Below are positions 1 through 64,000 of a stretch of DNA of 64,000 nucleotides, in pieces (within the stretch, counting starts at the first letter, position 1; each line of letters begins with the position of its first letter). The stretch covers positions 62,001 to 126,000 of the forward strand of contig JAJCZL010000067.1 of the NCBI GenBank assembly GCA_029262415.1, read 5' to 3'. The stretch is from Deltaproteobacteria bacterium. Its GTDB lineage: Bacteria; Desulfobacterota; Binatia; UBA1149; JAJCZL01. The notes beneath the pieces are model-generated. The model was not told the DNA's origin. It was given only the letters and a program-made list of their open reading frames with translations, and ran no database searches. A program made the position numbers and the translations under genes.

Positions 1-580
1 ACAGGCCCGAGAAGATCGGATTGATGCTTGCGCGCCCAGCGATGACTCCAACCTCGAAGCCGACCGGACCCAGAGACCGGGGAAGGTCTTCGCTACGGGT
101 TCCCAATTGCGTCGCGGCGGGCCCGAAGCCATAACGAAACAAGAGGTTCCCTCGCAAGAGATCAACAACCTCGCTACCTGCGTTGGGGGTCGCCAGCATC
201 ACCACGCGACCGATGCGATCAACGCCGTAGGCGCGCGCATATGCGCGCACGACAATACCGCCGAGCGAGTGCACAACGAAGCCGAGACGCCGGTGCTCCC
301 GTTGTGTGCAACACTTGTCGATGCGTTCGGCCAGCAGCTTCGATAACCCTTCAACCGACGCACTTCGCGAAGGGTAACCGAAGTTCTCAACCGCAAAACC
401 TGCGTCTTCGAGCGCACGCTGCATCGGCTGCATCGATCGCGACGTGCGGCCCAGGCCGTGCATGAGGATGATGGTTTCGAGCCCCGACGGATCCGACGCC
501 GCACTCATCGTTGCCGCGGCAGCGAACAAAGCCGGCATCGACACGCCGAGAGAAACAACGACCGCACGTAAGATCGACAT
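1..580 (-). CDS. Alpha/beta hydrolase, lipase-like (C-terminus cut by window edge)
   Basis: About 193 residues are visible from an ATG at 580; the C-terminus lies beyond position 1. The N-terminus (residues 1-25) looks like a signal peptide, so an exported or periplasmic enzyme is likely. HGLGRT at residues 41-46 fits the oxyanion-hole loop, and HSLGG at 104-108 is the nucleophile elbow (Ser105) of the PGAP1/triacylglycerol-lipase type. The sequence LATPNAGSE that follows is typical of this lipase group. The catalytic Asp and His would be in the missing part. An AGGATAG stretch sits upstream of the ATG. The substrate cannot be read from sequence; an ester or lipid is most likely. Confidence 0.75.
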   Translation of the reverse strand, partial: MSILRAVVVSLGVSMPALFAAAATMSAASDPSGLETIILMHGLGRTSRSMQPMQRALEDAGFAVENFGYPSRSASVEGLSKLLAERIDKCCTQREHRRLGFVVHSLGGIVVRAYARAYGVDRIGRVVMLATPNAGSEVVDLLRGNLLFRYGFGPAATQLGTRSEDLPRSLGPVGFEVGVIAGRASINPIFSGL

Positions 581-589
581 TTCACCAAG

Positions 590-994
590 CTATCCTAGGC
601 GGACGATCTGCACCGTCTCGCCGCCGATGTAGCGGATCACATCGACGATATCGAACGCGAGAGAAACCGCATTGATGGCGACCACTCCGCGCAACCACGA
701 GCCGAATGCGTCACCGGGCGGAACCTCACGTAACCGACCGGCGAGATACACGAGTAGCGGAATCCAAAAAACCACGTGCCCGAGCCCGAGAATGCGCGTA
801 AAGCCCGTCGCGGCCGTCAATATCAACATCAGCGCAAACGCACCGTTGAAGGCCGCGAACACCACTTGGGCCTCGGTCCTGCGGATGAAGACCAGAGGTA
901 AAATCATGTTGAAAACACCAAGAATGCATACCCACACCTGCCAGTACCAATCCATCGACATCAGGCCTGATAAGAAAGTTTGTACTGCGACCAT
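590..994 (-). CDS. Hypothetical four-helix membrane protein
   Basis: 134 residues with four hydrophobic segments at about 17-37, 43-63, 70-86 and 100-120, separated by short charged loops (FIRRTEAQ, AGRLREVPPG). This predicts a small integral inner-membrane protein. I recognise no catalytic motif and no named family. It lies 9 bp upstream of the lipase-like gene on the same strand, so the two may be co-transcribed. The coding frame is supported by conserved-looking helix/loop alternation and by its close fit between same-strand neighbours. Confidence 0.6.
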   Translation of the reverse strand: MVAVQTFLSGLMSMDWYWQVWVCILGVFNMILPLVFIRRTEAQVVFAAFNGAFALMLILTAATGFTRILGLGHVVFWIPLLVYLAGRLREVPPGDAFGSWLRGVVAINAVSLAFDIVDVIRYIGGETVQIVRLG

Positions 995-1026
995 AAGGGG
1001 TTCCTCCGCCGCCCTCCCGGGCTGCT

Positions 1027-1440
1027 CTACTCTATTGCTTCAAGTCGTATCGCGATCGACCGAGCGCTTTCGCGAATCATATCGATGAATCTGTCTCGCG
1101 CACCGTACTTCTCCGCCATCAGCCGATGGATGCGGTCACGGGTTTCCGGATCGTCAAACACCGCCACCCGATATCGATGGTCGACACCGGCACGCGTCAT
1201 CACCAGATCCCCAGCGGTCTGCGCCTGGCCGACCCAGGCCGCATGGCCCATGCCCGCGCGAAGCCAAGCATACCCACCGTCATCAACGACCCATAAACGG
1301 GTAGACTTGGTTGTACCGCCGGAACGCGCGGTCTTCACAGTGACGACCTCAGTCCCGGTCTCCGAGGCGACGATAATCGCGCCAATGAACAGCAACGCGA
1401 ATGCCAACAGAATCCCGAGACCTACAAGAATGCTCTTCAC
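1027..1440 (-). CDS. Membrane-anchored small split-barrel-like protein (F420/nitroreductase or DUF2255 type)
   Basis: The frame is open to 1536, but a GTG at 1440 is preceded by GGGAGGCGG at good spacing, so I start there (137 residues). Residues about 5-27 form one transmembrane helix, followed by a soluble domain. The pattern TRLWVVDDGGYAWLRAG and a downstream VMTRAG..HRYRV resembles small pyridoxamine-oxidase-like or deazaflavin-type split barrels that bind a flavin or F420. No active-site residues can be assigned with certainty, so the family call is tentative. It is transcribed with the neighbouring minus-strand genes. Confidence 0.55.
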   Translation of the reverse strand: MKSILVGLGILLAFALLFIGAIIVASETGTEVVTVKTARSGGTTKSTRLWVVDDGGYAWLRAGMGHAAWVGQAQTAGDLVMTRAGVDHRYRVAVFDDPETRDRIHRLMAEKYGARDRFIDMIRESARSIAIRLEAIE

Positions 1441-1576
1441 GATAACCGCCTCCCGCGGAGAGGGTCCGAACCACCTGGTTAGGGGTAGCTCGTCCTTCCC
1501 GTGTGACCGTTCAATTCGGTTGGTTGTAAACGGCACGCGCAGGCCTTACCACCCATCGCGAAATTGTTGGGTCGGA

Positions 1577-1900
1577 TCAAACTCGGGGAGCCCAAACCAG
1601 CAGCGCAAAAAACAAAAAAACGGTATACGCGGTGGCGCAAACCGCCGCCGCAACCTTGGCGGGACGCGGGCGCGCTGTGCCCACAAGCCAGCCGGCACCG
1701 GCCACGACGAATACCGCCTCGGCGGTGCCGACGATGCGGCCGTAGTGTTCAGGATCCCAGTACGACACTGGGCTGGCGAACCGCCAGTCGGAGAGCGGAA
1801 AGAAATGTCGGTGTCCGTCGTCGTGATGAACCGGCAAATCCATTGCAACATGCAGAGCCATTGAACCCAAAACCATCACCCACGCACGTCGGCCCGTCAC
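1577..1900 (-). CDS. Small membrane protein with HHDDGH motif
   Basis: 107 residues from a GTG at 1900, ten bases after the stop of the thioredoxin-like gene, so probably co-transcribed with it. A first helix is followed by DLPVHHDDGHRHFFPLS and then SPVSYWDPEHYG, a motif block I associate with small membrane proteins often labelled metal-dependent hydrolase-like or 'CobQ' in databases. Two further hydrophobic segments occupy the C-terminal half (residues about 55-75 and 83-103). The clustered His and Asp residues suggest a metal site, but no activity can be assigned. Confidence 0.6.
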   Translation of the reverse strand: MTGRRAWVMVLGSMALHVAMDLPVHHDDGHRHFFPLSDWRFASPVSYWDPEHYGRIVGTAEAVFVVAGAGWLVGTARPRPAKVAAAVCATAYTVFLFFALLVWAPRV

Positions 1901-1910
1901 CGTGCACCGC

Positions 1911-2486
1911 TCAGAAGCCGGGTTCTTGTCCGGGGTGCCATTTTATATTGCAGCCAATGCTCGCGAGCTGCTCACCTGCGACGGGGCGGCCGGCGAGGAT
2001 GTCGTCGAGCGCGTTGCGCAGGTCGTTGCCGGTCACAGGCACGTCGTTACCCGGACGGCTGGCGTCCAATCGGCCTCGGTACGCCAGTCGCAACGAAGCA
2101 TCGAAGACAAACAAGTCGGGCGTACACGCAGCGCGGTAGGCTTTGGCTACGTCCTGCGAGGCGTCGAACAGGAACGGGAACGACCAGTTCTCTTGCCGGG
2201 CAAGAGCCTTCATGTGCTCGGGGCCGTCTTCGGGATGAGTTTGCAGGCTGTTGGCATTGATCGCGACGCTGGCAACGCCGCGAGCCGCATACGCGCTGGC
2301 CACCCGGGTCAGCCCGTCGCGCACATGAACGACGAACGGACAGTGGTTACAGATAAACATTACCAGCAGAGCACTGGCACCCTCGAAGTCGGCAAGCGTA
2401 AACTCGTTTCCGCTTATGACGTCAGGAAGCCGGAAGTCAGGCGCAGGCGTACCCAGCGGAAGCATCGTCGAAGGGGTTTCGGCCAT
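1911..2486 (-). CDS. Thioredoxin-fold (AhpC/TSA-like) protein
   Basis: Cytosolic-type thioredoxin-fold protein of about 191 residues. Near the N-terminus it has PAPDFRLPD, the usual entry to AhpC/TSA folds, then MFICNHCPFV, in which CNHC is a CxxC-type redox pair. The region TPDLFVFDASLRLAYRGRLD carries the cis-proline-type TP and strand 4. The C-terminal SIGCNIKW is characteristic of the thioredoxin-family group annotated as 'redoxin domain, CNHCPFV'. It probably reduces disulfides or peroxides. The frame is open to 2510; I prefer the ATG at 2486 with GAGG upstream, since earlier starts overlap the preceding gene. Confidence 0.8.
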   Translation of the reverse strand: MAETPSTMLPLGTPAPDFRLPDVISGNEFTLADFEGASALLVMFICNHCPFVVHVRDGLTRVASAYAARGVASVAINANSLQTHPEDGPEHMKALARQENWSFPFLFDASQDVAKAYRAACTPDLFVFDASLRLAYRGRLDASRPGNDVPVTGNDLRNALDDILAGRPVAGEQLASIGCNIKWHPGQEPGF

Positions 2487-2499
2487 GCCCCTGTGTGCC

Positions 2500-2991
2500 T
2501 CAGGCCCCACGCCCTAGCAACACCAGGAGCCTCCATACCATCAGCGGCAACACCAGGCCTGCGAGGGCAAGCACGCCGGCCAGCACCATGCCGACCGCCG
2601 CCATGCGCTTAGCCGAAGTCCCGCGCATGACACGCACCTCGCGCACGGTCGGAACTCCGGGCGGCGGGAAGCGCTCGGCGCGTAGCGCGAGACCGCAGAT
2701 CCGCGCTACATACGCTGCGGTACCGACACAGAGCAGCGCGGCAGCGCTACTGCCTACCAGCATGAAGGTGCCGAACCTGCGCAGTGCCGCCTGCGGATCA
2801 CCGACGGAGGCGCCCTCGACCCGCGCGAGATACGCAATCGTCAAAGCGGTTGCCAACAGCGCGATCGGAGTCAGCACCGCCAGCACTATCATGGCGCGGC
2901 GACGCGCTTGCGGGTCAGCGGGCTGCACCTCGATGCCGCCGTCGTGTCCGTATCCCTTCGCCGTGGCACTGCTCCGGTCTAGATCATTCAA
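2500..2991 (-). CDS. Hypothetical membrane protein
   Basis: About 163 residues. The N-terminal 30 are soluble and charged; hydrophobic helices lie at about 34-55, 73-94 and 130-156, with a cytoplasmic-looking Arg/Pro loop between the last two. The frame is open back into crcB, but a TTG at 2991 preceded by AGGTGA lies just after the crcB stop, so a coupled start there is likely. No family recognised. It is sandwiched between crcB and the thioredoxin-like gene in one minus-strand run. Confidence 0.55.
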   Translation of the reverse strand: MNDLDRSSATAKGYGHDGGIEVQPADPQARRRAMIVLAVLTPIALLATALTIAYLARVEGASVGDPQAALRRFGTFMLVGSSAAALLCVGTAAYVARICGLALRAERFPPPGVPTVREVRVMRGTSAKRMAAVGMVLAGVLALAGLVLPLMVWRLLVLLGRGA

Positions 2992-2999
2992 TCGATCAC

Positions 3000-3389
3000 C
3001 TAGGAGCGCATCAGCGCGTACCCAGCCCACGCCGCACACAGCCCGGCGATCAAATGGACGGCGACGTTAACAACCGCCGTGATGACGTGTCCGTAGCGCG
3101 CGAGCAAGAACGTCTCGTTCGCAAACGTCGAGTAGGTCGTAAAGCCACCGAGCACACCGACGACCATGAACAGCTGTAACTCGGGGGGCATCGATGGGCG
3201 CGCCGTCAACCACGCGCTTGCGGCGCCGATCACGAAACACCCGATGACATTGACCGCTAGTGTAGCGATCGGGAAACCGGAACGCGTCGCGGTCTGCGCC
3301 AACGCCACGGCCATGACATAACGCAGCACCGTACCTACGAAGCCGCCCGCACCTGCCGCAAGCGCGTGTGTGATAGAAACGTTACTCAC
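3000..3389 (-). CDS. crcB: Fluoride efflux channel CrcB (Fluc)
   Basis: 129-residue four-helix protein that matches the usual CrcB length. It exports fluoride across the inner membrane as an antiparallel dimer. Diagnostic features are GGFVGTVLRY near the N-terminus (residues 15-24), the NVIGCFVIG helix with the conserved Asn, and GVLGGFTTYSTFANE (about 78-92), which holds the central Na+ site and the Phe/Thr track of the pore. No fluoride-riboswitch structure is obvious immediately upstream, where another membrane gene ends only 9 bp away. Confidence 0.93.
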   Translation of the reverse strand: MSNVSITHALAAGAGGFVGTVLRYVMAVALAQTATRSGFPIATLAVNVIGCFVIGAASAWLTARPSMPPELQLFMVVGVLGGFTTYSTFANETFLLARYGHVITAVVNVAVHLIAGLCAAWAGYALMRS

Positions 3390-3398
3390 CTCGCAACA

Positions 3399-3764
3399 CT
3401 AAGCCGCCACTGCGATGACGACACCGAAGGCGACCGCGAACAAACCCCACGCGCGGGTAAAGCCGGGATCCTGGTCGCCGAACCAGCCTATAAGTTTCGT
3501 CAGTCGCGAGGTACCGACAAGCAATCCTATCGCCGCTGCGGCTATCATGATCCAGCCCAAACCGAGAATAACGCTAGGCCAAGCTGCTGAGGCGGATGCT
3601 TGGATAAACACAAATCCGAGAACAGCACGCATTGAGAGGCCCGCGTAGATCCACGCAGGCCGCGCGAATGTATCCACCCACCACCGCAGGATCGACGGCT
3701 TCATAGCAAAACCTACACCTGCGACCGCGACCAACACACCGGTTATCAGAACAATCGCGTTCAC
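3399..3764 (-). CDS. Hypothetical four-helix membrane protein
   Basis: 121 residues, nearly all hydrophobic, with four predicted helices at about 3-21, 39-58, 63-84 and 100-120. The loop WWVDTFARPAWIYAGLSMRAVLG between helices 1 and 2 is the only polar part. It sits 9 bp upstream of crcB on the same strand, so it probably shares that transcript. I recognise no family. It could be an accessory membrane protein; nothing in the sequence gives a function. Confidence 0.6.
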   Translation of the reverse strand: MNAIVLITGVLVAVAGVGFAMKPSILRWWVDTFARPAWIYAGLSMRAVLGFVFIQASASAAWPSVILGLGWIMIAAAAIGLLVGTSRLTKLIGWFGDQDPGFTRAWGLFAVAFGVVIAVAA

Positions 3765-3909
3765 GTGGCGCTCCGCGATGCCGTATCTGCACTCATCCGC
3801 AAATTATAGCGCAACCGGAGTCTCCATGCGGGCACCCGGCTCGGGCGGAGCCCATCGGCATGGACCTGCCGGCCGTGGCGTTCAGGCAAGCGCAGCCGCT
3901 CGCAGGCGG

Positions 3910-4689
3910 CTAGCGACGTAGAAATGGACGTCGATGGCGGGCGGAGCCGTAGCCGGGGCGCGATGACGCAGCCTTGTGCGCCGCCACCCGTACCGGGTCT
4001 CGAAATAGATAGATCAGCGCGACCCCGGCAAGAAATCCGCCAATGTGCGCCCAAAACGCGACACCGCCCTCACCGTCGGCTGCGGGAAGGCTGCTGACAA
4101 CCTGGATGACGAACCAATAGCCGAGCATGAAGATCGCCGGCACGGCGATCCTACTTACGAAGAAGCCGAGCACCAGTAGCGTCTGCACTCGCGCCTTTGG
4201 ATAGAGCACCGCGTAGGCACCCATCACGCCGCCGATCGCACCGGAAGCGCCGACCATGGGAACACTACTGGCAGGGTTAGAAAACACCTGCGCAGCAACA
4301 GCGGCCAGACCGCACAATACGTAGAAGAGCGAGAACCGCAACGGCCCCATCGAGTCTTCGACGTTGTCGCCGAACACGAACAGAAACCACATGTTGCCGA
4401 TGATGTGCATCCACCCGCCGTGCATGAACATTGACGAGACCGTGGTCGTCCAGTTTGGTTGGCCGCTGATGATGCAAGCGCTCTCGGGCCCGATCGGCAC
4501 GCGGGTTCCTGCGGGGATAATGCCTAGCAGTTCGCCGGGGATCGCGCCGAGGCTGCACACCGACTGCGCCAAGGTGGGATCCACGCCGAAGCCCTGCAGA
4601 AACACCCACGCAGCGACATTCGCCGCAATGATCGCGAAGGTGACGTAGGGCAGTTGAAGGGTCGGATTGTCGTCACCAAGGGGAAACAT
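3910..4689 (-). CDS. Rhomboid family intramembrane serine protease
   Basis: 259 residues. Rhomboids cleave transmembrane substrates within the bilayer using a Ser-His dyad. HGGWMHIIGN (90-99) supplies the HxxxxHxxxN oxyanion-type motif in TM2, GASGAIGG (147-154) contains the catalytic Ser149, and AHIGGF (214-219) contains the catalytic His215. Six core helices fit this length. The form with a large L1 insert (residues 45-80) is common in bacterial GlpG-like homologues of the 'MFPLGDDNPT' group. The last 30 residues are basic and soluble. Transcribed alone or with the following FKBP gene. Confidence 0.92.
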   Translation of the reverse strand: MFPLGDDNPTLQLPYVTFAIIAANVAAWVFLQGFGVDPTLAQSVCSLGAIPGELLGIIPAGTRVPIGPESACIISGQPNWTTTVSSMFMHGGWMHIIGNMWFLFVFGDNVEDSMGPLRFSLFYVLCGLAAVAAQVFSNPASSVPMVGASGAIGGVMGAYAVLYPKARVQTLLVLGFFVSRIAVPAIFMLGYWFVIQVVSSLPAADGEGGVAFWAHIGGFLAGVALIYLFRDPVRVAAHKAASSRPGYGSARHRRPFLRR

Positions 4690-4748
4690 GTATCTCGCCT
4701 AGCGGCCTGGAGCCCACTCGCGCGCACCGACCGTATTTGGAAGCGTAG

Positions 4749-5318
4749 CTATTCGATGCCGACAATCTTCACGTCGAACGCAAGCGCCTGCCCGGCCAAA
4801 GGATGGTTGAAGTCGAGGACGATTTTTTCGTCTCTTACTTCCTGCACGCGCACCGGACGACGGTTGCCACCCTGATCGTGGGCGACCAAGATAGTACCTT
4901 CTTTACGCGCTTCCTCGGGAACCTGATCGAGCTCGACTTCCTGGACCGCATTGGGGTCAACCTGCCCGTAGGCCTGCTCGGCACTCAGCTTGACAATCTT
5001 CGTGTCACCGACGGTCAGCCCCATGAGTTCTGTTTCTAAAGCTGGAAGGATCTGGCTCCCGCCCTGCTCGTAAGTCAGGGCCTCGCCACCAACGTTGGTG
5101 TCGGCGGTCGTCCCGTCTTCGAGTTTCAGTGTGTACTCGATCGATACCTTGCTTCCGTCTTCGATCACGGCTGCGCTGCCCTCCTCGGCCTCGGTGGCCT
5201 GGTCTCCAAGAGGCGTTGCAGTCTGGTTGCACGCCATCGTCATTGCGGCGGCGCACATCGCCGTCACCGCGAATTGCAAAATGCGCCGAACTCTTAGCTT
5301 CGGGTTCGAATTCTTCAT
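4749..5318 (-). CDS. FKBP-type peptidyl-prolyl isomerase, SlyD-like lipoprotein
   Basis: About 189 residues from an ATG at 5318 with GGAG six bases upstream. A basic start, a hydrophobic stretch and TMAC near residue 29 give a probable lipoprotein signal, so the enzyme should be anchored in the periplasm. The FKBP core begins at SKVSIEYTLKLEDG. The IF domain insert includes GDTKIVKLSAEQAYG, and the core returns in LDFNHPLAGQALAFDVKIVGIE, the SlyD-type C-terminal FKBP strand. It lacks SlyD's His-rich metal tail. Probable role: folding of exported proteins. Confidence 0.87.
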   Translation of the reverse strand: MKNSNPKLRVRRILQFAVTAMCAAAMTMACNQTATPLGDQATEAEEGSAAVIEDGSKVSIEYTLKLEDGTTADTNVGGEALTYEQGGSQILPALETELMGLTVGDTKIVKLSAEQAYGQVDPNAVQEVELDQVPEEARKEGTILVAHDQGGNRRPVRVQEVRDEKIVLDFNHPLAGQALAFDVKIVGIE

Positions 5319-5494
5319 GGATGCTCCGAGTGTAGGCGGTGCTTCGCACGTGGCGCGAGGCCGCATATGCGAGACAACATCGGCGACGCTATCACAGTGC
5401 ATGCCCCGGGGACAAGCCCGAACTCCCGCGCGGATTTGCGTCTTCGCCGGGCATCCTGCTTGTTTGTCTCAGCCGCTCGCCGGCGCCCGGAGGC

Positions 5495-5971
5495 ATGAAA
5501 AACAAAGCGACGATCACCACTGCCGGCACGCTCGCCCTGGCTGCTGTGCTCTATTTCGCGGGTATTTCCCCGCAGGACATCCCCCGCATACTCGGCAGCG
5601 GCGAGGGCCGACTCAGCGCTCCGAGTGCGAGCGCAGACGCCGACCGCATGATTGCCGAGGCATTCCACGAGCGGCGCTCCGACATCATCGTCGAGGGCTC
5701 AGGTATTGTGGTCAAGGTTCTCCCCGACGACACACACGGATCGCCGCATCAGCGCTTCATCATCGAGCTGATTTCCGGACAGAGCGTTCTCGTCAGCCAC
5801 AACATCGATCTCGCCCCACGTGTCGACGATCTTCGCCGCGGCCGGCAAATCGAGTTTCGAGGCGAGTACGAGTGGAACCAGCGCGGCGGCGTTATCCATT
5901 GGACGCATCGCGACCCGCAGGGACGCCGACGCGACGGCTGGCTGCGCTATGCGGGCCGCACCTACAAATAA
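5495..5971 (+). CDS. DUF3465 family secreted protein
   Basis: 158 residues. The N-terminus (MKNKATITTAG...ALAAVLYFAG) is a signal peptide or anchor. The mature part holds the DUF3465 core: DIIVEGSGIVVKVLPDD, then HQRFIIEL, SHNIDLAPRV and the C-terminal WTHRDPQGRR..GWLRYAGRTY block that defines the family. The fold is OB-like in appearance; no enzyme activity is known to me. The ATG at 5495 follows CCGGAGGC. It is convergent with the STING-like gene (stops 21 bp apart) and transcribed away from the FKBP gene. Confidence 0.82.
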   Translation: MKNKATITTAGTLALAAVLYFAGISPQDIPRILGSGEGRLSAPSASADADRMIAEAFHERRSDIIVEGSGIVVKVLPDDTHGSPHQRFIIELISGQSVLVSHNIDLAPRVDDLRRGRQIEFRGEYEWNQRGGVIHWTHRDPQGRRRDGWLRYAGRTYK

Positions 5972-5992
5972 CGGAGCGAGTCAGGAGCCTTG

Positions 5993-6751
5993 CTACGCGG
6001 TGCCTTTCGCACGGAGAAACCCGAGATCTGCATCGGTCATTTCGACATTCTCGGCGAGGCCTTTCGCGGCCAGCAAGCGGCGCACTTCCGCGTCGAACCG
6101 CTCGATGTATTCGCGGCTGAGCGCTTTCCTGTCGGTTTCGTTAAAGCTATCTGCATGACTCGGCAACTTGAACTCGACTAAAGCAGCCAGCGTGCGGAGT
6201 GTGTTCGGAAAGTCGAAGTACCAAGGCCTTTTCTCGCCCGAACGCATGATCGTCAGCACATCGCGCGCACGCCCTTCGACGAAATCGAGAGTCACGGCTC
6301 CCGTAGAAAAACGCCGACCGCGGATCCGTGCGAGAATGCGCTCGATGGATTGAGGATCCAATTCCGAGATCTCTCTCGGCATATAGATGAAGAGACGTGG
6401 CGGGTCTTCTCCCGGCTCGGTAGCGCGTAACAGACGGGTAACGGCCGGCTCGACGAAGTTGGTAACATAGCCGTAGGCCAGCGCATCCGGCATCGTAAAT
6501 CTCTCAGCCTCGAACTCGGCCCGGCGCGCGCGGATGGTCTGCCCGTAGCTTCCTACCAGTGCACTGACCGCGACCGAAACAAGACCGAGAAGCACGGTTA
6601 TCGGTTCAGCCTCGAACGGCAACGGATACGCGACGAGCCATGCGACGCCGGCGAGGAAGGTCGCCGACCACAACAACACCTGCAGAGCGGTGCCGGCCTT
6701 CTCAACCCATGTTGTCTGGTGTTTCGCCACTGCGTTTGGAGAGCCCTGCAC
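5993..6751 (-). CDS. Orphan transmembrane STING-domain protein (TM-STING-like)
   Basis: About 252 residues. Two hydrophobic helices (about 21-42 and 50-68) precede a cytosolic domain resembling bacterial STING, the cyclic-dinucleotide sensor of CBASS. Numbering from the GTG at 6751: ALAYGYVTNFVEP (90-102) matches the first STING helix with the Asn-Phe pair (98-99); LFIYMP (120-125) is the following core strand; R161 and R163 fit the lid; FDFPNTL (179-185) has an Asp180/Thr184 pair spaced as in the c-di-GMP-binding bacterial STINGs I recall; SFNETDRKALSREYI (202-216) resembles the FSREDR helix of animal STING. The start is uncertain (GTG 6751 or 6730; no clear ribosome site). It lies 32 bp after the CPBP protease gene, probably in one operon. 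No CD-NTase, TIR or nuclease gene lies nearby. Confidence 0.75.
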   Translation of the reverse strand: MQGSPNAVAKHQTTWVEKAGTALQVLLWSATFLAGVAWLVAYPLPFEAEPITVLLGLVSVAVSALVGSYGQTIRARRAEFEAERFTMPDALAYGYVTNFVEPAVTRLLRATEPGEDPPRLFIYMPREISELDPQSIERILARIRGRRFSTGAVTLDFVEGRARDVLTIMRSGEKRPWYFDFPNTLRTLAALVEFKLPSHADSFNETDRKALSREYIERFDAEVRRLLAAKGLAENVEMTDADLGFLRAKGTA

Positions 6752-6762
6752 CGCGCAGAGTA

Positions 6763-6794
6763 GTCTAGCGAGAGGCGCACGGTCTAGCGAGAGG
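6763..6794. repeat. Tandem 13-bp direct repeat at the CPBP/STING junction
   Basis: The 13-mer GTCTAGCGAGAGG occurs at 6763-6775 and again at 6782-6794 (period 19). The second copy spans the last codons and stop of the CPBP gene, while the first lies in the short spacer before the STING-like gene. It looks like a small tandem duplication. Confidence 0.8.
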
Positions 6795-7662
6795 TGTAAC
6801 GCTGGGCGAGTACGTAAGGGATCGGCCGTCCGGCCATGAACCGGTAGCGACGAAACACTGCAATTCCCCAGGGCAGACCAATCGCCGCCGCGAGCAACCC
6901 CACATACCACTGATCCTGGAACTGCTGGAGGCTGCGTGTAGCTTCAGGATCCGCATAAGTCGATCCGATTGCGGCCATGGCGAACGCAATGGAGTTGTTG
7001 GTAAGATGCAGTACCACCGGTGCCCATATTGATCCGGTCGCGAGATAGGCAACCGCCGCCGCATAGCCGAATACAAAGCCGCCGAGCGGATCTATGTGCC
7101 AAACCGCGAAGGCGGCCGAAGACATCACGACTCCGCGCGCAGTTCCCCACTTGGTTGCCCAGCTACTCAGCAACAGACCTCGAAACGCGTATTCTTCAAC
7201 CAACGGTCCCGCGATCCCGATTGATGCGAACAATAAGAGATTGGGCAGGTCGAAGGTGATCCCGGTGGCAAGATGGCGACTCATCGCGGTCTCGACGACT
7301 AGCTCTTCGATCTTCTCGGGGTCGATGTACGAGATCGGGATGAACAGCAGGTACGCAGTGGCCAAACTGAGCGCCACGGCTGGAATCGCCCAGGCGGCAA
7401 ACGGCAATAGCCGCCGAGGAGCCACCGGAACACCGATCAGTCGTCGGTGATCAACCCGCGCGACGCGCGCGACGATGTACAACGTGAGGGCCAGCAACCC
7501 GTACCAGAGCAGTTGTGAAAGAGCCTCGTGTAGACGGTCACTGCCGGGATCGTTCGCCCACTCAGGCCACAGCGCGCGACCCAGGAGAGTAGAAATAAGC
7601 AGCGTGAGCAACACGACGACGAGAATCGTGCGGCCTCTAGGGAAGTCCGGTTGGTGTTCCAC
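6784..7662 (-). CDS. CPBP family intramembrane glutamic endopeptidase
   Basis: About 292 residues from a GTG at 7662; the frame is open to 7764 but would then collide with the divergent patatin gene. Eight or so hydrophobic helices. The three CPBP (Abi/CAAX-protease) motifs are present: EEYAFRG with paired Glu156-Glu157 and Arg161, FAVWHID with His189, and HLTNNS with His219 and Asn223. Members cleave prenylated or membrane substrates, or act in bacteriocin self-immunity; their substrates are usually unknown. The likely co-transcription with a membrane STING protein is unusual and suggests a functional pair. The start has no clear ribosome site. Confidence 0.85.
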   Translation of the reverse strand: MEHQPDFPRGRTILVVVLLTLLISTLLGRALWPEWANDPGSDRLHEALSQLLWYGLLALTLYIVARVARVDHRRLIGVPVAPRRLLPFAAWAIPAVALSLATAYLLFIPISYIDPEKIEELVVETAMSRHLATGITFDLPNLLLFASIGIAGPLVEEYAFRGLLLSSWATKWGTARGVVMSSAAFAVWHIDPLGGFVFGYAAAVAYLATGSIWAPVVLHLTNNSIAFAMAAIGSTYADPEATRSLQQFQDQWYVGLLAAAIGLPWGIAVFRRYRFMAGRPIPYVLAQRYTSR

Positions 7663-7763
7663 AGGTATCGTTTTGCGCGCGCTGATGCGCAAGCCCGGGA
7701 ATAGTAGTCCGGTACACGGGATTAGAAAACGCGGCGTTTCGTAGCTAGGATCCGCTTCCTGCA

Positions 7764-9125
7764 ATGCAAAACACGGTCCTTTTTTCGGCTCTCCTGGCTT
7801 TTGGCCTCGCCTGCTCGGGTTGCTCCACCTATTTCACGCTGAACCAGCCACTCGAGTCTTGGGACAAGGCCAGCGGTTACAGGAGTTCGCGGCGCTGGTC
7901 AGCCGAGCGATCAGATGAGCTGCTGCTCGTTTTGGCCTTCTCGGGCGGAGGCACGCGGGCCAGCGCATTCGCCTACGGCGTTCTCGAACAACTCGCCGAC
8001 ACCGAGATCGTAATTGGGGGCAAACGCCGCCGCCTACTCGACGAGGTCGATCACATCTCCGCGGTATCAGGCGGCAGCTTCACCGCGGCGTATTACGGAT
8101 TGTATGGCGATCGTATCTTCGAGGATTACGAATCTCGCTTTCTCGACCGCGACGTACAGACCAAGCTTTTGCTGAAACTCATGGCCCCGTGGAACTGGGT
8201 CCGGATGGCGTCCCCTTACTACGAGCGTGGAGACCTCGCCGCCGAGGCGTACAATGAATACCTGTTCGAAGACGCGACATACGCAGACATGATCGCTAGC
8301 CTCGGCCCCTTTATACAAATAAACGCGACCGACATCGCAACCGGCCATCCGTTTTCGTTCATCCAGGAGCAGTTCGACTTTCTGTGTTCAGACCTCGCTA
8401 GCTACCCGGTCGCACGCGCAGTTGCGGCATCCTCCGCCGTCCCCGGCGTGTTCACACCGCTTACGCTCAGGAACTTTGCAGGCAAGTGTGGCTTTGCGGC
8501 ACCCGCCTGGATCGACGAGGAGATGCGAACACCCGATGCTTTCAGCCGCGCCTATGTGAACGCGGCCAACTTAAGATCGTACCTCGACGCAGACCGTCGC
8601 CGTTACATTCGTGTCGTCGACGGCGGCATCTCCGACAATCTAGGTGTACGCGGGCCATTTGAATCGCAAGTCCTGAGCGATCCACGACAGCCGCGGCGTC
8701 CCGAGATCGTCGGCAATCTACGCAACATCGTCTTGGTTCTCGTCAACGCGGCAACGACGCCGGAGGCTGCATGGGAGAACAGCGACGTCTCGATGACGTT
8801 GAGTGCCGTTCTCCAAGACGCAACCACAGTGCAGATCAATCGTTACAGCCTGGAGACTATGGAGTTGCTGCGGAGTAACTTCGAAGCCTGGAACCGGACG
8901 GCGAGCCGGTGGAAGAGCCCGGCGCAATTTCATCTCGTTGAAGTAGATTTCACTAAGCTGTCATCAGCGGAGGAGCGCGCCTACATCAACAAACTACCCA
9001 CCAGCTTCACCCTCGGCGAGGGGGCCGTTGACCGGCTGCGCGCGGCTGCGCGCGGCCTGCTCGCAGAATCGCCTCCTTACCTCCGCTTTCTGCAATCGGT
9101 GCAGGGCGGAGAAATCACCCCGTGA
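7764..9125 (+). CDS. Patatin-like phospholipase, probable lipoprotein
   Basis: 453 residues. The N-terminus is a short signal peptide ending in LACSGC, with Cys17 or Cys20 as candidate lipidation site, so the protein should be envelope-anchored. The patatin catalytic parts are SGGGTRA (60-66, oxyanion hole), ISAVSGGS with nucleophile Ser102, and VVDGGISDN with Asp286, giving a Ser-Asp dyad lipid acyl hydrolase. The first Gly of the usual GxSxG is Ala here, as in related lipoprotein patatins. It ends in a GTGA overlap with the DUF748 gene, implying coupled translation, and is divergent from the CPBP/STING pair. The lipoprotein signal argues against a cytosolic CapV-type CBASS effector. Confidence 0.87.
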   Translation: MQNTVLFSALLAFGLACSGCSTYFTLNQPLESWDKASGYRSSRRWSAERSDELLLVLAFSGGGTRASAFAYGVLEQLADTEIVIGGKRRRLLDEVDHISAVSGGSFTAAYYGLYGDRIFEDYESRFLDRDVQTKLLLKLMAPWNWVRMASPYYERGDLAAEAYNEYLFEDATYADMIASLGPFIQINATDIATGHPFSFIQEQFDFLCSDLASYPVARAVAASSAVPGVFTPLTLRNFAGKCGFAAPAWIDEEMRTPDAFSRAYVNAANLRSYLDADRRRYIRVVDGGISDNLGVRGPFESQVLSDPRQPRRPEIVGNLRNIVLVLVNAATTPEAAWENSDVSMTLSAVLQDATTVQINRYSLETMELLRSNFEAWNRTASRWKSPAQFHLVEVDFTKLSSAEERAYINKLPTSFTLGEGAVDRLRAAARGLLAESPPYLRFLQSVQGGEITP

Positions 9126-12100
9126 ACGAGAAGCCGGCTCCACCCCGGCGTTCACTCGCAGGCATCCTGCTGTCGTTGCGGCCGCCGAGCATTGCAACGC
9201 TTCGCGGGCTGTCACGACCGAAGAAAATCGCCGCAGGGATGGCGATGTTAGTCACCGTTTACGCCCTGTTTGGTTTCCTCGCTCTGCCGTCGATCGTACG
9301 CGGCCGTATCAACGCGTACATCAGCGAAACACTCGGACGTCCGGGTGAGCTGGCCGAGCTTCGCTTTAACCCGTTCGCATTGTCCATTCGCGCGAACCGA
9401 CTCTCGATTTCCCAAGCAGACGGTAACCCACTGGCAGGCTTCAAAGAGCTTCGCGTGAACTTCCAGCTGTCGTCCTTGTACCGTCGCGCGTTCACCTTCG
9501 AGGAACTGGCGGTCGTCGAGCCATACGTACACATCAAGGTTCTGGCCGACGGCACGCTGAACACCTCGACGCTGTTCGCAACCGATCAACAAGAGACGCC
9601 GGAGAAGCAACCTGATGTTGCTGCCGAGCCGATTCCGTTGATTATTGGGCGTCTATCGATCGAGGGTGGTCGGCTCGCGTTTCGCGACGAATCGATTCCG
9701 ACTCCGTACGATGCCGTCCTCGCGCCCGTAGACGTGACACTCGACGGCTTCTCAACCAACCGCGAAAGCGAAGGTGCCCCTTATGCGTTCACCGCGACGA
9801 CTGGGCATGGCGAGAAGCTCGAGTGGGAGGGCGACCTTACTTCCAACCCGCTGCGCTCAGAGGGACGTTTCAAGATTACCGGGGTACGTGCGCGCACCCT
9901 TTGGGAGTACGCGCGCCACAATCTTCGTTTCGAGCCGACCGGCGGCACAATCGATGTTTCGGCCGACTACACACTGGATGGCGCGAACGAAAACATCGGC
10001 CTGACACTTCACGACGGAGCAATGTCGGTTCGCGAGCTGCAGATCGGACCCAAGGTTTACGCGGGGAACACACGACCAACCGTCATCAGCGTTCCGGACT
10101 TTCACGTGCGCGAAACGCGCATGGATCTACGCGCGCGATCGGTGACTCTGGGATCCGTCACCACCATGGGAGGTACCATCCGCATCGCCCTGGACCGCGA
10201 CGGAACGGCCAACCTGGTACAGCTGTTCTCGGCCGCAGAAGCCGGGCCCGTGGAAAACGGCATACCGGTCCGCGAAGATGCAGCCGCGCCGGTGCGCCAA
10301 CAGCTAGCGACGAGTGGTACTGATGCGCCTCCCTGGACGATCGTCGTCGAGGAGGCCAAGGCGGAGAACTACTACGTTTCGTTCCTCGACTTGTCGGGTT
10401 CGCCTCCCGTCGAAGTGATATTCAAGCCGCTAGGTATCACCGTTACCGGATATACCAGCGCGCCCCCTTCTCCCTTCCACGTTCGTGTTGACACCGGGTT
10501 AGGCGAAGACGGCAAGCTCTCGGTCGAGGGTGACGGCACGCTCGCGCCGCTTCGCGCCGACATCGACGTCGACCTCGAGGGTTTGTCGTTGCCGGCCCTC
10601 GGGGGTTACGTCGGACGCGCTGCGGTCGTTAGCATCAAATCCGGAAGCGCCGGTCTCAAAGGAAAGCTTGCGTACCGCGCCAAGCCGGAGGCCAGCGAAG
10701 CCGAGGTCAACTACCGCGGCTCGCTCTCCGTCGACGGCCTCCACACCAAGGACAACACGTTGCACGAGACCTTCCTGCGCTTAGAACATCTGGCGCTTTC
10801 AGGCATCGATCTGCGATTTGAGCCGACCTCGATCATCGTCGATCGTGCCGAAGTCGCGGGGGCACGCGTACGAACCATCGTCGACCATGAAGGCGTGCGC
10901 AACATTGATCGAATTTTCGTGACTACCGAGGTGGCTCCCGACACCGAAGCAATCGAGACGGAGGCGCCGACGGCGACTGGCGATGCCGGCGCCGTCATCC
11001 CCGTACGCATCGGCACGATCACGCTCGAAGACAGCGGCGCCGACTACACCGACCTATCGCTCGACCCGGTGTTTACCACCGGCCTCGAGGCGCTGTCAGG
11101 AACCGTCACCGGGCTCTCCTCCGAGCAAACCGCGCGCGCCAAGGTCGCGCTGAGCGGAACTCTTAACAGATACGCCTCGGTGAGGATCGACGGTAGCGTG
11201 AACCCCTTGGCCACCGACGCCTATACCGACTTGCGCATCAGCGCCAAGAACGTCGGCATGACGGCCTTCGCCCCTTATTCCGGTAAGTTCCTCGGCTACT
11301 TGATCGACAAAGGGAAACTCTTCCTCGACATTTCCTACAAAGTTGAAAAAGGGCGGCTAACCGCACGAAATCAGATTCGTATGGATCAACTCTCGTTTGG
11401 CGACCGAACCGAGAGCAGTGAAGCGACTAACCTACCGGTAGCCCTGGCATTGGCACTGCTTAAGAACCCGGCCGGAGAGATCAATATCGATCTGCCGATG
11501 CGAGGCGACACCAACGATCCTGAGTTTTCTTACGGTAAGCTCATCATTGGCACCTTTCTCAACCTGATCACCAAAATCGTTACATCACCGTTCTCGATCA
11601 TCGGCGGTCTTATACCTGACCTGTCCGGTGACGCGCTGAAATTCGTAGCATTCGACGCCGGATCGGCCGCTCTCGGCGAGAGCTCCGCCAGCAAGCTCGA
11701 CAAACTCGCAGGTGCGTTAAAGAAGCGTCCCGCGTTAAGGCTAGAAGTGCGTGGCGAAGCCTTGCAAGGCTACGACGGCCGCGCCCTACGTGCGTTGAGT
11801 GTCGACCGCCGTTTGAAGATCGCCAGCCTCGGCCGTAACTACGACCCCTCGATGGGACATAAAGAGGTCGACGCAGTCTCGCTGAGCGAACGCGACGTCG
11901 CGAAGTACACGGAACGGCTCTACGAAGAGACCTTCGACGAAAGCCGGCGTGGCGCACGCAGCCGGTTGCGCGTGCAGTGGGAAGCCGAAGGCCTCGGGCG
12001 CCCCGACGACGAAGACGACCGCGTCCGAGCACACATGAGAGCCCGTTTGCTCGCGGCCGAACCCGTCGGCGAATCCAGCCTTAGTACGCTTGCGCAGGCG

Positions 12101-12235
12101 CGAAGCCGTGCAGTCCAAGACCGGCTGCTCGGCGCAGGGATCGAGCCCGATCGGGTGTTCCTTGAAGGATCCGAGATCGATCCCGACGAGAGCGCTACCA
12201 CCCCCAAGGTCCACCTGAACCTCGCCGGCGGCTAA
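9122..12235 (+). CDS. DUF748 / AsmA-like envelope protein
   Basis: 1037 residues. A cytoplasmic start (proline/arginine-rich) and one transmembrane helix at about 40-58 precede a long beta-rich periplasmic region. DUF748 blocks are clear: a start resembling AsmA (GRINAYISETLGR..ELAELRFNPFALSIRANRLSI), repeats of the type VDRAEVAGARVR, and the terminal YSGKFLGYLIDKGKLFLDISYKVEKGRL ... QLSFGDR. The last 200 residues resemble an OmpA-like 'ASKLDKLAGALKKRPALRLEVRG' module followed by 'VQDRLLGAGIEPDRVFLEG'. AsmA-like proteins span the periplasm and are linked to lipid transport or outer-membrane assembly. Its coupling to a patatin lipoprotein suggests a joint role in outer-membrane lipid handling. 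Confidence 0.85.
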   Translation: MNEKPAPPRRSLAGILLSLRPPSIATLRGLSRPKKIAAGMAMLVTVYALFGFLALPSIVRGRINAYISETLGRPGELAELRFNPFALSIRANRLSISQADGNPLAGFKELRVNFQLSSLYRRAFTFEELAVVEPYVHIKVLADGTLNTSTLFATDQQETPEKQPDVAAEPIPLIIGRLSIEGGRLAFRDESIPTPYDAVLAPVDVTLDGFSTNRESEGAPYAFTATTGHGEKLEWEGDLTSNPLRSEGRFKITGVRARTLWEYARHNLRFEPTGGTIDVSADYTLDGANENIGLTLHDGAMSVRELQIGPKVYAGNTRPTVISVPDFHVRETRMDLRARSVTLGSVTTMGGTIRIALDRDGTANLVQLFSAAEAGPVENGIPVREDAAAPVRQQLATSGTDAPPWTIVVEEAKAENYYVSFLDLSGSPPVEVIFKPLGITVTGYTSAPPSPFHVRVDTGLGEDGKLSVEGDGTLAPLRADIDVDLEGLSLPALGGYVGRAAVVSIKSGSAGLKGKLAYRAKPEASEAEVNYRGSLSVDGLHTKDNTLHETFLRLEHLALSGIDLRFEPTSIIVDRAEVAGARVRTIVDHEGVRNIDRIFVTTEVAPDTEAIETEAPTATGDAGAVIPVRIGTITLEDSGADYTDLSLDPVFTTGLEALSGTVTGLSSEQTARAKVALSGTLNRYASVRIDGSVNPLATDAYTDLRISAKNVGMTAFAPYSGKFLGYLIDKGKLFLDISYKVEKGRLTARNQIRMDQLSFGDRTESSEATNLPVALALALLKNPAGEINIDLPMRGDTNDPEFSYGKLIIGTFLNLITKIVTSPFSIIGGLIPDLSGDALKFVAFDAGSAALGESSASKLDKLAGALKKRPALRLEVRGEALQGYDGRALRALSVDRRLKIASLGRNYDPSMGHKEVDAVSLSERDVAKYTERLYEETFDESRRGARSRLRVQWEAEGLGRPDDEDDRVRAHMRARLLAAEPVGESSLSTLAQARSRAVQDRLLGAGIEPDRVFLEGSEIDPDESATTPKVHLNLAGG

Positions 12236-12240
12236 GCCGG

Positions 12241-13647
12241 CTACTGCCTTGCGACGTTCAGCGTCTGGATCTGCGTGAAGCCCATCAGGCCCCACGGGCC
12301 GTTCTCGACGCCGATACCCGAGTGCTTGAATCCCCCGAACGGCAGGTGCGGCACGATAGCCAAGTGTTGGTTGACCCATGCCGTGCCGCATTCCAGTCGT
12401 GACGCGACCGAAGCTCCACGGTCGGTGTCGGCTCCCCACACCGAGCCCGAGAGCCCGAAGCTCGAACGGTTGGCGCGTTCGATCGCTTCCTCGACGTCGC
12501 TGTACGGCATCACGGGAAGCGCCGGACCGAACTGTTCCTCGTCAACGATTCGGGTGCCTTCTTCGACACCGGTCAGAATGGTCGGCTTGAAGAAATAGCC
12601 CGCGCCTCCCACCGGCTCACCACCCGCAAGTACCTTCGCACCGGATCTGCGCGCATCCGCAACCAGTTCTCCGACGCGGTCGAACTGCGGCCGGTTGTTG
12701 AGAGGTCCTATCAACACTCCCTCTTCAAAGCCGTCGCCAACCTTCACCGACGATGCGATCTCGGCCATGCGCGAAGCTATACGCGTATGCATGTCCTTGG
12801 GGACGTATGCACGCTTAACCGCGCTACAGATCTGACCGCAGTTCGCGAACGCGCTCCAAAAGAGCTTCTCAGCCGTCGCCTCGGGATCAACGTCGTCCAA
12901 CACGATGGCCGCATCATTGCCGCCCAGCTCCAGCGTCACGCGCTTGAGATCGGCTGCAGCCGAGGCTGCGACGTGTTTGCCGGTCGCCGTTGAGCCGGTA
13001 AACGAGATCTTGCGGACTGCCGGATGCGAGGTCATCCACGCGCCGAGCTCGTTACCGCCGGAGACGACGTTGAACACACCTGTCGGCAGCACATCGCGCA
13101 ACGCTTCGCCGAGCGCGAGCGTGGTGACGGGGGTAAACGGGGATGGCTTGAGCACCACAGTGTTACCGGCGAGAAGCGCAGGCGCGAGCTTCCACACGGC
13201 CAGTAGGACGGGGAAATTCCACGGCGTAATCGCCGCGACGACGCCGAGCGGGCGGCGATGAACCTCTACCCGCGCCGTCGCATCGTCCTGAACGACCTCG
13301 ACCGGGATGTCCAGGGTCGACGTGTAGTCGAGCCATGCCGCCGAACCCATAATCTCTTCGGTGGCTGCGGCGAGCGGCTTGCCTTGCTCAAGCGTGAGCA
13401 GTCGCGCCAATTCGCCCGCTTTCTCACGTATGCGCTCCGCGCTCGCCTTCAGAGCGCGTCGACGTGGAACTTCGTCGCTACGCCAAGTGATGAAAGCATC
13501 GGACGCCGACGCCATCGCCGCATCGAGTTGTTCTCTGCTGCAATCGGGAACCCGTGCGAACTCCGTGGCCGTTGCCGGGTTGATCACTGCAAGTGTGTTC
13601 GCCGCGGTCTCCGCGCGTCCTGCTATGGTCATCTGCTGTTCGAGCAT
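12241..13647 (-). CDS. NAD(P)-dependent aldehyde dehydrogenase
   Basis: 468 residues from an ATG at 13647, which has AGGAGA six bases upstream; an in-frame ATG at 13665 is less likely. It oxidises an aldehyde to its acid. ITPWNFP carries the catalytic Asn144, FTGSTATGK (about 216-224) binds the cofactor, LELGG holds the general-base Glu240, and NCGQIC ends in the nucleophile Cys274. The closest groups by eye are the succinate-semialdehyde/aminobutyraldehyde/medium-chain aldehyde dehydrogenases. The neighbouring genes do not reveal the substrate. Confidence 0.92.
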   Translation of the reverse strand: MLEQQMTIAGRAETAANTLAVINPATATEFARVPDCSREQLDAAMASASDAFITWRSDEVPRRRALKASAERIREKAGELARLLTLEQGKPLAAATEEIMGSAAWLDYTSTLDIPVEVVQDDATARVEVHRRPLGVVAAITPWNFPVLLAVWKLAPALLAGNTVVLKPSPFTPVTTLALGEALRDVLPTGVFNVVSGGNELGAWMTSHPAVRKISFTGSTATGKHVAASAAADLKRVTLELGGNDAAIVLDDVDPEATAEKLFWSAFANCGQICSAVKRAYVPKDMHTRIASRMAEIASSVKVGDGFEEGVLIGPLNNRPQFDRVGELVADARRSGAKVLAGGEPVGGAGYFFKPTILTGVEEGTRIVDEEQFGPALPVMPYSDVEEAIERANRSSFGLSGSVWGADTDRGASVASRLECGTAWVNQHLAIVPHLPFGGFKHSGIGVENGPWGLMGFTQIQTLNVARQ

Positions 13648-13732
13648 GGATCGTCTCCTGGCCATCGTTGTGCTTCTCCTGCAAACTGTAGCGCCGGACA
13701 GCGCTATAGCAACGATAACCTGGCAACCCGGT

Positions 13733-14860
13733 TCAGAACAGGGGATAGACCGCCGCGGCGCTCAGGGCTGCGAACGGAAGCGTGACCAGCCATGAGAGAG
13801 CGATAGCCGCAATCATCCGTGGGTTGCCGCGGCCGGTCGCCGCGCCGATCCCGAACAGACTGCCAACCGATACGTGAGTGGTCGAAACCGGCACTCCCAT
13901 GCGTGAAGCACCGATGACCAAGAACGCGGTCGCCAGGTTCGCCGCAAGGCCCTGCCCGGGGTTCATCTTCGTGATCCTATGACCCATCGTGTGCGCCACC
14001 CGGCGTGCAGCGGTGAGTCCGCCGATGGCCATAGCGAGAGCAGCACCGCCGAGTCCGATTTGGACATTTAGAACCTGCACACCTAACAGCAACGCGGCAA
14101 TCTTCGGGGTATCGTTGAGCCCACGCGCGAAACCCACAAGCCCCGCGCTCAGGAAATGCATCGCGACGGCGACAGCTTCGACACGCACGCCGACGACTCG
14201 CCCTGCATAGCGCTCGCGGCAATCTCTATAGTCGCCGAGTTGTACCGCAACCGAGGGCACGATGGTCGCTCCGGCGCGCAACGCCAAGGCCGAAACGGGT
14301 TCGTGAAGCGCGGTCACGGTTTCCGTCTCACCGATGCAGACGCACAACTCTTTACCGATTCTCGTCTTTCGGCGTAACACGTGAAGAGTGACGTATACGC
14401 CCGCGCCGAGAACGACCGCGAGAACCGGGCTCAACAGCAACGGTAGTACGAAAGTCTGCGCCAACGCCCCGGTATCGATCCCGAGCGGCGATGCAACCAA
14501 GCCGGCTCCGGTGATCGCGCCGACCAGCGCATGGGTTGTCGATATCGGCAGACCCACAGATGCGGCGGCGAGTACCGTGAACCCGGCACCGGAGGCGACC
14601 GCGAATACGAACGGTAATGAACCGACGATCTCGGAAGGGACCAGACCTTTGCCTGAGAAAGCGTGCAACAGCTCGTGGGCAAACAGCAGCGAGCACAACG
14701 AACCAAGAAGTGTCGTTGCGCTCGCCCAAGCGATTGCAGTCCGGTAGCTAGCAGCGCCGCAACCCAGAAGCGTTGCGGCGCCTTTTATGTTGTCGTTCGC
14801 GCCGTTTGCGTACGCCAGAAAGACCACGGCGCAGAAAAGCACGATCTCTGCAAAGCCCAT
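13733..14860 (-). CDS. Inorganic phosphate transporter, Pit (PHO4) family
   Basis: About 375 residues from an ATG at 14860 (the frame is open to 14950, but that extension is not Pit-like). Low-affinity metal-phosphate:cation symporter of the inner membrane. The two inverted PHO4 repeats each show their signature: ANGANDNIKGAATLL near residue 20 with LPISTTHALVGAI, and GLNDTPKIAALLLG with VPVSTTHVSVGSLFGIG. A cytoplasmic loop of about 75 residues separates the halves. No PhoU-like partner gene is adjacent. It is divergent from the tetraheme gene. Confidence 0.92.
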   Translation of the reverse strand: MGFAEIVLFCAVVFLAYANGANDNIKGAATLLGCGAASYRTAIAWASATTLLGSLCSLLFAHELLHAFSGKGLVPSEIVGSLPFVFAVASGAGFTVLAAASVGLPISTTHALVGAITGAGLVASPLGIDTGALAQTFVLPLLLSPVLAVVLGAGVYVTLHVLRRKTRIGKELCVCIGETETVTALHEPVSALALRAGATIVPSVAVQLGDYRDCRERYAGRVVGVRVEAVAVAMHFLSAGLVGFARGLNDTPKIAALLLGVQVLNVQIGLGGAALAMAIGGLTAARRVAHTMGHRITKMNPGQGLAANLATAFLVIGASRMGVPVSTTHVSVGSLFGIGAATGRGNPRMIAAIALSWLVTLPFAALSAAAVYPLF

Positions 14861-15173
14861 ACTGCGTATGAACGCGCGAGTCCGACCAAAGTTACGCGCT
14901 AGGCCACAGCAAACATCGGCGCAAATCACCGGGCGTGATCGCCCCCCCACCCGAGTGAGTCCGGCCTCGGATTCGTACGGAGCGGGAACCGGGCCAACCG
15001 CCGGATTGCCGGGATTTCACAACGTTATCCAAGGTTTTGTCTGGACTTAGATCTACTCTCGCGCCTATAAATGTCGAATGTGTCGGTGCTGTCGCAACGG
15101 TGTCCGTGATGGCGCGGCGCAGTCGCCGGGCCGAACGGATTATCGCCATTCTAACACCTGACAGGGGACGCTC
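14861..15173. other. Divergent intergenic region, no gene seen
   Basis: 313 bp between the phosphate transporter and the tetraheme protein genes, which point away from each other, so both promoters should lie here. I see no convincing sigma-70 pair, operator, RNA gene or small ORF with a ribosome site. A CAGGGGA stretch a few bases before the ATG at 15174 is the probable ribosome site of the tetraheme gene. Confidence 0.5.
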
Positions 15174-16385
15174 GTGAAACGGACAGTACTAGGAACATGC
15201 TTTACCATTTTGGCGCTCTATGCCCTGGCCTACGCGCCCTCGGTCCAGGCCTACCAGTTTTACGACAACGGTGCCGGCAATGGTTGCGTACAGTGCCACA
15301 CAGGGTTTCAGGGCGGAAATCAGTCGGGCCCGCTGCATTTCGCGCACTTTTTCGAGTTAGGCGTCACCGAATGCAACGTGTGCCACCCGAGCGGGCCGGG
15401 AAGCAAGCCGGTCGAAACCTATTGGAGCGGGCCCGGTGGCGGTCTCGGCTGCGTGGGTTGTCATGGTAGAGACTACGGGGAGACCTCCCCCAACAGCGGT
15501 CTGCCGAAGGCCACCGGGTATGGACTCCGTCAGCATCATGCGAACAATGGTGTGTTCAACTGTCAGGGCTGTCACTCGGCGGGTTCACTTGGTCATCCCA
15601 ATCCGCTTCCTGTGATTCTAGACGAGAACGTGCAGCCCCCCTACTACGGCACAGCCGTAACCAGTCTGGTCAATCCATGCTTCAGCCCGCAAGAGGATAT
15701 GGCCACCGACGCCGACCTTCTCGGGCTTGACAACGACGGCGACGGCGCACCTGACTATCCGGCCGATCTCGACTGCCCGGCGACGACCACCACCAGTACG
15801 ACGACCACCACCACGCTACCGTTTGCGTGTGGGGCGTCTCCCGCGCTCGGTTGTGAAGACCCCACAAAGGGCATTCTGATGGTCAACGAGAAGAAGGCGG
15901 GCAAAGAAAAGCTGAAGGTCGTACTCAAGAAACTGAAGTCGGCGGTTACACAGGGGCAGTTCGGCGATCCGGTGTTCAGCGAGACCGATGTTGCGGTCTG
16001 CGTCTACGACGATGCGGGTACTCTGAGCGGAGAGTTCTTGGTAGAACGCGCCGTGGCTGAGCTGTGCGGAACCCCACCGAAGTGGTGTTGGACGGCTATC
16101 TCCGACAAGGGCTACAAATATGGCGATAAGGATGCAGCGGCGGACGGGATCCTGAAGATGACCTTAAAGGGCGGTAATGCGGGCAAGGGAGCGGTCGTCG
16201 TCATCGGCAAGAACAACCCCAAGAAAGGTCAAACGTCGCTCCCCACGGGAATCGCGCCGCTCCTCTTGAACAACACCCAGGCGACGGTGCAGGTATTGAC
16301 CAGCGATGCGTCCTGCTTCGGAATCACGACTACGGACGTTAAGAAAGCCGACGGTACCTCGTTCAAGGCCAGCGGCGTTCAGTAG
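15174..16385 (+). CDS. Secreted tetraheme c-type cytochrome-like protein with Thr-run linker
   Basis: 403 residues with a signal peptide (cleavage likely after VQA, residue 26). Four CxxCH heme-attachment motifs lie at residues 38-42, 67-71, 93-97 and 130-134, so four c-type hemes are expected in the first 150 residues. A threonine run (about 204-214) links this to a C-terminal domain of about 190 residues containing Lys-rich segments (KAGKEKLKVVLKK, KGYKYGDKD) and several cysteines. I associate that linker and domain type with secreted proteins of deltaproteobacterial or Binatota genomes. Likely an extracytoplasmic electron carrier; the partner is unknown. It has its own promoter region and ends at a bidirectional terminator. 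Confidence 0.8.
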   Translation: MKRTVLGTCFTILALYALAYAPSVQAYQFYDNGAGNGCVQCHTGFQGGNQSGPLHFAHFFELGVTECNVCHPSGPGSKPVETYWSGPGGGLGCVGCHGRDYGETSPNSGLPKATGYGLRQHHANNGVFNCQGCHSAGSLGHPNPLPVILDENVQPPYYGTAVTSLVNPCFSPQEDMATDADLLGLDNDGDGAPDYPADLDCPATTTTSTTTTTTLPFACGASPALGCEDPTKGILMVNEKKAGKEKLKVVLKKLKSAVTQGQFGDPVFSETDVAVCVYDDAGTLSGEFLVERAVAELCGTPPKWCWTAISDKGYKYGDKDAAADGILKMTLKGGNAGKGAVVVIGKNNPKKGQTSLPTGIAPLLLNNTQATVQVLTSDASCFGITTTDVKKADGTSFKASGVQ

Positions 16386-16406
16386 CCGTTGCGATCCAGG
16401 CAAAAT

Positions 16407-16438
16407 CTCTAGGCCGGCTGTAACCGGCCGGCCTAGAG
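16407..16438. terminator. Bidirectional terminator hairpin between convergent genes
   Basis: Perfect 11-bp stem (CTCTAGGCCGG at 16407-16417 with CCGGCCTAGAG at 16428-16438) and a 10-nt loop, between the convergent stops at 16385 and 16453. On the minus strand the stem is followed by ATTTTG, so it is best suited to end the TPR-protein transcript; it can also serve the plus strand. Confidence 0.75.
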
Positions 16439-16452
16439 CGCCGATTCTTAGT

Positions 16453-18936
16453 CTACCGCTTCTTCGCCCGCCGTTGCCGCTTACGAACGGTCGCGAGGTT
16501 GTTGTGCGCCGTAGTATGATCCGGATCCATGGCAACCGCCTTGCGGAACTGTTCGGCGGCTTCGTCCAACCGATCCAATTTCATCAGAACGATGCCGAGG
16601 TTATTGTGCAGCGACGCACTCGGATTCTCCGTAAGAGACGTCCTGTAGTAGGACTCTGCCTCCTCCAGCTTCCCCTGTTTCAGCAGACTCCCTGCCAGAT
16701 TGTTGTAGGAAGCCATGTAACTTGGATCCGTACGGATCGCCTCTCGAAACTGCACAACCGCGTCGTCCAGCTTACCCTGCCTGGAGAGGACGAAACCTAA
16801 GCCGTTATGGGTCGCGGCATTCGGCTTGACGCGTAGCGCCTCTTTGTAATGAGCCGCAGACTCGTCGAGTTCGTCTCTCCTCAGCAAGGACACCGCTAAA
16901 TTGAAATGTGCCGACGCACAATTCGGATCCAATGCGAGCGCCTTATCGTAATTCTCAACGGCTTCCTCGTACTTACCCTGTCGGTCCAGGACGAATCCCA
17001 GGTCGCTGTAAATCTCCGCCTTGGGCTCGAGCTTGAGTGACTTCCGGAAGTGCAAAGCCGCCTTATCTACCTGTCCCAACTCGGCCAGGGCCAACGCCAC
17101 GTTGTTGTGCGCCTTGAGGTGAGTGGGGTCCAGCGCCAGGACCTTTTCATACACCGCGATTGCCTCCGCGCTCTTGCCTTCCTGGAAGAAAGCCCAACCC
17201 AAAGCGTTGAGAAGATCCACATTGCCGGGTTCGAGTTCCAGTCCCCTGAGGTAGGAGCGCCGGGCGCCTTGGTAATCACCGGTCCTCTCGTTGGCGGTGC
17301 CGGCGCGCAGGAACGAATAGGCATCAAGAAACTCTTCGCGGATCTGCGCCATCGCATCCGCGGGCAAATTGACAAACTCCGGTATATTTGCGGCACGATC
17401 CATGGCGGTGAAACGCTCGAGCAAAACCGGCGGGGTGTCCAGCCCGTTTTCATCGATATGCGTCAAAAACAACTGCGTGTAGGGGGTATTGACCTTCGAA
17501 GAGAAGACCAGCCAGCGGCTGTTTGAAGACCAGCTATGCCACGAGTTCATGCGCGAGGTGTTGTAGCGCAGCCGCCTCGCCTCACCGCCTGCGGCGGGAA
17601 TGATGTAGAGTTCACTGTCGGGCTGCAGCAGCATGAAACTCTTGGCCCGGCAGAACACGATCCATTTTCCGTCGGGAGAATACTTAGCAAAGAAGTTACT
17701 CATGCCGTTGCCCGAGGCACCCGCGAGCGGCTCAGCCGTTCCACCCTTGCCGTCGTTGAACGGAAGCTTGTAGAGATCATACTTAAACTGCTTCTCTCCG
17801 GATATGAACTCGGGCACGTCGCGCTCATCGAGCAGAACAGTAGTTTTGTTGACCACGGCGTCAACGTCGTAGGCCTCAGCCCTCGCGAACACGATTTCCT
17901 TGCCGTCGGGACTCCATGTCGGGTTACTTTGCACGTACTCGGGATCATCGGCTCCGGGCAACTCCCGGAAGCTTTTGGTTTCGCGGTCATAGACCACGAG
18001 AATCCCCTTTATGGGAAAGAAGAGCTGCGAAAAGGTGATCTCCGGCGTAGCAACGAACACCGATCGATCTTTGACCGTGCTTACCACGTACCTACCGTCA
18101 GGTGACACCCGCGACAGCAGACCGAAGGTGAGTTCCCCGTCGTCTTTCTTGTAGTCGGCCCAGGTGATGATGTTCGAATCGTTCATCACCATCTTTTCCG
18201 CGGTCGGAATGATGGCATAGGCACCCTTGTCGTTGCCGTAGTCTACATCGAGACCGAGAACGCCGCCGTTAGCCGAAAAGGAATGGCAGTTCCCACAGAC
18301 CGGCAAGTTCTCCAAGACAATCGGCGGTCTGGTCTCCGAGTCGATCGACCCGAAGCGCCAGCGTATCCGAGACGGGTCCTGGACAGCCGTGAGAAACGGC
18401 AAGGGAACTTCTCTATAGAAGACAGAATCGCCGACCTCATGTTCTGACGTACGAATGCGGACGCTTGCCGTTGAGAGAATCTTCGACGGAACCGCACGGT
18501 TGACCCCGGCGACGATGATCTCGGCATCGGCGTCGCGAGACTCGTGCTTGATGCGTTCCCAGTCTTCCTCCGAGGGTCTCCAGCTTGCGGCATCGGTCGA
18601 GAACCGCAGCACTTCGCCGTCGGTCGCGAAGCGAGCCAATACAAACCAGCTGTCGGCGCTTTCCGATTTGTCGTCCCAAAGGAAAGTGGGGGCGACAATC
18701 TCGGGAGGAAACAGAGTTCCGTCCTGCGGATACTTGATTTTCAGCGGCCCTTCGCGACCCCCCGAGCCAGCCAACGTCAGGATCTCAGCGTTTCCCGCAG
18801 TGCGATCACGGTTGCTGACGAACAGAACGGCAGCGACAGCGATAAGAACGATTGCGACGGCGACGACCCCGTAACGACTCTTTGGTTTAGGGCTCTGCGC
18901 GGGCGGCGGAGTCCTGCGTCGCAGCTTCTTTTTCAC
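16453..18936 (-). CDS. TolB-like beta-propeller/TPR protein with a CxxCH heme motif
   Basis: 827 residues. A basic N-terminus and one helix (about 23-41) anchor it in the membrane with the rest in the periplasm. Residues 60-200 form an unassigned beta-rich domain, followed by PVCGNCHSF, a single CxxCH (C214-H218) suggesting one c-type heme. Residues about 220-520 contain PD40/TolB-type propeller blades (DGRYVVST, SPDGKEIVFARAEA, SPDGKWIVFCRAKS). The C-terminal 270 residues are about eight TPR repeats of the type GWAFFQEGKSAEAIAVYEKVLALDP. Such combinations are typical of periplasmic scaffold proteins; a redox role would need the heme. It ends at the terminator at 16407-16438. Confidence 0.82.
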   Translation of the reverse strand: MKKKLRRRTPPPAQSPKPKSRYGVVAVAIVLIAVAAVLFVSNRDRTAGNAEILTLAGSGGREGPLKIKYPQDGTLFPPEIVAPTFLWDDKSESADSWFVLARFATDGEVLRFSTDAASWRPSEEDWERIKHESRDADAEIIVAGVNRAVPSKILSTASVRIRTSEHEVGDSVFYREVPLPFLTAVQDPSRIRWRFGSIDSETRPPIVLENLPVCGNCHSFSANGGVLGLDVDYGNDKGAYAIIPTAEKMVMNDSNIITWADYKKDDGELTFGLLSRVSPDGRYVVSTVKDRSVFVATPEITFSQLFFPIKGILVVYDRETKSFRELPGADDPEYVQSNPTWSPDGKEIVFARAEAYDVDAVVNKTTVLLDERDVPEFISGEKQFKYDLYKLPFNDGKGGTAEPLAGASGNGMSNFFAKYSPDGKWIVFCRAKSFMLLQPDSELYIIPAAGGEARRLRYNTSRMNSWHSWSSNSRWLVFSSKVNTPYTQLFLTHIDENGLDTPPVLLERFTAMDRAANIPEFVNLPADAMAQIREEFLDAYSFLRAGTANERTGDYQGARRSYLRGLELEPGNVDLLNALGWAFFQEGKSAEAIAVYEKVLALDPTHLKAHNNVALALAELGQVDKAALHFRKSLKLEPKAEIYSDLGFVLDRQGKYEEAVENYDKALALDPNCASAHFNLAVSLLRRDELDESAAHYKEALRVKPNAATHNGLGFVLSRQGKLDDAVVQFREAIRTDPSYMASYNNLAGSLLKQGKLEEAESYYRTSLTENPSASLHNNLGIVLMKLDRLDEAAEQFRKAVAMDPDHTTAHNNLATVRKRQRRAKKR

Positions 18937-18964
18937 GACAGGCTAACTCTCCTTGTTTCCTCGG

Positions 18965-20167
18965 TCACACGAGCGGTAGAACCGCAACGGCTTCCGTCTC
19001 ACACAGGAGTTCGGGTCGGCATATGGGAGCCTCGACGACTACACACGGGAAGCCTTCGAAGCCGTGCTCCTGAAACAGCGCGCGAAGCAGCGGCGCATCG
19101 CCCGGGTTCTTCACATAGGTGACCGCGGAAACCAAGTTCTCGAACGAGGCTCCGTGAGCTGCGAGCAGGGCCGAGATATTGGTGAGCATGCGCTTCGCCT
19201 GAGCCTCAAAGTTGCCGAGGTGAACGGTACGTCCCGCTTCGTCTACGCTCGCAGTCCCCGACACGTGAAGCGCAATCTTGTTGGCGTCAACTATCTTCAA
19301 CCCACGCGAGAAGTCCGATCCGTACAGCCAGGCTTCGTTGAGGGTCGGCGCAGACATCACTTCAATATCTAGAGGTCGCGGAGACTTCACAGCGTATAGG
19401 CTCATCGAAACAACGTGATTCTCCGGAAAAGGCGCGCCTCCGACGGCAGTACTGGCGGGATTCACGTCGATACCGGTGCGCCGGAAAAACTCTCGTCGAG
19501 CCCGATTGAAATCCGCGTAGTCCCTATCCATGTCGCGCAGGTAGATCCAGGTACGGACCACCTCGCCAAACTTCATTCCCGCCTCGCGGAGCAAATCTTC
19601 GGCGCCGCAGAACATCGCGTAGGTCTGATCGAAAGCGTTCTCGCCGGCGCCGTAAATGTTGCCGGCGTGCAGGTGCGTCTGATCGCCGAGGTATACAAGC
19701 CTCGCAGGCAATCGTGAGCACGCATCACACCCGCAAGCCGGTGTGCTCCAGATGTCTGACGCCGATCGCGACTGCCGTCCGCGCGGTATCACGGCAAGCA
19801 CGGAGAGTTCTAGGTGTGCTCCCTGGTTCAAAGGAGGCTGCTCAATGAAGGCCGTGAGCGGGCGGCAGGTTTGGCCCTCGGCTCCCTCAATCATCCGCCG
19901 ACGGGTGTCGAGGATGACCTTGAGGTCCTCGCGAATATCGCGCACGAACAGCGTCTCGCTCGCGACGGCGGCAACCGACGCGCCTTCGGCACCGAGCAGT
20001 TCGAGCATCGCGGTGTATACGGCTTCGGCCTGTGCCGCGACATCCGCGGTCGCGCATAGCGGCCGGCAGAGGAAGAACAGTTCGTCGGCCTCCGCGCCGC
20101 TGACCCGGCGAACAAAAGTCGAGCAACCATTTGTCAGAATCTTGTTTTCGGGGAGGGAGGGACGCAC
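18965..20167 (-). CDS. Tandem RidA-fold protein, chorismatase (FkbO/Hyg5/XanB2)-like
   Basis: 400 residues, about three times a single RidA. The N-terminal half is a divergent YjgF/RidA-like domain (AAQAEAVYTAMLELLGAEGASVAAVASETLFVRD). It is followed by an odd cysteine cluster CGCDAC (145-150). The second half holds a clear RidA-type domain (EDLLREAGMKFGEVVRTWIYLRD ... NPASTAVGGAPF) and a third block near the C-terminus (LLAAHGASFENLVSAVTYVKN). Chorismatases have this arrangement and hydrolyse chorismate to hydroxybenzoate or a dihydroxycyclohexadiene carboxylate. No polyketide or aryl-polyene genes are nearby, so the substrate remains open. Confidence 0.7.
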   Translation of the reverse strand: MRPSLPENKILTNGCSTFVRRVSGAEADELFFLCRPLCATADVAAQAEAVYTAMLELLGAEGASVAAVASETLFVRDIREDLKVILDTRRRMIEGAEGQTCRPLTAFIEQPPLNQGAHLELSVLAVIPRGRQSRSASDIWSTPACGCDACSRLPARLVYLGDQTHLHAGNIYGAGENAFDQTYAMFCGAEDLLREAGMKFGEVVRTWIYLRDMDRDYADFNRARREFFRRTGIDVNPASTAVGGAPFPENHVVSMSLYAVKSPRPLDIEVMSAPTLNEAWLYGSDFSRGLKIVDANKIALHVSGTASVDEAGRTVHLGNFEAQAKRMLTNISALLAAHGASFENLVSAVTYVKNPGDAPLLRALFQEHGFEGFPCVVVEAPICRPELLCETEAVAVLPLV

Positions 20168-20285
20168 GTCAATCTACTCATCACCCGGCTTGGCCGCAGT
20201 TGCCAGTGCCGACCGTCGATGGGACCGATTATCGGTTTTGGTCAGTGGCGTTGTCAACCTGACCGGGAACCGCGCGAACCTAAGA

Positions 20286-20320
20286 CTCCCCGCCTGAGCC
20301 CGAAAGCTCAGGCGGGGAAT
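20286..20320 (-). terminator. Stem-loop downstream of the beta-helix gene
   Basis: A 12-bp perfect stem, CCCCGCCTGAGC (20288-20299) with GCTCAGGCGGGG (20306-20317), and a 6-nt loop. It lies about 30 nt after the stop of the minus-strand beta-helix gene and before the RidA-like gene. There is no clear T-run on the minus strand, so termination may be partial. Confidence 0.6.
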
Positions 20321-20350
20321 CCTTCTAGCCTAGAATAGTGAAACCGCTGC

Positions 20351-21520
20351 TTAAGGACACGCAGGCAGACTCGGCTGCAAGGCCGCAAACGTGCTAAACG
20401 TATTGTCGGCGAAACAGCTACCGGTGGGAACTAGAGTTAGATAGATGATGTCGGCAGCAAACGAGTCCAACGGGTGCGAAACCGGGTTGGTACCGTTGTT
20501 GATAAATTCGTTTTTCCTGACCCTGTTTCCCGTATTTATTGCATCGGTACCAGCAACCGGCGGGGCAATACTGCAGTCGTTGGGACCACCACCAACGGAC
20601 AAGCAGTAGTCGATCATCACTATCCCGAAGAAGTCGTTGTTCTCTACCAGGTTCTTATCGATATAGTTGAAGTCGACCCCGTTCATCAAGATCCCACCAC
20701 CTGGAGGGAGCTCACCAGCCAGCGATCCCGGCGGAGCGGTGTTGGGCCGGTTGTTGTCGTGAACCCAATTCTTCGTCACCTTCCAGTCCCTCATCACCGC
20801 AATGGGGGGCTCTGAAGCGCCGTTTGGATGGTACAGACCTATCCCAACCGTGTTGTTATAGGTTTCGTTACCCTTGGCGATAACGTCATTGGAGATCGTG
20901 ATCTCGAGGCCGGTAACACTGGTATGCAAAACGTTCTTTAGAACGCGGACGTTCTCGCTACCCTCTACCCACATAGCGCTGTCATCGGAACCGTAGGCGA
21001 GGTTTTTCTTGACCAGCCCGTTTGCCGAAAGGATCGGCTGGATCCCATTCTCCAAGTTGTCGATTGACACGTTCTTTAGGATCTTGAAGCCGTCGACATT
21101 CCTCACCTTGATCCCATTGTTCGGAAAGCCCTGAACGGTGATCCCCTTGATCATGGATTTCACGATGTCGGGCTGCGCGACATCGGGTTGAACAAGGATG
21201 CCGTCGAGGTTTCCCGGTCCGGGCGTCAGGATCACAAAGCCCTTCTTGGCGTTGCCTTTACCGATCAGCTTGATCCCGTCCTTCGTGATCCTCACCGCGG
21301 CGGCACCGCCGTGGGTCTCCGTGTAGGTGCCCGGCAGGATGATGATCTTGTCCCCTGCCGCTGCCAGGTCCACCGCCGCCTGGATCGATTCTCCGGGGTT
21401 CACCTTAAAAGAGGCCGCCGTGGCGCTTGCCGGCGCACAGAGAATTGCCAGGCCGAGGCCGAGCGTGCCGAGAGTGGTAAGGCCGAGAGGCCGGTTAAGG
21501 TTAAGACGATGCAGCTTCAT
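20351..21520 (-). CDS. Secreted right-handed beta-helix repeat protein
   Basis: 389 residues with a signal peptide (hydrophobic core about 14-34, likely cleavage after ATA). Mature residues start with PGESIQAAVDLAAAGDKIIILPGTY, the common entry to NosD/pectate-lyase-like parallel beta helices. About ten beta-helix coils follow, with periodic segments such as GIKVRNVDGFKILKNV and NGIQPILSANGLVKKN, and an asparagine ladder. Such proteins bind or cleave polysaccharides, but I see no definite catalytic triad. Monocistronic by appearance, with the stem-loop downstream. Confidence 0.82.
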   Translation of the reverse strand: MKLHRLNLNRPLGLTTLGTLGLGLAILCAPASATAASFKVNPGESIQAAVDLAAAGDKIIILPGTYTETHGGAAAVRITKDGIKLIGKGNAKKGFVILTPGPGNLDGILVQPDVAQPDIVKSMIKGITVQGFPNNGIKVRNVDGFKILKNVSIDNLENGIQPILSANGLVKKNLAYGSDDSAMWVEGSENVRVLKNVLHTSVTGLEITISNDVIAKGNETYNNTVGIGLYHPNGASEPPIAVMRDWKVTKNWVHDNNRPNTAPPGSLAGELPPGGGILMNGVDFNYIDKNLVENNDFFGIVMIDYCLSVGGGPNDCSIAPPVAGTDAINTGNRVRKNEFINNGTNPVSHPLDSFAADIIYLTLVPTGSCFADNTFSTFAALQPSLPACP

Positions 21521-21773
21521 TGGTTGCCCCCCAAGAGGTGTCCATTAATAAATACCATTACGAGCTTTATACGATCGCAGCCAACGTGCACTTTGGCCGA
21601 ACCCGTGTCAAGGGTACTATTGGGGCTATAGCCGCGGACAGCGATGCCGAGCTGAAACGGCACCAATTCGGTCCGGCAATGCTTGGGATCTCGACGAGGA
21701 CGCACTGCTCGAAGCCCACTCTTTTGGGGGTGGAACTAAGCGATCCCCAAGGAGCCCGCAACTGCCCCGTTGC

Positions 21774-22520
21774 TCACTCGGGTAGTGCGGGCGCATCCGG
21801 CAGGAGCCGGGAGAGAGCATGCTGGTCGCCGTCGAACACGTTGAAGTCTATCGGACCGCTCACGCCTTTGAGTTCGCCCTTATCGGAGTACTGCCAAAAC
21901 AACCAGCTACGTCCAAAGCCGAGCCAAGGCCGCCATAGGGTGTTGCGCACCCAGAGCCGGTGATCGAGGAAGTGCCCCGCAATGATCCGCCGGTACGCCT
22001 CGCGCGTGACGTAGAGTATAGGCTTCGCTCTCTGCGCTGCGCCCACCGCGGCCAGAAACACCTGTAGTTCCTTGCGGACTGCCTCGACCCCTGGCCAATT
22101 CTTGCAGTTGCCCGCAAACTCGATGTCGACCGCAGCCGGCAGTGTTGCGCTATCGGTCGGAACCGTCGCTAAGAAGTGTTCGGCTTGCGCACCGCCCGGC
22201 GAGCAGAAGGTAAAGAAATGGTAAGGCCCGCGGACCAGACCTATACGACCGGCGGCATCCCAGTTCTCGTGAAACCGCGTATCGAGATGATCGGTTCCTT
22301 CGGTCGCCTTGATGAAAACGAACGACACCCCCTGGGCGCGAAGCTGGTCCCATTCGATCCTGCCCTGGTGGTGCGAAACGTCTACTCCACGTACCGGGTA
22401 GCGCTTTTCATCGGGTTCACCCACGCGCAGACCAATCGCTATGAGCGCCGAGACCGATGTTGCAAGGAGCGCAAAAATCGCGATTGGCTTTACAGCACCA
22501 CTCTCTTTATTTCCCATCAT
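21774..22520 (-). CDS. GH25 family lysozyme
   Basis: 248 residues. It starts at an ATG overlapping the tag stop (TGATG at 22522-22518), so translation is probably coupled. A signal anchor (about residues 12-30) sends it to the periplasm. The glycoside hydrolase 25 barrel begins at VRGVDVSHHQGRIEWDQL; FIKATEG and AAVDIEF supply the acidic catalytic residues (Asp and Glu of DxE). The end, FWQYSDKGELKGVSGPIDFNVFDGD, is diagnostic of GH25. It cleaves the MurNAc-GlcNAc bond of peptidoglycan. Role: wall remodelling, or attack on other bacteria. Confidence 0.9.
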   Translation of the reverse strand: MMGNKESGAVKPIAIFALLATSVSALIAIGLRVGEPDEKRYPVRGVDVSHHQGRIEWDQLRAQGVSFVFIKATEGTDHLDTRFHENWDAAGRIGLVRGPYHFFTFCSPGGAQAEHFLATVPTDSATLPAAVDIEFAGNCKNWPGVEAVRKELQVFLAAVGAAQRAKPILYVTREAYRRIIAGHFLDHRLWVRNTLWRPWLGFGRSWLFWQYSDKGELKGVSGPIDFNVFDGDQHALSRLLPDAPALPE

Positions 22521-23131
22521 CACCGCGTCGGCGACCGGAACACGCGCCGGGCCGCAGCCACACGGTCGTGGGTCGCACATCCAGGTAGGTGATCGTTAAC
22601 CATTCCCATCGCCTGCATGAATGCGTACATGGTCGTCGGACCGACAAAACTCCAGCCCATCCGCTTGAGTTCCTTGCTCAACCGCATCGATCCCTCGGTC
22701 TGCGCCTGGAGACCGGCGAAGTCCTCGGGACCTTCGAACTGCCAGAAGAACGCGCCCAAGCTGCCGTGGCTATCGGCCATCTCACCGGCACGGCGCGCGT
22801 TGTTGATCACGGACTCAATCTTGCCGCGATGGCGAACGATGCCGGCGTCCTTCAACAGCCGCTCCACGCTTCGCGTATTGAAGCGTGCTACACGCTCGAG
22901 GTCGAATCCGGCGAACGCCGCGCGGAAATTCTCCCGTTTGCGCAGGATCGTCAGCCAACTCAGGCCCGCCTGGAACCCCTCTAGACAGATTTTCTCGAAC
23001 AGACGCTTGTCATCATCGACCGGCATCCCCCATTCGTCGTCGTGGTAGGCGACGTAGTTGGGGTCGTTACCGCACCACCAGCAGCGCCGGGTCCCGTCGT
23101 CCCCCAGGACCACACGCATTGCCTCTTCCAT
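22520..23131 (-). CDS. tag: DNA-3-methyladenine glycosylase I
   Basis: 203 residues. It excises 3-methyladenine from alkylated DNA. Characteristic features are CWWCGNDPNYVAYHDDEWG near the N-terminus (CxW and YHDxEWG), EGFQAGLSWLTILRKRENFR (DNA-binding helices and base pocket), and GPTTMYAFMQAMGMVNDH with HLPGC near the C-terminus. The Zn-binding Cys and His residues typical of Tag are present. It precedes and overlaps the GH25 gene by one base. An alternative ATG lies four codons downstream. Confidence 0.93.
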   Translation of the reverse strand: MEEAMRVVLGDDGTRRCWWCGNDPNYVAYHDDEWGMPVDDDKRLFEKICLEGFQAGLSWLTILRKRENFRAAFAGFDLERVARFNTRSVERLLKDAGIVRHRGKIESVINNARRAGEMADSHGSLGAFFWQFEGPEDFAGLQAQTEGSMRLSKELKRMGWSFVGPTTMYAFMQAMGMVNDHLPGCATHDRVAAARRVFRSPTR

Positions 23132-23164
23132 CGTCTAATATACCTCTCGGCCAAGCGTGATGCG

Positions 23165-23791
23165 CTAGCCGATGCTGCCTACCACCACAGGTGTATCCCT
23201 GTCGGCTGACGCAGTTGTCTCGACATCGGCGGGTTCAATGGTCCTTGCGCCCCGAACAACGAACCCGATCAAGACAACGTGAAAAATCGAGCCCATCACG
23301 GCATGCGGGAAGGTCATCAGCGCAGCGACGGTGCCTGCGGAGGACGCAACAACGCATCGCACAACATTCCATACGATCGCAGCCCCCGCGGCAGTGATCA
23401 AAAGTCGTATACCCGCGATGTGAAACGTCAGAAGTAAGATCGACGCGCACAGGTATAGAGTTGAGATCGCTAAACGAGCAGTACCGGTCGTATACGCCCA
23501 AGTTGGGTACCAAGTGGGTAGATCGGTGAATTTGCCGAGCGCTTCCACCGTCTCGGGCGCGAGGAAGAAGGGTTTGTCTTCGCCCCCATCAGGCTCTTCC
23601 TGAGGGGACTGCGCGCGCTGCCGCTGGGCCTCGGCCATCTCGTCGAGCATTCCCCTTTGGACCTCAAGCATCGTGGGCAAGAAGAAATCTTGGGCGGCGC
23701 CGAGCAGGCCGGCGCCCGCAATGACAACGCCAAGGGCGCCGATCACGCTCGCCCAGCGCAAGCGGCGAAAACGCGCCGCTCCGCTATGCAC
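23165..23791 (-). CDS. Hypothetical membrane protein
   Basis: 208 residues. Hydrophobic segments at about 12-32, 103-120, 123-142, 146-165 and 170-188. Residues 35-95 form a polar extracytoplasmic loop rich in Gln and Glu (QRQRAQSPQEEPDGGEDK) followed by a TVEALGKFTDLPTWYPTWAY segment. I recognise no family; the general layout resembles 'hypothetical protein' membrane genes of myxobacteria. It lies 33 bp from tag on the same strand and just after a tiny ORF with a strong ribosome site. Confidence 0.6.
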   Translation of the reverse strand: MHSGAARFRRLRWASVIGALGVVIAGAGLLGAAQDFFLPTMLEVQRGMLDEMAEAQRQRAQSPQEEPDGGEDKPFFLAPETVEALGKFTDLPTWYPTWAYTTGTARLAISTLYLCASILLLTFHIAGIRLLITAAGAAIVWNVVRCVVASSAGTVAALMTFPHAVMGSIFHVVLIGFVVRGARTIEPADVETTASADRDTPVVVGSIG

Positions 23792-23809
23792 CGGCAGCTG
23801 CTCGTCTGA

Positions 23810-23869
23810 TCACAGCTTGTGGATACGCGGCCGTGCGCGCGCACTCCTGGCAAAATCGAAAAGTCCCAT
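23810..23869 (-). CDS. Possible 19-residue peptide gene
   Basis: An ATG at 23869 preceded by AAAGGAGAAAGCC opens a 19-codon frame, MGLFDFARSARARPRIHKL, ending 18 bp before the start of the membrane-protein gene on the same strand. The ribosome site is one of the strongest in the window. The start MGLFDF recalls the N-terminus of LysM/BON-domain proteins, so this may be a remnant, a leader peptide coupled to the next gene, or a true small basic peptide. Confidence 0.4.
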   Translation of the reverse strand: MGLFDFARSARARPRIHKL

Positions 23870-24018
23870 GGCTTTCTCCTTTGGGCTCACGCCCTGGGGT
23901 GATTGTGGTTGTCCCGACGGCGACCTGTCAAACCACGGTTCCACAGCCGGCACCTGCGCGCCACTACGACGGCGACCCTCCGAGGCGGTATCTAATAGGT
24001 AAGGTTGAGAGAAAAAGT

Positions 24019-24600
24019 TTACCAGCGGCGGTAACTTTTGGTATCGACGTGAAAGCGTAAGCGTGAGTAAAGACCCAATCCCCATTCGGTTTCGACCCCA
24101 ATTGCACTCCACGTCTTTAACAGGATCCCATGCAGCTGCTTGCGGGTGATTTTGCGTTTGGGGACAACGTCAACGGCGCTGAACATGAGGTGTGCGCTCG
24201 CCTCGGTGCCCCCGGCACGGGCATTGTAGCGGTAGCTTCGGTAGGCGGACACAACCTGGAGTTCTCCCACCAGCGGGATAATTTCCTCCTTGATCAGCTT
24301 CAGGGTCGGAATGATGTTCGGCCAAAAGTCGCGAGGGGGCATCGCAAACGGCGGTTCACCCGCCTGCTTATAGTCTGTCCCTTGGCGGACCAGCTGCTCA
24401 GGCGGTACCACGTCGGCAACACCGTTTTCGCGCAGATAGGAAACCAAGTCGCGGAATTCGCGGTAGTTGTCCTCCTCGCCCAAGAACGCGAAGAACTCGC
24501 CCGCCGAGGGATAGCTCGCCTGCGCATGGGCAGGCGCACCGAAAGTGCCGACGATCCCGACGACAAGCGCTACAGCGATGAGAATTTTCTGCGGTTGCAC
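24019..24600 (-). CDS. Peptidase M15-like (DUF882/D-Ala-D-Ala carboxypeptidase type) secreted protein
   Basis: 193 residues with a signal peptide cleaved after AHA (about residue 26). The region VVSAYRSYRYN followed by GTEASAHLMFSAVDVVP supplies the SxHxxxxAxD zinc-binding pattern of M15/VanY-like peptidases, and RFHVDT near the C-terminus supplies the second His-Asp pair. Such proteins trim peptidoglycan stem peptides in the periplasm or act as non-enzymatic wall binders. It stands alone, divergent from the styrene-oxide-isomerase-like gene. Confidence 0.8.
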   Translation of the reverse strand: MQPQKILIAVALVVGIVGTFGAPAHAQASYPSAGEFFAFLGEEDNYREFRDLVSYLRENGVADVVPPEQLVRQGTDYKQAGEPPFAMPPRDFWPNIIPTLKLIKEEIIPLVGELQVVSAYRSYRYNARAGGTEASAHLMFSAVDVVPKRKITRKQLHGILLKTWSAIGVETEWGLGLYSRLRFHVDTKSYRRW

Positions 24601-24817
24601 GACTTGTGCGGATACCGGATCCGGACCGGCTTCAGCCGCGCTGAGTGCGACGACTTTCCGCGAGTGACGAGACTATACCTGAGGACACAGATGCGGCCAG
24701 CCCTGCACCGATGCCACGTAGCACGGCCAAGCAAAGTACATACCGCCGTCTGGAACTAGCTTGGATGCGGGCCTATTGTGCCGCTCACGCGAGAATCGGG
24801 CCGGAGGAGAACACCAC

Positions 24818-25285
24818 GTGAACGCGAACCAACAGTCGACCCTCATCATGCATGGCGCGATCGTCTTTTTTCTCGGTTTGGCGGCCGGGTTTCCACTCGC
24901 GTTTGAACTGCTCGGGCGCTTAGAGCTTTGGCCTGTCCCCGGCAGCGTCGCCTTCGAAATGCCGGGCGACGTGCGCGGATGGCGCATGGCCCACATGGAA
25001 GGCATCCTCAACGGCATGCTACTAATCCTTATTGCGGCCGTCGGCGATAAGTTGGCCTTGAGTCAGAAGGCCGCCGGGCGCTTGGTGCTTGCAATGATCA
25101 TCACCGCATACGGCAACATTGCCGCGTCGTGGATCGGGCCGCTCTCCGACACACGCGGCCTGTCTTTTACAGGCATAAACTGGAACAGCGTCGTCTACCT
25201 GCTGTTCGTCGCCGGGATCTTGGCAGTGGTCTACGCAATGTGGCTTGTCTATTCGGGAGCGCGCCGAGCGCAAGGTGCGCAGTAG
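24818..25285 (+). CDS. Styrene-oxide-isomerase-like membrane protein
   Basis: 155 residues from a GTG preceded by GGAGGAGA. Four helices. The first half follows the styrene oxide isomerase (StyC) pattern closely: MHGAIVFFLG...GFPLAFELLG, then PGDVRGWRMAHMEGILNGMLL, where His59 matches the histidine that I recall ligating heme b in StyC and Asn65-Gly66 the conserved pair after it. StyC converts aryl epoxides to aldehydes by a Meinwald rearrangement. No styrene monooxygenase genes are nearby, so the physiological epoxide is unknown. Alternative view: a distant homologue with a different heme-linked role. Confidence 0.7.
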   Translation: MNANQQSTLIMHGAIVFFLGLAAGFPLAFELLGRLELWPVPGSVAFEMPGDVRGWRMAHMEGILNGMLLILIAAVGDKLALSQKAAGRLVLAMIITAYGNIAASWIGPLSDTRGLSFTGINWNSVVYLLFVAGILAVVYAMWLVYSGARRAQGAQ

Positions 25286-25297
25286 GTAAGACAGGCT

Positions 25298-25690
25298 TCA
25301 GTCTTCGAGTGGGTCGAAGGCTTCGTGTTCGTCGTCAGCGAACATCACCCGTCCGGCCTCGAGCCAGCAACCCGCAGTGGTCCGCCAAGCCCCTTCCGGC
25401 ATCTTGTCGGCAACGGCTTCGGCGGGGATCAGCGCGAACTCGATATCGTCGACGGAGCCCTGCGGCTCATCGGGGTCGGGCTCGTGCTCGGCCAACAACC
25501 GTTCGATGATGCTCGCCGCAGCGGCCGTCGATGCGGCCGTAATCACGTAGGGCTGGTAGTAGCCAATCATCGGATCGAGCTCCTCTCCTTCGGACGTCCA
25601 TCCCTGCTCAGGCTCGTCCAGGATTACCCGCACCACGACGTTAAAGATGTAGAGGCCGCTGGAAAGCCGCAGGCTGGGTTTCAGTTCCAT
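25298..25690 (-). CDS. Hypothetical acidic soluble protein
   Basis: About 130 residues from an ATG at 25690 with AGGA upstream. Highly acidic, especially the C-terminus (DDEHEAFDPLED) and the middle (HEPDPDEPQGSVDDIE). No signal peptide or transmembrane helix. No family recognised. Convergent with the isomerase-like gene (stops 12 bp apart). Confidence 0.55.
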   Translation of the reverse strand: MELKPSLRLSSGLYIFNVVVRVILDEPEQGWTSEGEELDPMIGYYQPYVITAASTAAAASIIERLLAEHEPDPDEPQGSVDDIEFALIPAEAVADKMPEGAWRTTAGCWLEAGRVMFADDEHEAFDPLED

Positions 25691-25766
25691 CGCTGTCAAT
25701 CCTAGCAGGTGACCAGATGCTTAGGAGCCCCCCGCAAAACAAAAACTCAGTGCGTACAGCGGTCGG

Positions 25767-26849
25767 TCAAGTACGAAGCGGAACCACCGACATCGCCCAG
25801 GGACGGCTTCCAATCACGCGACCGAGCACCTCGTCGTAAGGAACGTGCCACGGCCAAACACCGAAGAGTTTTTTGCGGTCGGTTAACACGAGTTCTCCGG
25901 TCACTGAATCGATCCGGTATGCGCTCAAGTGGTTGGACTGCTGTCCCGCACACAACAGGAACCCGCCGCTCGCGTCCAACCCAACCGCGCGCACGTTCGG
26001 CTCGCAACTCCATCTGCCGAACCGCTTGGGCGCACCTGCTTCGTCGAGGCAAAAACCGACGATCGCTCCGCCGCCGCGGTCGCTCGCGTACAGCGATTTG
26101 CCATCGGCAGCCAGTATCAACCGTGCCGCAGCAGTCTCGCCGGAATCACCGCCTGAGCGCAGACCGACAGTCCGAATATGGCGCAGCGCGAAGGTCTCGG
26201 AGTCATACCAGTGGGCAGTCACGTGACCGCCCTGTTCACCGAGAACGTAGAGAACCGGCAAGTCCGGGTGATAGGCCAGGTCGCGCGGGCCGCTAGCCGG
26301 TGGAACACCGGGCAATACCGACGCCTCAGGGGTAAGCCGCCCGTTCGCCGCATCGAACGAGAACGCGTGGAGCGAATCCGCAGGGCAAGTGTGCGGCACC
26401 ACAAGTCGTGCCCCTCCCGGCGCGAAGACAGCATCGTGCGCATGAGGCTCGGTCTCGCGCAGCTCGGTGGGCGCAGCGCCGAGTGAACCGTCATCCTCGA
26501 TCCGATGAACCGTGACACATCCGCTTACGTACCACGGTGCGACTAGATAGTTCCCCGAGGGATCAATCGTCAGCGTGGCCGGTTCGATGCCGGGCACTGA
26601 GACGCTGCCGAGGCGCTCGAAGCCGACCCGGCCGTGTTCAAAAGAATAGCTCAGCGAGACCAGGCGACCCTGCCCTTGCCGGTTGCCGGCAGCGTACAAA
26701 ACCCGATTGTGGGTGCCCGCGACAAGCGCCCTTGGCGAGAACTCGAGCGGGACCATGCCGGCTTGCGACAACCGGCCGCATTCATTGTCGAGCACGGCGG
26801 CTGCGATACGCCGCGAACCGGCAAGTGCGACAAAGACCAAACTCTGCAT
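25767..26849 (-). CDS. Lactonase-family seven-bladed beta-propeller protein
   Basis: 360 residues, the usual length for the YbhE/Pgl-type 6-phosphogluconolactonase family. Repeated blade motifs include TIDPSGNYLVAPWYVSG, DAVFAPGGARLVVPHTC, DLAYHPDLPVLYVLGEQGG, LILAADGKSLYASDRGGG and VGLDASGGFLLCAGQQSNH, each resembling the blade pattern of Lactonase PF10282. It may hydrolyse 6-phosphogluconolactone or another lactone, or act as a non-enzymatic propeller; no Entner-Doudoroff or pentose-phosphate gene is adjacent. Monocistronic. Confidence 0.82.
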   Translation of the reverse strand: MQSLVFVALAGSRRIAAAVLDNECGRLSQAGMVPLEFSPRALVAGTHNRVLYAAGNRQGQGRLVSLSYSFEHGRVGFERLGSVSVPGIEPATLTIDPSGNYLVAPWYVSGCVTVHRIEDDGSLGAAPTELRETEPHAHDAVFAPGGARLVVPHTCPADSLHAFSFDAANGRLTPEASVLPGVPPASGPRDLAYHPDLPVLYVLGEQGGHVTAHWYDSETFALRHIRTVGLRSGGDSGETAAARLILAADGKSLYASDRGGGAIVGFCLDEAGAPKRFGRWSCEPNVRAVGLDASGGFLLCAGQQSNHLSAYRIDSVTGELVLTDRKKLFGVWPWHVPYDEVLGRVIGSRPWAMSVVPLRT

Positions 26850-26916
26850 TGAAGTTTCAGGCCGTTATATGCCGCGTCGTTCGCAACGATAGATGCCTGC
26901 GCAAGCGACGCGTCAC

Positions 26917-26957
26917 AAAAAAAGAGCCGGGCGCCTACCATATAGGACACCCGGCTC
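26917..26957 (-). terminator. Rho-independent terminator of the RRM gene
   Basis: On the minus strand GAGCCGGG pairs with CCCGGCTC (arms at 26950-26957 and 26924-26931 in plus coordinates) and is followed by seven Ts (26923-26917). It lies about 45 bp after the RRM stop. The plus strand also has a short T-run (GATTTTG) after the same hairpin. Confidence 0.85.
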
Positions 26958-27001
26958 GATTTTGTCCAATCGTAGGCGACGCAAGCGCCGCCCTCAGGAA
27001 C

Positions 27002-27304
27002 CTACCAGCGACCGCCGCCGCCACCGCCGCCGCGACCGCCGCCGCCGCCACCGCGGTTCTCGCGGGGCTTGGCTTCATTCACCTTGAGACTACGGCCGCC
27101 CATATCCGAACCGTCGAGTGCGCCAATCGCCTTATCGGCGTCTCCGTCTGCCATCTCAACGAAACCGAAACCACGCGACTGACCCGTGTCACGATCGGTG
27201 ATGATCGCGACAGAGTGCACCTCGCCGTGCTGACCGAAGTGGTCACGAACCGAGTCTTCGGTTGCGGTGAACGGAAGGTTCCCTACATAAATCTTCTTCG
27301 ACAT
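27002..27304 (-). CDS. Cold-shock-type RNA-binding protein (single RRM, Gly-rich tail)
   Basis: 100 residues from an ATG at 27304 with GGAGAG upstream. One RNA-recognition motif: RNP2 as IYVGNLPF (residues 5-12) and RNP1 as RGFGFVEM (about 45-52), then a glycine/arginine-rich tail (RGGGGGGG). This is the Rbp type found in cyanobacteria, proteobacteria and others, binding single-stranded RNA and often cold-induced. Followed by a strong terminator, so probably monocistronic. The CCG/GCC repeat in the DNA near 27005-27055 merely encodes the Gly tail. Confidence 0.92.
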   Translation of the reverse strand: MSKKIYVGNLPFTATEDSVRDHFGQHGEVHSVAIITDRDTGQSRGFGFVEMADGDADKAIGALDGSDMGGRSLKVNEAKPRENRGGGGGGRGGGGGGGRW

Positions 27305-27629
27305 AACTCTCCTACTGACGATGCCTAACCAACCGGTGGCCTCGTACTTTCCATTTATCACTAAAATTCCCGGTCTCCCGGGGGCTACACGCAGATTAGG
27401 CTATGCTTCTGCTGGAGCGGGGCTGATGGCAGGTCCACGGAAAGGGAAATTGAGGTATCTCTTGGCGGGCACGGTCACAGCCGCGACCCCGGAGGGCCGC
27501 GCCTAGCTACACTTGCATCACATCCGGCTCGCTATTGCGAACCCTTTTTTCGAAAAAACGGAAAAAGGGGGCCAATCGCCTTCCGGCCAACACACTTTGG
27601 TCCCAGAGTGACAATGCGAACAATTATCA
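27305..27629. other. Intergenic region with an AT-rich palindrome
   Basis: 325 bp upstream of the RRM gene and downstream of the SDR gene, both on the minus strand. It should hold the RRM promoter and 5' leader. The only structure I see is at 27542-27569: CCCTTTTT and AAAAAGGG flank a perfect 14-bp palindrome TTTTTTCGAAAAAA. It could end the SDR transcript. Short frames here lack ribosome sites. Confidence 0.45.
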
Positions 27630-28598
27630 CTAGGCCGCGTGTTCGAACGGGGTTTCTTGAGGCTGCAGACCGCTGAACTCGACGCTTGCCTGCCAAAGTT
27701 GGGCGGCCAACTCGGTATCGTAGGAGTCCGCAGAGGACCGTGCGAGCCTCCAGCGTGTGTGCGACGGATAGTAGTTGCCCGATACTGTTTTGAGTTCAGG
27801 GTTGAGCACCACCCGCGCCAGCGCGGCACCGGATTTCCGCGTCGTGCTGATCCCAGGAACAAAACGTGTAAGCGCACCGGCTACCGCAGGAAGCGCTTTC
27901 TCCCAGATTGCGCGCAGCACCGGCGGATACTCGCGCGCCAAACCCGAGCCGGGAACCAAACCAGGCTCGAAGCCATTGACGCTTATCGGTTTGTCGACCG
28001 TGGCAAGTCCGGCTGCCTCGATGCGTCGTGCGAGTTCATAGGCAAACCAAAGATTGCAGAGCTTGCTATTCACGTAGGCAAGCCTGTCGTTGTAACGAGA
28101 GGAATCGGGCGCGCCGGTGCGAGCCAGTGTTTCGAAATCGCTCCAGGAAGGATTCGGCATGCCGGTGCGAAGTGCAGGGTCGTGCACGCCGGAGGCAACA
28201 ACCACGACGCGTGCGGGCGCACGTGCCGCAAGCCGTGAGAGCATCAGATTCGTTAGAAGAAAGTGCCCAAGATGGTTGACGGCAAACGAAAGCTCAAAAC
28301 CGTCGGTCGACTTCTTCGGCCCACCGCTCACCTGCAAACCCGCGTTGCAGACCAGCGTATCGATCGCGAGATCACGCCGTTCGATCTCTCCGGCAAACGC
28401 CCGAACGTTGGCGAGCGAACCGAGGTCCAAGCCCATCTCGGTCACGGTACCTTCGCCGTGGGCCGCGTTGAGCTCGGCCGCAAGCGCCATCGATGCATCG
28501 CGGTTACGCGCAGCGATGAGAACTTTCTTACCGCGCGCGGCCAGCGCGCGGACACATTCAAGTCCGATTCCGGAGTTGCCACCTGTTACGAGGATCAT
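27630..28598 (-). CDS. Short-chain dehydrogenase/reductase, retinol dehydrogenase/POR-like
   Basis: 322 residues. Rossmann fold starts at once: VTGGNSGIG (4-12) binds NAD(P), CNAG and the AVNHLGHFLL block match extended RDH/protochlorophyllide-reductase-like SDRs, and the active-site pair is in LAYVNSKL (YxxxK). The substrate is not evident. No neighbouring pathway genes. The next genes upstream on the same strand are the RidA and riboflavin synthase cluster, about 110 bp away. Confidence 0.88.
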   Translation of the reverse strand: MILVTGGNSGIGLECVRALAARGKKVLIAARNRDASMALAAELNAAHGEGTVTEMGLDLGSLANVRAFAGEIERRDLAIDTLVCNAGLQVSGGPKKSTDGFELSFAVNHLGHFLLTNLMLSRLAARAPARVVVVASGVHDPALRTGMPNPSWSDFETLARTGAPDSSRYNDRLAYVNSKLCNLWFAYELARRIEAAGLATVDKPISVNGFEPGLVPGSGLAREYPPVLRAIWEKALPAVAGALTRFVPGISTTRKSGAALARVVLNPELKTVSGNYYPSHTRWRLARSSADSYDTELAAQLWQASVEFSGLQPQETPFEHAA

Positions 28599-28710
28599 CT
28601 TCGCCTCTGAGGCCGTCTCGCCGACCCAGTCCTATTGCAACGCCCGCATAGTGTCTACGGCCGAACCTTGGTCTTTGGTCACAGCTCCCGGCGGGTCACC
28701 CTTCGGATAC

Positions 28711-29106
28711 TTAGACAATCGCTTCCGCTTCGATCTCGACGAGCCAATCGGGATCGATCAATCTCGCGACGCCGACCATCGTTGCAACCGGCCGGGCGTG
28801 CTTAAACACCGCGCCGTGAGCACGTCCGACAGCTTCCCAGTCTTGCTCAATGCGGGTCAAAAACATGCGCGTCCGGACCACGTCGTCCACCGATGCGCCG
28901 AGCTCCGTTAACGCACGCCCGATGATCTCAAAACAACGCAGGCTTTGCGCCTCAGCATCGCCGGGAGCAACCGTTCTGCCGTCCTCGCCAATCGGCGCGG
29001 TGCCGGCCACGTGAACCACATTTCGAGTTCGTAGGGCACGGCAAAAACCGAATCGTTCTTCGAAAGGGCTTCCGCTGGTGACTCTCTGAATCGGTGATTT
29101 GCTCAT
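28711..29106 (-). CDS. RidA family protein
   Basis: 131 residues from the ATG at 29106, which overlaps the stop of a 47-codon frame as ATGA. RidA-like deaminases hydrolyse reactive enamine/imine intermediates. Recognisable blocks are VHVAGTAPIGEDG, AQSLRCFEIIGRALTELGASVDDVVRTRMFL and the C-terminal RLIDPDWLVEIEAEAIV. The usual ridA Arg105 equivalent is in doubt: the stretch before the C-terminal strand reads ATMVGVARL rather than the R-x-x-V-x-V of classical RidA, placing it with the RutC-like or Rid5-7 subgroups. Confidence 0.85.
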   Translation of the reverse strand: MSKSPIQRVTSGSPFEERFGFCRALRTRNVVHVAGTAPIGEDGRTVAPGDAEAQSLRCFEIIGRALTELGASVDDVVRTRMFLTRIEQDWEAVGRAHGAVFKHARPVATMVGVARLIDPDWLVEIEAEAIV

Positions 29107-29246
29107 ATGATTCGGCCGGACCCAGCACAACGCAGCCACAGAATCCCGATGCCGACAACAACCAGACTGACAATGAGGATCATCCAGACGGTGGCGCCTG
29201 CCAACCAAGTGCAAGCAGCAACCCCGACTATCGTCTCTTGCTTCAT
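29103..29246 (-). CDS. Small single-helix membrane protein
   Basis: A 47-codon frame from an ATG at 29246 (an in-frame GTG at 29264 would add six codons). It encodes a short polar start, then WLAGATVWMILIVSLVVV and GIGILWL as one long hydrophobic helix, then a basic end (LRCAGSGRII). Its stop overlaps the RidA start (ATGA), and it fills the gap after riboflavin synthase exactly. Coupling and the clean helix support a real gene; the ribosome site is weak and no family is known to me. Confidence 0.5.
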   Translation of the reverse strand: MKQETIVGVAACTWLAGATVWMILIVSLVVVGIGILWLRCAGSGRII

Positions 29247-29303
29247 ATCGAACTGCTCAAGCACCTGCGCGGAGGAGTCAATCGAAACTACTCGCCCGCC
29301 GCG

Positions 29304-29921
29304 TCAGGTTCCGCCCGCCAACCGCGCGGTCACCGCTGCGTCCACAAGCTTCGCGACGTACTTGCCCAGCGTGTCGTTCTCTAGATTCACACTCGCTCCG
29401 ACTGACTTGCGTCCAAGCGTAGTATTCTCAGCCGTATGACGGATCACCGCGACGTCGAAGGTGTCTTTGTCGCAGGCGAAGCAGGTGAGCGAGATTCCGT
29501 CGATCGCAATCGAGCCTTTCTCGACAAGCAAGCGCGCAATCTCGGGCGCAGCGGAGAAACGGTAAACCCAAGAGTCACCTTGCGGTTCGATCGCGACGAT
29601 CTTACCGGTCCCGTCGACATGCCCTGAGACAAAATGCCCACCGACGCGGTCGTTGGCGCGCATTGAGCGTTCCATGTTCAGGCCATCGCCCGCGGCACGT
29701 TCACCGAGAGTTGTGCGCTCGAGAGACTCTTTGGAGATCTCGACGTCGAAGGTCCGGCCTTCAGCAGAGACGACGGTCATGCAGGCACCGTCAAGCGCGA
29801 TCGATTCGCCGAGCTCGATATGGGACGCCTCGACACTACTTTCTATGGTGTAGCGCTCGCCGGTCTGAAGCGGCTGACGCACTTTTAGAAACGCTACTTC
29901 CTGGACAATACCGGTGAACAA
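29304..29921 (-). CDS. ribE: Riboflavin synthase, alpha subunit
   Basis: 205 residues, typical length. It converts two 6,7-dimethyl-8-ribityllumazines to riboflavin plus a pyrimidinedione. Two lumazine-binding repeats: the N-terminal one begins MFTGIVQEV and includes GESIALDGACMTVV; the second begins MRANDRVGGHFVSGHVDGTGKI and includes GSIAIDGISLTC. The C-terminal trimerisation helix is at LENDTLGKYVAKLVDA. It is not clustered with other rib genes here and no FMN riboswitch is visible upstream, where the zinc-ribbon gene ends 13 bp away. Confidence 0.94.
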   Translation of the reverse strand: MFTGIVQEVAFLKVRQPLQTGERYTIESSVEASHIELGESIALDGACMTVVSAEGRTFDVEISKESLERTTLGERAAGDGLNMERSMRANDRVGGHFVSGHVDGTGKIVAIEPQGDSWVYRFSAAPEIARLLVEKGSIAIDGISLTCFACDKDTFDVAVIRHTAENTTLGRKSVGASVNLENDTLGKYVAKLVDAAVTARLAGGT

Positions 29922-29934
29922 ACGGTCGCTCCCG

Positions 29935-30246
29935 TCAACTCTCGAGGAGCGACCGCACCCAGCGGCTCATCCAGCCCTCGCCGTCACGCGCGACTACTTT
30001 TTCGAGTTCGCCGGCATCCAGCCACAGGCCTTTGCACTTGCCGCATACGTCAACCTTGAGGCCCTGGTGATCGGTCTCATCGAGAGCCAAGCCGCAGCGC
30101 GGGCAAAGACCAAGCTGCGCCACAGGAGCGTTCTGGCCCCTAAGCTTTGCGAGCTTGTCCTTTTCTTGTTTGGCAAAGTACAGGTCTTCTTCGGCCTTCT
30201 CTTTCTTCTTCAGGGTGTCGCCAAAACGGTCTTTGTCAGTTGCCAT
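29935..30246 (-). CDS. Zinc-ribbon (TFIIB-type) small protein
   Basis: 103 residues. A charged coiled-coil-like start (KDRFGDTLKKKEKAEEDLYFAKQEKDKL) is followed by LCPRCGLALDE and VDVCGKCKGLWLDAGELEKVV. Together these two CxxC pairs and the WLDxGEL signature define the zf-TFIIB (PF13453) zinc ribbon. Function unknown; such proteins may bind nucleic acid or protein. Lies between the PGPGW-type membrane gene and ribE in one run. Confidence 0.82.
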   Translation of the reverse strand: MATDKDRFGDTLKKKEKAEEDLYFAKQEKDKLAKLRGQNAPVAQLGLCPRCGLALDETDHQGLKVDVCGKCKGLWLDAGELEKVVARDGEGWMSRWVRSLLES

Positions 30247-30249
30247 GAT

Positions 30250-30519
30250 CTAGCTTCCTTCCTTTACAGTCGTATCCGCACCGGCCCCGGTATCGGCCGA
30301 GTCCCCAGCCGCCGGCTCGTGGCGCTTCATCCCGGCTTTTCGCTTGGCCCAGTCAAGCAGGCCGCGCGCCCTCTTGCTTTCCGGCGACATGATGGTCAAT
30401 CCGGCTACAACGAATACCCAGCCTTGGAGAACAGGGACAAAACCGCCGACTACGCCGAAGATCACCAACAGAAAACCGCCGCCGAGACGGATGTAGCGAA
30501 CGATATGTCTTCGTACCAC
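30250..30519 (-). CDS. Small membrane protein, PGPGW-like
   Basis: 89 residues from a GTG at 30519 with GGGGAGG just upstream; an in-frame earlier start at 30555 is less likely. Two close hydrophobic segments ([21 protein letters not shown] and [12 protein letters not shown]) form a hairpin, followed by [13 protein letters not shown] and an acidic disordered tail. The pattern recalls the putative transmembrane PGPGW family. Three bases separate it from the zinc-ribbon gene. Confidence 0.65.
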
Positions 30520-30724
30520 AGACCTCCCCAAGGAGCGTGCCACTATAGGCCGCACCCTCGCAACGCGTCAATTTCCCTTGCAGATCGGCAACTCGTACTT
30601 AAGTTCAACCGCGTCGGAAATAGGGCTACAGGGGCCGCGCCGCCGCAACTGCGGCAAGTGCCCCGTCCGAGGGTTTCTCGCCGGCCCTGATTCCGCCGGG
30701 TTCTCATACCAAGGAGCGTTAAAC

Positions 30725-33340
30725 GTGGACCAAAGCCTGACCGAGAAGTCCCGCGCCGCTGTCACTGAAGCACAGGGACAGGCGATCGACCGCCACAACC
30801 CTACCCTGGAGCCCGAACACCTCCTGCTCGCTCTCGTTGAGCAATCCGACGGGCTTGTTCCGAACATCATCCGCAAACTCGGCCGCGAGCCTTCGGCACT
30901 TCGCAGCAAGATCGACGAGGCGCTCTCTCGCCTGCCGGTCTCGACCAGCGGTAACGAAGAACTTCGCGCAGGGACGCGGTTCGCACGCACACTCCGCGAA
31001 GCCAATCGGGTGATGGAGAAATACGGCGACTCGTACGTGAGCGTCGAGCATCTGCTGATTGCCCTGCTGGCCGACAAAGGCGACGCCGGTCGGATCCTGG
31101 CTGACTTCGGCATCTCGGCCACCGGAGTCGAGCGTGCAGTACAAGAGATTCGCGGAGGACAGAAAGTGGATTCGGAGAATCCGGAAGCCGGTTACGAACC
31201 GCTAGAGAAGTACGGCCGTGATCTGACCGAGCTCGCCGCGCAGGGGAAGCTCGACCCCGTAATCGGACGCGACGAAGAGATTCGCCGCACCATTGAGGTG
31301 CTTTCTCGCCGCACCAAGAACAACCCCGTCTTGATCGGCGAGCCGGGTGTCGGCAAAACCGCCATCGCCGAAGGCCTCGCCACGCGCATCGTCAGTGGCG
31401 ACGTGCCCGAAGGACTCAAAGACCGACGCGTCGTTTCGTTGGACATGGGCGCACTTATCGCCGGTGCCAAGTTTCGCGGCGAATTCGAAGAACGGCTGAA
31501 AGCCGTTCTTAAAGTCGTGCAGGAAGCCGCAGGGCGCATCATCCTCTTTATCGACGAACTTCACACCGTTGTCGGTGCAGGTGCCTCGGAGGGCTCGATG
31601 GATGCGAGCAACCTACTCAAGCCGATGCTCGCGCGCGGCGAGCTGCACTGCATCGGCGCAACCACTCTGGCTGAGTACCGCAAGTACGTTGAGAAGGACG
31701 CAGCGCTGGAGCGCCGCTTTCAACCCGTGCGAGTCGACGAGCCGAGCGTGCCCGATACTGTTTCGATTTTGCGCGGCCTGAAAGAACGCTACGAGATCCA
31801 TCACGGGGTACGCATAAAGGACGCCGCACTGGTGACTGCTGCGGTGTTGTCTGACCGCTACATTTCCGATCGGTTTTTGCCGGACAAAGCCATCGATCTG
31901 GTTGATGAAGCAGCCGCACGACTGCGCACCGAGATGGACTCAAAGCCCGTCGAACTCGACGAAGTTGCACGCCGCCTGATGCAACTGGAGATCGAGCGCG
32001 AGGGTCTCAAGCGGGAAACTGACGACGCCTCAAAGAAACGCCTGGAGATTCTCCAGAAAGAACTCGCCGAGCTCAAAGAGAAACACGACGGACTACAGGC
32101 CCATTGGGAGGTCGAACGCGGCGAGATCGACAAGCTGCGGCATCTGAAGGAAGAAATCGACGAAGTGCGCGTAGAGATCGCCCAAGCCGAGCGCGCCTAC
32201 GACCTGAACAAGGCCGCCGAACTCAAGTACGGCAAGCTGGCCGCGCTCGAAAAGGACCTCGCCGCGGCGGAAGCGGTAGCAAGCGAGACCGGCAAAGGCC
32301 GCATGGTGCGCGAGGAAGTCTCCGAAGACGACATAGCAGAGGTCGTCGCGCGCTGGACCCACATACCGGTTACACGATTGCTGGAAGGTGAGGCTGAGAA
32401 ACTCGTGCACTTGGCAGATCACCTACACATGCGCGTTATCGGACAGGACGAAGCCGTCGAGGCGGTGAGCGATGCGATCCTGCGTTCGCGCTCAGGGTTG
32501 TCCGACCCGAACCGTCCAGTCGGCTCGTTCTTGTTCCTCGGCCCCACCGGTGTCGGCAAAACCGAACTCGCCAAAGCGCTGGCCGAGCAACTGTTCAACG
32601 ACGAGCACGCGCTTACCCGTATCGATATGAGCGAATACATGGAAAAACACTCCGTGTCTCGCCTGATCGGAGCGCCTCCCGGGTACATTGGCTACGAAGA
32701 AGGCGGACAACTCACTGAGGCCGTACGCCGCAAACCCTACTCAGTGGTGCTGCTTGACGAGATCGAGAAAGCACATCGCGACGTGTTTAACACACTGCTG
32801 CAGGTGCTCGACGACGGTCGGCTGACGGACGGACAAGGTCGTACGGTCGACTTTAAAAACACGGTGATCCTGTTGACCTCGAACATCGGCAGTCATGAGA
32901 TTCTCGCCTATCGCGAGGCGGGCGACGAAGGTGCCTACCAAATGATGAAGAACCAGGTGCTTGCCTTACTGCGCAACGAGTTCAGGCCCGAGTTCTTGAA
33001 TCGGTTGGATGAGACCGTCGTTTTCCACGGCCTCACCCGCGAGCAACTGCGCGTGATCACCAAGCATCAAGTCGCCCACCTGGATAAGCGGCTGGCAGAG
33101 CGCGGCATTCAACTCAAACTTACTGATGCTGCCTACGATCATCTAGCCACAGTCGGTTACGACCCGACCTACGGAGCACGCCCGCTCAAGCGCGCGATCC
33201 AGCGTGAACTGGAAACCGCGCTTGCCAAGAAATTGATCAGCGGTGAAATCACCGACGGCATGGACGTCGAAGTCGGTGTCATCGGCGAGGACGCCCAGGC
33301 CACACTGGTCTTCGCACCGAAGTTGCGCGCAGCGGCCTGA
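30725..33340 (+). CDS. clpB: ATP-dependent disaggregase ClpB
   Basis: 871 residues from a GTG with AAGGAG eight bases upstream. It disaggregates proteins with DnaK. Domains in order: N-terminal double Clp-N repeat (1-150), AAA-1 with Walker A GEPGVGKT (205-212) and Walker [16 protein letters not shown], the coiled-coil middle domain (about 410-530, [14 protein letters not shown]...), AAA-2 with Walker A GPTGVGKT (606-613), pore loop [17 protein letters not shown], and the C-terminal D2-small domain ending with arginine-rich [16 protein letters not shown]. The middle domain distinguishes it from ClpA. No CIRCE or sigma-32 promoter is evident in the 170 bp upstream. Confidence 0.97.
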
Positions 33341-33436
33341 CCACCCAACCCGCATAGCAGAGCGCAGGCCGCAAACGCGCGGTCAACAAGCACAAAAACT
33401 ACTCCAGCGTGGACTAAGGGAGCGTAAGCTATAGCG

Positions 33437-34030
33437 ATGGGCGTGTTAGGCGGCAGCAACGATTCGACCAGCAAGTTCGGTGGGCTAATCGTGCCTTCCG
33501 TTTGGGCGGTCGCTTACCTTTGCACCAGTACGCTGGTGTTCGGCCTGACCTTCGGCGTGGTCTTTTCGCTGCATGGCGTCGAAGGCGCCGTCATCAGCCC
33601 GGCAGGTACAGATTTTCTCGACGGGTTGACGATGGCAGCGGCGGTCTATGGCTATGGGGTGTTCGTCTGGACCCTGATGACGATCATGACGCTACCGGTC
33701 ACACTGCTTCCAGTCGTCGCATGGGTCGCGCTTGCCAAGGGGTACGCGTGGATGGAAGCCGACCGCAAGCATGTTTTGTTCGGCACACTCGGGATGGCGA
33801 TCATCACGTTCATTACCAGGGAAGCCTACCTCGACTTCCCGTCATTCTGGCACAACCCGGTCAACGCACTGACGGGTCGCTGGGCGTCTGCAAGCTACGC
33901 GATCAGCGCGGTGGTCTCGGTCTGGGGTGGGCTCGCGCTGCCGCGGTTGTTCATGCCGGACCTCTCACCCGGAGTCTTTGGCCCCGACCAGCAAGACCAA
34001 GCGTTGCCGCTCAAAGCCGGGGCGTCTTAA
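33437..34030 (+). CDS. Hypothetical membrane protein
   Basis: 197 residues with about four or five hydrophobic segments (16-40, 57-77, 80-100, 112-130, 150-170). The polar tail is short (LSPGVFGPDQQDQALPLKAGAS). No family recognised. It starts 96 bp after clpB on the same strand and converges with the thioesterase gene (stops 6 bp apart). Confidence 0.6.
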   Translation: MGVLGGSNDSTSKFGGLIVPSVWAVAYLCTSTLVFGLTFGVVFSLHGVEGAVISPAGTDFLDGLTMAAAVYGYGVFVWTLMTIMTLPVTLLPVVAWVALAKGYAWMEADRKHVLFGTLGMAIITFITREAYLDFPSFWHNPVNALTGRWASASYAISAVVSVWGGLALPRLFMPDLSPGVFGPDQQDQALPLKAGAS

Positions 34031-34036
34031 GCAAGA

Positions 34037-34420
34037 CTATCCTTTCTCCAGTAACACGTAGGCCGAGCGCGCGATGGCAACGATTTTGTCGCCGTCACGA
34101 ACAGTTGCGCTGACCTCGCACCCGCGCCCCTCACGCCGGTCGACGTCGGCCCTGCACTCGAGAACTTCACCCTGGGCGGGCGCGGTAAACTCGATCGTCG
34201 CGTTGCGGGTTACCACCGCAGCATTTGCACCGCCTAACGTCTTAACCGCAGCGCCCATCGCCGCGTCCGCAAGCGTAAATATGGCTCCACCGTGAATCGT
34301 CCCGGATCGGTTCAGCAAGCGTGCATCAGTCGTCATCCGTAACACAGCCGACCCGCGATCGGTTTGCGCGATCTCGATTCCCAGCAGATCGCTGAACGGA
34401 CTTAGGACGATCTCGTCCAC
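34037..34420 (-). CDS. PaaI-type hotdog thioesterase
   Basis: 127 residues. The hotdog fold pattern is clear: SPFSDLLGIEI, then LLNRSGTIHGGAIFTLADAAMG, where HGGxxFTLAD is the PaaI signature loop and the Asp/Thr form the usual active-site set, and VVTRNATIEFTAPAQGEVLECRAD. It hydrolyses acyl-CoA or aryl-CoA thioesters. The start (ATG at 34420) is one base from the stop of the CDP-alcohol phosphatidyltransferase gene, so they are co-transcribed. Confidence 0.88.
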   Translation of the reverse strand: MDEIVLSPFSDLLGIEIAQTDRGSAVLRMTTDARLLNRSGTIHGGAIFTLADAAMGAAVKTLGGANAAVVTRNATIEFTAPAQGEVLECRADVDRREGRGCEVSATVRDGDKIVAIARSAYVLLEKG

Positions 34421-34421
34421 G

Positions 34422-35126
34422 TCAGTACTTGAAGTGATAGACCACCGAACAGACGGTGTAATAAATCGGATAGAACAACGAGATAGCGCCTAGCGTAGGC
34501 GATGTTTCAGGGAGCTTCATCAGCATGAACGCACTCATTACACCCCAGACAACACCCAGCGAGATCGTCGACTTGCGCAGAACCTCGCTGCGCGTCGGAT
34601 ACAGCCAGCGCATGGGTACGAACACCATCACGACCGCGATCAGCATGACGATCATGTTCATGACCGGCGGGCTATTCAGCACCACGAAGTAGAAAGCCAT
34701 GATATTCCAGTAAGATGGAAACCCCAGAAAGTAATGCTCAACGAAGCCTTTGGCGTCTGTGCGCGAAAATCCGTAGGCGCTTGCCAGCAAGACCAGCAGC
34801 ACAAATCCCTCGGCTCCACGCGGCAAGATTCCCGGTTGCACCATGACCGCCGCAGGCACGATAACGTAGTTCAGGTAGTCGACGATGCTGTCGAGCATTG
34901 CACCGTCGAACCAAGGCGTGACGCGCTTGACTTCGACCGCACGTGCGAGAACGCCGTCGGTTGCATCGATGACAAGCGCGATCGTCAGGAACAAAAACAC
35001 CGAGGCGTAGTCGTGAGAGAAGACCGCATTGAGCGCGAGAAAGCCGATCACAACCCCGACGGCGGTGTACATATGCACCGCGACAGCGGCAACAATACGT
35101 GCGTTACTGAAATCCTCGTTTCTCAT
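34422..35126 (-). CDS. CDP-alcohol phosphatidyltransferase, phosphatidylcholine synthase-like
   Basis: 234 residues, eight helices. It has the CDP-alcohol signature D-x2-DG-x2-AR-x8-G-x3-D-x3-D in DATDGVLARAVEVKRVTPWFD..MLDSIVD (about 53-83). Beyond it, VAVHMYTAVGVVIGFLAL, DYLNYVIVPAAV and FLGFPSYWNIMAFY fit phosphatidylcholine synthase (Pcs), which condenses choline with CDP-diacylglycerol, rather than phosphatidylglycerophosphate or phosphatidylserine synthase. If correct, the membrane contains phosphatidylcholine made in one step. The family call is good; the Pcs specificity is an inference. Confidence 0.83.
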   Translation of the reverse strand: MRNEDFSNARIVAAVAVHMYTAVGVVIGFLALNAVFSHDYASVFLFLTIALVIDATDGVLARAVEVKRVTPWFDGAMLDSIVDYLNYVIVPAAVMVQPGILPRGAEGFVLLVLLASAYGFSRTDAKGFVEHYFLGFPSYWNIMAFYFVVLNSPPVMNMIVMLIAVVMVFVPMRWLYPTRSEVLRKSTISLGVVWGVMSAFMLMKLPETSPTLGAISLFYPIYYTVCSVVYHFKY

Positions 35127-35172
35127 AGTTTCGCAGCTGCCCGTCGGGGCGCATAACTAGCAAAATAAGCGC

Positions 35173-36054
35173 TCAACAGGCTCCCCATTCGGCCAAAATC
35201 ATATCCGTAACAAGATCCGGGTTCTCCATCGGAATGAAGTGCCCGCATTGTCCAATCACTGTTAGCCGTGCGTTATCACCGAGGGCTTCCATGGTACGCG
35301 CAGCACGCGACTCGGTGAAGGCGTCGCTGAGCTCGGCGCGAACCACGTGAACCGGCACTTTGATCTTGGCGATCTCGGCCAAAGGGTTGGCCTTGACCGA
35401 GTCGCGATAAATCTTCGCTTCGATCCGTCCGGGACACAAAAGTTCAACCTCGCCGTCCGGGCGCACGAACGTCCCGTATTGGACGTAGTCGTTCAGCGCT
35501 TCGGGCTGCCAACGGTCGTAGGGAGGACGCTCGGCGTAGGAGCCGCAAATATCCGCGCGTGAATGCCAAACAAGACGGCGCCTCTCCGTTCGACGTGACA
35601 TGTGGTGGTCCTCGCCGCTGGGTGGCGCGTCGTCTTCGGTCCGAAGGATGATCGGATCGAGCAACAGAAGACGACGGAACCGCACAGGCTGCGCAGCCTG
35701 TGCTAATGCGAGCATCGTAGAACCGGCTGAGAGCCCGACTCCCACGGCATCTTCTATCTCGAGTCGCCCGAGCAGCTGGATGAGGTCGTCAGCCATGAGA
35801 CTCCACGCGTAACCACAATCCGGCTTCGAACTGAGGCCGTGGCCGCGCGCATCGTAGGTAAGAACGCGTCCGTCAAAGCCCGCGCGTCTCAACCGCCGGA
35901 TCACTGGAACCCAGGTGCGCCCATGCAGACCCGTCGCGTGCGCAAACCACAGCACGCGCCCGCTGCCGCCGTAATCGTCAACGTGTAGGCGCAACCCATT
36001 GACCTCAACTCGCGAGGAAAGCACCTCCGGGACATGCAGGATTTGCTGGGTCAT
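35173..36054 (-). CDS. Alpha/beta hydrolase
   Basis: 293 residues from an ATG at 36054. HATGLHGRTWVP supplies the HG-type oxyanion element, DARGHGLSS is the common post-strand-4 motif, GVGLSAGS contains the nucleophile Ser (GLSAG), SDAFTESRAARTM precedes the expected acid, and GQCGHFIPMENPDLVTD contains the catalytic His. A cap insertion (HHMSRRTERRRLVWHSRAD) separates the halves. Likely an esterase, epoxide hydrolase-like or MhpC-type enzyme; the substrate is unknown. Divergent from the SDR gene, 129 bp apart. Confidence 0.87.
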   Translation of the reverse strand: MTQQILHVPEVLSSRVEVNGLRLHVDDYGGSGRVLWFAHATGLHGRTWVPVIRRLRRAGFDGRVLTYDARGHGLSSKPDCGYAWSLMADDLIQLLGRLEIEDAVGVGLSAGSTMLALAQAAQPVRFRRLLLLDPIILRTEDDAPPSGEDHHMSRRTERRRLVWHSRADICGSYAERPPYDRWQPEALNDYVQYGTFVRPDGEVELLCPGRIEAKIYRDSVKANPLAEIAKIKVPVHVVRAELSDAFTESRAARTMEALGDNARLTVIGQCGHFIPMENPDLVTDMILAEWGAC

Positions 36055-36183
36055 CGAGAACGCAAGAGTGTTGAGTTCGCGCGCGGGATGCAAGAGACGT
36101 GCGCTAACAATCCACCTGGGGCCACATACGGATCGGAGGCGGATAAGTGCACACGCAGCGTGCGCCCGGTAGCGTACGCGCCC

Positions 36184-36975
36184 ATGGGACACAACACCAA
36201 AATCCAAGAGTTATTCGGACTGTCGGGCCGAACCGCCGTTGTAACCGGCGCCTCAACGGGCTTAGGCGTCGAGTTCGCGAGGGCCCTCGCCGCTGCGGGC
36301 GCAAACGTGGCGCTGATGGCGCGCAGCGCGGGCAAGCTCGGAGATGTCGCAGCGTCGATCGAGCGCGACCACGGGGTACGCGCAATCGCGCTACCGGTCG
36401 ATATCACCGACCGCGAAGCCTGCAAGGAGGCTTTCGATCGAGTCGGCGCGAACCTCGAAGGTATCGACATCCTCGTAAATAACGCCGGGGTCGCTCCCAC
36501 CGGGCGTGCCGAGAAACAGTGGGGCGAGAACTGGGACCGAACTTTAGAGCTCAACCTGACCGCGTTGTTCCAATGCTGCTTACTTGCCGCCGAACAAATG
36601 CGTGAACGTGGACGCGGTGGGCGCATCATCAACATCGCGTCGATCTTCGGCCATCTCGGCAGTTCTCTGTTCCGTGTAGCGGCATACGCGGCAAGCAAAG
36701 GCGGCGTCGAAAATCTCACGCGCCAACTTGCCGTCGAGTGGGCCAAGGACGAGATCACCGTGAACGCGATTGCACCCGCGTGGTTCCCGTCGGAAATGAC
36801 CCACGGCAGCCTGGAGCGGCACGGCATCGAGGACGCGATGGCCAAAGGTAACCCTATGGGACGGATCGGTAGGACCGGTGAGTTGGCAGCCGCCTGCTTG
36901 TTCTTGGCCGCGCCCGCATCCAGTTATGTAACCGGGGTCGTAGTTCCCGTCGACGGCGGGTACTCGGCCTGGTGA
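36184..36975 (+). CDS. Short-chain dehydrogenase/reductase (gluconate-5-dehydrogenase/FabG-like)
   Basis: 263 residues from the ATG at 36184. Classical SDR: cofactor motif VVTGASTGLG (about 18-27), NNAGVAPTG, catalytic Ser/Tyr/Lys in INIASIFG and AAYAASKGG, and the C-terminal SSYVTGVVVPVDGGYSAW. The ASIFG...VAAYAASKGGVENLT block is frequent in gluconate 5-dehydrogenase-like enzymes, but FabG-type or other polyol substrates are equally possible. It converges with mltA (stops 6 bp apart). Confidence 0.9.
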   Translation: MGHNTKIQELFGLSGRTAVVTGASTGLGVEFARALAAAGANVALMARSAGKLGDVAASIERDHGVRAIALPVDITDREACKEAFDRVGANLEGIDILVNNAGVAPTGRAEKQWGENWDRTLELNLTALFQCCLLAAEQMRERGRGGRIINIASIFGHLGSSLFRVAAYAASKGGVENLTRQLAVEWAKDEITVNAIAPAWFPSEMTHGSLERHGIEDAMAKGNPMGRIGRTGELAAACLFLAAPASSYVTGVVVPVDGGYSAW

Positions 36976-36981
36976 TGGCGG

Positions 36982-38313
36982 CTAGTAGCGGCGGTGCTTC
37001 TGCTGAGCAACCTTGGTCGCGGGCTGGTTCGATCCCGGCCATGAGACGCGGCTATACGCGCCACCACGGTTTCGGGTCGAGGCCATTACGCCGTGGCTCG
37101 GTTTCACGCCGCACATCAGAATCGTCATCCTGCCGGGACGGCTCATGTAACCTGCTGCCAATCCCGAGGCCTCACCTTCACCCCAATAGATATCGGCACG
37201 CGCCGGCCCTTTGATCGCGGCACCAGAGTCGTGGTTGAACATGAAGCGGCCGAAAGGTTCGAAACCGAGCAGTCGGCCGCTCTCGTCGACAAGCGGCTTC
37301 TCGGTCTCGACGTAGACGACCGCACCCGGGGGAACATAGCGCGGGTCAGTCGCGAGCGAGCGTCCGGCAACGAGCGGCACGCCGATCGATCCGATCGGGC
37401 CGTCTTCAGTGTCGAGTTCGACCTCACGGAAAAAGATGTAGCGTTCGTTGCGGAAAAAGATCTCTTCGCGCGTCTGCGGGTTGTTGTGCAAAAAAGCGCG
37501 CATTGAACCAGCGGACCCCTCTCCGGGACCGAGCAGACCACTATCGATCATGTAACGACCGATGCTGGTGTAGGGCTTGCCGTTACTCGCGGCGAAGTTC
37601 ACGCGCAGGACACGGCCGTCATCCATCATGCGAAGCCGCCCCGAACCCTGGATGTGAAGGAAATATAGAGCGACGGGGTCGTCGACCCACGCAATCTCCA
37701 GACCCTGGTCGCGCAGCAGGCCACGTCCGTCGATCTCCGCGCGTGTCAAATACGGCATCAACTCACGCCCGCGTTTGTAGCCGAAAATCTTGCGCTCGTC
37801 TTCCGGGAAGTAGTTCATCAACCGAACCAGGGTCAGGTCATCCGGCTGCGCGTAGACCGGATACTTATAGAACTCGTCGGGCTCGCTGCGGGCACGCAGG
37901 ACCGGTTCATAGTAGGCTGTGAAGCGATTCTCGTGGTTTCCGTGCCGCGGCGAGTAGGCCGTGCACTCTTGCGCCAACTTGCGATGGACGGCCGGCGCGG
38001 GAGTCTCGCTTACGATCCGGTAAAAAGCCTCGGTGCTTTTCGCGATCTGCGCGAAAGTGTAGTGGTCATTGCCGAGCGAGTAGACTGCATTTGGCTTACT
38101 GGCGACGTCGAAGTAGCGCTTGCTCGCGAGCGCGCCGCGCTTAAGGCCTACGAGGTCGAGGTCGTCGTGGGCGATCTTGAGGCGGGTGACCTCCCTATAC
38201 GGAGGGGACGGCGGAGCGTGGAGCGTCACGCGTACGCCGTAGCAACCTTGCAGGGCAAACGCCGCCAAGGCGGCAACGGTTGCACCCGTCCGCTTGAGAT
38301 TTCTGATCCCCAT
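36982..38313 (-). CDS. mltA: Membrane-bound lytic murein transglycosylase A
   Basis: About 443 residues from the ATG at 38313. A lipoprotein signal ends in FALQGC (Cys about 23). MltA cleaves peptidoglycan with formation of 1,6-anhydroMurNAc. Characteristic blocks are NRFTAYYEPVLRA, VALYFLHIQGSGRL (substrate groove), GKPYTSIGRYMIDSGLL, FLHNNPQTREEIFFRN and the 3D domain EPFGRFMFNHDSGAAIKGPARADIYWGEG, which carries the catalytic Asp. The last 50 residues (after MTILM) are a non-conserved basic tail. Confidence 0.92.
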   Translation of the reverse strand: MGIRNLKRTGATVAALAAFALQGCYGVRVTLHAPPSPPYREVTRLKIAHDDLDLVGLKRGALASKRYFDVASKPNAVYSLGNDHYTFAQIAKSTEAFYRIVSETPAPAVHRKLAQECTAYSPRHGNHENRFTAYYEPVLRARSEPDEFYKYPVYAQPDDLTLVRLMNYFPEDERKIFGYKRGRELMPYLTRAEIDGRGLLRDQGLEIAWVDDPVALYFLHIQGSGRLRMMDDGRVLRVNFAASNGKPYTSIGRYMIDSGLLGPGEGSAGSMRAFLHNNPQTREEIFFRNERYIFFREVELDTEDGPIGSIGVPLVAGRSLATDPRYVPPGAVVYVETEKPLVDESGRLLGFEPFGRFMFNHDSGAAIKGPARADIYWGEGEASGLAAGYMSRPGRMTILMCGVKPSHGVMASTRNRGGAYSRVSWPGSNQPATKVAQQKHRRY

Positions 38314-38402
38314 CAATGAACTCACAATCCGCACCACCACAACCACACTACCTGCGGATCATTAAAGTTTGAGCGTTCATTCTGTCGGCTGGGGTGCGGA
38401 TG

Positions 38403-39566
38403 TCAATACACACGATCACACTCCGCGAGCGCTTCTTCTGTATCGGCCGGGCACCCTAGACGCGAGAGCTCTGCGCACAGAGCGGTAACAAGGCGGCGGA
38501 CGTTCTCAGGCGTGCTCGATTCACCCATCAGTCCGATACGCAAGACCTTACCCGCGAGCGAACCCAAGCCCGCACCGATCTCGATTCCGTGTCGGTGCAG
38601 CAACGCGCCGCGTAGCGCAGCGTCGTCGAGCCCTTCGGGTACACGTACACTATTGAGCATCGGCAAACGGCTGCCTTCGGCTACAGCCGCGTCCAGACCG
38701 AGCACGGAGAGTCCAGCGATCAACGCGAGATGATTACGTTCGTGCCTTGCAAAACGTTCCGGCAAACCTTCCTCCTCCACTAAGCACAAGGCCTCGTGTA
38801 GCGCGTACACCATCGCGATAGGTGCGGTGTGGTGGTATACGCGCTCGCCCCCGAAGTAACCGCCCAGCAAACCGAGATCGAGGTACCAACTTCGAGCCGG
38901 GCTCTTGCGGGCACCAATCTTAGCCATGGCGCGTTCACTGACCGTTACCGGTGAAAGTCCCGGCGGAGCGCTTAAGCACTTCTGCGTTCCAGAGTAACAA
39001 AGGTCGACCTGCCAGGAGTCGATTTCGACATCGCAACCGGCCAAAGAAGTCACGGTATCCAGCAGGAACAGCGCATCTTTCTCGCGCGCGGCCGCAGAAA
39101 TCTCTTCTACGGGCTGAAGCACACCTGTCGAGGTCTCGGCGTGCACCAGCGCAACGATCGCGGGCTTGCGGCATTGCGCGAGCGCACGACGCATGTCGTC
39201 GGGATCAATGATCTCGCCCCACGGCGCTTCCACAACGACAACATTTCCTCCTTGACGCCTTGCAACCTCGCACATTCGTGTCCCGAAGACCCCGTTGACC
39301 CCGATCACAACCTCCTCACCTTCCTCCACTGCGTTTGCCAGGCATGTCTCCATGCCCGCCGAACCGGTACCCGAAATAGGCAAGGTCATGCGGTTTGCGG
39401 TCCGGAAAACAGTGCGCAGCCTGGCCTGCACATCGTCGAGCAGTCGCAGGAAGAAGGGATCCAGATGCCCAACAATCGGCCGCGCCATCGCAGCCGAAAC
39501 GCGCGGGTGGACCATCGAGGGGCCCGGACCGAGGAGCAGTCGGGTGGGCGGGTATAGCGACCTCAT
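38403..39566 (-). CDS. Alanine/serine-glyoxylate aminotransferase (class V, PLP)
   Basis: 387 residues from an ATG at 39566 with AAGGGGAT upstream. PLP-dependent transaminase of the AGXT/PucG/SpsA group that transfers amino groups to glyoxylate. Start signature LLGPGPSMVHPRV; phosphate-binding SGTGSAGMET (65-74); LLDTVTSLAG with Asp170 that contacts the pyridine nitrogen; and SGTQKCLSAPPG with Lys196 as the Schiff-base lysine. Divergent from glcDEF (85 bp between starts), so the pair would both make (GlcDEF) and consume (this enzyme) glyoxylate. Confidence 0.92.
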   Translation of the reverse strand: MRSLYPPTRLLLGPGPSMVHPRVSAAMARPIVGHLDPFFLRLLDDVQARLRTVFRTANRMTLPISGTGSAGMETCLANAVEEGEEVVIGVNGVFGTRMCEVARRQGGNVVVVEAPWGEIIDPDDMRRALAQCRKPAIVALVHAETSTGVLQPVEEISAAAREKDALFLLDTVTSLAGCDVEIDSWQVDLCYSGTQKCLSAPPGLSPVTVSERAMAKIGARKSPARSWYLDLGLLGGYFGGERVYHHTAPIAMVYALHEALCLVEEEGLPERFARHERNHLALIAGLSVLGLDAAVAEGSRLPMLNSVRVPEGLDDAALRGALLHRHGIEIGAGLGSLAGKVLRIGLMGESSTPENVRRLVTALCAELSRLGCPADTEEALAECDRVY

Positions 39567-39650
39567 CGGATCCCCTTCGTAGTAGCGGGGAGTGTCTGAA
39601 ACAATAGCCACGGCCTCCGGCGGCCGCAGCAGCAGTACGGATCTCCCCCC

Positions 39651-41078
39651 ATGCCCGTCGCCTCCTCAACCCTAAACGAACTCACACGCATCGTCGGTAA
39701 CGACGCGGTGGTCAAAAGCCGCGCGGGGCTCCACGTCTATGAGTGCGACGGTTACACGCTCGAAAAGGCGTGTCCGCAACTCGTCGTGCTCCCCGCCGAT
39801 ACCGCAGAGGTCTGCGAGGTCGTTCGCCTTCTCTCCGATTCGGGTATCGCGTTTGTCCCACGCGGTGCGGGCACAGGAGTAAGCGGTGGCTGTCTGCCGG
39901 CCGAAATTCCGGTGATGATCGGAACCAGCCGGATGAAACGCATCCGCCGCATCGACCTCGCCGAGCGCACGGCCGAGATAGAAGCGGGGATGGTCAACCT
40001 CGATCTCACCCGCGCGGTGGCCGGCGACGGCTTTTACTACGCGCCGGATCCGTCCAGCCAAAACGCATGCACCATCGGCGGTAACATTGCAGAAAACTCG
40101 GGTGGCCCGCATACGTTGAAGTACGGCGTCACCGTCAACCATTTGCTCGGGTTAGAGGTGGTATTACCCAACGGCGAATTGCTGCAGCTAGACCGAACCC
40201 CGGGGCGACCCGGCTACGACCTTAGCGGGTTCATAACCGGCGCCGAAGGAACCCTAGGGATCGTTACCGCCGCAACGGTTCGCCTGCTTCCATCCCCCGA
40301 GTCCGTTGCCACACTACTCGCGGTTTTCCCCGGCGTGCTCGAAGCCTCGCGCGCGGTCTCGCGGATCGTCGCCGCCGCAATCGTTCCCGCCGCGCTCGAG
40401 ATGATGGACGCACTGGTCATTGAAGCGGTCGAAGCCGCATATAAATTCGGGTTTCCTGCCGACGCCGGCGCAGTGCTCATCATTGAGGTCGACGGTCTCG
40501 CTTGCGGACTCGACGGACACTGCGAACATATCAGTCAGGCCTGCCGCGACGAAGGCGCAAGCGAGGTGCGACGCGCAGCCGACGAAAAAGAGCGCGCGCT
40601 ACTGTGGAAATCACGCAAGCGTGCGTTTGGCGCTATGGGCCGACTCGCCCCCGACTATTGTACGCAAGACGGCGTCGTGCCGCGTAGCAAGCTTCCCGAG
40701 ATAGCCGAGCGCACCGCCGAGATCGGCAAGCGCCACGGCATCCGTATCGCGAACCTGATGCATGCAGGCGACGGAAACATCCACCCGCTGCTCCTATACA
40801 ATGGAGAAGACAGCGCCGAGGTTGCACGTGTGCTCGAAGCGAGCCGCGAGATCTTGCAAGCGTGCCTTGAACTCGGCGGTTCCGTAACCGGCGAACACGG
40901 CATCGGTGTCGAGAAGATCGGGCTCATGACGGAGAGTTTTGGCAGTGAGGAGATCGCATCGATGTCCGAGCTGCGCTCGGTGTTTAACCCTCGCGGACTC
41001 TGTAACCCCGGTAAGATCATCCCCGACTCGCGCGCATGCGTCGAGGTTACGCGCCCGCGGCCGCGCGGGGGCGGCTAG
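39651..41078 (+). CDS. glcD: Glycolate oxidase subunit GlcD (FAD-linked)
   Basis: 475 residues. Flavin-containing catalytic subunit that oxidises glycolate or (R)-2-hydroxyacids to the 2-oxoacid. FAD-binding type 4 (PCMH) domain with PRGAGTGVSGGCLP and IGGNIAENSGGPHTLKYGVTVNHLLGLEVV; C-terminal oxidase domain with LMHAGDGNIHPLL and the final VTGEHGIGVEKIGLM...FNPRGLCNPGKI. First gene of glcDEF. A related (R)-lactate dehydrogenase function is an alternative, but the three-subunit order supports glycolate. Confidence 0.94.
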   Translation: MPVASSTLNELTRIVGNDAVVKSRAGLHVYECDGYTLEKACPQLVVLPADTAEVCEVVRLLSDSGIAFVPRGAGTGVSGGCLPAEIPVMIGTSRMKRIRRIDLAERTAEIEAGMVNLDLTRAVAGDGFYYAPDPSSQNACTIGGNIAENSGGPHTLKYGVTVNHLLGLEVVLPNGELLQLDRTPGRPGYDLSGFITGAEGTLGIVTAATVRLLPSPESVATLLAVFPGVLEASRAVSRIVAAAIVPAALEMMDALVIEAVEAAYKFGFPADAGAVLIIEVDGLACGLDGHCEHISQACRDEGASEVRRAADEKERALLWKSRKRAFGAMGRLAPDYCTQDGVVPRSKLPEIAERTAEIGKRHGIRIANLMHAGDGNIHPLLLYNGEDSAEVARVLEASREILQACLELGGSVTGEHGIGVEKIGLMTESFGSEEIASMSELRSVFNPRGLCNPGKIIPDSRACVEVTRPRPRGGG

Positions 41079-41121
41079 CCAACGGAGCCCACGGGTCTAG
41101 GAACCACGGATAACGCTCATC

Positions 41122-42327
41122 ATGTTCGCGACTGAAAGCTTCACGCCGGACAGCATTGACGAATTGTGCGCGTTCTTGCGTGACGAAGACGCTCCGCGGG
41201 TTGTCGTGCGTGGTGGGCAAACAATGATCGGTGCCGGCAACCCGCCCGAGGGCGCGCAGTGTATGCTCGATACTTCGTCGCTCGATTCCGTGGTCGAGGC
41301 GAATCCCGACGACCTGACGATCACCGTGCAAGCCGGTGCGACCCTCAGTGCGGTTAACGAAGAACTCGCACTCGCCGGACAACGCGTAGTGTTGGATTCT
41401 CCCGGACCGGGCGCGACAATCGGCGGCATCCTCGCGACCGACCGTCCGGGGTCATTCGGCTACGGTTTCGGCGGAGCACGCGATCGCGTGCTCGGGATGA
41501 CCGTGGTCGATGGACGCGGGCGCTCGCTGAGTTACGGTGGACGCGTCGTCAAGAACGTATCTGGCTATGACTGCGCGAAGCTGTTCGTGGGCAGCTACGG
41601 AACGATCGGCGCAATCACCGAAACCACGCTGCGCACGCACCCACTGCCGGAGACAGCCTTCCACCTTACTTTCTCTTTCAGCTCTGTGCGCGAAGCCGAG
41701 GGCTTTCGACACCGGGCCGGTGCGAGCCCTTTCGCTCCAGTCTACTTCGACTTCGTGCGCCGCCACGCGACCCGGTGGGACTTGCACTTGGGTTCAGAAG
41801 GCACGGCGATCGAGACCGGCGCACAAAGACTGGGCCTCGAACGCATCGCCGGAAAGGCGGCGAAGACAGAACAGGTCGGGACTACGCAGGCCGCTCCTAC
41901 GCGCGATTGTCGCCGAAGCGACTGCGGCGACATCGCGCCCGCACCAGTCGGCCACGCCATGCGCCTCCGAATCGGAGTCGCAGCGAAACGTGTGCTCGGT
42001 TTCTGCGAGACAATGATCGTAGACGATGCAAGTTTTGGCGACGATGAAGTCACCGAGATCCGTGGCCACTTGGGATCGGGAGTTGCCGTTATCACGCTGG
42101 GCGCCCACGTCGCTGCTGCTCGTGCACGCAGCCTAGTGCTTGGTTGGCGCGAGGCTGCGCAAGCAGAAGGGGGCTATGCTGCCATCGAAGACTTCGGCCC
42201 GCAAGTACCCGATGCACTCGACGCATGGGGTGCTCCGCCCGCAGGCATCGAGTTCATGAGACAAATCAAAAACACCTACGATCCCCGGCGGCTGCTTGCG
42301 CCCGGCCGTTTCGTCGGCGGAATCTGA
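41122..42327 (+). CDS. glcE: Glycolate oxidase subunit GlcE (FAD-binding)
   Basis: 401 residues (GlcE is about 350 in E. coli). FAD-binding type 4 domain at the N-terminus: VVVRGGQTMIGAGNPP, then LDSPGPGATIGGILATDRPGSFGYGFGGARDRVLGM and YDCAKLFVGSYGTIGAITETTLR. The C-terminal end IKNTYDPRRLLAPGRFVGGI is diagnostic. Residues about 237-270 (KAAKTEQVGTTQAAPTRDCRRSD...) are a low-complexity, unconserved insert that accounts for the extra length. Between glcD and glcF, gaps of 43 and 17 bp. Confidence 0.9.
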   Translation: MFATESFTPDSIDELCAFLRDEDAPRVVVRGGQTMIGAGNPPEGAQCMLDTSSLDSVVEANPDDLTITVQAGATLSAVNEELALAGQRVVLDSPGPGATIGGILATDRPGSFGYGFGGARDRVLGMTVVDGRGRSLSYGGRVVKNVSGYDCAKLFVGSYGTIGAITETTLRTHPLPETAFHLTFSFSSVREAEGFRHRAGASPFAPVYFDFVRRHATRWDLHLGSEGTAIETGAQRLGLERIAGKAAKTEQVGTTQAAPTRDCRRSDCGDIAPAPVGHAMRLRIGVAAKRVLGFCETMIVDDASFGDDEVTEIRGHLGSGVAVITLGAHVAAARARSLVLGWREAAQAEGGYAAIEDFGPQVPDALDAWGAPPAGIEFMRQIKNTYDPRRLLAPGRFVGGI

Positions 42328-42344
42328 ACGGCGAGCCCTGAAAG

Positions 42345-43586
42345 ATGGAAGACCTCGGCCTCCCCTGTGTCCACTGCGGACTTTGCTTGAACACCTGCCC
42401 GACGTACCGCGTACTCGGAACCGAAGCCGATTCACCGCGCGGACGTATTTACATTATGGAAGCCGTGAAACGCGGCGCACTCGAGCTCGATGCCGACGCG
42501 CGCGCCCATCTCGACGCTTGCCTCGGTTGCCTGGCGTGTGAAACCGCTTGCCCCTCGGGCGTCAGCTACGGCGCACGCATCGAGGAATTCCGTCCACAGT
42601 TGCGTGAAGGCATGCTCGCACAGCTACGCTACAAGTTTATCGATGCAACTGCGGTGCGCGGACGTGGACTCGATTTCGCCCTCGGTTTCGCGCGGCTGAT
42701 GGACTCGGCGGGTCTGGAACGCCTGCGCCGCTACCTGCCTGCACTCGACGTATTGCCGGGGCGTACCTCCGAAACCACGCGCGGGACAACGTGTGCGGAC
42801 CTGTCACCGTTGATGCGAAGCAGCGTCGCTGCGCCCACAACCCCGCGCCTACGCGTTGGCTTACTTACCGGCTGCGCATCCGACCGGATGCTTCCCGAGA
42901 TCAATCGTGACTGCGTCGAAGTGCTGCACCGCAACGGGATCGCCGTGATCGACGTGCAAGGGCAAGGCTGTTGTGGCGCACTTTCGCTTCATGCCGGCGA
43001 CGCGATCAACGCCAAGCGCTTAGCCCGCGCGAACGCACGCGCGTTCGCGTCAAGCAACCTCGACTTCGTCGTAACCACAGCGGCGGGTTGCACAGCAACG
43101 CAGCGCGATAGCGCGCGCCTCCTTCATGGTGCGGATAGCGGTCTCGGCGAACGAACGCGCGACGTCTGCGAACTGCTTGTCGAGGCAGGCTTCAAACTGC
43201 CCGCCAACACGGTAGGCCGCGGCACCAACGTCGCCTACCACGACGCGTGTCATCTGGCGCACGGCTGCTCGATCACCGATGCACCACGCGCCGTGGTAGC
43301 AGCCGCGACCGGTCGCCCACCCACAGACCTCGGCGAGAACGAGGTCTGTTGCGGCAGCGCCGGTAGCTACAACATCGAGCATCCGCTCATGGGACGTAGG
43401 CTCGGTGACCGTAAGGCCGAACTCGTAGATCAGGCCGGAATCGATCTGCTCGCGGTCGGAAACGCCGGCTGCATTCTGCAGATCACGAGATCGCTGCGCG
43501 CACGCGCGATGCCGACGCGGGTGGTTCACCCGGTGCAGCTGCTTGCCGACGCTTACCGTGCCTCGGAGTCGATTCTCGGTTCCTGA
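42345..43586 (+). CDS. glcF: Glycolate oxidase iron-sulfur subunit GlcF
   Basis: 413 residues. Carries electrons from the flavins to the quinone pool. Two 4Fe-4S clusters: CVHCGLCLNTCP (Cys 8, 11, 14, 18) and CLGCLACETACP (Cys 59, 62, 65, 69). Two CCG (Cys-Cys-Gly) domains follow: GQGCCGALSLHAGD and NEVCCGSAGSYN, with YHDACHLAHG between. The operon order glcD-glcE-glcF is complete, and no GlcC regulator or glycolate permease is next to it. A GGCTGATCAGCC palindrome lies just after the stop. Confidence 0.94.
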   Translation: MEDLGLPCVHCGLCLNTCPTYRVLGTEADSPRGRIYIMEAVKRGALELDADARAHLDACLGCLACETACPSGVSYGARIEEFRPQLREGMLAQLRYKFIDATAVRGRGLDFALGFARLMDSAGLERLRRYLPALDVLPGRTSETTRGTTCADLSPLMRSSVAAPTTPRLRVGLLTGCASDRMLPEINRDCVEVLHRNGIAVIDVQGQGCCGALSLHAGDAINAKRLARANARAFASSNLDFVVTTAAGCTATQRDSARLLHGADSGLGERTRDVCELLVEAGFKLPANTVGRGTNVAYHDACHLAHGCSITDAPRAVVAAATGRPPTDLGENEVCCGSAGSYNIEHPLMGRRLGDRKAELVDQAGIDLLAVGNAGCILQITRSLRARAMPTRVVHPVQLLADAYRASESILGS

Positions 43587-43738
43587 CACGCGGTTTCGCC
43601 GGGCTGATCAGCCGTAGAAATTTCCTAGTCCGAGATGCAGCGGGCAACATTCCCCTTTTCTACACAGTCGAAAACACTCCGCAGCGAGTCGTCGCCGAAT
43701 TGCAGATCCAACCGCACGGCGCCAACACCGAGGGCGCG

Positions 43739-44254
43739 TCAGACCGAGCGCAAAGGTGGGCCGATAGAGTCGATGCGGGTTTCCAGGCTGCCGAGCTTGT
43801 CGACCAGCTCGAACACCGCCTTACGGGTTTCCGCGTCACCGACACTCGCCAGCACTTGCTCGAGTTCGATGATCCGCGACTGCAAAAGAACCAGTTCGCC
43901 TTGGCCACGCTCGCGCGAGATGCGATCGATACGAACTTCGAGATCGTCGAGGCGTTCGTCGAGTTCTGCAAGCTGGCCCAGGGAGGCAACGCCGAGAAAA
44001 ATGTAGACCTCTTCGATCCACGGCGCCGGGTCGAGCTTGTAGCGGATATCGTCGGCTACGTCGGCGAGTTCGCCTGAAAGGCGATACGCGCGGTTGCCGA
44101 CCACGGAAAGCAAACCACCGAGAGTGCGGCGCCCGCTTTCGAGCTTAGAGGTGAGCTTGCGAGCGTAGTCCCAGGCCAGCGTCTCGGATACTTGCTGGCC
44201 TTGATCGGACACCTCCGACCACACCCCTTCAATGGGATCGTTGTCGTTGTCCAT
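43739..44254 (-). CDS. Coiled-coil protein, phasin- or PHA-synthase-subunit-like
   Basis: 171 residues from an ATG at 44254 with AGGAGGAGCC upstream. No signal or transmembrane segment. N-terminal half is alpha-helical and amphipathic (ETLAWDYARKLTSKLESGRR; LSVVGNRAYRLSGELADVADDI), and the C-terminal half is a coiled coil (LAELDERLDDLEVRIDRIS, ELEQVLASVGDAETRKAVFELVDKLGSLETRID). This layout resembles phasin-like or PhaE-type accessory proteins, though no polyhydroxyalkanoate genes are near. Function unproven. Confidence 0.6.
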   Translation of the reverse strand: MDNDNDPIEGVWSEVSDQGQQVSETLAWDYARKLTSKLESGRRTLGGLLSVVGNRAYRLSGELADVADDIRYKLDPAPWIEEVYIFLGVASLGQLAELDERLDDLEVRIDRISRERGQGELVLLQSRIIELEQVLASVGDAETRKAVFELVDKLGSLETRIDSIGPPLRSV

Positions 44255-44564
44255 CACCACCGGCTCCTCCTGACCCCCCAAACTACGTGGTACCGCGCGG
44301 ATCAGCCACGCAGCCATAACCCTTGCGGCACGACTTTAAGAGTTTAGCGTTGTTGGGCCGGGTCAGGCAAGTCGCGTTACGCACCGAATTTAGCGCCACG
44401 TAGATAAGAAGGTCGCTAGTGCCGCACGAATATGTGCAACCACCTCCAGCGCAACTACACCGCGAACAGCTCACTTTCGCGCGGATATACGCGACGCGGC
44501 ACAGATTGTGCTCGAATATCCGGCCCAGGCAGACTATCCTGCAGATGTTCGTGCTCTCGCGCGA
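44255..44564. other. Divergent intergenic region, no gene seen
   Basis: 310 bp between the coiled-coil protein and the LOG-family gene. Both promoters should be here. I found no tRNA, small ORF with a ribosome site, or strong inverted repeat. In-frame GTG codons in the last 60 bp could extend the LOG gene. Confidence 0.45.
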
Positions 44565-45635
44565 ATGGAGTACCCCTTGGCAAAACCAGTGCGACATGAG
44601 CGCGAGTCGCTGGACGACGCGCTCGATTCGATCCTCGAGGCCTACGGCCCGACGGGTCTGGACCAACGGGGCGCGAGAGTGCTCAAGACACTGCTCGCCG
44701 AAACCCTGGCGCTGACCCACGCGGGTGCAGACTTAGGCGACCTCAAGCTGGTTGCGACGGCTTTCAGCGAGATCCGTGACGCGCTGGATCGGTTCGCGCC
44801 TTACAAAGGCACACGCAAAGTCACCGTGTTCGGCTCGGCACGATCGCCCCGCGAGAGCGAAGACTACCGGGTAGCGGAAGAATTCGGGCGTCGGATAGCC
44901 GAGAAAGGTTTTATGGTCATCACCGGGGCTGGGCCCGGGATCATGGAGGCCGGCCATCGCGGTGCGGGCCGCGACAAAAGCTTCGGCGTAAACATCAAGC
45001 TGCCGTTTGAACAGAGTGCCAACGAAATCATCGTCGGCGACGACAAGCTGATGGAGTTCAAATACTTCTTCACGCGAAAGCTGTTCTTCGTCAAAGAAGC
45101 CTCGGCAATCGTCATGTTCCCCGGTGGCTTCGGCACACACGATGAAATGTTCGAGTGCCTCACACTGATCCAAACCGGCAAAGCGCAAATGATGCCGGTG
45201 ATCTGCGTCGACTCTCCAAAGGGTACGTTCTGGAAGACGTGGGACCGTTACGTGCGCGAGCATCTCCTACGCAAGGGCCTGATCAGTGACGTCGACCTCG
45301 ATCTCTACAGCGTCACTGACGACCTCGACGCCGCCGTCAACGAGATCACAAATTTCTATAGCAACTACCACTCCGAGCGCTTCGTTCGCGACCGGCTCGT
45401 ACTGCGGATCAACGAACCCCTCAGCCAAGAACGCCTCGATACTTTGTCGGTCGAGTTCCATGATCTCTGCGATAACAAACCGATCGTGCAGCGCGGGCCC
45501 CTGCGCGAAGAATCCGACGAACCCGATCTCACGGGGCTCACCCGCTTGATGCTCGCGTTCGACCGCGGCGATGCAGGCAAGAGCTACGGCCGGCTGCGGC
45601 GCATGATCGACGCGATCAACAACTCGAACCGCTGA
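44565..45635 (+). CDS. LOG family (TIGR00730) nucleotide-binding protein, long form
   Basis: About 356 residues; the start is uncertain (ATG 44565, or GTG 44508 in frame) and neither has a clear ribosome site. The central 180 residues are a Rossmann-like LOG domain: VTVFGSARSPRESEDYRVAEEFGRRIAEKGF, VITGAGPGIMEAGHRGA, and PGGFGTHDEMFE, the PGGxGTxxE active-site motif of phosphoribohydrolases that release bases from nucleoside monophosphates. N-terminal (about 85 residues) and C-terminal (about 90) helical extensions make it twice the standard length, closer to the PpnN type. Confidence 0.85.
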   Translation: MEYPLAKPVRHERESLDDALDSILEAYGPTGLDQRGARVLKTLLAETLALTHAGADLGDLKLVATAFSEIRDALDRFAPYKGTRKVTVFGSARSPRESEDYRVAEEFGRRIAEKGFMVITGAGPGIMEAGHRGAGRDKSFGVNIKLPFEQSANEIIVGDDKLMEFKYFFTRKLFFVKEASAIVMFPGGFGTHDEMFECLTLIQTGKAQMMPVICVDSPKGTFWKTWDRYVREHLLRKGLISDVDLDLYSVTDDLDAAVNEITNFYSNYHSERFVRDRLVLRINEPLSQERLDTLSVEFHDLCDNKPIVQRGPLREESDEPDLTGLTRLMLAFDRGDAGKSYGRLRRMIDAINNSNR

Positions 45636-45683
45636 CCCTATACTCCCACGGCAGGCGCTCCGTGTGCATTGCTCTGTTCACCT

Positions 45684-45716
45684 CGCTACCCTTTCGGCGA
45701 AGCGGAAAGGGTAGCG
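45684..45716. terminator. 12-bp inverted repeat between the LOG gene and nqrA
   Basis: Perfect stem CGCTACCCTTTC (45684-45695) and GAAAGGGTAGCG (45705-45716) with a 9-nt loop, about 50 bp after the LOG stop and 47 bp before nqrA. There is no T-run, so it could be a weak terminator of the first gene or a structured element in the nqr leader. Confidence 0.5.
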
Positions 45717-45763
45717 ACGGGGCGGCGGCATAAAGTGCATCGAGAATCTGAGGATACGCGGGT

Positions 45764-47140
45764 ATGCGACTACGCCGGCGAAAGATCCTAGCGCGCAGCA
45801 GCCCGCTGCGGTTCGTGGTTCGAACGGGACTCGATCTGCCGCTCGCGGGTGCGCCCGAGCAACGCATCGACCAGGGACCGCTCATCGAGTCGGTTGCGCT
45901 CATTGCCGACGACTACATCGGCATGCGTGCTTCGCTAACAGTGCGCAAGGGAGACGCGGTCGCGCTCGGCCAGCCGCTGTTTGAGGATCGCAGAAACCCT
46001 GGTGTGATCTTCACCTCGCCCGGCTCGGGAACAGTCGAGGCGGTTCACCGTGGCGAGCGGCGCACGCTCGAGTCGGTCGTTGTGCGACTCGGCGGCGACG
46101 ACGAGGTAAGCTTCCGCGCACACTCGCGCGATGAGCTTAACAGACTCGGTACCGCCGGCATCCGCGAGCAGCTCATCGCCTCGGGCCAATGGACCGCTTT
46201 TCGCACGAGGCCGTTTGGTAGGGTGCCGCCGCAAGCCACGCTTCCGGATGCACTTTTCGTCACCGCCATCGACACCAATCCTCTGGCGCCCTCTCCGCAG
46301 GTCGTCATCGACGCTTACCGCGATGCGTTCGTCGATGGTATCACCGTCGTCTCCAGAATGGTCGAAGGGCCGGTGTTCCTGTGTGCGGCTGTCGGTGCCG
46401 AGATCCCCGTCGGGGATTCCGACAACGTAGAGTTTGCACAGTTCGCGGGACCTCACCCGGCGGGCCTCGTCGGCACACACATACACTGCCTCTCTCCGGT
46501 CGGATCCGAGCGGACCGTCTGGTACGTGGGCTACCAGGACATCATCGCGATCGGGTATTTGTTCACTTCAGGCCGCCTCTGGACCGAGCGCGTGGTCTCA
46601 CTGGCGGGGCCGGTGGTCGCGCGACCGCGGCTCGTCACCGCAAGACTCGGCGCGAGCACTGCCGACGTCACCCACGGCGAGTTAGAGGACGTGGATTGCC
46701 GGGTGATTTCCGGCTCGGTCCTGGCTGGGCGTACCGCCTCGGGCACACGAGGCTACCTCGGGCGGTATCACCAACAGATCTGTGCTCTTCCCGAACGCCG
46801 CGGCTCGCGCAGCCTCGGCGATCGCAGCGACGGTGCCGGCTATTCCTGCTACGGGCCGATCGAGTCGCGAGGTGATCGTCGCTCGTTCACGACCTCGCTC
46901 CACGGTAACAGGCGGCCGATGCTTCCGGTCGACGCGTTCGAACGCGTGATGCCGCTCGACATCCTCGCCGCGGCTTTGCTTCGCGCGCTGCTCGTCGGTG
47001 ACGCCGAGACGGCCGAAGCGCTCGGTTGTCTCGAACTCGAAGAGGAAGACCTCGCTCTGTGCACGTTCGTATGCCCGGGAAAGAACGAGTACGGCGCGTT
47101 GCTGCGATCGGCGCTTGCCGAACTCGACGGACGGCCATGA
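45764..47140 (+). CDS. nqrA: Na+-translocating NADH:quinone reductase subunit A
   Basis: 458 residues from an ATG with GAGGA upstream. Cytosolic subunit of NQR, the sodium-pumping respiratory complex. Typical NqrA features: GLDLPLAGAPEQRID, VKKGD-type loop (VRKGDAVALGQPLFEDRR), ITSPGSGTV-like barrel-sandwich hybrid domain (FTSPGSGTVEAVHRGERR), and the C-terminal PVDAFERVMPLDILAAALLRALLVGD and CTFVCPGKNEYGALLR. First gene of nqrABCDEF; its stop overlaps the nqrB ATG (ATGA). Confidence 0.95.
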   Translation: MRLRRRKILARSSPLRFVVRTGLDLPLAGAPEQRIDQGPLIESVALIADDYIGMRASLTVRKGDAVALGQPLFEDRRNPGVIFTSPGSGTVEAVHRGERRTLESVVVRLGGDDEVSFRAHSRDELNRLGTAGIREQLIASGQWTAFRTRPFGRVPPQATLPDALFVTAIDTNPLAPSPQVVIDAYRDAFVDGITVVSRMVEGPVFLCAAVGAEIPVGDSDNVEFAQFAGPHPAGLVGTHIHCLSPVGSERTVWYVGYQDIIAIGYLFTSGRLWTERVVSLAGPVVARPRLVTARLGASTADVTHGELEDVDCRVISGSVLAGRTASGTRGYLGRYHQQICALPERRGSRSLGDRSDGAGYSCYGPIESRGDRRSFTTSLHGNRRPMLPVDAFERVMPLDILAAALLRALLVGDAETAEALGCLELEEEDLALCTFVCPGKNEYGALLRSALAELDGRP

Positions 47141-48354
47141 AGACCGGTCTGCGCAGCCAATTGCAGCGTCTGGTCTCGCGCCGGACCGGCCGGACGACAC
47201 TGGATAAACAACACGACCAAGCCGACACCGGTTCAGGGCCCTTGCATTACAGACCGGCCGAGTTCACCGACCGTGCACCGCACGTACGCGATGCTTTCAA
47301 CTTCTCACGCTGGATGTGGTTGCTCACGGCAGCGCTGGTCCCCGCGCTGTTTGTCGGCCTCTACAACACCGGCTACCAGGTGGGTGAGGCCCTGAGGTCT
47401 CTCGGCACCGACGCAACGCTGCTCGGACACGGCTCTTTGCTCGCGAGCATCGGCCTGTCTGCCGAGTCGCCGGGTGTTTTGGGCTCGGCGGTGGTCGGCC
47501 TGGTTTATTTTGTGCCGGTCTATCTCGTTGCGCTGCTCATCGGCGGTGGTTGGGAGCACCTGTTCGCCGTCATGCGTGGTCGTAACCGCGTGGAAGGCGT
47601 CGCGCTCACGACGCTGTTGTTTGCATTGAGCTTACCGCCGACCGTTCCGCTTTGGCAGGTCGCAGTCGGCATGAGCTTCGGCGTTGTCCTGGGTAAGGAG
47701 GTATTCGGCGGCACCGGTAAGACTTTTCTCAATCCGGCTTTGGTCGGCCTGGTGTTTTTGTACTTCGCGTATCCCGACACAATGAGAAACAGCTCGGTGT
47801 GGGTTCCTGTTGCGGGCTGGGCAGACGGCGCGCTTCTCGATCGAATGGCCAGCGGCGGCATCGAGGCGCTCGAGGCTTCGGGCATCACCTGGCTCGACTC
47901 GTTCTTCGGATGGACACCCGGCGCGTTCGGCGACCGGTCGGCTGCCGCATGTGTTGTCGGAGCAGTGCTGTTGGTGTCCATGCGAGTCGTATCCTGGCGG
48001 ATCTTGGCCGGGGGCGTCCTTGGCTTGGCCGTGGCCGCCGTCGCTTTCGGTAGCTTTGCATCCGGTCTCGTACCACTGGCCGATCTGGCCTGGTATTGGC
48101 ATGTAACACTCGGCAGCTTCGCGTTCGGGTTGGTGTTCTTCGCCACCGACCCGGTGACGGCGCCCCTGACCGACGCGGGGCGGTGGATCTACGGGATGCT
48201 GATCGGCGCAATGACGGTGATCATCCGAGCCGCCAACGCAACGCACAGCGACGGCGTGATGCTGGCCATCCTGCTCGGCAACGTCTCAGCTCCCCTGATC
48301 GACCATTTTGTAGTACGCGCGAACGTACGCAGGCGAGCACGACGCCATGGCTAA
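47137..48354 (+). CDS. nqrB: NQR subunit B, lacking the canonical FMN-attachment threonine
   Basis: 405 residues, ten helices by family. NqrB holds riboflavin and a covalent FMN and carries the Na+ channel. Matches include APHVRDAFNFSRWM near the N-terminus, GKEVFGGTGKTFLNPALVGLVFLYFAYP, and FATDPVTAPLTDAGRWIYG. The usual DGFSGAT loop, whose Thr takes the FMN phosphodiester bond, reads AGWADGA (residues 226-232): aligned without gaps, Thr becomes Ala232. The nearby PGSIGE motif is PGAFGD. The frame is continuous and high quality. The gene overlaps nqrA by four bases and nqrC by eight. Confidence 0.94.
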   Translation: MKTGLRSQLQRLVSRRTGRTTLDKQHDQADTGSGPLHYRPAEFTDRAPHVRDAFNFSRWMWLLTAALVPALFVGLYNTGYQVGEALRSLGTDATLLGHGSLLASIGLSAESPGVLGSAVVGLVYFVPVYLVALLIGGGWEHLFAVMRGRNRVEGVALTTLLFALSLPPTVPLWQVAVGMSFGVVLGKEVFGGTGKTFLNPALVGLVFLYFAYPDTMRNSSVWVPVAGWADGALLDRMASGGIEALEASGITWLDSFFGWTPGAFGDRSAAACVVGAVLLVSMRVVSWRILAGGVLGLAVAAVAFGSFASGLVPLADLAWYWHVTLGSFAFGLVFFATDPVTAPLTDAGRWIYGMLIGAMTVIIRAANATHSDGVMLAILLGNVSAPLIDHFVVRANVRRRARRHG

Positions 48355-49192
48355 CGGCGACACGCATCGACAGCCGCGTTCGTGGCCGGTGCGGCAGGTG
48401 AGGCGAATCCTCGATCTGCCCAATGACGATCTGCGCAAGACCCTGCTCGTCACGCTCGCCGTCTGCCTCGTTTGTTCAGTGTTAGTGTCGTTCACCGCGG
48501 TTTCGCTCAGACCGCTGCAGACCGCCTACCGTGAGGGCGAGCGCAAACAGTACATGACGGCTATCCTGGACGCCGTCCCCGGAATCTCCGACCTCGTCGA
48601 GGGGATGGACCCGGCGGGTCTCGAGGAGCGGATCGTCGATCTCGCAACCGGCACCTACGCCGACTCGATCGACCCGCGAGCCTACGATCAGCGCCGCGCG
48701 GCACAGGACCCCTCCATGAGCACGGAGCTGCCGAAGGATCGCGACGTGGCGTTCATCGGCCGACGAGCGAACTACGCAACCGTGTACATTTTGCGACGCC
48801 GGGGAAGCATCGAACTCGTCATCCTACCCGTCCACGGCAGCGGCTATGCGTCTACGTTGTACGGCTATCTCGCACTCGAGGGCGACGGCCAAACGGTAAG
48901 GGCGCTCACCTTCTACGAACAAGGGGAAACGCCGGGACTGGGTGCACTGGTTACCAACGCGGATTGGCAGGCCAAGTGGCAAGGCAAGCGCGTCCGCGAC
49001 GCGAGCGGGCGCATACGCGTTCGTGTCGCTTCGGGCAAAGTCGATCCGGCCGCCGACGAAGCCCTTTACGAGGTGGACGCGATCTCGGGGGCCACGGTCA
49101 CCAGCCAGGGAGTCTCGCGCCTGCTGCAGTTCTGGTTGGGTGACGACGGCTTCGGTCCCTACCTACAGCGACTGTCAAAGCGAAGAGGTTGA
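48347..49192 (+). CDS. nqrC: NQR subunit C (FMN-bearing)
   Basis: 281 residues. One N-terminal helix (about 30-52) anchors a periplasmic flavodomain. The flavinylation motif is intact: [13 protein letters not shown] with Thr250 (codon at 49094-49096). [10 protein letters not shown] is the other NqrC hallmark, together with [16 protein letters not shown]. ApbE, encoded downstream, would attach FMN here. The start at 48347 lies inside the nqrB end, suggesting coupled translation. Confidence 0.95.
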
Positions 49193-49194
49193 CG

Positions 49195-49875
49195 ATGAAA
49201 AACGAGGCGGCGAAAGCCCTATTGCACCCGCTGATCGACGATAACCCGGTCACCGTACAGATCCTCGGAGTGTGTTCGGCGTTGGCGGTGACGAAGTCCT
49301 TGTCGACCGCGTTGGTGATGTGCGTCGCGCTCACGTCCGTGCTGATCCTCGCGAGCACCACGATCAGCATCATCCGCCGCCACATAGCCCACAACGTCCG
49401 ACTCATCGTTCAGATCACGATCATCGCTTCGTTGGTGATCGTCGTCGACCAGCTGATGATGGCGTTCGCTTACGGGATGAGTAAGCAGCTCTCGGTCTTC
49501 GTCGGCTTGATCGTCACTAACTGCATCGTACTCGGTCGCGCCGAAACTTTCGCAATGAACAATCGCCCGGGCTTGAGTGCGCTCGACGGCCTCGGCAACG
49601 GCGTAGGTTACAGCCTGGTCTTGATCACCGTGGGCACCGTCCGTGAGCTGGCCGGGTCCGGTACCCTGCTTGGGGTTGTGGTTCTACCATTGACGGCCGA
49701 CGGTGGGTGGTTTGTGCCGATGCAACTGATGCTGTTGCCTCCAAGCGCCTTCTTCATCATCGGTCTGCTCATCTGGGCGATCCGTTCTTGGCGGGCCGAA
49801 CAGGTCGAGGTGCCGGAGTACAGAGTCGCGCGCGCAGAGGAACCCCCGGGGAGCACGCAGCAATGGACCATCTGA
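49195..49875 (+). CDS. nqrD: NQR subunit D
   Basis: 226 residues from an ATG with AGAGG upstream; a TTG two codons earlier is possible. Six-helix membrane subunit forming, with NqrE, the intramembrane 2Fe-2S site. The cluster cysteines are Cys27 in LGVCSALAV and Cys110 in [12 protein letters not shown], both conserved. NPVTVQILG and [14 protein letters not shown] further match the family. Its end overlaps the nqrE start by 13 bases. Confidence 0.95.
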
Positions 49876-50471
49876 CGCTGTTCTTCGAGGCGGCCTTCAT
49901 CCAGAATCTCGCGCTCACGTTCTTTCTAGGGATGTGCATGTTCCTTGCCGTCTCCAAGCGTATGGACACCGCGCTCGGCTTCGGTCTCGCAGTGTTCGTC
50001 GTGCAAACCGTCACGGTGCCGGTCAATCACCTGATTCACCAGCATCTGCTGCGCAGCGGCGCACTTGCATGGGCCGGCTTGAGCGAAGTCGATCTGAGTT
50101 TTCTCGGCCTTATCACCTACGTCGGCGTGATCGCAGCGATGGTCCAAGTGATGGAAATGGTGCTCGAGCGCTACGCTCCCGCGCTCGCCCGCTCCTTCGG
50201 GATCTTCCTGCCGCTGCTGACCGTCAATTGCGCAATCCTCGGAGGCTCGCTGTTCATGGTGCAGCGCGACTACTCGTTCTCGCAGAGCGTCGTTTACGGC
50301 GCGGGTAGCGGATTCGGCTGGGCCATCGCGATTGCGTTGCTCGCCGGAGTGCGCGAGCGGCTCAAGTACGCCGATCCGCCGGCCGGTCTGCGTGGACTCG
50401 GTCTCACCTTCATCGTGGTCGGATTGATCTCGCTGGCCTTCATGGCGTTCCCCGGGATCCGCACAGGATAG
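49863..50471 (+). CDS. nqrE: NQR subunit E
   Basis: 202 residues, typical NqrE length. Six-helix partner of NqrD with inverted topology. Cluster cysteines are Cys25 in [11 protein letters not shown] and Cys123 in [11 protein letters not shown]. Other hallmarks are [12 protein letters not shown] and [27 protein letters not shown]. It overlaps the nqrD end. Confidence 0.95.
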
Positions 50472-50480
50472 GACGGACAC

Positions 50481-51704
50481 ATGCTCGAGATCAGCATAGG
50501 GGTGGCCGTCTTCACGACGATCATTTGCGGCTTGGTGCTGCTGATCCTCGCCGCGGGCGCCCTGCTCGCCCCGACCGGTGAAGTTAGGGTACGGTTGAAC
50601 GAAGGCCGTCTGTTGACCGCGCAGGCAGGGCGCAAACTTCTGGCCGCGCTGGCCGAACAAGGCATTCATTTGCCGTCGGCCTGCGGCGGACGCGGCACCT
50701 GTGGGCAGTGCGTGGTCACTGTCCAGGAGGGCGCGGAGGGACCACTCGCGCTCGAGACCTCGCTCTTGCCCAGGCAGGCGTTGATCGAGGGCGCACGGCT
50801 CGCCTGCCAGCTCACGCTTCGCCGCGATCTCGCGGTATCGGTTCCGAGCGAGATCCTCGGCGTGAAGAAGCTCGTCTGTACGGTGCGCTCCACCCGCAAC
50901 GTGGCGACCTTGATGAAGGAGCTGGTAGTGGATCTCCCCACCGGCGAAGAGCTCGATTTTCGTGCGGGCGCTTTCGTCCAGGTGACATGCCCGCCGCACC
51001 GGACCGCTTTTGCCGACTTCGACGTCGGCATTGATTACAGCGGGGAATGGACGCGTCTCGACCTGTGGAGGCATGCGGTCACGTCGGTCACTGAGACGAC
51101 CCGTGCGTACTCGATCGCTTCGCCGCCGAGCGAGCGAGGCGTTCTTCGGTTGATCATTCGCATCGCGACCCCGCCGCCGGGGGCGCCCGACACGGTGCCC
51201 CCCGGTATCGTCTCCTCGTATCTGTTCGGCCTGAAACCAGGTGACACAATCGAGATCAGCGGACCTTACGGCACGTTTGCCGTTGCCGATCGCGAGCGCG
51301 AGATCGTATTCGTGGGGGGTGGCGCAGGCATGGCGCCGATGCACTCGATGATCTTCGACCAGCTCGAGCGTTTGCGAACGACGCGCAAGATCACTTTTTG
51401 GTATGGGGCCCGGAACTTGCGGGAGTTGTTTTACCAAGAGGAATTCGAGCGTCTGCAGACCGAACATGAGAACTTTCGGTGGACCGCGGCATTGTCGGAA
51501 CCCGGCGCGGAGGATAACTGGCCCGGTGAACGCGGGTTCGTTCACGAGGTTCTCTACAAGCGGCACCTTGCCGATCACCCAGCACCGGAGGAGTGTGACT
51601 ACTACCTGTGCGGACCACCAATGATGATCAAGGCGGTCCTCCGTATGCTGGATCGGCTCGGCGTCGACCAAGATGATATTCACTTCGACGACTTCGGAAC
51701 CTGA
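50481..51704 (+). CDS. nqrF: NQR subunit F (NADH dehydrogenase, FAD and 2Fe-2S)
   Basis: 407 residues. Electron-entry subunit. An N-terminal helix (about 3-30) anchors it. The ferredoxin domain has Cys68, Cys74, Cys77 and Cys109 in PSACGGRGTCGQC and RLACQ. The FAD domain includes ARAYSIASPPSE-like RAYSIASPP, and the NADH domain has FVGGGAGMAPMHSMIFDQL and YLCGPPMMIKAVLRMLDRLGV. It oxidises NADH and passes electrons through FAD and 2Fe-2S to the D/E cluster. Confidence 0.95.
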   Translation: MLEISIGVAVFTTIICGLVLLILAAGALLAPTGEVRVRLNEGRLLTAQAGRKLLAALAEQGIHLPSACGGRGTCGQCVVTVQEGAEGPLALETSLLPRQALIEGARLACQLTLRRDLAVSVPSEILGVKKLVCTVRSTRNVATLMKELVVDLPTGEELDFRAGAFVQVTCPPHRTAFADFDVGIDYSGEWTRLDLWRHAVTSVTETTRAYSIASPPSERGVLRLIIRIATPPPGAPDTVPPGIVSSYLFGLKPGDTIEISGPYGTFAVADREREIVFVGGGAGMAPMHSMIFDQLERLRTTRKITFWYGARNLRELFYQEEFERLQTEHENFRWTAALSEPGAEDNWPGERGFVHEVLYKRHLADHPAPEECDYYLCGPPMMIKAVLRMLDRLGVDQDDIHFDDFGT

Positions 51705-51709
51705 CCGTG

Positions 51710-52726
51710 ATGCGGATCCATAGTTTCATCGTGTGCCTCGTGACCGTCATAGCCTTCGGCGGCGATGCGGCCGCGGCTGCGCAGACCAACATCTCCGGGT
51801 CGACTATGGGCACGACCTACAGTGTGATGCTGGCGGCGCTGCCCGTCGGAATCGACCAAGACCGTTTGCACGGCGAGCTTGACGAGATCCTCGATCGCGT
51901 AGACGCGCAGATGTCGACGTACCGGGACGACTCCGAAGTCTCCCGCTTCAACGCATCATCGTCGACCGCGTGGTTTCCGGTCTCGGCTGCTACGCGCGAG
52001 GTGGTCGCAGAGGCTCGACACGTCGGCCTTCTGTCGCACGGCGCATTCGATCTGACGGTTGTCCCGCTCGTTGAGTTGTGGGGGATCGGTCGACGTATCG
52101 CACCGACACCGCTACCCTCGGACGAAGCGATCCGCCGGGCCGCCGTGCCCGTCGGCTTCTCGAAGGTCGAGACACGGAAAGGGAGCCCGGCAATACGCAA
52201 GCAGCGTTCCGACATGCGCATCGACCTCTCCGCCATCGCGAAAGGCTTCGCCGTCGATCGCCTGGCCACGCATCTGGAGTCTCGGGGCATCGAGGACTAT
52301 CTGGTCGAGATCGGTGGAGAGCTTCGCGTGGGCGGGACGAGCCCGGCGGGAGGGGCGTGGCGAGTCGCTATCGAACGACCCTCCGGCGAGCCGTTAACGG
52401 CGCAAACCGTGGTGGCGCTCACCTCGGGTGCCGTAGCCACCTCCGGTGACTATCGCGCCTACTTCGAGCATGGCGGCCGACGTTACTCTCACATCATCGA
52501 TCCGCGGACGGGCCGTCCGGTTGCTCACGAACTCGTCTCGGTAACCGTCGTTGATCGCTCCGCGATGCGTGCCGATGCCTATGCCACTGCGCTACTGGTG
52601 TTGGGGCCGCGGGCGGGTCTGGTTCTGGCCGCTCAACAAGGGCTGGCCGCGTTGTTCGTATCGAGGGAACGAGATGGGTTCATACAGGTCAGTACGCCGC
52701 AGTTCGAACAACACGTGATCCACTGA
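51710..52726 (+). CDS. apbE: FAD:protein FMN transferase ApbE
   Basis: 338 residues from an ATG at 51710 (a GTG three bases earlier is possible). A signal peptide (cleavage after AAA, about residue 23) sends it to the periplasm. It transfers FMN from FAD to Thr in the SGAT-type sites of NqrC and NqrB. Family features: SGSTMGTTYSVML, DQDRLHGELDEILDRVDAQMSTYR, DLSAIAKGFAVDRL, YLVEIGGELRVGG and HIIDPRTGRPVAHEL, where the Asp and conserved Thr/Gly bind Mg and FAD. Its presence fits the intact NqrC site. Confidence 0.93.
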   Translation: MRIHSFIVCLVTVIAFGGDAAAAAQTNISGSTMGTTYSVMLAALPVGIDQDRLHGELDEILDRVDAQMSTYRDDSEVSRFNASSSTAWFPVSAATREVVAEARHVGLLSHGAFDLTVVPLVELWGIGRRIAPTPLPSDEAIRRAAVPVGFSKVETRKGSPAIRKQRSDMRIDLSAIAKGFAVDRLATHLESRGIEDYLVEIGGELRVGGTSPAGGAWRVAIERPSGEPLTAQTVVALTSGAVATSGDYRAYFEHGGRRYSHIIDPRTGRPVAHELVSVTVVDRSAMRADAYATALLVLGPRAGLVLAAQQGLAALFVSRERDGFIQVSTPQFEQHVIH

Positions 52727-52737
52727 TGGAGGTGTCG

Positions 52738-52923
52738 ATGAGTACTCTCGTTCTCAGCGTGGTAGTGGTCGCTGTCTCGATGGCCGTGATGGCTGTCGGC
52801 GTCTTGTTCGGAAGGAGTGCGCTACGCTCGGGCTGCCACTGCCTTGCGACCGGGGACGCTGCGGCGATCGAGTGCGAAGGCTGCCTACGATCCACCGCAG
52901 GGAAGAGAATCACGCGGAGGTAG
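52738..52923 (+). CDS. nqrM: NQR maturation protein NqrM
   Basis: 61 residues from an ATG at 52738 with GGAGGTGTCG upstream; an in-frame ATG at 52726 is less favoured. One N-terminal helix, then GVLFGRSALRSGCHC and IECEGC. The four cysteines (33, 35, 46, 49) fit DUF539/NqrM, needed to deliver iron to the NqrD/E cluster. Canonical members have the order GVLFGRKPIKGSCGG; this variant has CHC in place of CGG. It lies 11 bp after apbE. Confidence 0.85.
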   Translation: MSTLVLSVVVVAVSMAVMAVGVLFGRSALRSGCHCLATGDAAAIECEGCLRSTAGKRITRR

Positions 52924-52928
52924 GCGAC

Positions 52929-53324
52929 ATGAAATCGACACGCACTGCACGCGACTACATGGCGAATGACGTGGTCGTCTTGAAGCCGGATACTGAGCTC
53001 CACCGGGCGATGCGGGTGCTGCTCGACAACAATATCTCGGGCGCGCCGGTCGTCGACGGGCAGGGCAACCTCGTCGGTCTCTTGACCGAGAAGGACTGCT
53101 TCAAGGCCGCGTTCGAGGCGAGTTACCACAAGGAGCTCACCGGTGCTGTTTCGCAGTACATGAGCACACCTGTCGAGACGATCGATGCTGAGACCGACAT
53201 CGTCGAGGTCGTCGAACACTTCTTGCGTGACCGGTACCGACGCTTCCCCGTCGTCGCCGACGGCCGGCTGGTCGGGCAGATCAGCAGACGCGACGTGCTG
53301 CGTGCACTCGAGGACCTTTGGTAG
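52929..53324 (+). CDS. Two-CBS-domain protein
   Basis: 131 residues from an ATG with GGAGG upstream, five bases after nqrM. CBS 1: ARDYMANDVVVLKPDTELHRAMRVLLDNNISGAPVVDGQGNLVGLLTEKD. CBS 2: VSQYMSTPVETIDAETDIVEVVEHFLRDRYRRFPVVADGRLVGQISRRDVLRALEDLW. Such proteins bind adenine nucleotides and sense energy state. It is the last gene of the nqr run, so an energy-linked role near the sodium pump is plausible. A partial second copy of its 3' end lies at 54903-55052. Confidence 0.9.
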   Translation: MKSTRTARDYMANDVVVLKPDTELHRAMRVLLDNNISGAPVVDGQGNLVGLLTEKDCFKAAFEASYHKELTGAVSQYMSTPVETIDAETDIVEVVEHFLRDRYRRFPVVADGRLVGQISRRDVLRALEDLW

Positions 53325-53346
53325 AGCGCTGTAGTCCGGGCACCCC

Positions 53347-54846
53347 ATGGCTGCAGCGGTCAGGGCGTATCCGACAACAAGGAAAAAGCTTCCGTTGCTT
53401 CACCATCTGACTCAGCACTGGCTATTCTTCACTGCAGCGATTGACCTTGTGGTGGCCATTGTCGCTTCGGCACACGTGGTGCTAACCAAGCGAGACTCGC
53501 GTGCAGCCATCGCCTGGGTCGGCTTGATTTGGTTGGCACCGCTGGTTGGAGCGCTGCTATACCTCTGGCTGGGAATCAATCGCATTCAGCGTCGGGGTCG
53601 TCTGCTGCGTCGGGGTCACAAGTACTCCGGTCCAACTCTGCATCAGGAAATCTGTTCCCAAGGAATCCTTGATGACACATTCGGTCCAACCGGTGCGCAT
53701 CTCCGTTCCTTAGTGACCCTCACAGGCGAGATTACACAACGGCCGCTACTGGCAGGCAACCACATCGTTCCTCTGCTGGACGGCGACGAGGCATTTCCAG
53801 CCATGCTAAAGGCGATCGAGGAAGCCACAAAAAGCGTCTCGCTCAGCACATACATTTTCGATTACGACAGGACCGGTAGAAGGTTCCTCGACGTCTTGCA
53901 GCGGGCCGTCTCTCGAAACGTGGAGGTTCGCGTTCTAATCGACGATATGGGGGCGCGCTACAGTTGGCCAAGGATGACGCCGGCCCTGCGCAGGGCCGGA
54001 ATTACTTGTGCGACGTTCATGCCTCCGACCATTCCCTGGAGGTTCCAATATTCGAACCTGAGGACTCATCGTAAGACGCTGGTGGTGGACGGAACAGTCG
54101 GCTTTACCGGAGGAATCAACATCCGTGACGGCCATTGTTCGGCATCCCTGCCACGACATCCGGTGCGCGATCTTCACGTTCGCGTGGAAGGGCCGGTTGT
54201 ATCGCAGATTCAGGAAGTCTTTGCAGATGACTGGCTTTTTTGCACAGGAGAGGTCCTGCAAGGGGAGGTGTGGTTTCCGCAAATCGCGGCGCAGGGGAAT
54301 ATTTTGGCAAGGGGCATTCCGGATGGTCCCGACGCGAATTTCGAGAGCTTTCGCCTCGCGCTGCTTGGTGCGATCGCATGCGCGGAGTCTTCGATTCGCG
54401 TGGTGACTCCCTATTTTCTGCCGGATGCTTCGTTGATCACAGCTCTGAATGTTGCGGCATTGCGCGGTATCACTGTTGATCTCGTTTTGCCGGGGGAGAA
54501 CAATATTGCGTTGGTTAAATGGGCATCGACGTCGTTGTTGTGGCAAGTCGTTGAACGAGGATGTCGTGTCTGGATTTCACCTCCGCCATTCGATCACGCA
54601 AAAATTATGGTCGTCGATGATCTCGTTTCTTTTGTCGGATCTTCGAACTGGGACCCGCGTAGTCTTCGGCTGAACTTCGAGTTCAACTTGGAGTGCTACG
54701 ATCGAACGCTCGCGGCCGGCCTCACGGCCGTCATTCAGGCACGGATACGTTCCGCCCGCCGTATGACTCTCGAGGAACTGGACGGGAGGTCTTTGCCGAT
54801 CAGGTTGCGTGACGGCATCGCAAAGCTTGCGTCACCGTATCTGTAG
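53347..54846 (+). CDS. cls: Cardiolipin synthase (PLD family)
   Basis: 499 residues. Two N-terminal helices (about 25-45 and 56-78) precede two phospholipase D domains. The first HKD motif is LRTHRKTLVVDGTVGFTGG (His241, Lys243) and the second is FDHAKIMVVDDLVSFVGSSN (His417, Lys419). It condenses two phosphatidylglycerols, or phosphatidylglycerol and another phospholipid. The second half of the gene uses A/T-ending codons more than its neighbours. It is bracketed by the CBS gene and a 90%-identical fragment of it. Confidence 0.92.
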   Translation: MAAAVRAYPTTRKKLPLLHHLTQHWLFFTAAIDLVVAIVASAHVVLTKRDSRAAIAWVGLIWLAPLVGALLYLWLGINRIQRRGRLLRRGHKYSGPTLHQEICSQGILDDTFGPTGAHLRSLVTLTGEITQRPLLAGNHIVPLLDGDEAFPAMLKAIEEATKSVSLSTYIFDYDRTGRRFLDVLQRAVSRNVEVRVLIDDMGARYSWPRMTPALRRAGITCATFMPPTIPWRFQYSNLRTHRKTLVVDGTVGFTGGINIRDGHCSASLPRHPVRDLHVRVEGPVVSQIQEVFADDWLFCTGEVLQGEVWFPQIAAQGNILARGIPDGPDANFESFRLALLGAIACAESSIRVVTPYFLPDASLITALNVAALRGITVDLVLPGENNIALVKWASTSLLWQVVERGCRVWISPPPFDHAKIMVVDDLVSFVGSSNWDPRSLRLNFEFNLECYDRTLAAGLTAVIQARIRSARRMTLEELDGRSLPIRLRDGIAKLASPYL

Positions 54847-54902
54847 CTTCATCGGCGGCTGAGGGCTCGGCTCAGAATCCGCTCTAGGGAGTTTCAGCAC
54901 AC

Positions 54903-55052
54903 TACGCGGTGGAGGCTAAGACTGACATCGTCGAGGTTGTCGAACACCTCTTGCACGACCGCTATCGACGCTTCCCCGTCGTCGCCGACGGCCGGTTGGC
55001 TGGGCGGATCAGCAGGCGCGACGTGCTGCGTGCACTCAAGGACCTTTCGTAG
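54903..55052 (+). pseudogene. Partial duplicate of the CBS-domain gene 3' end
   Basis: The 43-codon segment 54924-55052 aligns without gaps to 53196-53324 of the intact CBS gene; I count 13 mismatches in 129 bases. It encodes the second half of CBS 2 (DIVEVVEH..RRFPVVADGRL..DVLRAL) and the stop. Resemblance continues past the stop (AGAGCGCTG, then a GC-rich stretch) to a CCATG in each copy. There is no start or first CBS domain, so it is not a functional gene by appearance. It flanks cls on the far side. Confidence 0.85.
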
Positions 55053-55104
55053 AGCGCTGCCCCCGGGGCTCGCCATGACTACACAGATGGGTTAATCCCT
55101 GCCT

Positions 55105-56100
55105 ATGGAGCGGCGGGTCATCGACATACTACTGAAGCTTGGAAGCCGGCCTGCGTCTGCGCTACTCGTCGTCGGTTGCGCGTTCCTGGTCGCAACCGGC
55201 TGCAGTAGTGGAGACGGAAGACGCGACGAAAGCCCCGCGGGCCTCTTTAATCCGGGAGACCGCAACTCGGCGTTCTATGAAATCGACTTCGGATTGACTG
55301 GGCAGGTCGCAGGCCGCCTCGGTGCTGCTCATTTCACAGTCATTTGGAGCGGCCAGGGTTCTGACGAGTACTCTTTTTCATCGAGTAACTGCCGCGCTCG
55401 CATCGTCGATTCCCTGTCGGTGTTCGACACCGTCCAAACCGATAACGATGACAATGACGACCTGGAAGACGGTTACGACCCGCTGTTCCGCCAAGGCACC
55501 GTTAATGTCAACCTCAGCGTAACCGACGGGTTCCCAGTCGGAGTCCCGCTTGCGTCTTGTGTCGTGCTTGCATCCGCGCGCCCCGAAACCGGCGAATTTT
55601 CCCTCGTTGTTCACGATGCATCCGACGCGCAGGGCATAAGACTCGCAGCCCTACCGCAACTTGCCGTGCTCGGCATCGTCCCCAACGACGAGGCGGACAG
55701 CGAGGCGGGCGATTCTCCTCCGGTCCCGTACACAGAAACCTACGACTTAGTGTTGCGGGTTGAGGGTTCTCATCAAGACCTCGGAGCGCTTCAGTTCGAA
55801 GTTTACGCGCGTCATCTTGCGGGTGGGTTCGTGGGCCTCGGTGACTCTGTCGGGTGCCGTTCGGCGCTGAAGAATGCTTTGGCGGCGTTCAACAATCGCA
55901 ACGGTACGCTCCGCGCCGGTTTTATCGCCGTGGACGGCGTTGCCGTACCTTCCGACCTGGCCGTTTGCCGCTACCGGGGCAGACCCGGCATCAGCCTGGA
56001 TGATTTTCTCGCCGTAGTGTCCGACTCGTCGGACACGGACAGTGGGCCTGTACGGCCGCCGCCGATCGTCAGAGTGTCCGACGTACGCACCGTCGAGTAG
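55105..56100 (+). CDS. Hypothetical lipoprotein
   Basis: 331 residues. Signal peptide with lipobox VATGC (Cys about 33), then a predicted beta-rich secreted domain of about 300 residues with acidic low-complexity spots (DNDDNDDLEDG; DEADSEAGDS). Cysteines at CRARIVDS, CVVLASAR, GCRSALKN and CRYRG could make disulfides. No family recognised. It is not obviously linked to the neighbours. Start context is weak, but the frame and signal are consistent. Confidence 0.6.
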   Translation: MERRVIDILLKLGSRPASALLVVGCAFLVATGCSSGDGRRDESPAGLFNPGDRNSAFYEIDFGLTGQVAGRLGAAHFTVIWSGQGSDEYSFSSSNCRARIVDSLSVFDTVQTDNDDNDDLEDGYDPLFRQGTVNVNLSVTDGFPVGVPLASCVVLASARPETGEFSLVVHDASDAQGIRLAALPQLAVLGIVPNDEADSEAGDSPPVPYTETYDLVLRVEGSHQDLGALQFEVYARHLAGGFVGLGDSVGCRSALKNALAAFNNRNGTLRAGFIAVDGVAVPSDLAVCRYRGRPGISLDDFLAVVSDSSDTDSGPVRPPPIVRVSDVRTVE

Positions 56101-56144
56101 CGCAGACCGCACCGATCACGCTACACTCCGGAGCCGTCGCGCTG

Positions 56145-56774
56145 CTAACCAAACCGCCCGAGCAAGGCGGCGAGCTCGCGAAGACTTTCGATCGAATGTT
56201 CGCTGTCTTCGGCTACGGGGCCGATGCCGACGAACGGCATTGCCGCGGCTTGTGCGCTTGCGGCGTCGCTGGCTTGGTCGCCGACAAATATTGCTTCGCT
56301 AGCTTTGAGGCCGAACTCCTGGGTGCAGGCGAGCAGCATATCGGGATAAGGCTTGGGGCGAAGCTCTCCGCGGGCGCCGACCGCGAAGTCGAACAATTCG
56401 CCCAACCCGAACCGCTTGAGTAACTCATCGAAGGTTGAGCTACGATTGGTCGCCATCGCGATCTTTTGGCCGTGGTCCTCGCGTAGCTCGGCCAGTACTT
56501 CATAGAGGTGCTCACGCGGCTGCATCATATCGAAAAAAGGATCGTAGGATGTCTTACGCGCCGCCTCCCGGACGCGCGTGAGGAGCTCCAGATCGTCACC
56601 GAAGTAGTGCTTAAAGAGATCGACCGACGCCATCGCGTGCGCGGCGACCTCGCCCCCGGCGGGTAACGGCGGAGCACCGGCCGAACGCAACACTTCTTCG
56701 TAGAACGACACGTTCGCGTGGTCGGAGTGAAACATCACACCGTCACAATCGAAGATTACTGCTTTGATCGCCAT
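56145..56774 (-). CDS. HAD superfamily phosphatase
   Basis: 209 residues from an ATG at 56774. HAD motif I is FDCDGVMFHSD (DxD), motif II ATNRSST, motif III near KPYPDML, motif IV FVGDQASDAASAQAAAMP (GDxxxD). C1-type cap. Phosphoglycolate-phosphatase or Gph-like enzymes look most similar, so it might dephosphorylate glycerol phosphate, phosphoglycolate or similar. It follows glpK by 26 bp, suggesting membership in the glycerol operon. Confidence 0.85.
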   Translation of the reverse strand: MAIKAVIFDCDGVMFHSDHANVSFYEEVLRSAGAPPLPAGGEVAAHAMASVDLFKHYFGDDLELLTRVREAARKTSYDPFFDMMQPREHLYEVLAELREDHGQKIAMATNRSSTFDELLKRFGLGELFDFAVGARGELRPKPYPDMLLACTQEFGLKASEAIFVGDQASDAASAQAAAMPFVGIGPVAEDSEHSIESLRELAALLGRFG

Positions 56775-56800
56775 CGTAGAGTTACCGAATGTAGGACCGG

Positions 56801-58255
56801 TTAGAGTTCGGCTGCGACGATCTTGTTCAGACGCGCACGCCACGAGGCGTTGCGCGTCTCGCGCTCATCGGTCGAGATCGCGGGCACAAAGGTCGCGTCG
56901 GGATGCCAAAGCCGCCCGACTTCATCGATGTCACTCCATACACCCGCACCCAAACCTGCCAGTAATGCGGCACCCAGGGCGGCGCCGTCGCGTACGGGTG
57001 AGCGTTCAATCGGGATCCCAATCAGGTCGGCCTGGGCCTGCAGTAAGAATTGGTTCGCACTGGCGCCACCGTCGGCGCGCACAACAGCCGGTGGCTCGGA
57101 CAACGCCTGCCAAACCGCCGCGCCCGCGTCGGCGATGCGATGCGCAACGCCTTCGAGCACCGCGCGAACTATCTCGGCCTTACCGCTTCCACGCGAAAGC
57201 CCGCCGATCAGAGCCCGCGCTTCAGGTCTTTGTTCCGGGGTGCCGAGTCCTTGAAACGCCGGCACCGCCCACACGCCCGAATCAGCGGCTGCGCCGGCCG
57301 CAATGTCGGAGGTTTCGGCTGCGTCGGTGACGGCGCCGAGTCCATCGCGCAGCCACTGAATGGCAGCACCTGCGGTGATCACTTGGCCTTCGACGCAGAA
57401 CGCGACTTGTTCCCCGAGCTTCCATGCAACGAGTGGAAAGGTCCCCGGACCGCCCATCGCAACCTGGTCGCCGGAATGCGCGTTCACCGAGGCAGAGGTC
57501 CCATAGCTGATCTTGGCCGCCCCGTGGGTGTGACAACCCAAACCGAACAACGAGGATTGTTGGTCGGCGCAAATCGCAGCGATCGGAATCTTTGCGCCGA
57601 AGACTTCTCTGCTGGTGACCGCAAGCTCACCGCTCGAATCTGCGAGATCGGGAAGCCACGCGCGCTCCAACCCCAGCACATCCAGAATTGCGTCGTCCCA
57701 ATCGGCCCTAAAATGCGCGTACATACCGGTCGAACTGGCGTTACTGTGCTCGCTCACGTGGATTCCGCCGGACAGGCGCGCAACCAACCAACTGTCGGGC
57801 GTACCGAGTCGGATAGATCCGTTTCTCGCCGCAGCCGCCGCTTCGTCGATGTTGCGGACAATCCACTCGGCTTTACTCGCGGCCATCATCGACTGAACGA
57901 AAAAGCCTTGCGCACCGAGTTCGTCGCAACGGGCGGCGCCGCGCGTGTCTTGCCAATTTATGATCGGCGAAAGCTCGCGAACCTTGTCGTCCCAAGCCAC
58001 GATCGAAGAACGCTGATTGGAAATCCCGATTGCGCGTAGATCCACGGGCCTAATCCCCGCCGCCTCGAGGGCATCGCCGATCGCCGCTTGCACACTCTCC
58101 CAAGTCGAGTCGGCGGGCTGTTCAACCCAGCCGGGCTTAGGATACACCGTGCGAACCTCTCGCGACCCGGTACCGCGTACGGCAGCCTTGTCGTCAAAGA
58201 CAAGCGCTTTGACTCCCGTTGTACCGAGATCGATCGCGAGCAGGAGGTCAGGCAT
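56801..58255 (-). CDS. glpK: Glycerol kinase
   Basis: 484 residues, FGGY-family length. It phosphorylates glycerol to glycerol-3-phosphate. LAIDLGTTGVKALVFDD starts the ASKHA fold; GISNQRSSIVAWD, ADQQSSLFGLGC and YGTSASVNAHSG correspond to the substrate and ATP regions; the GlpK-type C-terminal block is VRADGGASANQFLLQAQADLIGIPIERS. Adjacent GlpD supports glycerol over pentose substrates, though FGGY enzymes for other polyols are hard to exclude. It overlaps the upstream flavoprotein gene by eight bases. Confidence 0.87.
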   Translation of the reverse strand: MPDLLLAIDLGTTGVKALVFDDKAAVRGTGSREVRTVYPKPGWVEQPADSTWESVQAAIGDALEAAGIRPVDLRAIGISNQRSSIVAWDDKVRELSPIINWQDTRGAARCDELGAQGFFVQSMMAASKAEWIVRNIDEAAAAARNGSIRLGTPDSWLVARLSGGIHVSEHSNASSTGMYAHFRADWDDAILDVLGLERAWLPDLADSSGELAVTSREVFGAKIPIAAICADQQSSLFGLGCHTHGAAKISYGTSASVNAHSGDQVAMGGPGTFPLVAWKLGEQVAFCVEGQVITAGAAIQWLRDGLGAVTDAAETSDIAAGAAADSGVWAVPAFQGLGTPEQRPEARALIGGLSRGSGKAEIVRAVLEGVAHRIADAGAAVWQALSEPPAVVRADGGASANQFLLQAQADLIGIPIERSPVRDGAALGAALLAGLGAGVWSDIDEVGRLWHPDATFVPAISTDERETRNASWRARLNKIVAAEL

Positions 58256-59651
58256 CCAGAAGTGCCCCCGGGTTCATGATGTTGTCAGGATCAAAGGCGC
58301 GCTTGAGTGCCACCAAGAGATCGTGGGCACCGCCGAGTTCTTTCTTCAGCCACTCTTTGCGCATGCGGCCGATACCGTGGTGATGCGCAATCGTGCCACC
58401 GTGTTCGTGGGTTGCGTCAAGGATGGTGTCCCACGCCTGGTCATAGAGTTTCAGGCGGTCGGCCATCTCTTCCTTCGCACCTGCGAACGTAAAATAAATG
58501 TTCGCACCCTGAGTGTAGGAGTGTGAGATATGCCCGGAGACCACCAGCATACCGTCGAGCGCACTACCGCGCTCAACCACAGCCTCCCAGAGCGGAACCA
58601 GCTTTTCCCAGCTCGCCGCGATCTCGATGGTGTCGGCGACCAACCCCTGGTCGAGTAGGCTCTCGAACGTCGGAACGTCGTTTCGGTGGTCGATCCAGCT
58701 TTTTACGGGTTCGTCACCGTGGTCGGTGCCCCGGTGCTCTTTGACCAACGCCGCGATCGCCTCGAGTTCGGCTTCGACACGCGCACTCGGACCTTCACTC
58801 AACACCAGCAAAACCGAGCTGCCTTCTGCAGCGACGCCGGCGAAGTTGCGCCCCGCCTCGCGTGAGTCATACAGCCGCGTCACCGAAGGCGTCCAGCCTG
58901 CACGCAACGTTTTGCGTAAGACCTCGATCGGCGCGGCAAGATCTGCAAACGCATAGGCCCGGCCCTTCTGCGTCTCCGGCAACGGGTGGATACGGTAGGT
59001 AAGCTCGGTAAAAACTCCGAGCACGCCCTCGGCACCCATGAAGATGTGGCGAAGATCCGGCCCCGCGGCTGAACGCGGCACGGAGGGAAGCGTAATTACC
59101 TGTCCGCCCGGCAGCACGATCTCGCAGCCGAGCAGCATGTTCTCGATGTTGCCGTACAGCGTTGAGTGCTGCCCCGAAGCGCGCGTCGCGCACCATCCAC
59201 CCACAGTCGACAACGCGATCGACTGCGGAAAGTGGCCCATCGTAAAGCCCTTCGCGTTGAGCTGCTCTTCGAATGTGCTGCCGCGCATACCGGCCTGTAC
59301 CGTCACGGTTAAAGAGTTGTCGTTGATCGAGGTGATTTTATCCATCGCACTCATATCGAGTACCAGCTGGTCGCGTTCGGGAAGAACGCCGCCGACGACC
59401 CCGGAGCCGAGCCCAAAAGGAACCACCGAGGTCTTGGTCTTCCGCGCCCAAGTGAGCACGGACGAAACCTCCGCGGTGGTGCTCGGACGCGCAACCGCAA
59501 GCCCACGCTGGGTCACGCCCATGCGCCGCTGCAACAGGGAACGCATCCAGTAGTCGTGGCTCTTAGCCGCGACGGCTTCGGCCGCATCGACGACTTCGAG
59601 CTTGGGCGCGGCTGCGCGCAAAGCATTCAAGATCTCTTGTTGTCCCGACAT
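58248..59651 (-). CDS. FAD-linked oxidase, alkyl-DHAP synthase-like
   Basis: 467 residues from an ATG at 59651 with GGGGAG upstream. FAD-binding type 4 (PCMH) domain: VVPFGLGSGVVGGVLP, then IALSTVGGWCATRASGQHSTLYGNIENMLLGCEIV; the C-terminal FAD-linked oxidase domain contains HISHSYTQGANIYFTF and THEHGGTIAHHHGIGRMRKEWL. The His-rich GTIAHHHG motif is the hallmark of alkylglycerone-phosphate synthase (AGPS), which builds ether lipids by swapping acyl for alkyl on DHAP, and of related bacterial flavoenzymes. Sitting between glpD and glpK it links to glycerol-3-phosphate/DHAP. Which reaction it performs is not settled. Confidence 0.85.
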   Translation of the reverse strand: MSGQQEILNALRAAAPKLEVVDAAEAVAAKSHDYWMRSLLQRRMGVTQRGLAVARPSTTAEVSSVLTWARKTKTSVVPFGLGSGVVGGVLPERDQLVLDMSAMDKITSINDNSLTVTVQAGMRGSTFEEQLNAKGFTMGHFPQSIALSTVGGWCATRASGQHSTLYGNIENMLLGCEIVLPGGQVITLPSVPRSAAGPDLRHIFMGAEGVLGVFTELTYRIHPLPETQKGRAYAFADLAAPIEVLRKTLRAGWTPSVTRLYDSREAGRNFAGVAAEGSSVLLVLSEGPSARVEAELEAIAALVKEHRGTDHGDEPVKSWIDHRNDVPTFESLLDQGLVADTIEIAASWEKLVPLWEAVVERGSALDGMLVVSGHISHSYTQGANIYFTFAGAKEEMADRLKLYDQAWDTILDATHEHGGTIAHHHGIGRMRKEWLKKELGGAHDLLVALKRAFDPDNIMNPGALLDA

Positions 59652-59676
59652 TCGGCTCCCCTGTTTCATTGCCCGT

Positions 59677-61299
59677 CTATACCGTTGCGCGTACTACCGA
59701 GAGGAGATGTTCCACGAACATCTTGAACTTCTCGGCCTCGATGTCACGCCGTGCGGCGTCCCAACCCAAATGCTCGGCCATACGCGCCGCGGCGGGCACA
59801 GCCGCCGCGGCTGCGCGAAAGCCGTCGAACATCCCGACGCGCGTACGCCGGCGCAGTAGATCGTCGAGCGTCAGCGTCATCTCGTGCCGGACGCAGTGGT
59901 CAACCTCGGCACGTGTCAGCTCCTCAGCGCCGCCAACGGGCTCGGCTGCCGAAGGATCGTCTTTGATGCGTGCGACAATCCCCGCCGCTTCACACCCGTA
60001 GGTCGCCCACAAACGATCGGCGAGTTCCGGATCGTCAAGCTCGGGCGCGTCGTAGCGCGCCTGGCGTTGGTCGCGTAAGTTTCCACCGCTGAGCGCTCTC
60101 TCCGAAGAGTCAACGTCTTGGGCAGGCGGGCGACCGACAAACGTCGCGGCGCGCTCAACAACACGCTCGGCCATCCGTCGATAGGTCGTAAGTTTTCCGC
60201 CGGCAACCGACACCATCGGCCCAGGCCCGTCCAGAATCTCGTCGCGGCGCGAGATCTCTGAGGGCGCCTTGCCCTCTTGCGCGAGCAGCGGTCGAACGCC
60301 CGACCACGTACCGATGATGTCGGATGCGTCGGGCGGATTCTCGATCGTTGAGGCGACGCTCTCTAAGAGGTAGTCGGCATCGTCGATCGACACTCCAGGT
60401 TCGGCGCGGTCACCTTCGAAGTGGGTATCGGTGGTTCCTATGTAGGAGTAGCGTCCAGCCGGCACGATAAATGTCGAGCGGCCATCGGGGGCGCGCAACA
60501 CGACACTGTGCTTGACCGGCAGGCGCTCACGCGCGACGACCAAATGGATGCCGCGGGTAAGCTGCAAAAGCCCGCCTGCCGATTCAGTGCCGAGTGCGCG
60601 CACCTGTTCCATCCACGGACCGCCCGCGTTGACGAGACAACGGCAGCGAACGACTAGGTCTTCACCGCCGATGACATCGCGGATGCTCGCGCGCAGACCG
60701 GCCGTGTCAAACTCGATCGCCGTAACCTCGGCATAACTGGCCGCGAGGCCGCCTTCGGCAACACCAGACTTGATGGTCTCTAAGGTCAACCGCGCATCGT
60801 TGGTGACATACTCGGTAAACACTACCGAGCCCGCAAGCCTGTCGTTCTTGCGCAGGCAAGGCTCGGCTGCGCGCGTATCCTTGCGGCTCAGCACTTTGTG
60901 TCGATCCGAAGGATCGCCTGCAAGCCGGTCAAAGGTCCATAAGCCGGCAGCCACCTTCAACACGCCGCCCTTGGATGCAGCAGGGACCATCATCGAGACC
61001 GGCACAGCCAGGTGCGGGGCCATACGGTGTAGACGGGCGCGCTCACGTGCGGCCTCGCGAACCAGCTTGAGGTCACCTTGCTGAAGGTAGCGAACGCCAC
61101 CGTGGATAAGTTTAGAAGAACGGCTACTCGTACCAGCGGCAAAATCGCTGCGGTCAACCAACGCGACGCTATAACCTTTGAGCGCAGCCTCGCGGAGAAC
61201 GCCGGCGCCGGTGATCCCGCCGCCAACGACGAGGATGTCGAGCACCGACTCAGCGGCGATTTCGAGCGCCTTACGGCGTGTGTGTCGGGAGAATTCCAC
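59677..61299 (-). CDS. glpD: Glycerol-3-phosphate dehydrogenase/oxidase
   Basis: About 540 residues from a GTG at 61299; the frame is open to 61401, and the ribosome site is unclear. FAD-dependent conversion of glycerol-3-phosphate to DHAP at the inner membrane. FAD-binding GGGITGAGVLREAALKG and DRSDFAAGTSSRSSKLIHGGVRYL are diagnostic, with VVFTEYVTNDARLTLE, GTTDTHFEGD, IIGTWSGVRPLL and VAGGKLTTYRRMAERVV. First gene of a minus-strand unit glpD, AGPS-like, glpK, HAD. Confidence 0.93.
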   Translation of the reverse strand: MEFSRHTRRKALEIAAESVLDILVVGGGITGAGVLREAALKGYSVALVDRSDFAAGTSSRSSKLIHGGVRYLQQGDLKLVREAARERARLHRMAPHLAVPVSMMVPAASKGGVLKVAAGLWTFDRLAGDPSDRHKVLSRKDTRAAEPCLRKNDRLAGSVVFTEYVTNDARLTLETIKSGVAEGGLAASYAEVTAIEFDTAGLRASIRDVIGGEDLVVRCRCLVNAGGPWMEQVRALGTESAGGLLQLTRGIHLVVARERLPVKHSVVLRAPDGRSTFIVPAGRYSYIGTTDTHFEGDRAEPGVSIDDADYLLESVASTIENPPDASDIIGTWSGVRPLLAQEGKAPSEISRRDEILDGPGPMVSVAGGKLTTYRRMAERVVERAATFVGRPPAQDVDSSERALSGGNLRDQRQARYDAPELDDPELADRLWATYGCEAAGIVARIKDDPSAAEPVGGAEELTRAEVDHCVRHEMTLTLDDLLRRRTRVGMFDGFRAAAAAVPAAARMAEHLGWDAARRDIEAEKFKMFVEHLLSVVRATV

Positions 61300-61408
61300 A
61301 GGGACGTCAGCGGGCCGCAGCCACAGCGGAGAGTGCTGGAAGCGGGCGGTTAGCGCAACGATCGGGGTTGCGGACGCTTGGTCGTTACGGCACGCTGGCA
61401 CCGTCGTG

Positions 61409-61807
61409 GTGTCTCAACCTGGTAAACGCGCGATCGGTTGCATCCTCACGGTCTTCTTATTGTTGCAGACCGGTTTGCCGGCCACGCTGCACCGGTTGTC
61501 GCACGAGCACCTCGCTGCGGCCGGGTATCACGACAAAGCCGAACACGGGGACGTGGTCTTGCGGACCGCTTGTGCGCCCGGGTGCGACGATCCCACACAC
61601 GACCACCATCGCGGCTCCGGCAGCAGCGCCAATTGCGCGACCTGTAAGATCGCGCAAGCTCCTGCCGGACTTCAGCGCACCTATGACGTTCCGTCAGGAA
61701 CACAGCACCGTGGTTACGCGGAGCGTGACACCATCGCTCGCGCACGCTTTACGATGCGCTGCGATGCGGCGCCGCGTGCGCCGCCCCTCTCGCCTAACAA
61801 AGTCTGA
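61409..61807 (+). CDS. Secreted His/Cys-rich protein, DUF2946-like
   Basis: 132 residues from a GTG at 61409 (another at 61406). A signal peptide (residues about 9-26, IGCILTVFLLLQTGLPATL) is followed by a His-rich stretch (HRLSHEHLAAAGYHDKAEHG), then CAPGCDDPTHDHHRG and NCATCKIAQA. The paired Cys and clustered His suggest metal binding, as in DUF2946-type envelope proteins found with metal transport genes. The C-terminal third is not conserved in appearance. It precedes the porin-like and ZnuA-like genes on the same strand; zinc is the likely metal. Confidence 0.6.
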   Translation: MSQPGKRAIGCILTVFLLLQTGLPATLHRLSHEHLAAAGYHDKAEHGDVVLRTACAPGCDDPTHDHHRGSGSSANCATCKIAQAPAGLQRTYDVPSGTQHRGYAERDTIARARFTMRCDAAPRAPPLSPNKV

Positions 61808-61971
61808 CCAGATTTGCAGGCAGAGTCCGGCCTGCAAGCGAATATCACACAGCAACAACGGCTCGCTCGCAGAACAGTTCTGCGCGTACGCGTGCCGCAA
61901 CGGCAAGGTTGGCCATGATCCGCCCCGTACACGGGTAGCGCGGATGGCCGACCAGCCGGGAAGGAATCCAG

Positions 61972-63360
61972 ATGGTCAAGCCACGCATCAAGCCAAGACG
62001 GAATCTACCCAGCACATCCATACTCGCCACCTTCGCCGCCATATGCATAGCTACAATGCTCTACTGTGGACCGCCGGCTCACGCGGAAACCGACGCTGCG
62101 CGAACACCAGCCGTAGGCTCGGCGGCCGAAGAGATCCGCAGGATTCGCGAGCGTATGGACGCGCTCGAACACCGTCACGCTGACGAGATGGGGGAGTTGC
62201 GGCGCCAACTCGAACGCGTCGAAACCGCGACCGCCGCGAACCTAGCTTCTCCTGCCGTAGCCACCGGAGAAGACACGCAGGCAGGCTCAAAGACGACCGC
62301 GGCACCTGCAGTCAACCCCGCGACCGCATTCAACCCGTCGATAACGGTCTTCGCCAACCTCGTCGCCCGCGTTGACGATCGCCCTGTCGTCAACGCGGAA
62401 GGCAACGCCATCGACGACCGTATCAATCTGCGCGAGGTCGAGATTGACCTGCGTGCACCGATCGCGCCGTTTGCCGACGGTGTCGTGATCGCAGCCTTCG
62501 AGTCGGAAACCGCGGGCGAGTTCGAAGCCGGAATCGAGGAAGGCTACTTCGACCTGTACGGGCTACCCGGGCTTGAGCGTATGCCGGCAAGCCTGAGGCT
62601 GCGCACGGGGAGATTCCGCCCGCGCTTCGGCCGTTTGAACCAGGCACACACCCACGATCTTCCCCAGACCACCCGACCACGCTCGCTAAAGACGTTTCTC
62701 GGCGAAGAAGGCCTGATCAGCAACGGTGCCGCGGCCGAATTTTTCGTGCCGACTCCCGGTGACGCCAACGCTCTAACCGCAACGCTCACGATCACGAACG
62801 GAGGCGAGATCCCCGCAACCGAAGCAAACGACGGCGAAGACCCGGCGTTTCTCGCGCACCTGGGCTGGTTCTTTCAACTCGGCGATAGTTCGGAATTAGA
62901 GATTGGCGTGTCGGGCCAACACGGAAAATCCGACCAAGCCGGCCTGCTCGATGCCGAACTCTACGGCGGCGACATCACCTACAAATGGAAACCCAACGGC
63001 GGCAGCAGAAGTCGCTCGGTTCTGGCCGGCGCAGAAGTATTCTCCGCACGAATCGATCTACCCGGCGGCGGCTCTATTTCGCCACTCGGCTACTACATTT
63101 GGACGCAGGCCCAAGTCGGACCCGAAACCTATCTCGGTATTCGCTTCGACGATAGCGAAGAAATCGATGACGAAACTGTTTCGACCGACTCGATCGGCGC
63201 GTACATCACCCGCTACATGAGCGAGTTTCTTCGCCTGCGCCTCGGTTGGGAGCACACCTCCAGCGATATCTCCGAACTGGACGGCCTCGACACTGCACTT
63301 CTTGAACTCAACTTCGTGTTCGGAACGCACCCCGTACACCCCTATTGGGTGAACCGATGA
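61972..63360 (+). CDS. Outer-membrane porin-like beta-barrel protein
   Basis: 462 residues from an ATG with AAGGAA upstream. Signal peptide ends near AHA (about residue 38). A coiled-coil segment (EEIRRIRERMDALEHRHADEMGELRRQLERVE) is followed by an Ala/Thr linker and a beta-rich C-terminal part with alternating strands (SLRLRTGRFRPRFGRLNQ; LRLGWEHTSSDISELDG; terminal HPYWVNR). The start-coil-barrel layout is that of OprO/OprP-like or zinc-regulated porins. It ends with an ATGA overlap with the metal-binding protein gene, suggesting a passage for the metal across the outer membrane. Confidence 0.75.
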   Translation: MVKPRIKPRRNLPSTSILATFAAICIATMLYCGPPAHAETDAARTPAVGSAAEEIRRIRERMDALEHRHADEMGELRRQLERVETATAANLASPAVATGEDTQAGSKTTAAPAVNPATAFNPSITVFANLVARVDDRPVVNAEGNAIDDRINLREVEIDLRAPIAPFADGVVIAAFESETAGEFEAGIEEGYFDLYGLPGLERMPASLRLRTGRFRPRFGRLNQAHTHDLPQTTRPRSLKTFLGEEGLISNGAAAEFFVPTPGDANALTATLTITNGGEIPATEANDGEDPAFLAHLGWFFQLGDSSELEIGVSGQHGKSDQAGLLDAELYGGDITYKWKPNGGSRSRSVLAGAEVFSARIDLPGGGSISPLGYYIWTQAQVGPETYLGIRFDDSEEIDDETVSTDSIGAYITRYMSEFLRLRLGWEHTSSDISELDGLDTALLELNFVFGTHPVHPYWVNR

Positions 63361-64000
63361 GTGCGCGTGACGACGGACTACGACTTGCGCTGAGTGCTTG
63401 GCTCGTTTTCTGGATAGTGACGGCAGCCGCGCCCGCGCAGGCCGAAGCAAACGGCGCAAGCGACGGCCTCCCCTCGTTGCACGTAGCGGCAACGATGCCG
63501 GTACTTGGCGCGCTCACGCGCGCGATCGGCGGCGAGCGAATCGAGGTGACGGTCCTAACGCTTGCGCAACAGGACCCGCACTTCGTCACTCCGCGTCCTA
63601 CCCTGATGCGAACTGTCGCGAAGACCGACGCCTTGGTCGAGACCGGTCTTGGCATGGAGATCTGGCTGGAGAGAGTAGTTACCGGCTCGGGCAACGCGCG
63701 GGTTCGCCCTGGTGGCCCCGCGCGAATTGTTGCCGGCGTCGGCATCGCTGCGCTCGAAGTTCCGCGCGGCAACGAACTCTCGCGCAGCCACGGCGACGTC
63801 CACCCGCAGGGAAACCCGCACGCCTGGTTCGACCCGCTAGTCTGCGTCCGCTTCGCGGCGAACATCGCCGAGGGCTTGACCCGCGTCGATCCAGCCGGAG
63901 CCCAGACCTACGCTCGCAACAGCGCTTCATTCGTGGAAGCGCTGAATGAGAAAATGGAGGAATGGGCCGCTCTTGCAGCTCCGCTACGCGGACGGAAGTT
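63357..64000 (+). CDS. Metal ABC transporter substrate-binding protein, ZnuA-like (partial, runs off the window)
   Basis: At least 214 residues from the ATG at 63357, with no stop before 64000. Signal peptide cleaved near AQA (residue 29). The cluster A-I fold begins LHVAATMPVLGALTRAIGGERIEVTVLTLAQQDPHFVTPRPT, where DPHFVTPRP holds the first metal-ligand His75; HGDVHPQGNPHAWFDP holds further His residues (145, 149, 155) for zinc or manganese. Translation is coupled to the porin gene. The permease and ATPase genes should follow beyond the window. The His-rich loop favours zinc. Confidence 0.9.
   Translation, partial: MSARDDGLRLALSAWLVFWIVTAAAPAQAEANGASDGLPSLHVAATMPVLGALTRAIGGERIEVTVLTLAQQDPHFVTPRPTLMRTVAKTDALVETGLGMEIWLERVVTGSGNARVRPGGPARIVAGVGIAALEVPRGNELSRSHGDVHPQGNPHAWFDPLVCVRFAANIAEGLTRVDPAGAQTYARNSASFVEALNEKMEEWAALAAPLRGRK

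What the first reader, a model, noticed from the sequence alone, without database searches (positions are those of the whole stretch)
5993..6751. Orphan transmembrane STING-domain protein outside any visible CBASS operon
The C-terminal about 170 residues reproduce the bacterial STING pattern: the ALAYGYVTNF helix, the LFIYMP strand, an R-x-R pair (161, 163) and an Asp180/Thr184 pair. Residues I recall as c-di-GMP contacts in bacterial STING structures (Asn-Phe, Arg/Arg, Asp/Thr) all have counterparts with matching spacing. Two N-terminal helices give the TM-STING layout. Bacterial STINGs are normally encoded beside a CD-NTase; none is visible in 64 kb. The protein could sense endogenous c-di-GMP from diguanylate cyclases, or a synthase encoded elsewhere, in a role other than classical CBASS.
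Basis: partly seen in the sequence, partly recalled or inferred. Interest (0 to 1): 0.9.

Follow-up and report, generated by a model that had tools for sequence, protein, structure and literature searches.

The report
Orphan membrane-anchored bacterial STING receptor
The gene encodes a real bacterial relative of the immune receptor STING, anchored by two membrane helices and with the whole ligand-binding motif intact, but it stands alone without the enzyme that normally makes its signal, and its nearest relative, in an archaeal genome, also stands alone.

Summary
Confirmed: window 5993-6751, on the MINUS strand, encodes a 252-residue protein with two predicted N-terminal transmembrane helices and a C-terminal STING domain (Pfam prok_STING E=1.9e-14; FsSTING crystal structure 6WT4 E=2e-23). 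The four FsSTING ligand-contact residues named in the literature (F92, R151, R153, D169) are matched by F99, R161, R163 and D180, which makes it a class II (RxR) STING. No CD-NTase lies nearby, and none was found in the 96.8% complete genome with two profiles. The idea that it reads endogenous c-di-GMP is not supported: the only two diguanylate-cyclase domains lie on one contig of 44.5% GC in a ~61% GC genome, and such domains are absent from most order-mates. The closest relative (47% identity, same 2TM layout) is on an archaeal contig, again without a CD-NTase, and is a lone case among 396 searched genomes of that lineage. Of six STINGs in the window's class only one adjoins a CD-NTase. Best reading: a transferable, CBASS-unlinked TM-STING membrane effector that responds to a guanine-containing cyclic dinucleotide of unlinked or foreign origin. 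Ligand and activity are untested.

The parts
5993..6751 (-). TM-STING gene, 252 aa, GTG start at 6751 (alternative GTG 6730)
   Evidence: PF20300 E=1.9e-14; 6WT4 E=2.2e-23; translation
6629..6688 (-). predicted transmembrane helix 1, residues 22-41
   Evidence: Kyte-Doolittle mean up to 1.81 over 19 residues
6545..6604 (-). predicted transmembrane helix 2, residues 50-69
   Evidence: Kyte-Doolittle mean up to 2.06 over 19 residues
6572..6625 (-). inter-helix loop and start of TM2 (PLPFEAEPITVLLGLVSV), residues 43-60, 16 of 18 identical to the archaeal homologue
   Evidence: alignment A2
6014..6496 (-). STING cyclic-dinucleotide-binding domain, residues 86-246
6455..6460 (-). Asn98-Phe99; F99 is the counterpart of base-stacking F92 of FsSTING
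   Evidence: alignment, contacts from PMC8748872
6263..6271 (-). lid motif R161-A-R163, counterpart of R151-x-R153 of FsSTING, class II
6200..6214 (-). D180-FPN-T184; D180 is the counterpart of FsSTING D169
6784..7764 (-). CPBP/Rce1-type membrane protease gene, same strand, 32 bases upstream of the GTG at 6751; possible co-transcribed partner
   Evidence: PF02517 E=2.8e-17; no full-length homologue in the order

Best explanation
It is a class II (RxR) bacterial TM-STING that works without a linked CD-NTase. Shown: homology, two predicted TM helices, intact counterparts of the ligand contacts, no CD-NTase found by the profiles used, no GGDEF on contigs of typical composition. Inferred: the cytosolic domain pairs around a guanine-containing 3'3' cyclic dinucleotide (c-di-GMP or 3'3'-cGAMP); binding drives oligomerisation; this rearranges the two-helix bundle and damages or depolarises the inner membrane, stopping the cell. 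The signal comes from an unlinked or foreign source (an unrecognised host cyclase, or a cyclase brought by phage, plasmid or a neighbour cell). In a cell with no c-di-GMP of its own such an effector can be kept safely on its own.
For: Homology to FsSTING with F99/R161/R163/D180 conserved. Same architecture and an intact frame in the archaeal homologue L002, 47% identical, also without a CD-NTase: the only SMODS hit of that genome is a 451-aa frame that I read as a CCA-adding enzyme (archaeal control genomes ring in with the same profile). The loop-TM2 segment is kept 16/18 against 46% overall, which points to a selected job for the membrane part. Own genome: one STING, no SMODS hit, no CD-NTase-like NTP_transf_2 hit. 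GGDEFs only on the 44.5% GC contig C32. A review states that bacterial STING and other c-di-GMP pathways rarely coexist (PMC8793285).
Against: No experiment. How bacterial TM-STINGs act is unknown even in CBASS (PMC10732462; PMC12421889). The genome is a 96.8% complete draft; a CD-NTase could lie in the missing part or, if of clade E, escape the two profiles used. Contig C32 could be a real acquired island, in which case two GGDEF proteins are present. Sister genome G001 has GGDEFs too, though its stated contamination is 9%.
Confidence: 0.5

Rival explanations
1. Split CBASS: the receptor is an ordinary CBASS effector whose CD-NTase is encoded at another locus, missing from the draft or too divergent for the profiles.
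For: G001 and G060, which also carry unlinked STINGs, have SMODS hits on other contigs; the G001 one lies beside its own patatin-like effector gene (by my reading). The genome is 96.8% complete. In most non-metazoan eukaryotes with STING no CD-NTase is found either (PMC10732462).
Against: No SMODS hit at E up to 1 in the own genome; G070 and G094 also have none, nor has the archaeon apart from the CCA-like hit.
Confidence: 0.22
2. Endogenous c-di-GMP sensor: the receptor reads c-di-GMP made by the cell's own diguanylate cyclases in ordinary physiology.
For: Two GGDEF proteins are in the assembly, one with an EAL-like C-terminus by eye; R161 and D180 match residues that contact guanine.
Against: Both lie on one contig of 44.5% GC with transposase-like genes in a ~61% GC genome; no GGDEF in most order-mates or in four other STING carriers of the class.
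Confidence: 0.1
3. Two-gene module: the CPBP membrane protease upstream and the STING act together, the STING switching the protease on or being cleaved by it.
For: Same strand, 32-base gap; similar GC3, 0.67 and 0.69; no full-length homologue of this protease in the 12 order-mates, so both genes are local to this genome.
Against: The archaeal homologue has no such protease beside it. Adjacent genes on one strand are common.
Confidence: 0.12
4. Relic: a leftover effector of a transferred CBASS operon that has lost its cyclase and now drifts.
For: Isolated occurrence: the only strong match in 395 genomes of the phylum sample; no cyclase.
Against: Intact frame, all ligand motifs kept, typical codon composition, and a distant homologue that is also alone yet keeps loop, TM2 and pocket.
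Confidence: 0.06

Closest known systems
FsSTING (Flavobacteriaceae sp., PDB 6WT4), class II RxR bacterial STING
   Same: About 32% identity over the domain; F/R/R/D contacts with nearly matching spacing; FDFPNTL strand
   Different: Bacterial STINGs are normally encoded next to a CD-NTase; here none is found. Ligand untested.
Bacterial TM-STING / Cap13 of CBASS
   Same: Two predicted N-terminal TM helices fused to a STING domain
   Different: No CBASS operon; a CPBP protease gene is the neighbour instead
TIR-STING / Cap12 (class I, e.g. PcSTING, SfSTING)
   Same: Shared STING domain family
   Different: No TIR domain; RxR instead of RxY/F lid motif; sequence match to 6WT5 and 8HY9 weak (E=0.02 and 0.009)
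OptE / Cap15 two-TM effectors (Panoptes, CBASS)
   Same: Two TM helices plus a cytosolic nucleotide sensor; membrane-damaging logic (PMC12657218)
   Different: Sensor is a beta-barrel, not STING; no sequence match of the TM part to PADLOC or convincing one to Pfam models

Membership tests
Bacterial STING (prok_STING, PF20300) | Sequence match to the domain over its curated cut-off | tested here: met
   54.2 bits against 27.1
Bacterial STING (prok_STING, PF20300) | V-shaped dimer with ligand pocket | tested here: inconclusive
   Both models low confidence; Foldseek match to 6WT4 only E=0.15. Homology to 6WT4 implies it.
Class II bacterial STING | RxR lid motif with stacking Phe and base-contacting Asp | tested here: met
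   F99, R161, R163, D180
Bacterial TM-STING (Cap13 type) | Two N-terminal TM helices fused to STING | tested here: met
   Hydropathy; same in L002
CBASS effector | CD-NTase in the same operon | tested here: not met
   Neighbours are CPBP protease, DUF3465, FKBP, patatin, DUF748
CBASS effector | CD-NTase anywhere in the genome | tested here: not met
   No PF18144 hit at E up to 1; two PF01909 hits, one in a 140-aa frame and one in a 948-aa frame, not CD-NTase-like; limits: draft genome, two profiles
CBASS effector | Binds a cyclic dinucleotide and causes abortive infection | not testable with these tools
   needs binding and phage assays
c-di-GMP signalling receptor | Diguanylate cyclases native to the genome | tested here: inconclusive
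   Two GGDEFs, both on compositionally foreign contig C32

The most novel reading that the evidence does not exclude
A stand-alone TM-STING that moves between bacteria and archaea as a one-gene (or protease-STING) immune sensor: carried by cells with no cyclic dinucleotide of this kind of their own, it would act as a tripwire for cyclic dinucleotides brought in by an invader or a neighbouring cell, reversing the CBASS logic in which the host makes the signal.
Probability: 0.13. Interest if true: 0.85.

Novelty: new variant of a known kind. Interest (0 to 1): 0.5.

Why it matters
Bacterial STINGs are described as CBASS effectors encoded beside their cyclase, and what the membrane part of bacterial TM-STINGs does is stated to be unknown. 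A membrane STING with an intact pocket but no cyclase, with a relative in an archaeon that is also alone, gives a small system in which ligand source and membrane action can be tested apart. It also bears on how STING became unlinked from its synthase, as it is in animals.

Tried and rejected
AlphaFold2 on the single sequence and on a two-row alignment gave unusable models, so the Foldseek search (V-ATPase stalks on top, 6WT4 at rank 16) is not used as evidence. Searches for relatives in plasmids, phages and viral contigs found none. The N-terminal 2TM part alone matched nothing convincing in PADLOC, Pfam or PDB. A longer 305-aa reading (start at 6910) was rejected because its extra N-terminus overlaps the protease gene. 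GC could not tell whether the GGDEF contigs of G001 are contaminants.

Full report
Observation. The gene lies on the minus strand, 6751 down to 5993. The translated protein has 252 residues if it starts at GTG 6751. It matches Pfam prok_STING (PF20300) with E=1.9e-14 and the crystallised Flavobacteriaceae STING, 6WT4, with E=2.2e-23. A profile of the window protein plus its archaeal relative raises this to E=4e-29, while 6WT5 and 8HY9 reach only about 4e-5 to 5e-5. It is a real STING domain.

Pocket. PMC8748872 names the FsSTING contacts: F92 (stacking), R151 and R153 (lid, RxR), D169. In the alignment these fall on F99, R161, R163 and D180 of the window protein; the spacings differ by three residues (F to R) and one (R to D). 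RxR marks class II, for which the structure discussed there holds 3'3'-cGAMP, whereas class I (RxY/F) is strict for c-di-GMP.

Membrane part. Two hydrophobic helices (about residues 22-41 and 50-69) precede the domain, the two-helix layout described for bacterial TM-STINGs (PMC10732462). That paper and PMC12421889 state that the role of this part is unclear.

Relatives. The only close relative found in the genome collection is L002, 47% identical, matched over window residues 16-251, on contig CABMIH010000042.1 titled 'uncultured archaeon'. The contig is archaeal by content: prefoldin beta and MptA GTP cyclohydrolase score above their NCBIfam cut-offs. Its STING neighbours are a CNNM/CBS protein and a DUF3368/PIN-like protein. 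Among 396 searched genomes of that lineage no other had a match. The bacterial case is also isolated: the own genome is the only strong match in 395 genomes of the phylum. Two isolated, similar proteins in two domains of life suggest horizontal transfer (inference). Between the two, residues 43-60 (PLPFEAEPITVLLGLVSV) are 16/18 identical against 46% overall.

STINGs in the class. Six of 148 class genomes carry PF20300. Only G067 has a CD-NTase beside its TIR-STING. G094 has a TIR-STING with no CD-NTase recognised by eye in the 20 kb read. G001 (same family), G070 and G060 have divergent STINGs with two, one or no evident TM helix (by eye), also unlinked. In G001 and G070 the neighbour is a Dyp-type peroxidase; the two peroxidases are 61% identical although the two STINGs share only a short match. 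This is a lead of its own.

Signal source. The own genome (3.9 Mb, 96.8% complete) has one STING, no SMODS hit and no CD-NTase-sized NTP_transf_2 hit: one lies in a 140-aa MNT-like frame, the other in a 948-aa frame. It has two GGDEF domains, both on contig C32. C32 is 44.5% GC and carries transposase-like genes; the window is 61.1% GC and the sampled contigs longer than 5 kb lie at 58-64%, apart from C50 at 54%. Of the 11 order-mates outside the family two had GGDEF matches, all weak, and none of the four STING carriers outside the family had one. No search for c-di-AMP cyclases, PilZ or EAL domains was made.

Neighbourhood. The flanking genes are ordinary: rhomboid, FKBP, DUF3465, patatin-like, DUF748, aldehyde dehydrogenase, phosphate transporter, CrcB; this is no defence island. 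Directly upstream on the same strand is a CPBP-type protease, 32 bases away. It has no full-length homologue in the 12 order-mates and none lies next to the archaeal STING, so a functional link is possible but weak.

Verdict. A genuine class II TM-STING with no CD-NTase found. How it works (ligand-driven oligomerisation acting on the membrane) is inferred from known STINGs; ligand, its source and output are untested. New variant of a known kind.

Noticed in passing
L009:8813-10548 and L011:3273-4973: Two divergent STING proteins (G001 and G070, different families) each adjoin a Dyp-type peroxidase gene; the peroxidases are 61% identical although the STINGs are barely alike. A possible STING-peroxidase association.
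   Followed up: partly
L002:2141-2911 (contig CABMIH010000042.1): TM-STING on an archaeal contig with prefoldin beta and MptA genes; I found no archaeal STING in the held papers searched.
   Followed up: partly
L016 and L055 (G000:C32, 25.8 kb): Contig of 44.5% GC with GGDEF proteins and transposase-like genes inside a ~61% GC genome: likely misbinned or a foreign island.
   Followed up: partly
L012:9370-10299: CAP12-type TIR-STING in G094 with no CD-NTase seen in the surrounding 20 kb and no SMODS hit in that genome.
   Followed up: no
window 6765-6800: Short direct repeat (CCTCTCGCTAGAC, twice) around the stop codon of the CPBP gene, between it and the STING gene.
   Followed up: no

Follow-up and report, generated by a model that had tools for sequence, protein, structure and literature searches.

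Described systems with AGPS homologues

It has been reported for Pseudomonas aeruginosa that GliR co-activates the operon PA3026-PA3024 together with the phospholipase C gene PA3464. In the authors' proposal, the operon converts glycerol into alkylglycerone phosphate; few genomes had its orthologues in a cluster, and a deletion mutant showed no phenotype, either on glycerol or in the BIOLOG plates used (PMC8151288, in the excerpts available). In Myxococcus xanthus, the genes MXAN_1676-1674 encode alkyl-DHAP synthase (AGPS), FAR-GNPAT and an NAD-dependent protein, and loss of MXAN_1676 (AGPS) lowered ether lipids only slightly, according to the accessible portions of PMC9131029. The locus reported here lies in a window of 64,000 nucleotides, which is the whole stretch of DNA that was analysed.

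Gene content of the locus

The target gene (58248..59651, minus strand) was assigned to the short form of the AGPS superclade of FAD enzymes (467 aa) from Pfam, a phmmer search of the PDB, a residue signature, a tree and a predicted structure. Its open reading frame was listed as 58248-59669 on the minus strand, and the ATG at 59651 was preferred as the start because a ribosome-binding-like stretch, GGGGAG, precedes it. The Pfam domains FAD_binding_4 (1.7e-37) and FAD-oxidase_C (4.8e-36) were matched, and the GTIAHHHG motif named in the initial annotation is present as GGTIAHHHGIG. On the same strand, a GlpD-like FAD dehydrogenase (59677..61401, minus strand), assigned from Pfam/NCBIfam matches and its retained substrate-site residues, lies 25 nt from the target ATG; its homology begins at about residue 37, and the GTG at 61299 is its probable start. 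At the other end, the target gene overlaps by 8 nt with a same-strand gene for a GlpK-like FGGY kinase without the glycerol signature (56801..58255, minus strand; Pfam/NCBIfam matches and signature alignment). The initial annotation had the gene between glpD and glpK and touching both, which is right for its position and for the kinase side only. A HAD-superfamily hydrolase gene (56145..56774, minus strand), 26 nt beyond the kinase gene, is a probable fourth member, judged from its reading frame, its Pfam match and the HAD genes near the relatives' operons; its frame is open from 56843, with ATG 56774 as the likely start. Within this operon, no transporter, alcohol dehydrogenase, redox partner, acyltransferase or fatty-acyl reductase gene was found.

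Elsewhere in the window, a GlcD-E-F-type set is encoded on the plus strand (39651-41078, 41122-42327 and 42345-43586; the E and F assignments were made by eye). Next to it, a divergent gene (38403-39611) resembles serine-pyruvate/alanine-glyoxylate aminotransferase. The region 38403-43586 is probably a glycolate pathway distinct from the target.

Placement of the flavoenzyme within the AGPS superclade

In the phmmer ranking of PDB entries, Dictyostelium AGPS (4.3e-61) and mammalian AGPS (4.7e-58) came first, followed by a putative oxidoreductase (3.7e-33). The residue signature was read from an alignment of 78 rows, which included 13 dehydrogenase rows and 28 short rows, one of them the window protein and 27 its relatives, with the numbering of guinea-pig AGPS (R419, Y578, H615-617). 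R419, Y578 and HHH were found in all 28 short rows, whereas the dehydrogenases had E, H and G/A-E-H at these positions (13/13) and never R419 or Y578 (0/13); three rows (L150, L151, L154) matched neither pattern. The HxGDGNxH and EHG motifs of GlcD and D-lactate dehydrogenase are replaced in the target by GHISHSYTQGANIY and HHHG. We take the HHH histidines of AGPS to be important and the conserved E and second H of the dehydrogenases to be a metal site. PDB titles name the AGPS mutants Arg419His and Tyr578Phe. The R515 column, which falls in a gappy stretch of the alignment, holds R in 23 of 24 AGPS-proper-type rows and in one of the 28 short rows; the window protein has E there.

A tree of 68 of the 78 rows split all AGPS-like rows from the dehydrogenases with support of 100/98. 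The AGPS-proper set (21 rows, 100/99) comprised both eukaryotic AGPS, ten long bacterial forms and nine clostridial/spirochaetal forms, and this eukaryotic-AGPS clade excluded the window protein, which was placed in a separate set of 23 rows (100/99), 22 from its own class and one from Novosphingobium. The other nine plasmid-borne short forms had no firm placement. A paralogue of 589 aa encoded on contig C34 of the same genome belonged to the long AGPS-proper set, with AGPS as its best PDB match (1.4e-65); its gene lies at 8076-9935 of locus L121, and its contig had no PF07993 or PF01553 match. The short clade lacks the first ~158 residues of AGPS. An AlphaFold2 model of the target (mean pLDDT 86) had AGPS as its best Foldseek match. 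By VIA-align it superposed on AGPS with an rmsd of 2.4 over 457 residues, starting from AGPS residue 159, and on D-lactate dehydrogenase with an rmsd of 2.9, both at Z 38, so the fold alone cannot tell the two apart. No AGPS-like protein in the scan reached the cut-off of an NCBIfam model.

On sequence grounds, the target is thus assigned to the AGPS superclade and not to the D-lactate/glycolate dehydrogenases, and within the superclade it is classed in a separate short clade, not as an AGPS orthologue. The AGPS kinship proposed in the initial annotation is borne out by sequence, active-site signature and tree, and in the phylogeny the target groups with AGPS instead of D-lactate/glycolate oxidases. 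A grouping with D-lactate, glycolate or 2-hydroxyacid dehydrogenases was rejected on the residue signature and the 100/98 split.

The initial annotation had also raised ether-lipid synthesis, with the target as a working AGPS. A variant that would fit the altered kinase described below starts from monoacylglycerol: the kinase would phosphorylate it, acyl-DHAP would arise when GlpD oxidises the resulting lysophosphatidate, and the AGPS-like enzyme would put a fatty alcohol in place of the acyl group. The retained R419, Y578 and HHH speak for synthesis, as does AGPS being both the closest solved relative (4e-61 and 5e-58, the next at 3.7e-33) and the best Foldseek match. A genome search for fatty-acyl reductase and acyltransferase partners gave matches to broad families (PF07993, n = 13; PF01553, n = 10), which are possible partner sources but do not decide for or against synthesis, and none of them is on the window's contig. 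Moreover, the clade that unites eukaryotic AGPS with the long bacterial forms does not include the target, the R515 column differs (in the gappy stretch), a separate AGPS-clade gene is present on C34, lipid partners are missing from the operon, and the relatives' genes accompany uptake transporters. Synthesis is therefore not supported and is regarded as quite unlikely.

Kinase and dehydrogenase of the operon

The operon kinase scored 402/387 bits with the NCBIfam glycerol-kinase models, against cut-offs of 498/590, and its paralogue on contig C33 exceeded both (774/702). The glycerol-kinase signature has been given as R83, E84, Y135, D245 and F270 (PMC3245297, in the part available; E. coli numbering). 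The window kinase keeps R83 and D245 and has lost three of the five (E84 to S, Y135 to M, F270 to S), and E84, Y135 and F270 are absent in all 18 operon kinases, that is, the window's and those of 17 relatives. Among the GlpK-like kinases of plasmid-borne relatives (Novosphingobium, Cupriavidus, Paracoccus and Microbacterium), E84 and Y135 were lost in 4/4 and F270 in 2/4; more distant FGGY-type kinases align too poorly and were left out of this reading. By these residues and scores, the kinase is classed as a divergent FGGY type and not a canonical glycerol kinase, and it looks re-tooled for a substrate larger than glycerol.

The substrate-site residues of E. coli GlpD, which we take to be R54, Y55, H233, R317, R332 and K354, are kept in the operon GlpD in all 23 class rows. 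The operon GlpD stays below the NCBIfam cut-offs (PRK12266, 311.5 against 360), and some of its residues unlike those of canonical enzymes are shared with Bacillus-type GlpD, which is not decisive.

The canonical GlpK and GlpD of the same genome are both encoded on contig C33. The label of a glycerol-3-phosphate operon in the initial annotation thus holds for the GlpD- and GlpK-like genes as such, but the kinase is divergent and canonical glpK and glpD are elsewhere. The neighbours and the GlpP-type antiterminators near some relatives could be explained by a second, redundant glycerol catabolic operon that carries an unrelated flavoprotein as a passenger. This is very improbable in view of the C33 genes, the glycerol signature lost in the kinase and the fact that the supposed passenger keeps its place next to GlpD in all but one of the 22 relatives.

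Conservation and phylogenetic profile within the class

A match at E <= 1e-90 (identity of at least 41%) was present in 53 of the 98 class genomes searched, namely the own genome and 52 relatives. Neighbourhoods were counted in 22 of these 52 relatives, for which the surroundings were retrieved on one contig. A GlpD-like gene was beside the target homologue in 21 of the 22, a GlpK-like kinase gene in 16 and a HAD gene in 8; in six the kinase gene was not adjacent to the AGPS-like gene. The gene order is conserved beyond chance.

For the phylogenetic profile, two genome sets were chosen by hand: 24 genomes with the short enzyme, including the own genome, and 24 of the 45 class relatives with a weaker best match. 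The operon-type kinase was found in 23/24 genomes with the short enzyme and in 1/24 without it, counts that are not independent because the genomes are related. The exceptions were G061, with the short enzyme and no altered kinase, and G014 (74% complete), with the kinase and no short enzyme. The canonical R-E-Y-D-F GlpK was present in 24/24 genomes with the short enzyme versus 16/24 without. In the 23 genomes with the operon-type kinase, E84 and F270 were lost in every case and Y135 in 22, the F270 position being Met in 20 and Ser in three. In five of them (G016, G022, G035, G037 and G087) the altered kinase gene lies away from the AGPS-like gene, and in G087 it adjoins another GlpD-like gene.

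Gene contexts outside the class

At the phylum level, 16 of 297 genomes passed E 1e-100 with the family model. Among the 11 weaker-hit places whose surroundings were retrieved, eight had an FGGY/GlpK-like kinase nearby and three had none (L220, L222, L229). Plasmid-borne short forms adjoin FGGY kinases in Novosphingobium, Paracoccus (two species), Cupriavidus (two species, with GlpD between), Burkholderia, Arthrobacter (broken frames), Microbacterium (a hypothetical gene between), Ilyobacter, Priestia, Streptomyces, Enterococcus, Roseibium, Shinella and Sinorhizobium. These clusters are often accompanied by transporters of the MFS or carbohydrate ABC type, and alcohol or aldehyde dehydrogenases are close by in several. 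For example, the two Cupriavidus species have MFS, FGGY, GlpD and AGPS-like genes with a glycerol-3-phosphate antiterminator, and GlpP-type antiterminators occur near some relatives. Paracoccus jeotgali has an ABC transporter, GlpD, the AGPS-like enzyme, FGGY, aldehyde dehydrogenase, enoyl-CoA hydratases and an Fe-alcohol dehydrogenase; Roseibium, Paracoccus contaminans and Shinella have LacI, the AGPS-like enzyme, a kinase, a carbohydrate ABC transporter, glycerol/Fe-alcohol dehydrogenase and an SDR; and alcohol dehydrogenase homologues are near the clusters of Burkholderia arboris and Arthrobacter. An exception is pMNOD02 of Methylobacterium nodulans (L165), where a short AGPS-like gene is accompanied by PdxA, a four-carbon acid sugar kinase and a DeoR-type regulator, and FGGY and GlpD are missing; here, too, a kinase is paired with a dehydrogenase, though of other kinds.

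For the AGPS-proper type, 58 clostridial/spirochaetal loci were surveyed, many of which end at contig ends: GlpA-like genes were present at 43, an FGGY kinase at 34 and neither at seven. A cluster of GlpA-like, NAD/FAD oxidoreductase, FGGY kinase and long AGPS-like genes recurs in Clostridia and Treponema (L041-L099). AGPS-like genes split over frames were seen in a Kofleriaceae MAG (L095, 46%) and on the Arthrobacter plasmid (L282, where the kinase gene is split too), and these are put down to sequencing errors or pseudogenes.

In distant branches, other partners were found. A CCG-type iron-sulphur protein is encoded between the AGPS-like gene and GlpD at L225, L227 and L228 (by Pfam at L225, by sequence likeness at the others), and one follows the variant AGPS-like gene at L220 and L222 (by Pfam at L220). 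EtfBA-type genes are near the AGPS-like gene at L219 (by eye) and in Ilyobacter. For those distant branches at least, such neighbours point to electron transfer. The variant at L220 and L222 has an E/D-H-H motif, with creatininase-family, UPF0261-type and transporter genes near it, in a catabolic-looking, undescribed cluster.

The target could also be an ordinary redox enzyme. As a dehydrogenase or an oxidase, it would act on a phosphorylated derivative of a polyol or sugar supplied by the kinase and GlpD, with its electrons passing to a quinone, an ETF or an Fe-S partner. The VAO-type fold common to D-lactate/glycolate dehydrogenases (the tie at Z 38), the Fe-S CCG or EtfBA-type genes adjoining distant relatives and the presence of the family in sugar-type clusters are consistent with such a role. 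However, all 28 short rows have H and Y, the AGPS residues, in place of the E and second H of the dehydrogenases, the window operon has no redox partner gene, and in the tree the dehydrogenases split off from the AGPS-like group as a whole (100/98). A redox role is considered a less likely alternative; the initial annotation had offered one of this kind, the oxidation of a glycerol-derived substrate, beside ether-lipid synthesis.

A possible route for substituted glycerols

The reading that we prefer, with a probability of about 0.4, is that the operon serves the salvage or breakdown of a 1-O-substituted glycerol, whose substituent the AGPS-like enzyme would cleave or exchange. Its family, signature and gene order and its co-occurrence with the altered kinase are observed; we infer the substrate, the direction and the cleavage as follows. 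The substrate would be R-O-CH2-CHOH-CH2OH, where R might be an alkyl, an acyl or a sugar group. Its free end would be phosphorylated by the divergent FGGY kinase and its C2 oxidised to a ketone by the GlpD-like enzyme, giving 1-O-R-DHAP, a compound of the type that AGPS uses. AGPS chemistry proceeds via a flavin N5 adduct. By the same type of chemistry, an N5 adduct at C1 in the AGPS-like enzyme would expel the substituent, and the attacking partner would most likely be water or another small nucleophile, not a fatty alcohol, so that ROH and DHAP would be released. The flavin N5 adduct of AGPS is mentioned in passing in the available part of PMC7662398.

A shared intermediate, 1-O-substituted DHAP, would suit the altered kinase as well as the GlpD site that is retained and the signature of AGPS, and the transporters and alcohol dehydrogenases recurring in relatives favour breakdown over synthesis. 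The joint activation of PA3026-PA3024 and a phospholipase C gene by GliR in P. aeruginosa also speaks for this reading. Counting against cleavage, the window operon has no transporter or alcohol dehydrogenase of its own, the kinase is away from the gene in 6/22 relatives, the Fe-S CCG/ETF-type partners of distant members suggest redox chemistry in part of the family, the fold comparison does not tell AGPS from D-lactate dehydrogenase, and the P. aeruginosa PA3026-PA3024 deletion had no phenotype. A more specific and somewhat more doubtful form of the proposal is a bacterial phosphorylative etherase pathway. In it, the kinase, the GlpD-like enzyme and an AGPS-superclade flavin enzyme working without net redox change would convert 1-O-substituted glycerols to DHAP and an alcohol, and the animal ether-lipid synthase would be a branch of a bacterial family whose role is mainly catabolic. 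No paper describing cleavage of this kind was found in the open-licence PMC literature.

The conserved operon of an AGPS cousin, a GlpD-like enzyme and an altered kinase may reflect an undescribed route for the breakdown of substituted glycerols. Animal alkylglycerol monooxygenase is given as the only known enzyme that breaks the alkylglycerol ether (PMC7911779, PMC3617469, in the parts available), and a soluble bacterial flavin route would, if true, be the second. It would also explain many genes now named only 'FAD-binding oxidoreductase' and suggest an origin for animal AGPS. AGPS homologues have been screened as a marker of ether-lipid producers (PMC11868695, in the text accessible); the cleavage reading, if true, would warn against such use in bacteria. 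It can be tested directly with three genes.

Comparison with known systems

Eukaryotic AGPS (EC 2.5.1.26; PDB 2uuu, 4bby) and the target have in common the fold, the FAD and cap domains, R419, Y578 and HHH, but the target lacks the ~158 N-terminal residues, has no R in the R515 column, and differs in clade and gene context. With GlcD and mitochondrial D-lactate dehydrogenase it shares Pfam domains and fold, but these have E, H and E-H where the target has R, Y and H-H. Myxococcus xanthus MXAN_1676-1674 also contains a bacterial AGPS homologue, whose partners are lipid-synthesis enzymes instead of a kinase and GlpD (PMC9131029, in its accessible portions). The Treponema/Clostridia clusters likewise combine a kinase, a glycerol-3-phosphate-dehydrogenase-like flavoprotein and an AGPS-like enzyme, but the enzyme is the long form of the AGPS-proper clade and the dehydrogenase is GlpA-type, not GlpD-type. 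Among published systems, the P. aeruginosa GliR regulon comes closest: by gene content alone, PA3026-PA3025-PA3024 resembles the window operon, since an oxidoreductase assigned to alkylglycerone-phosphate formation is encoded there together with an FGGY kinase and a homologue of GlpD.
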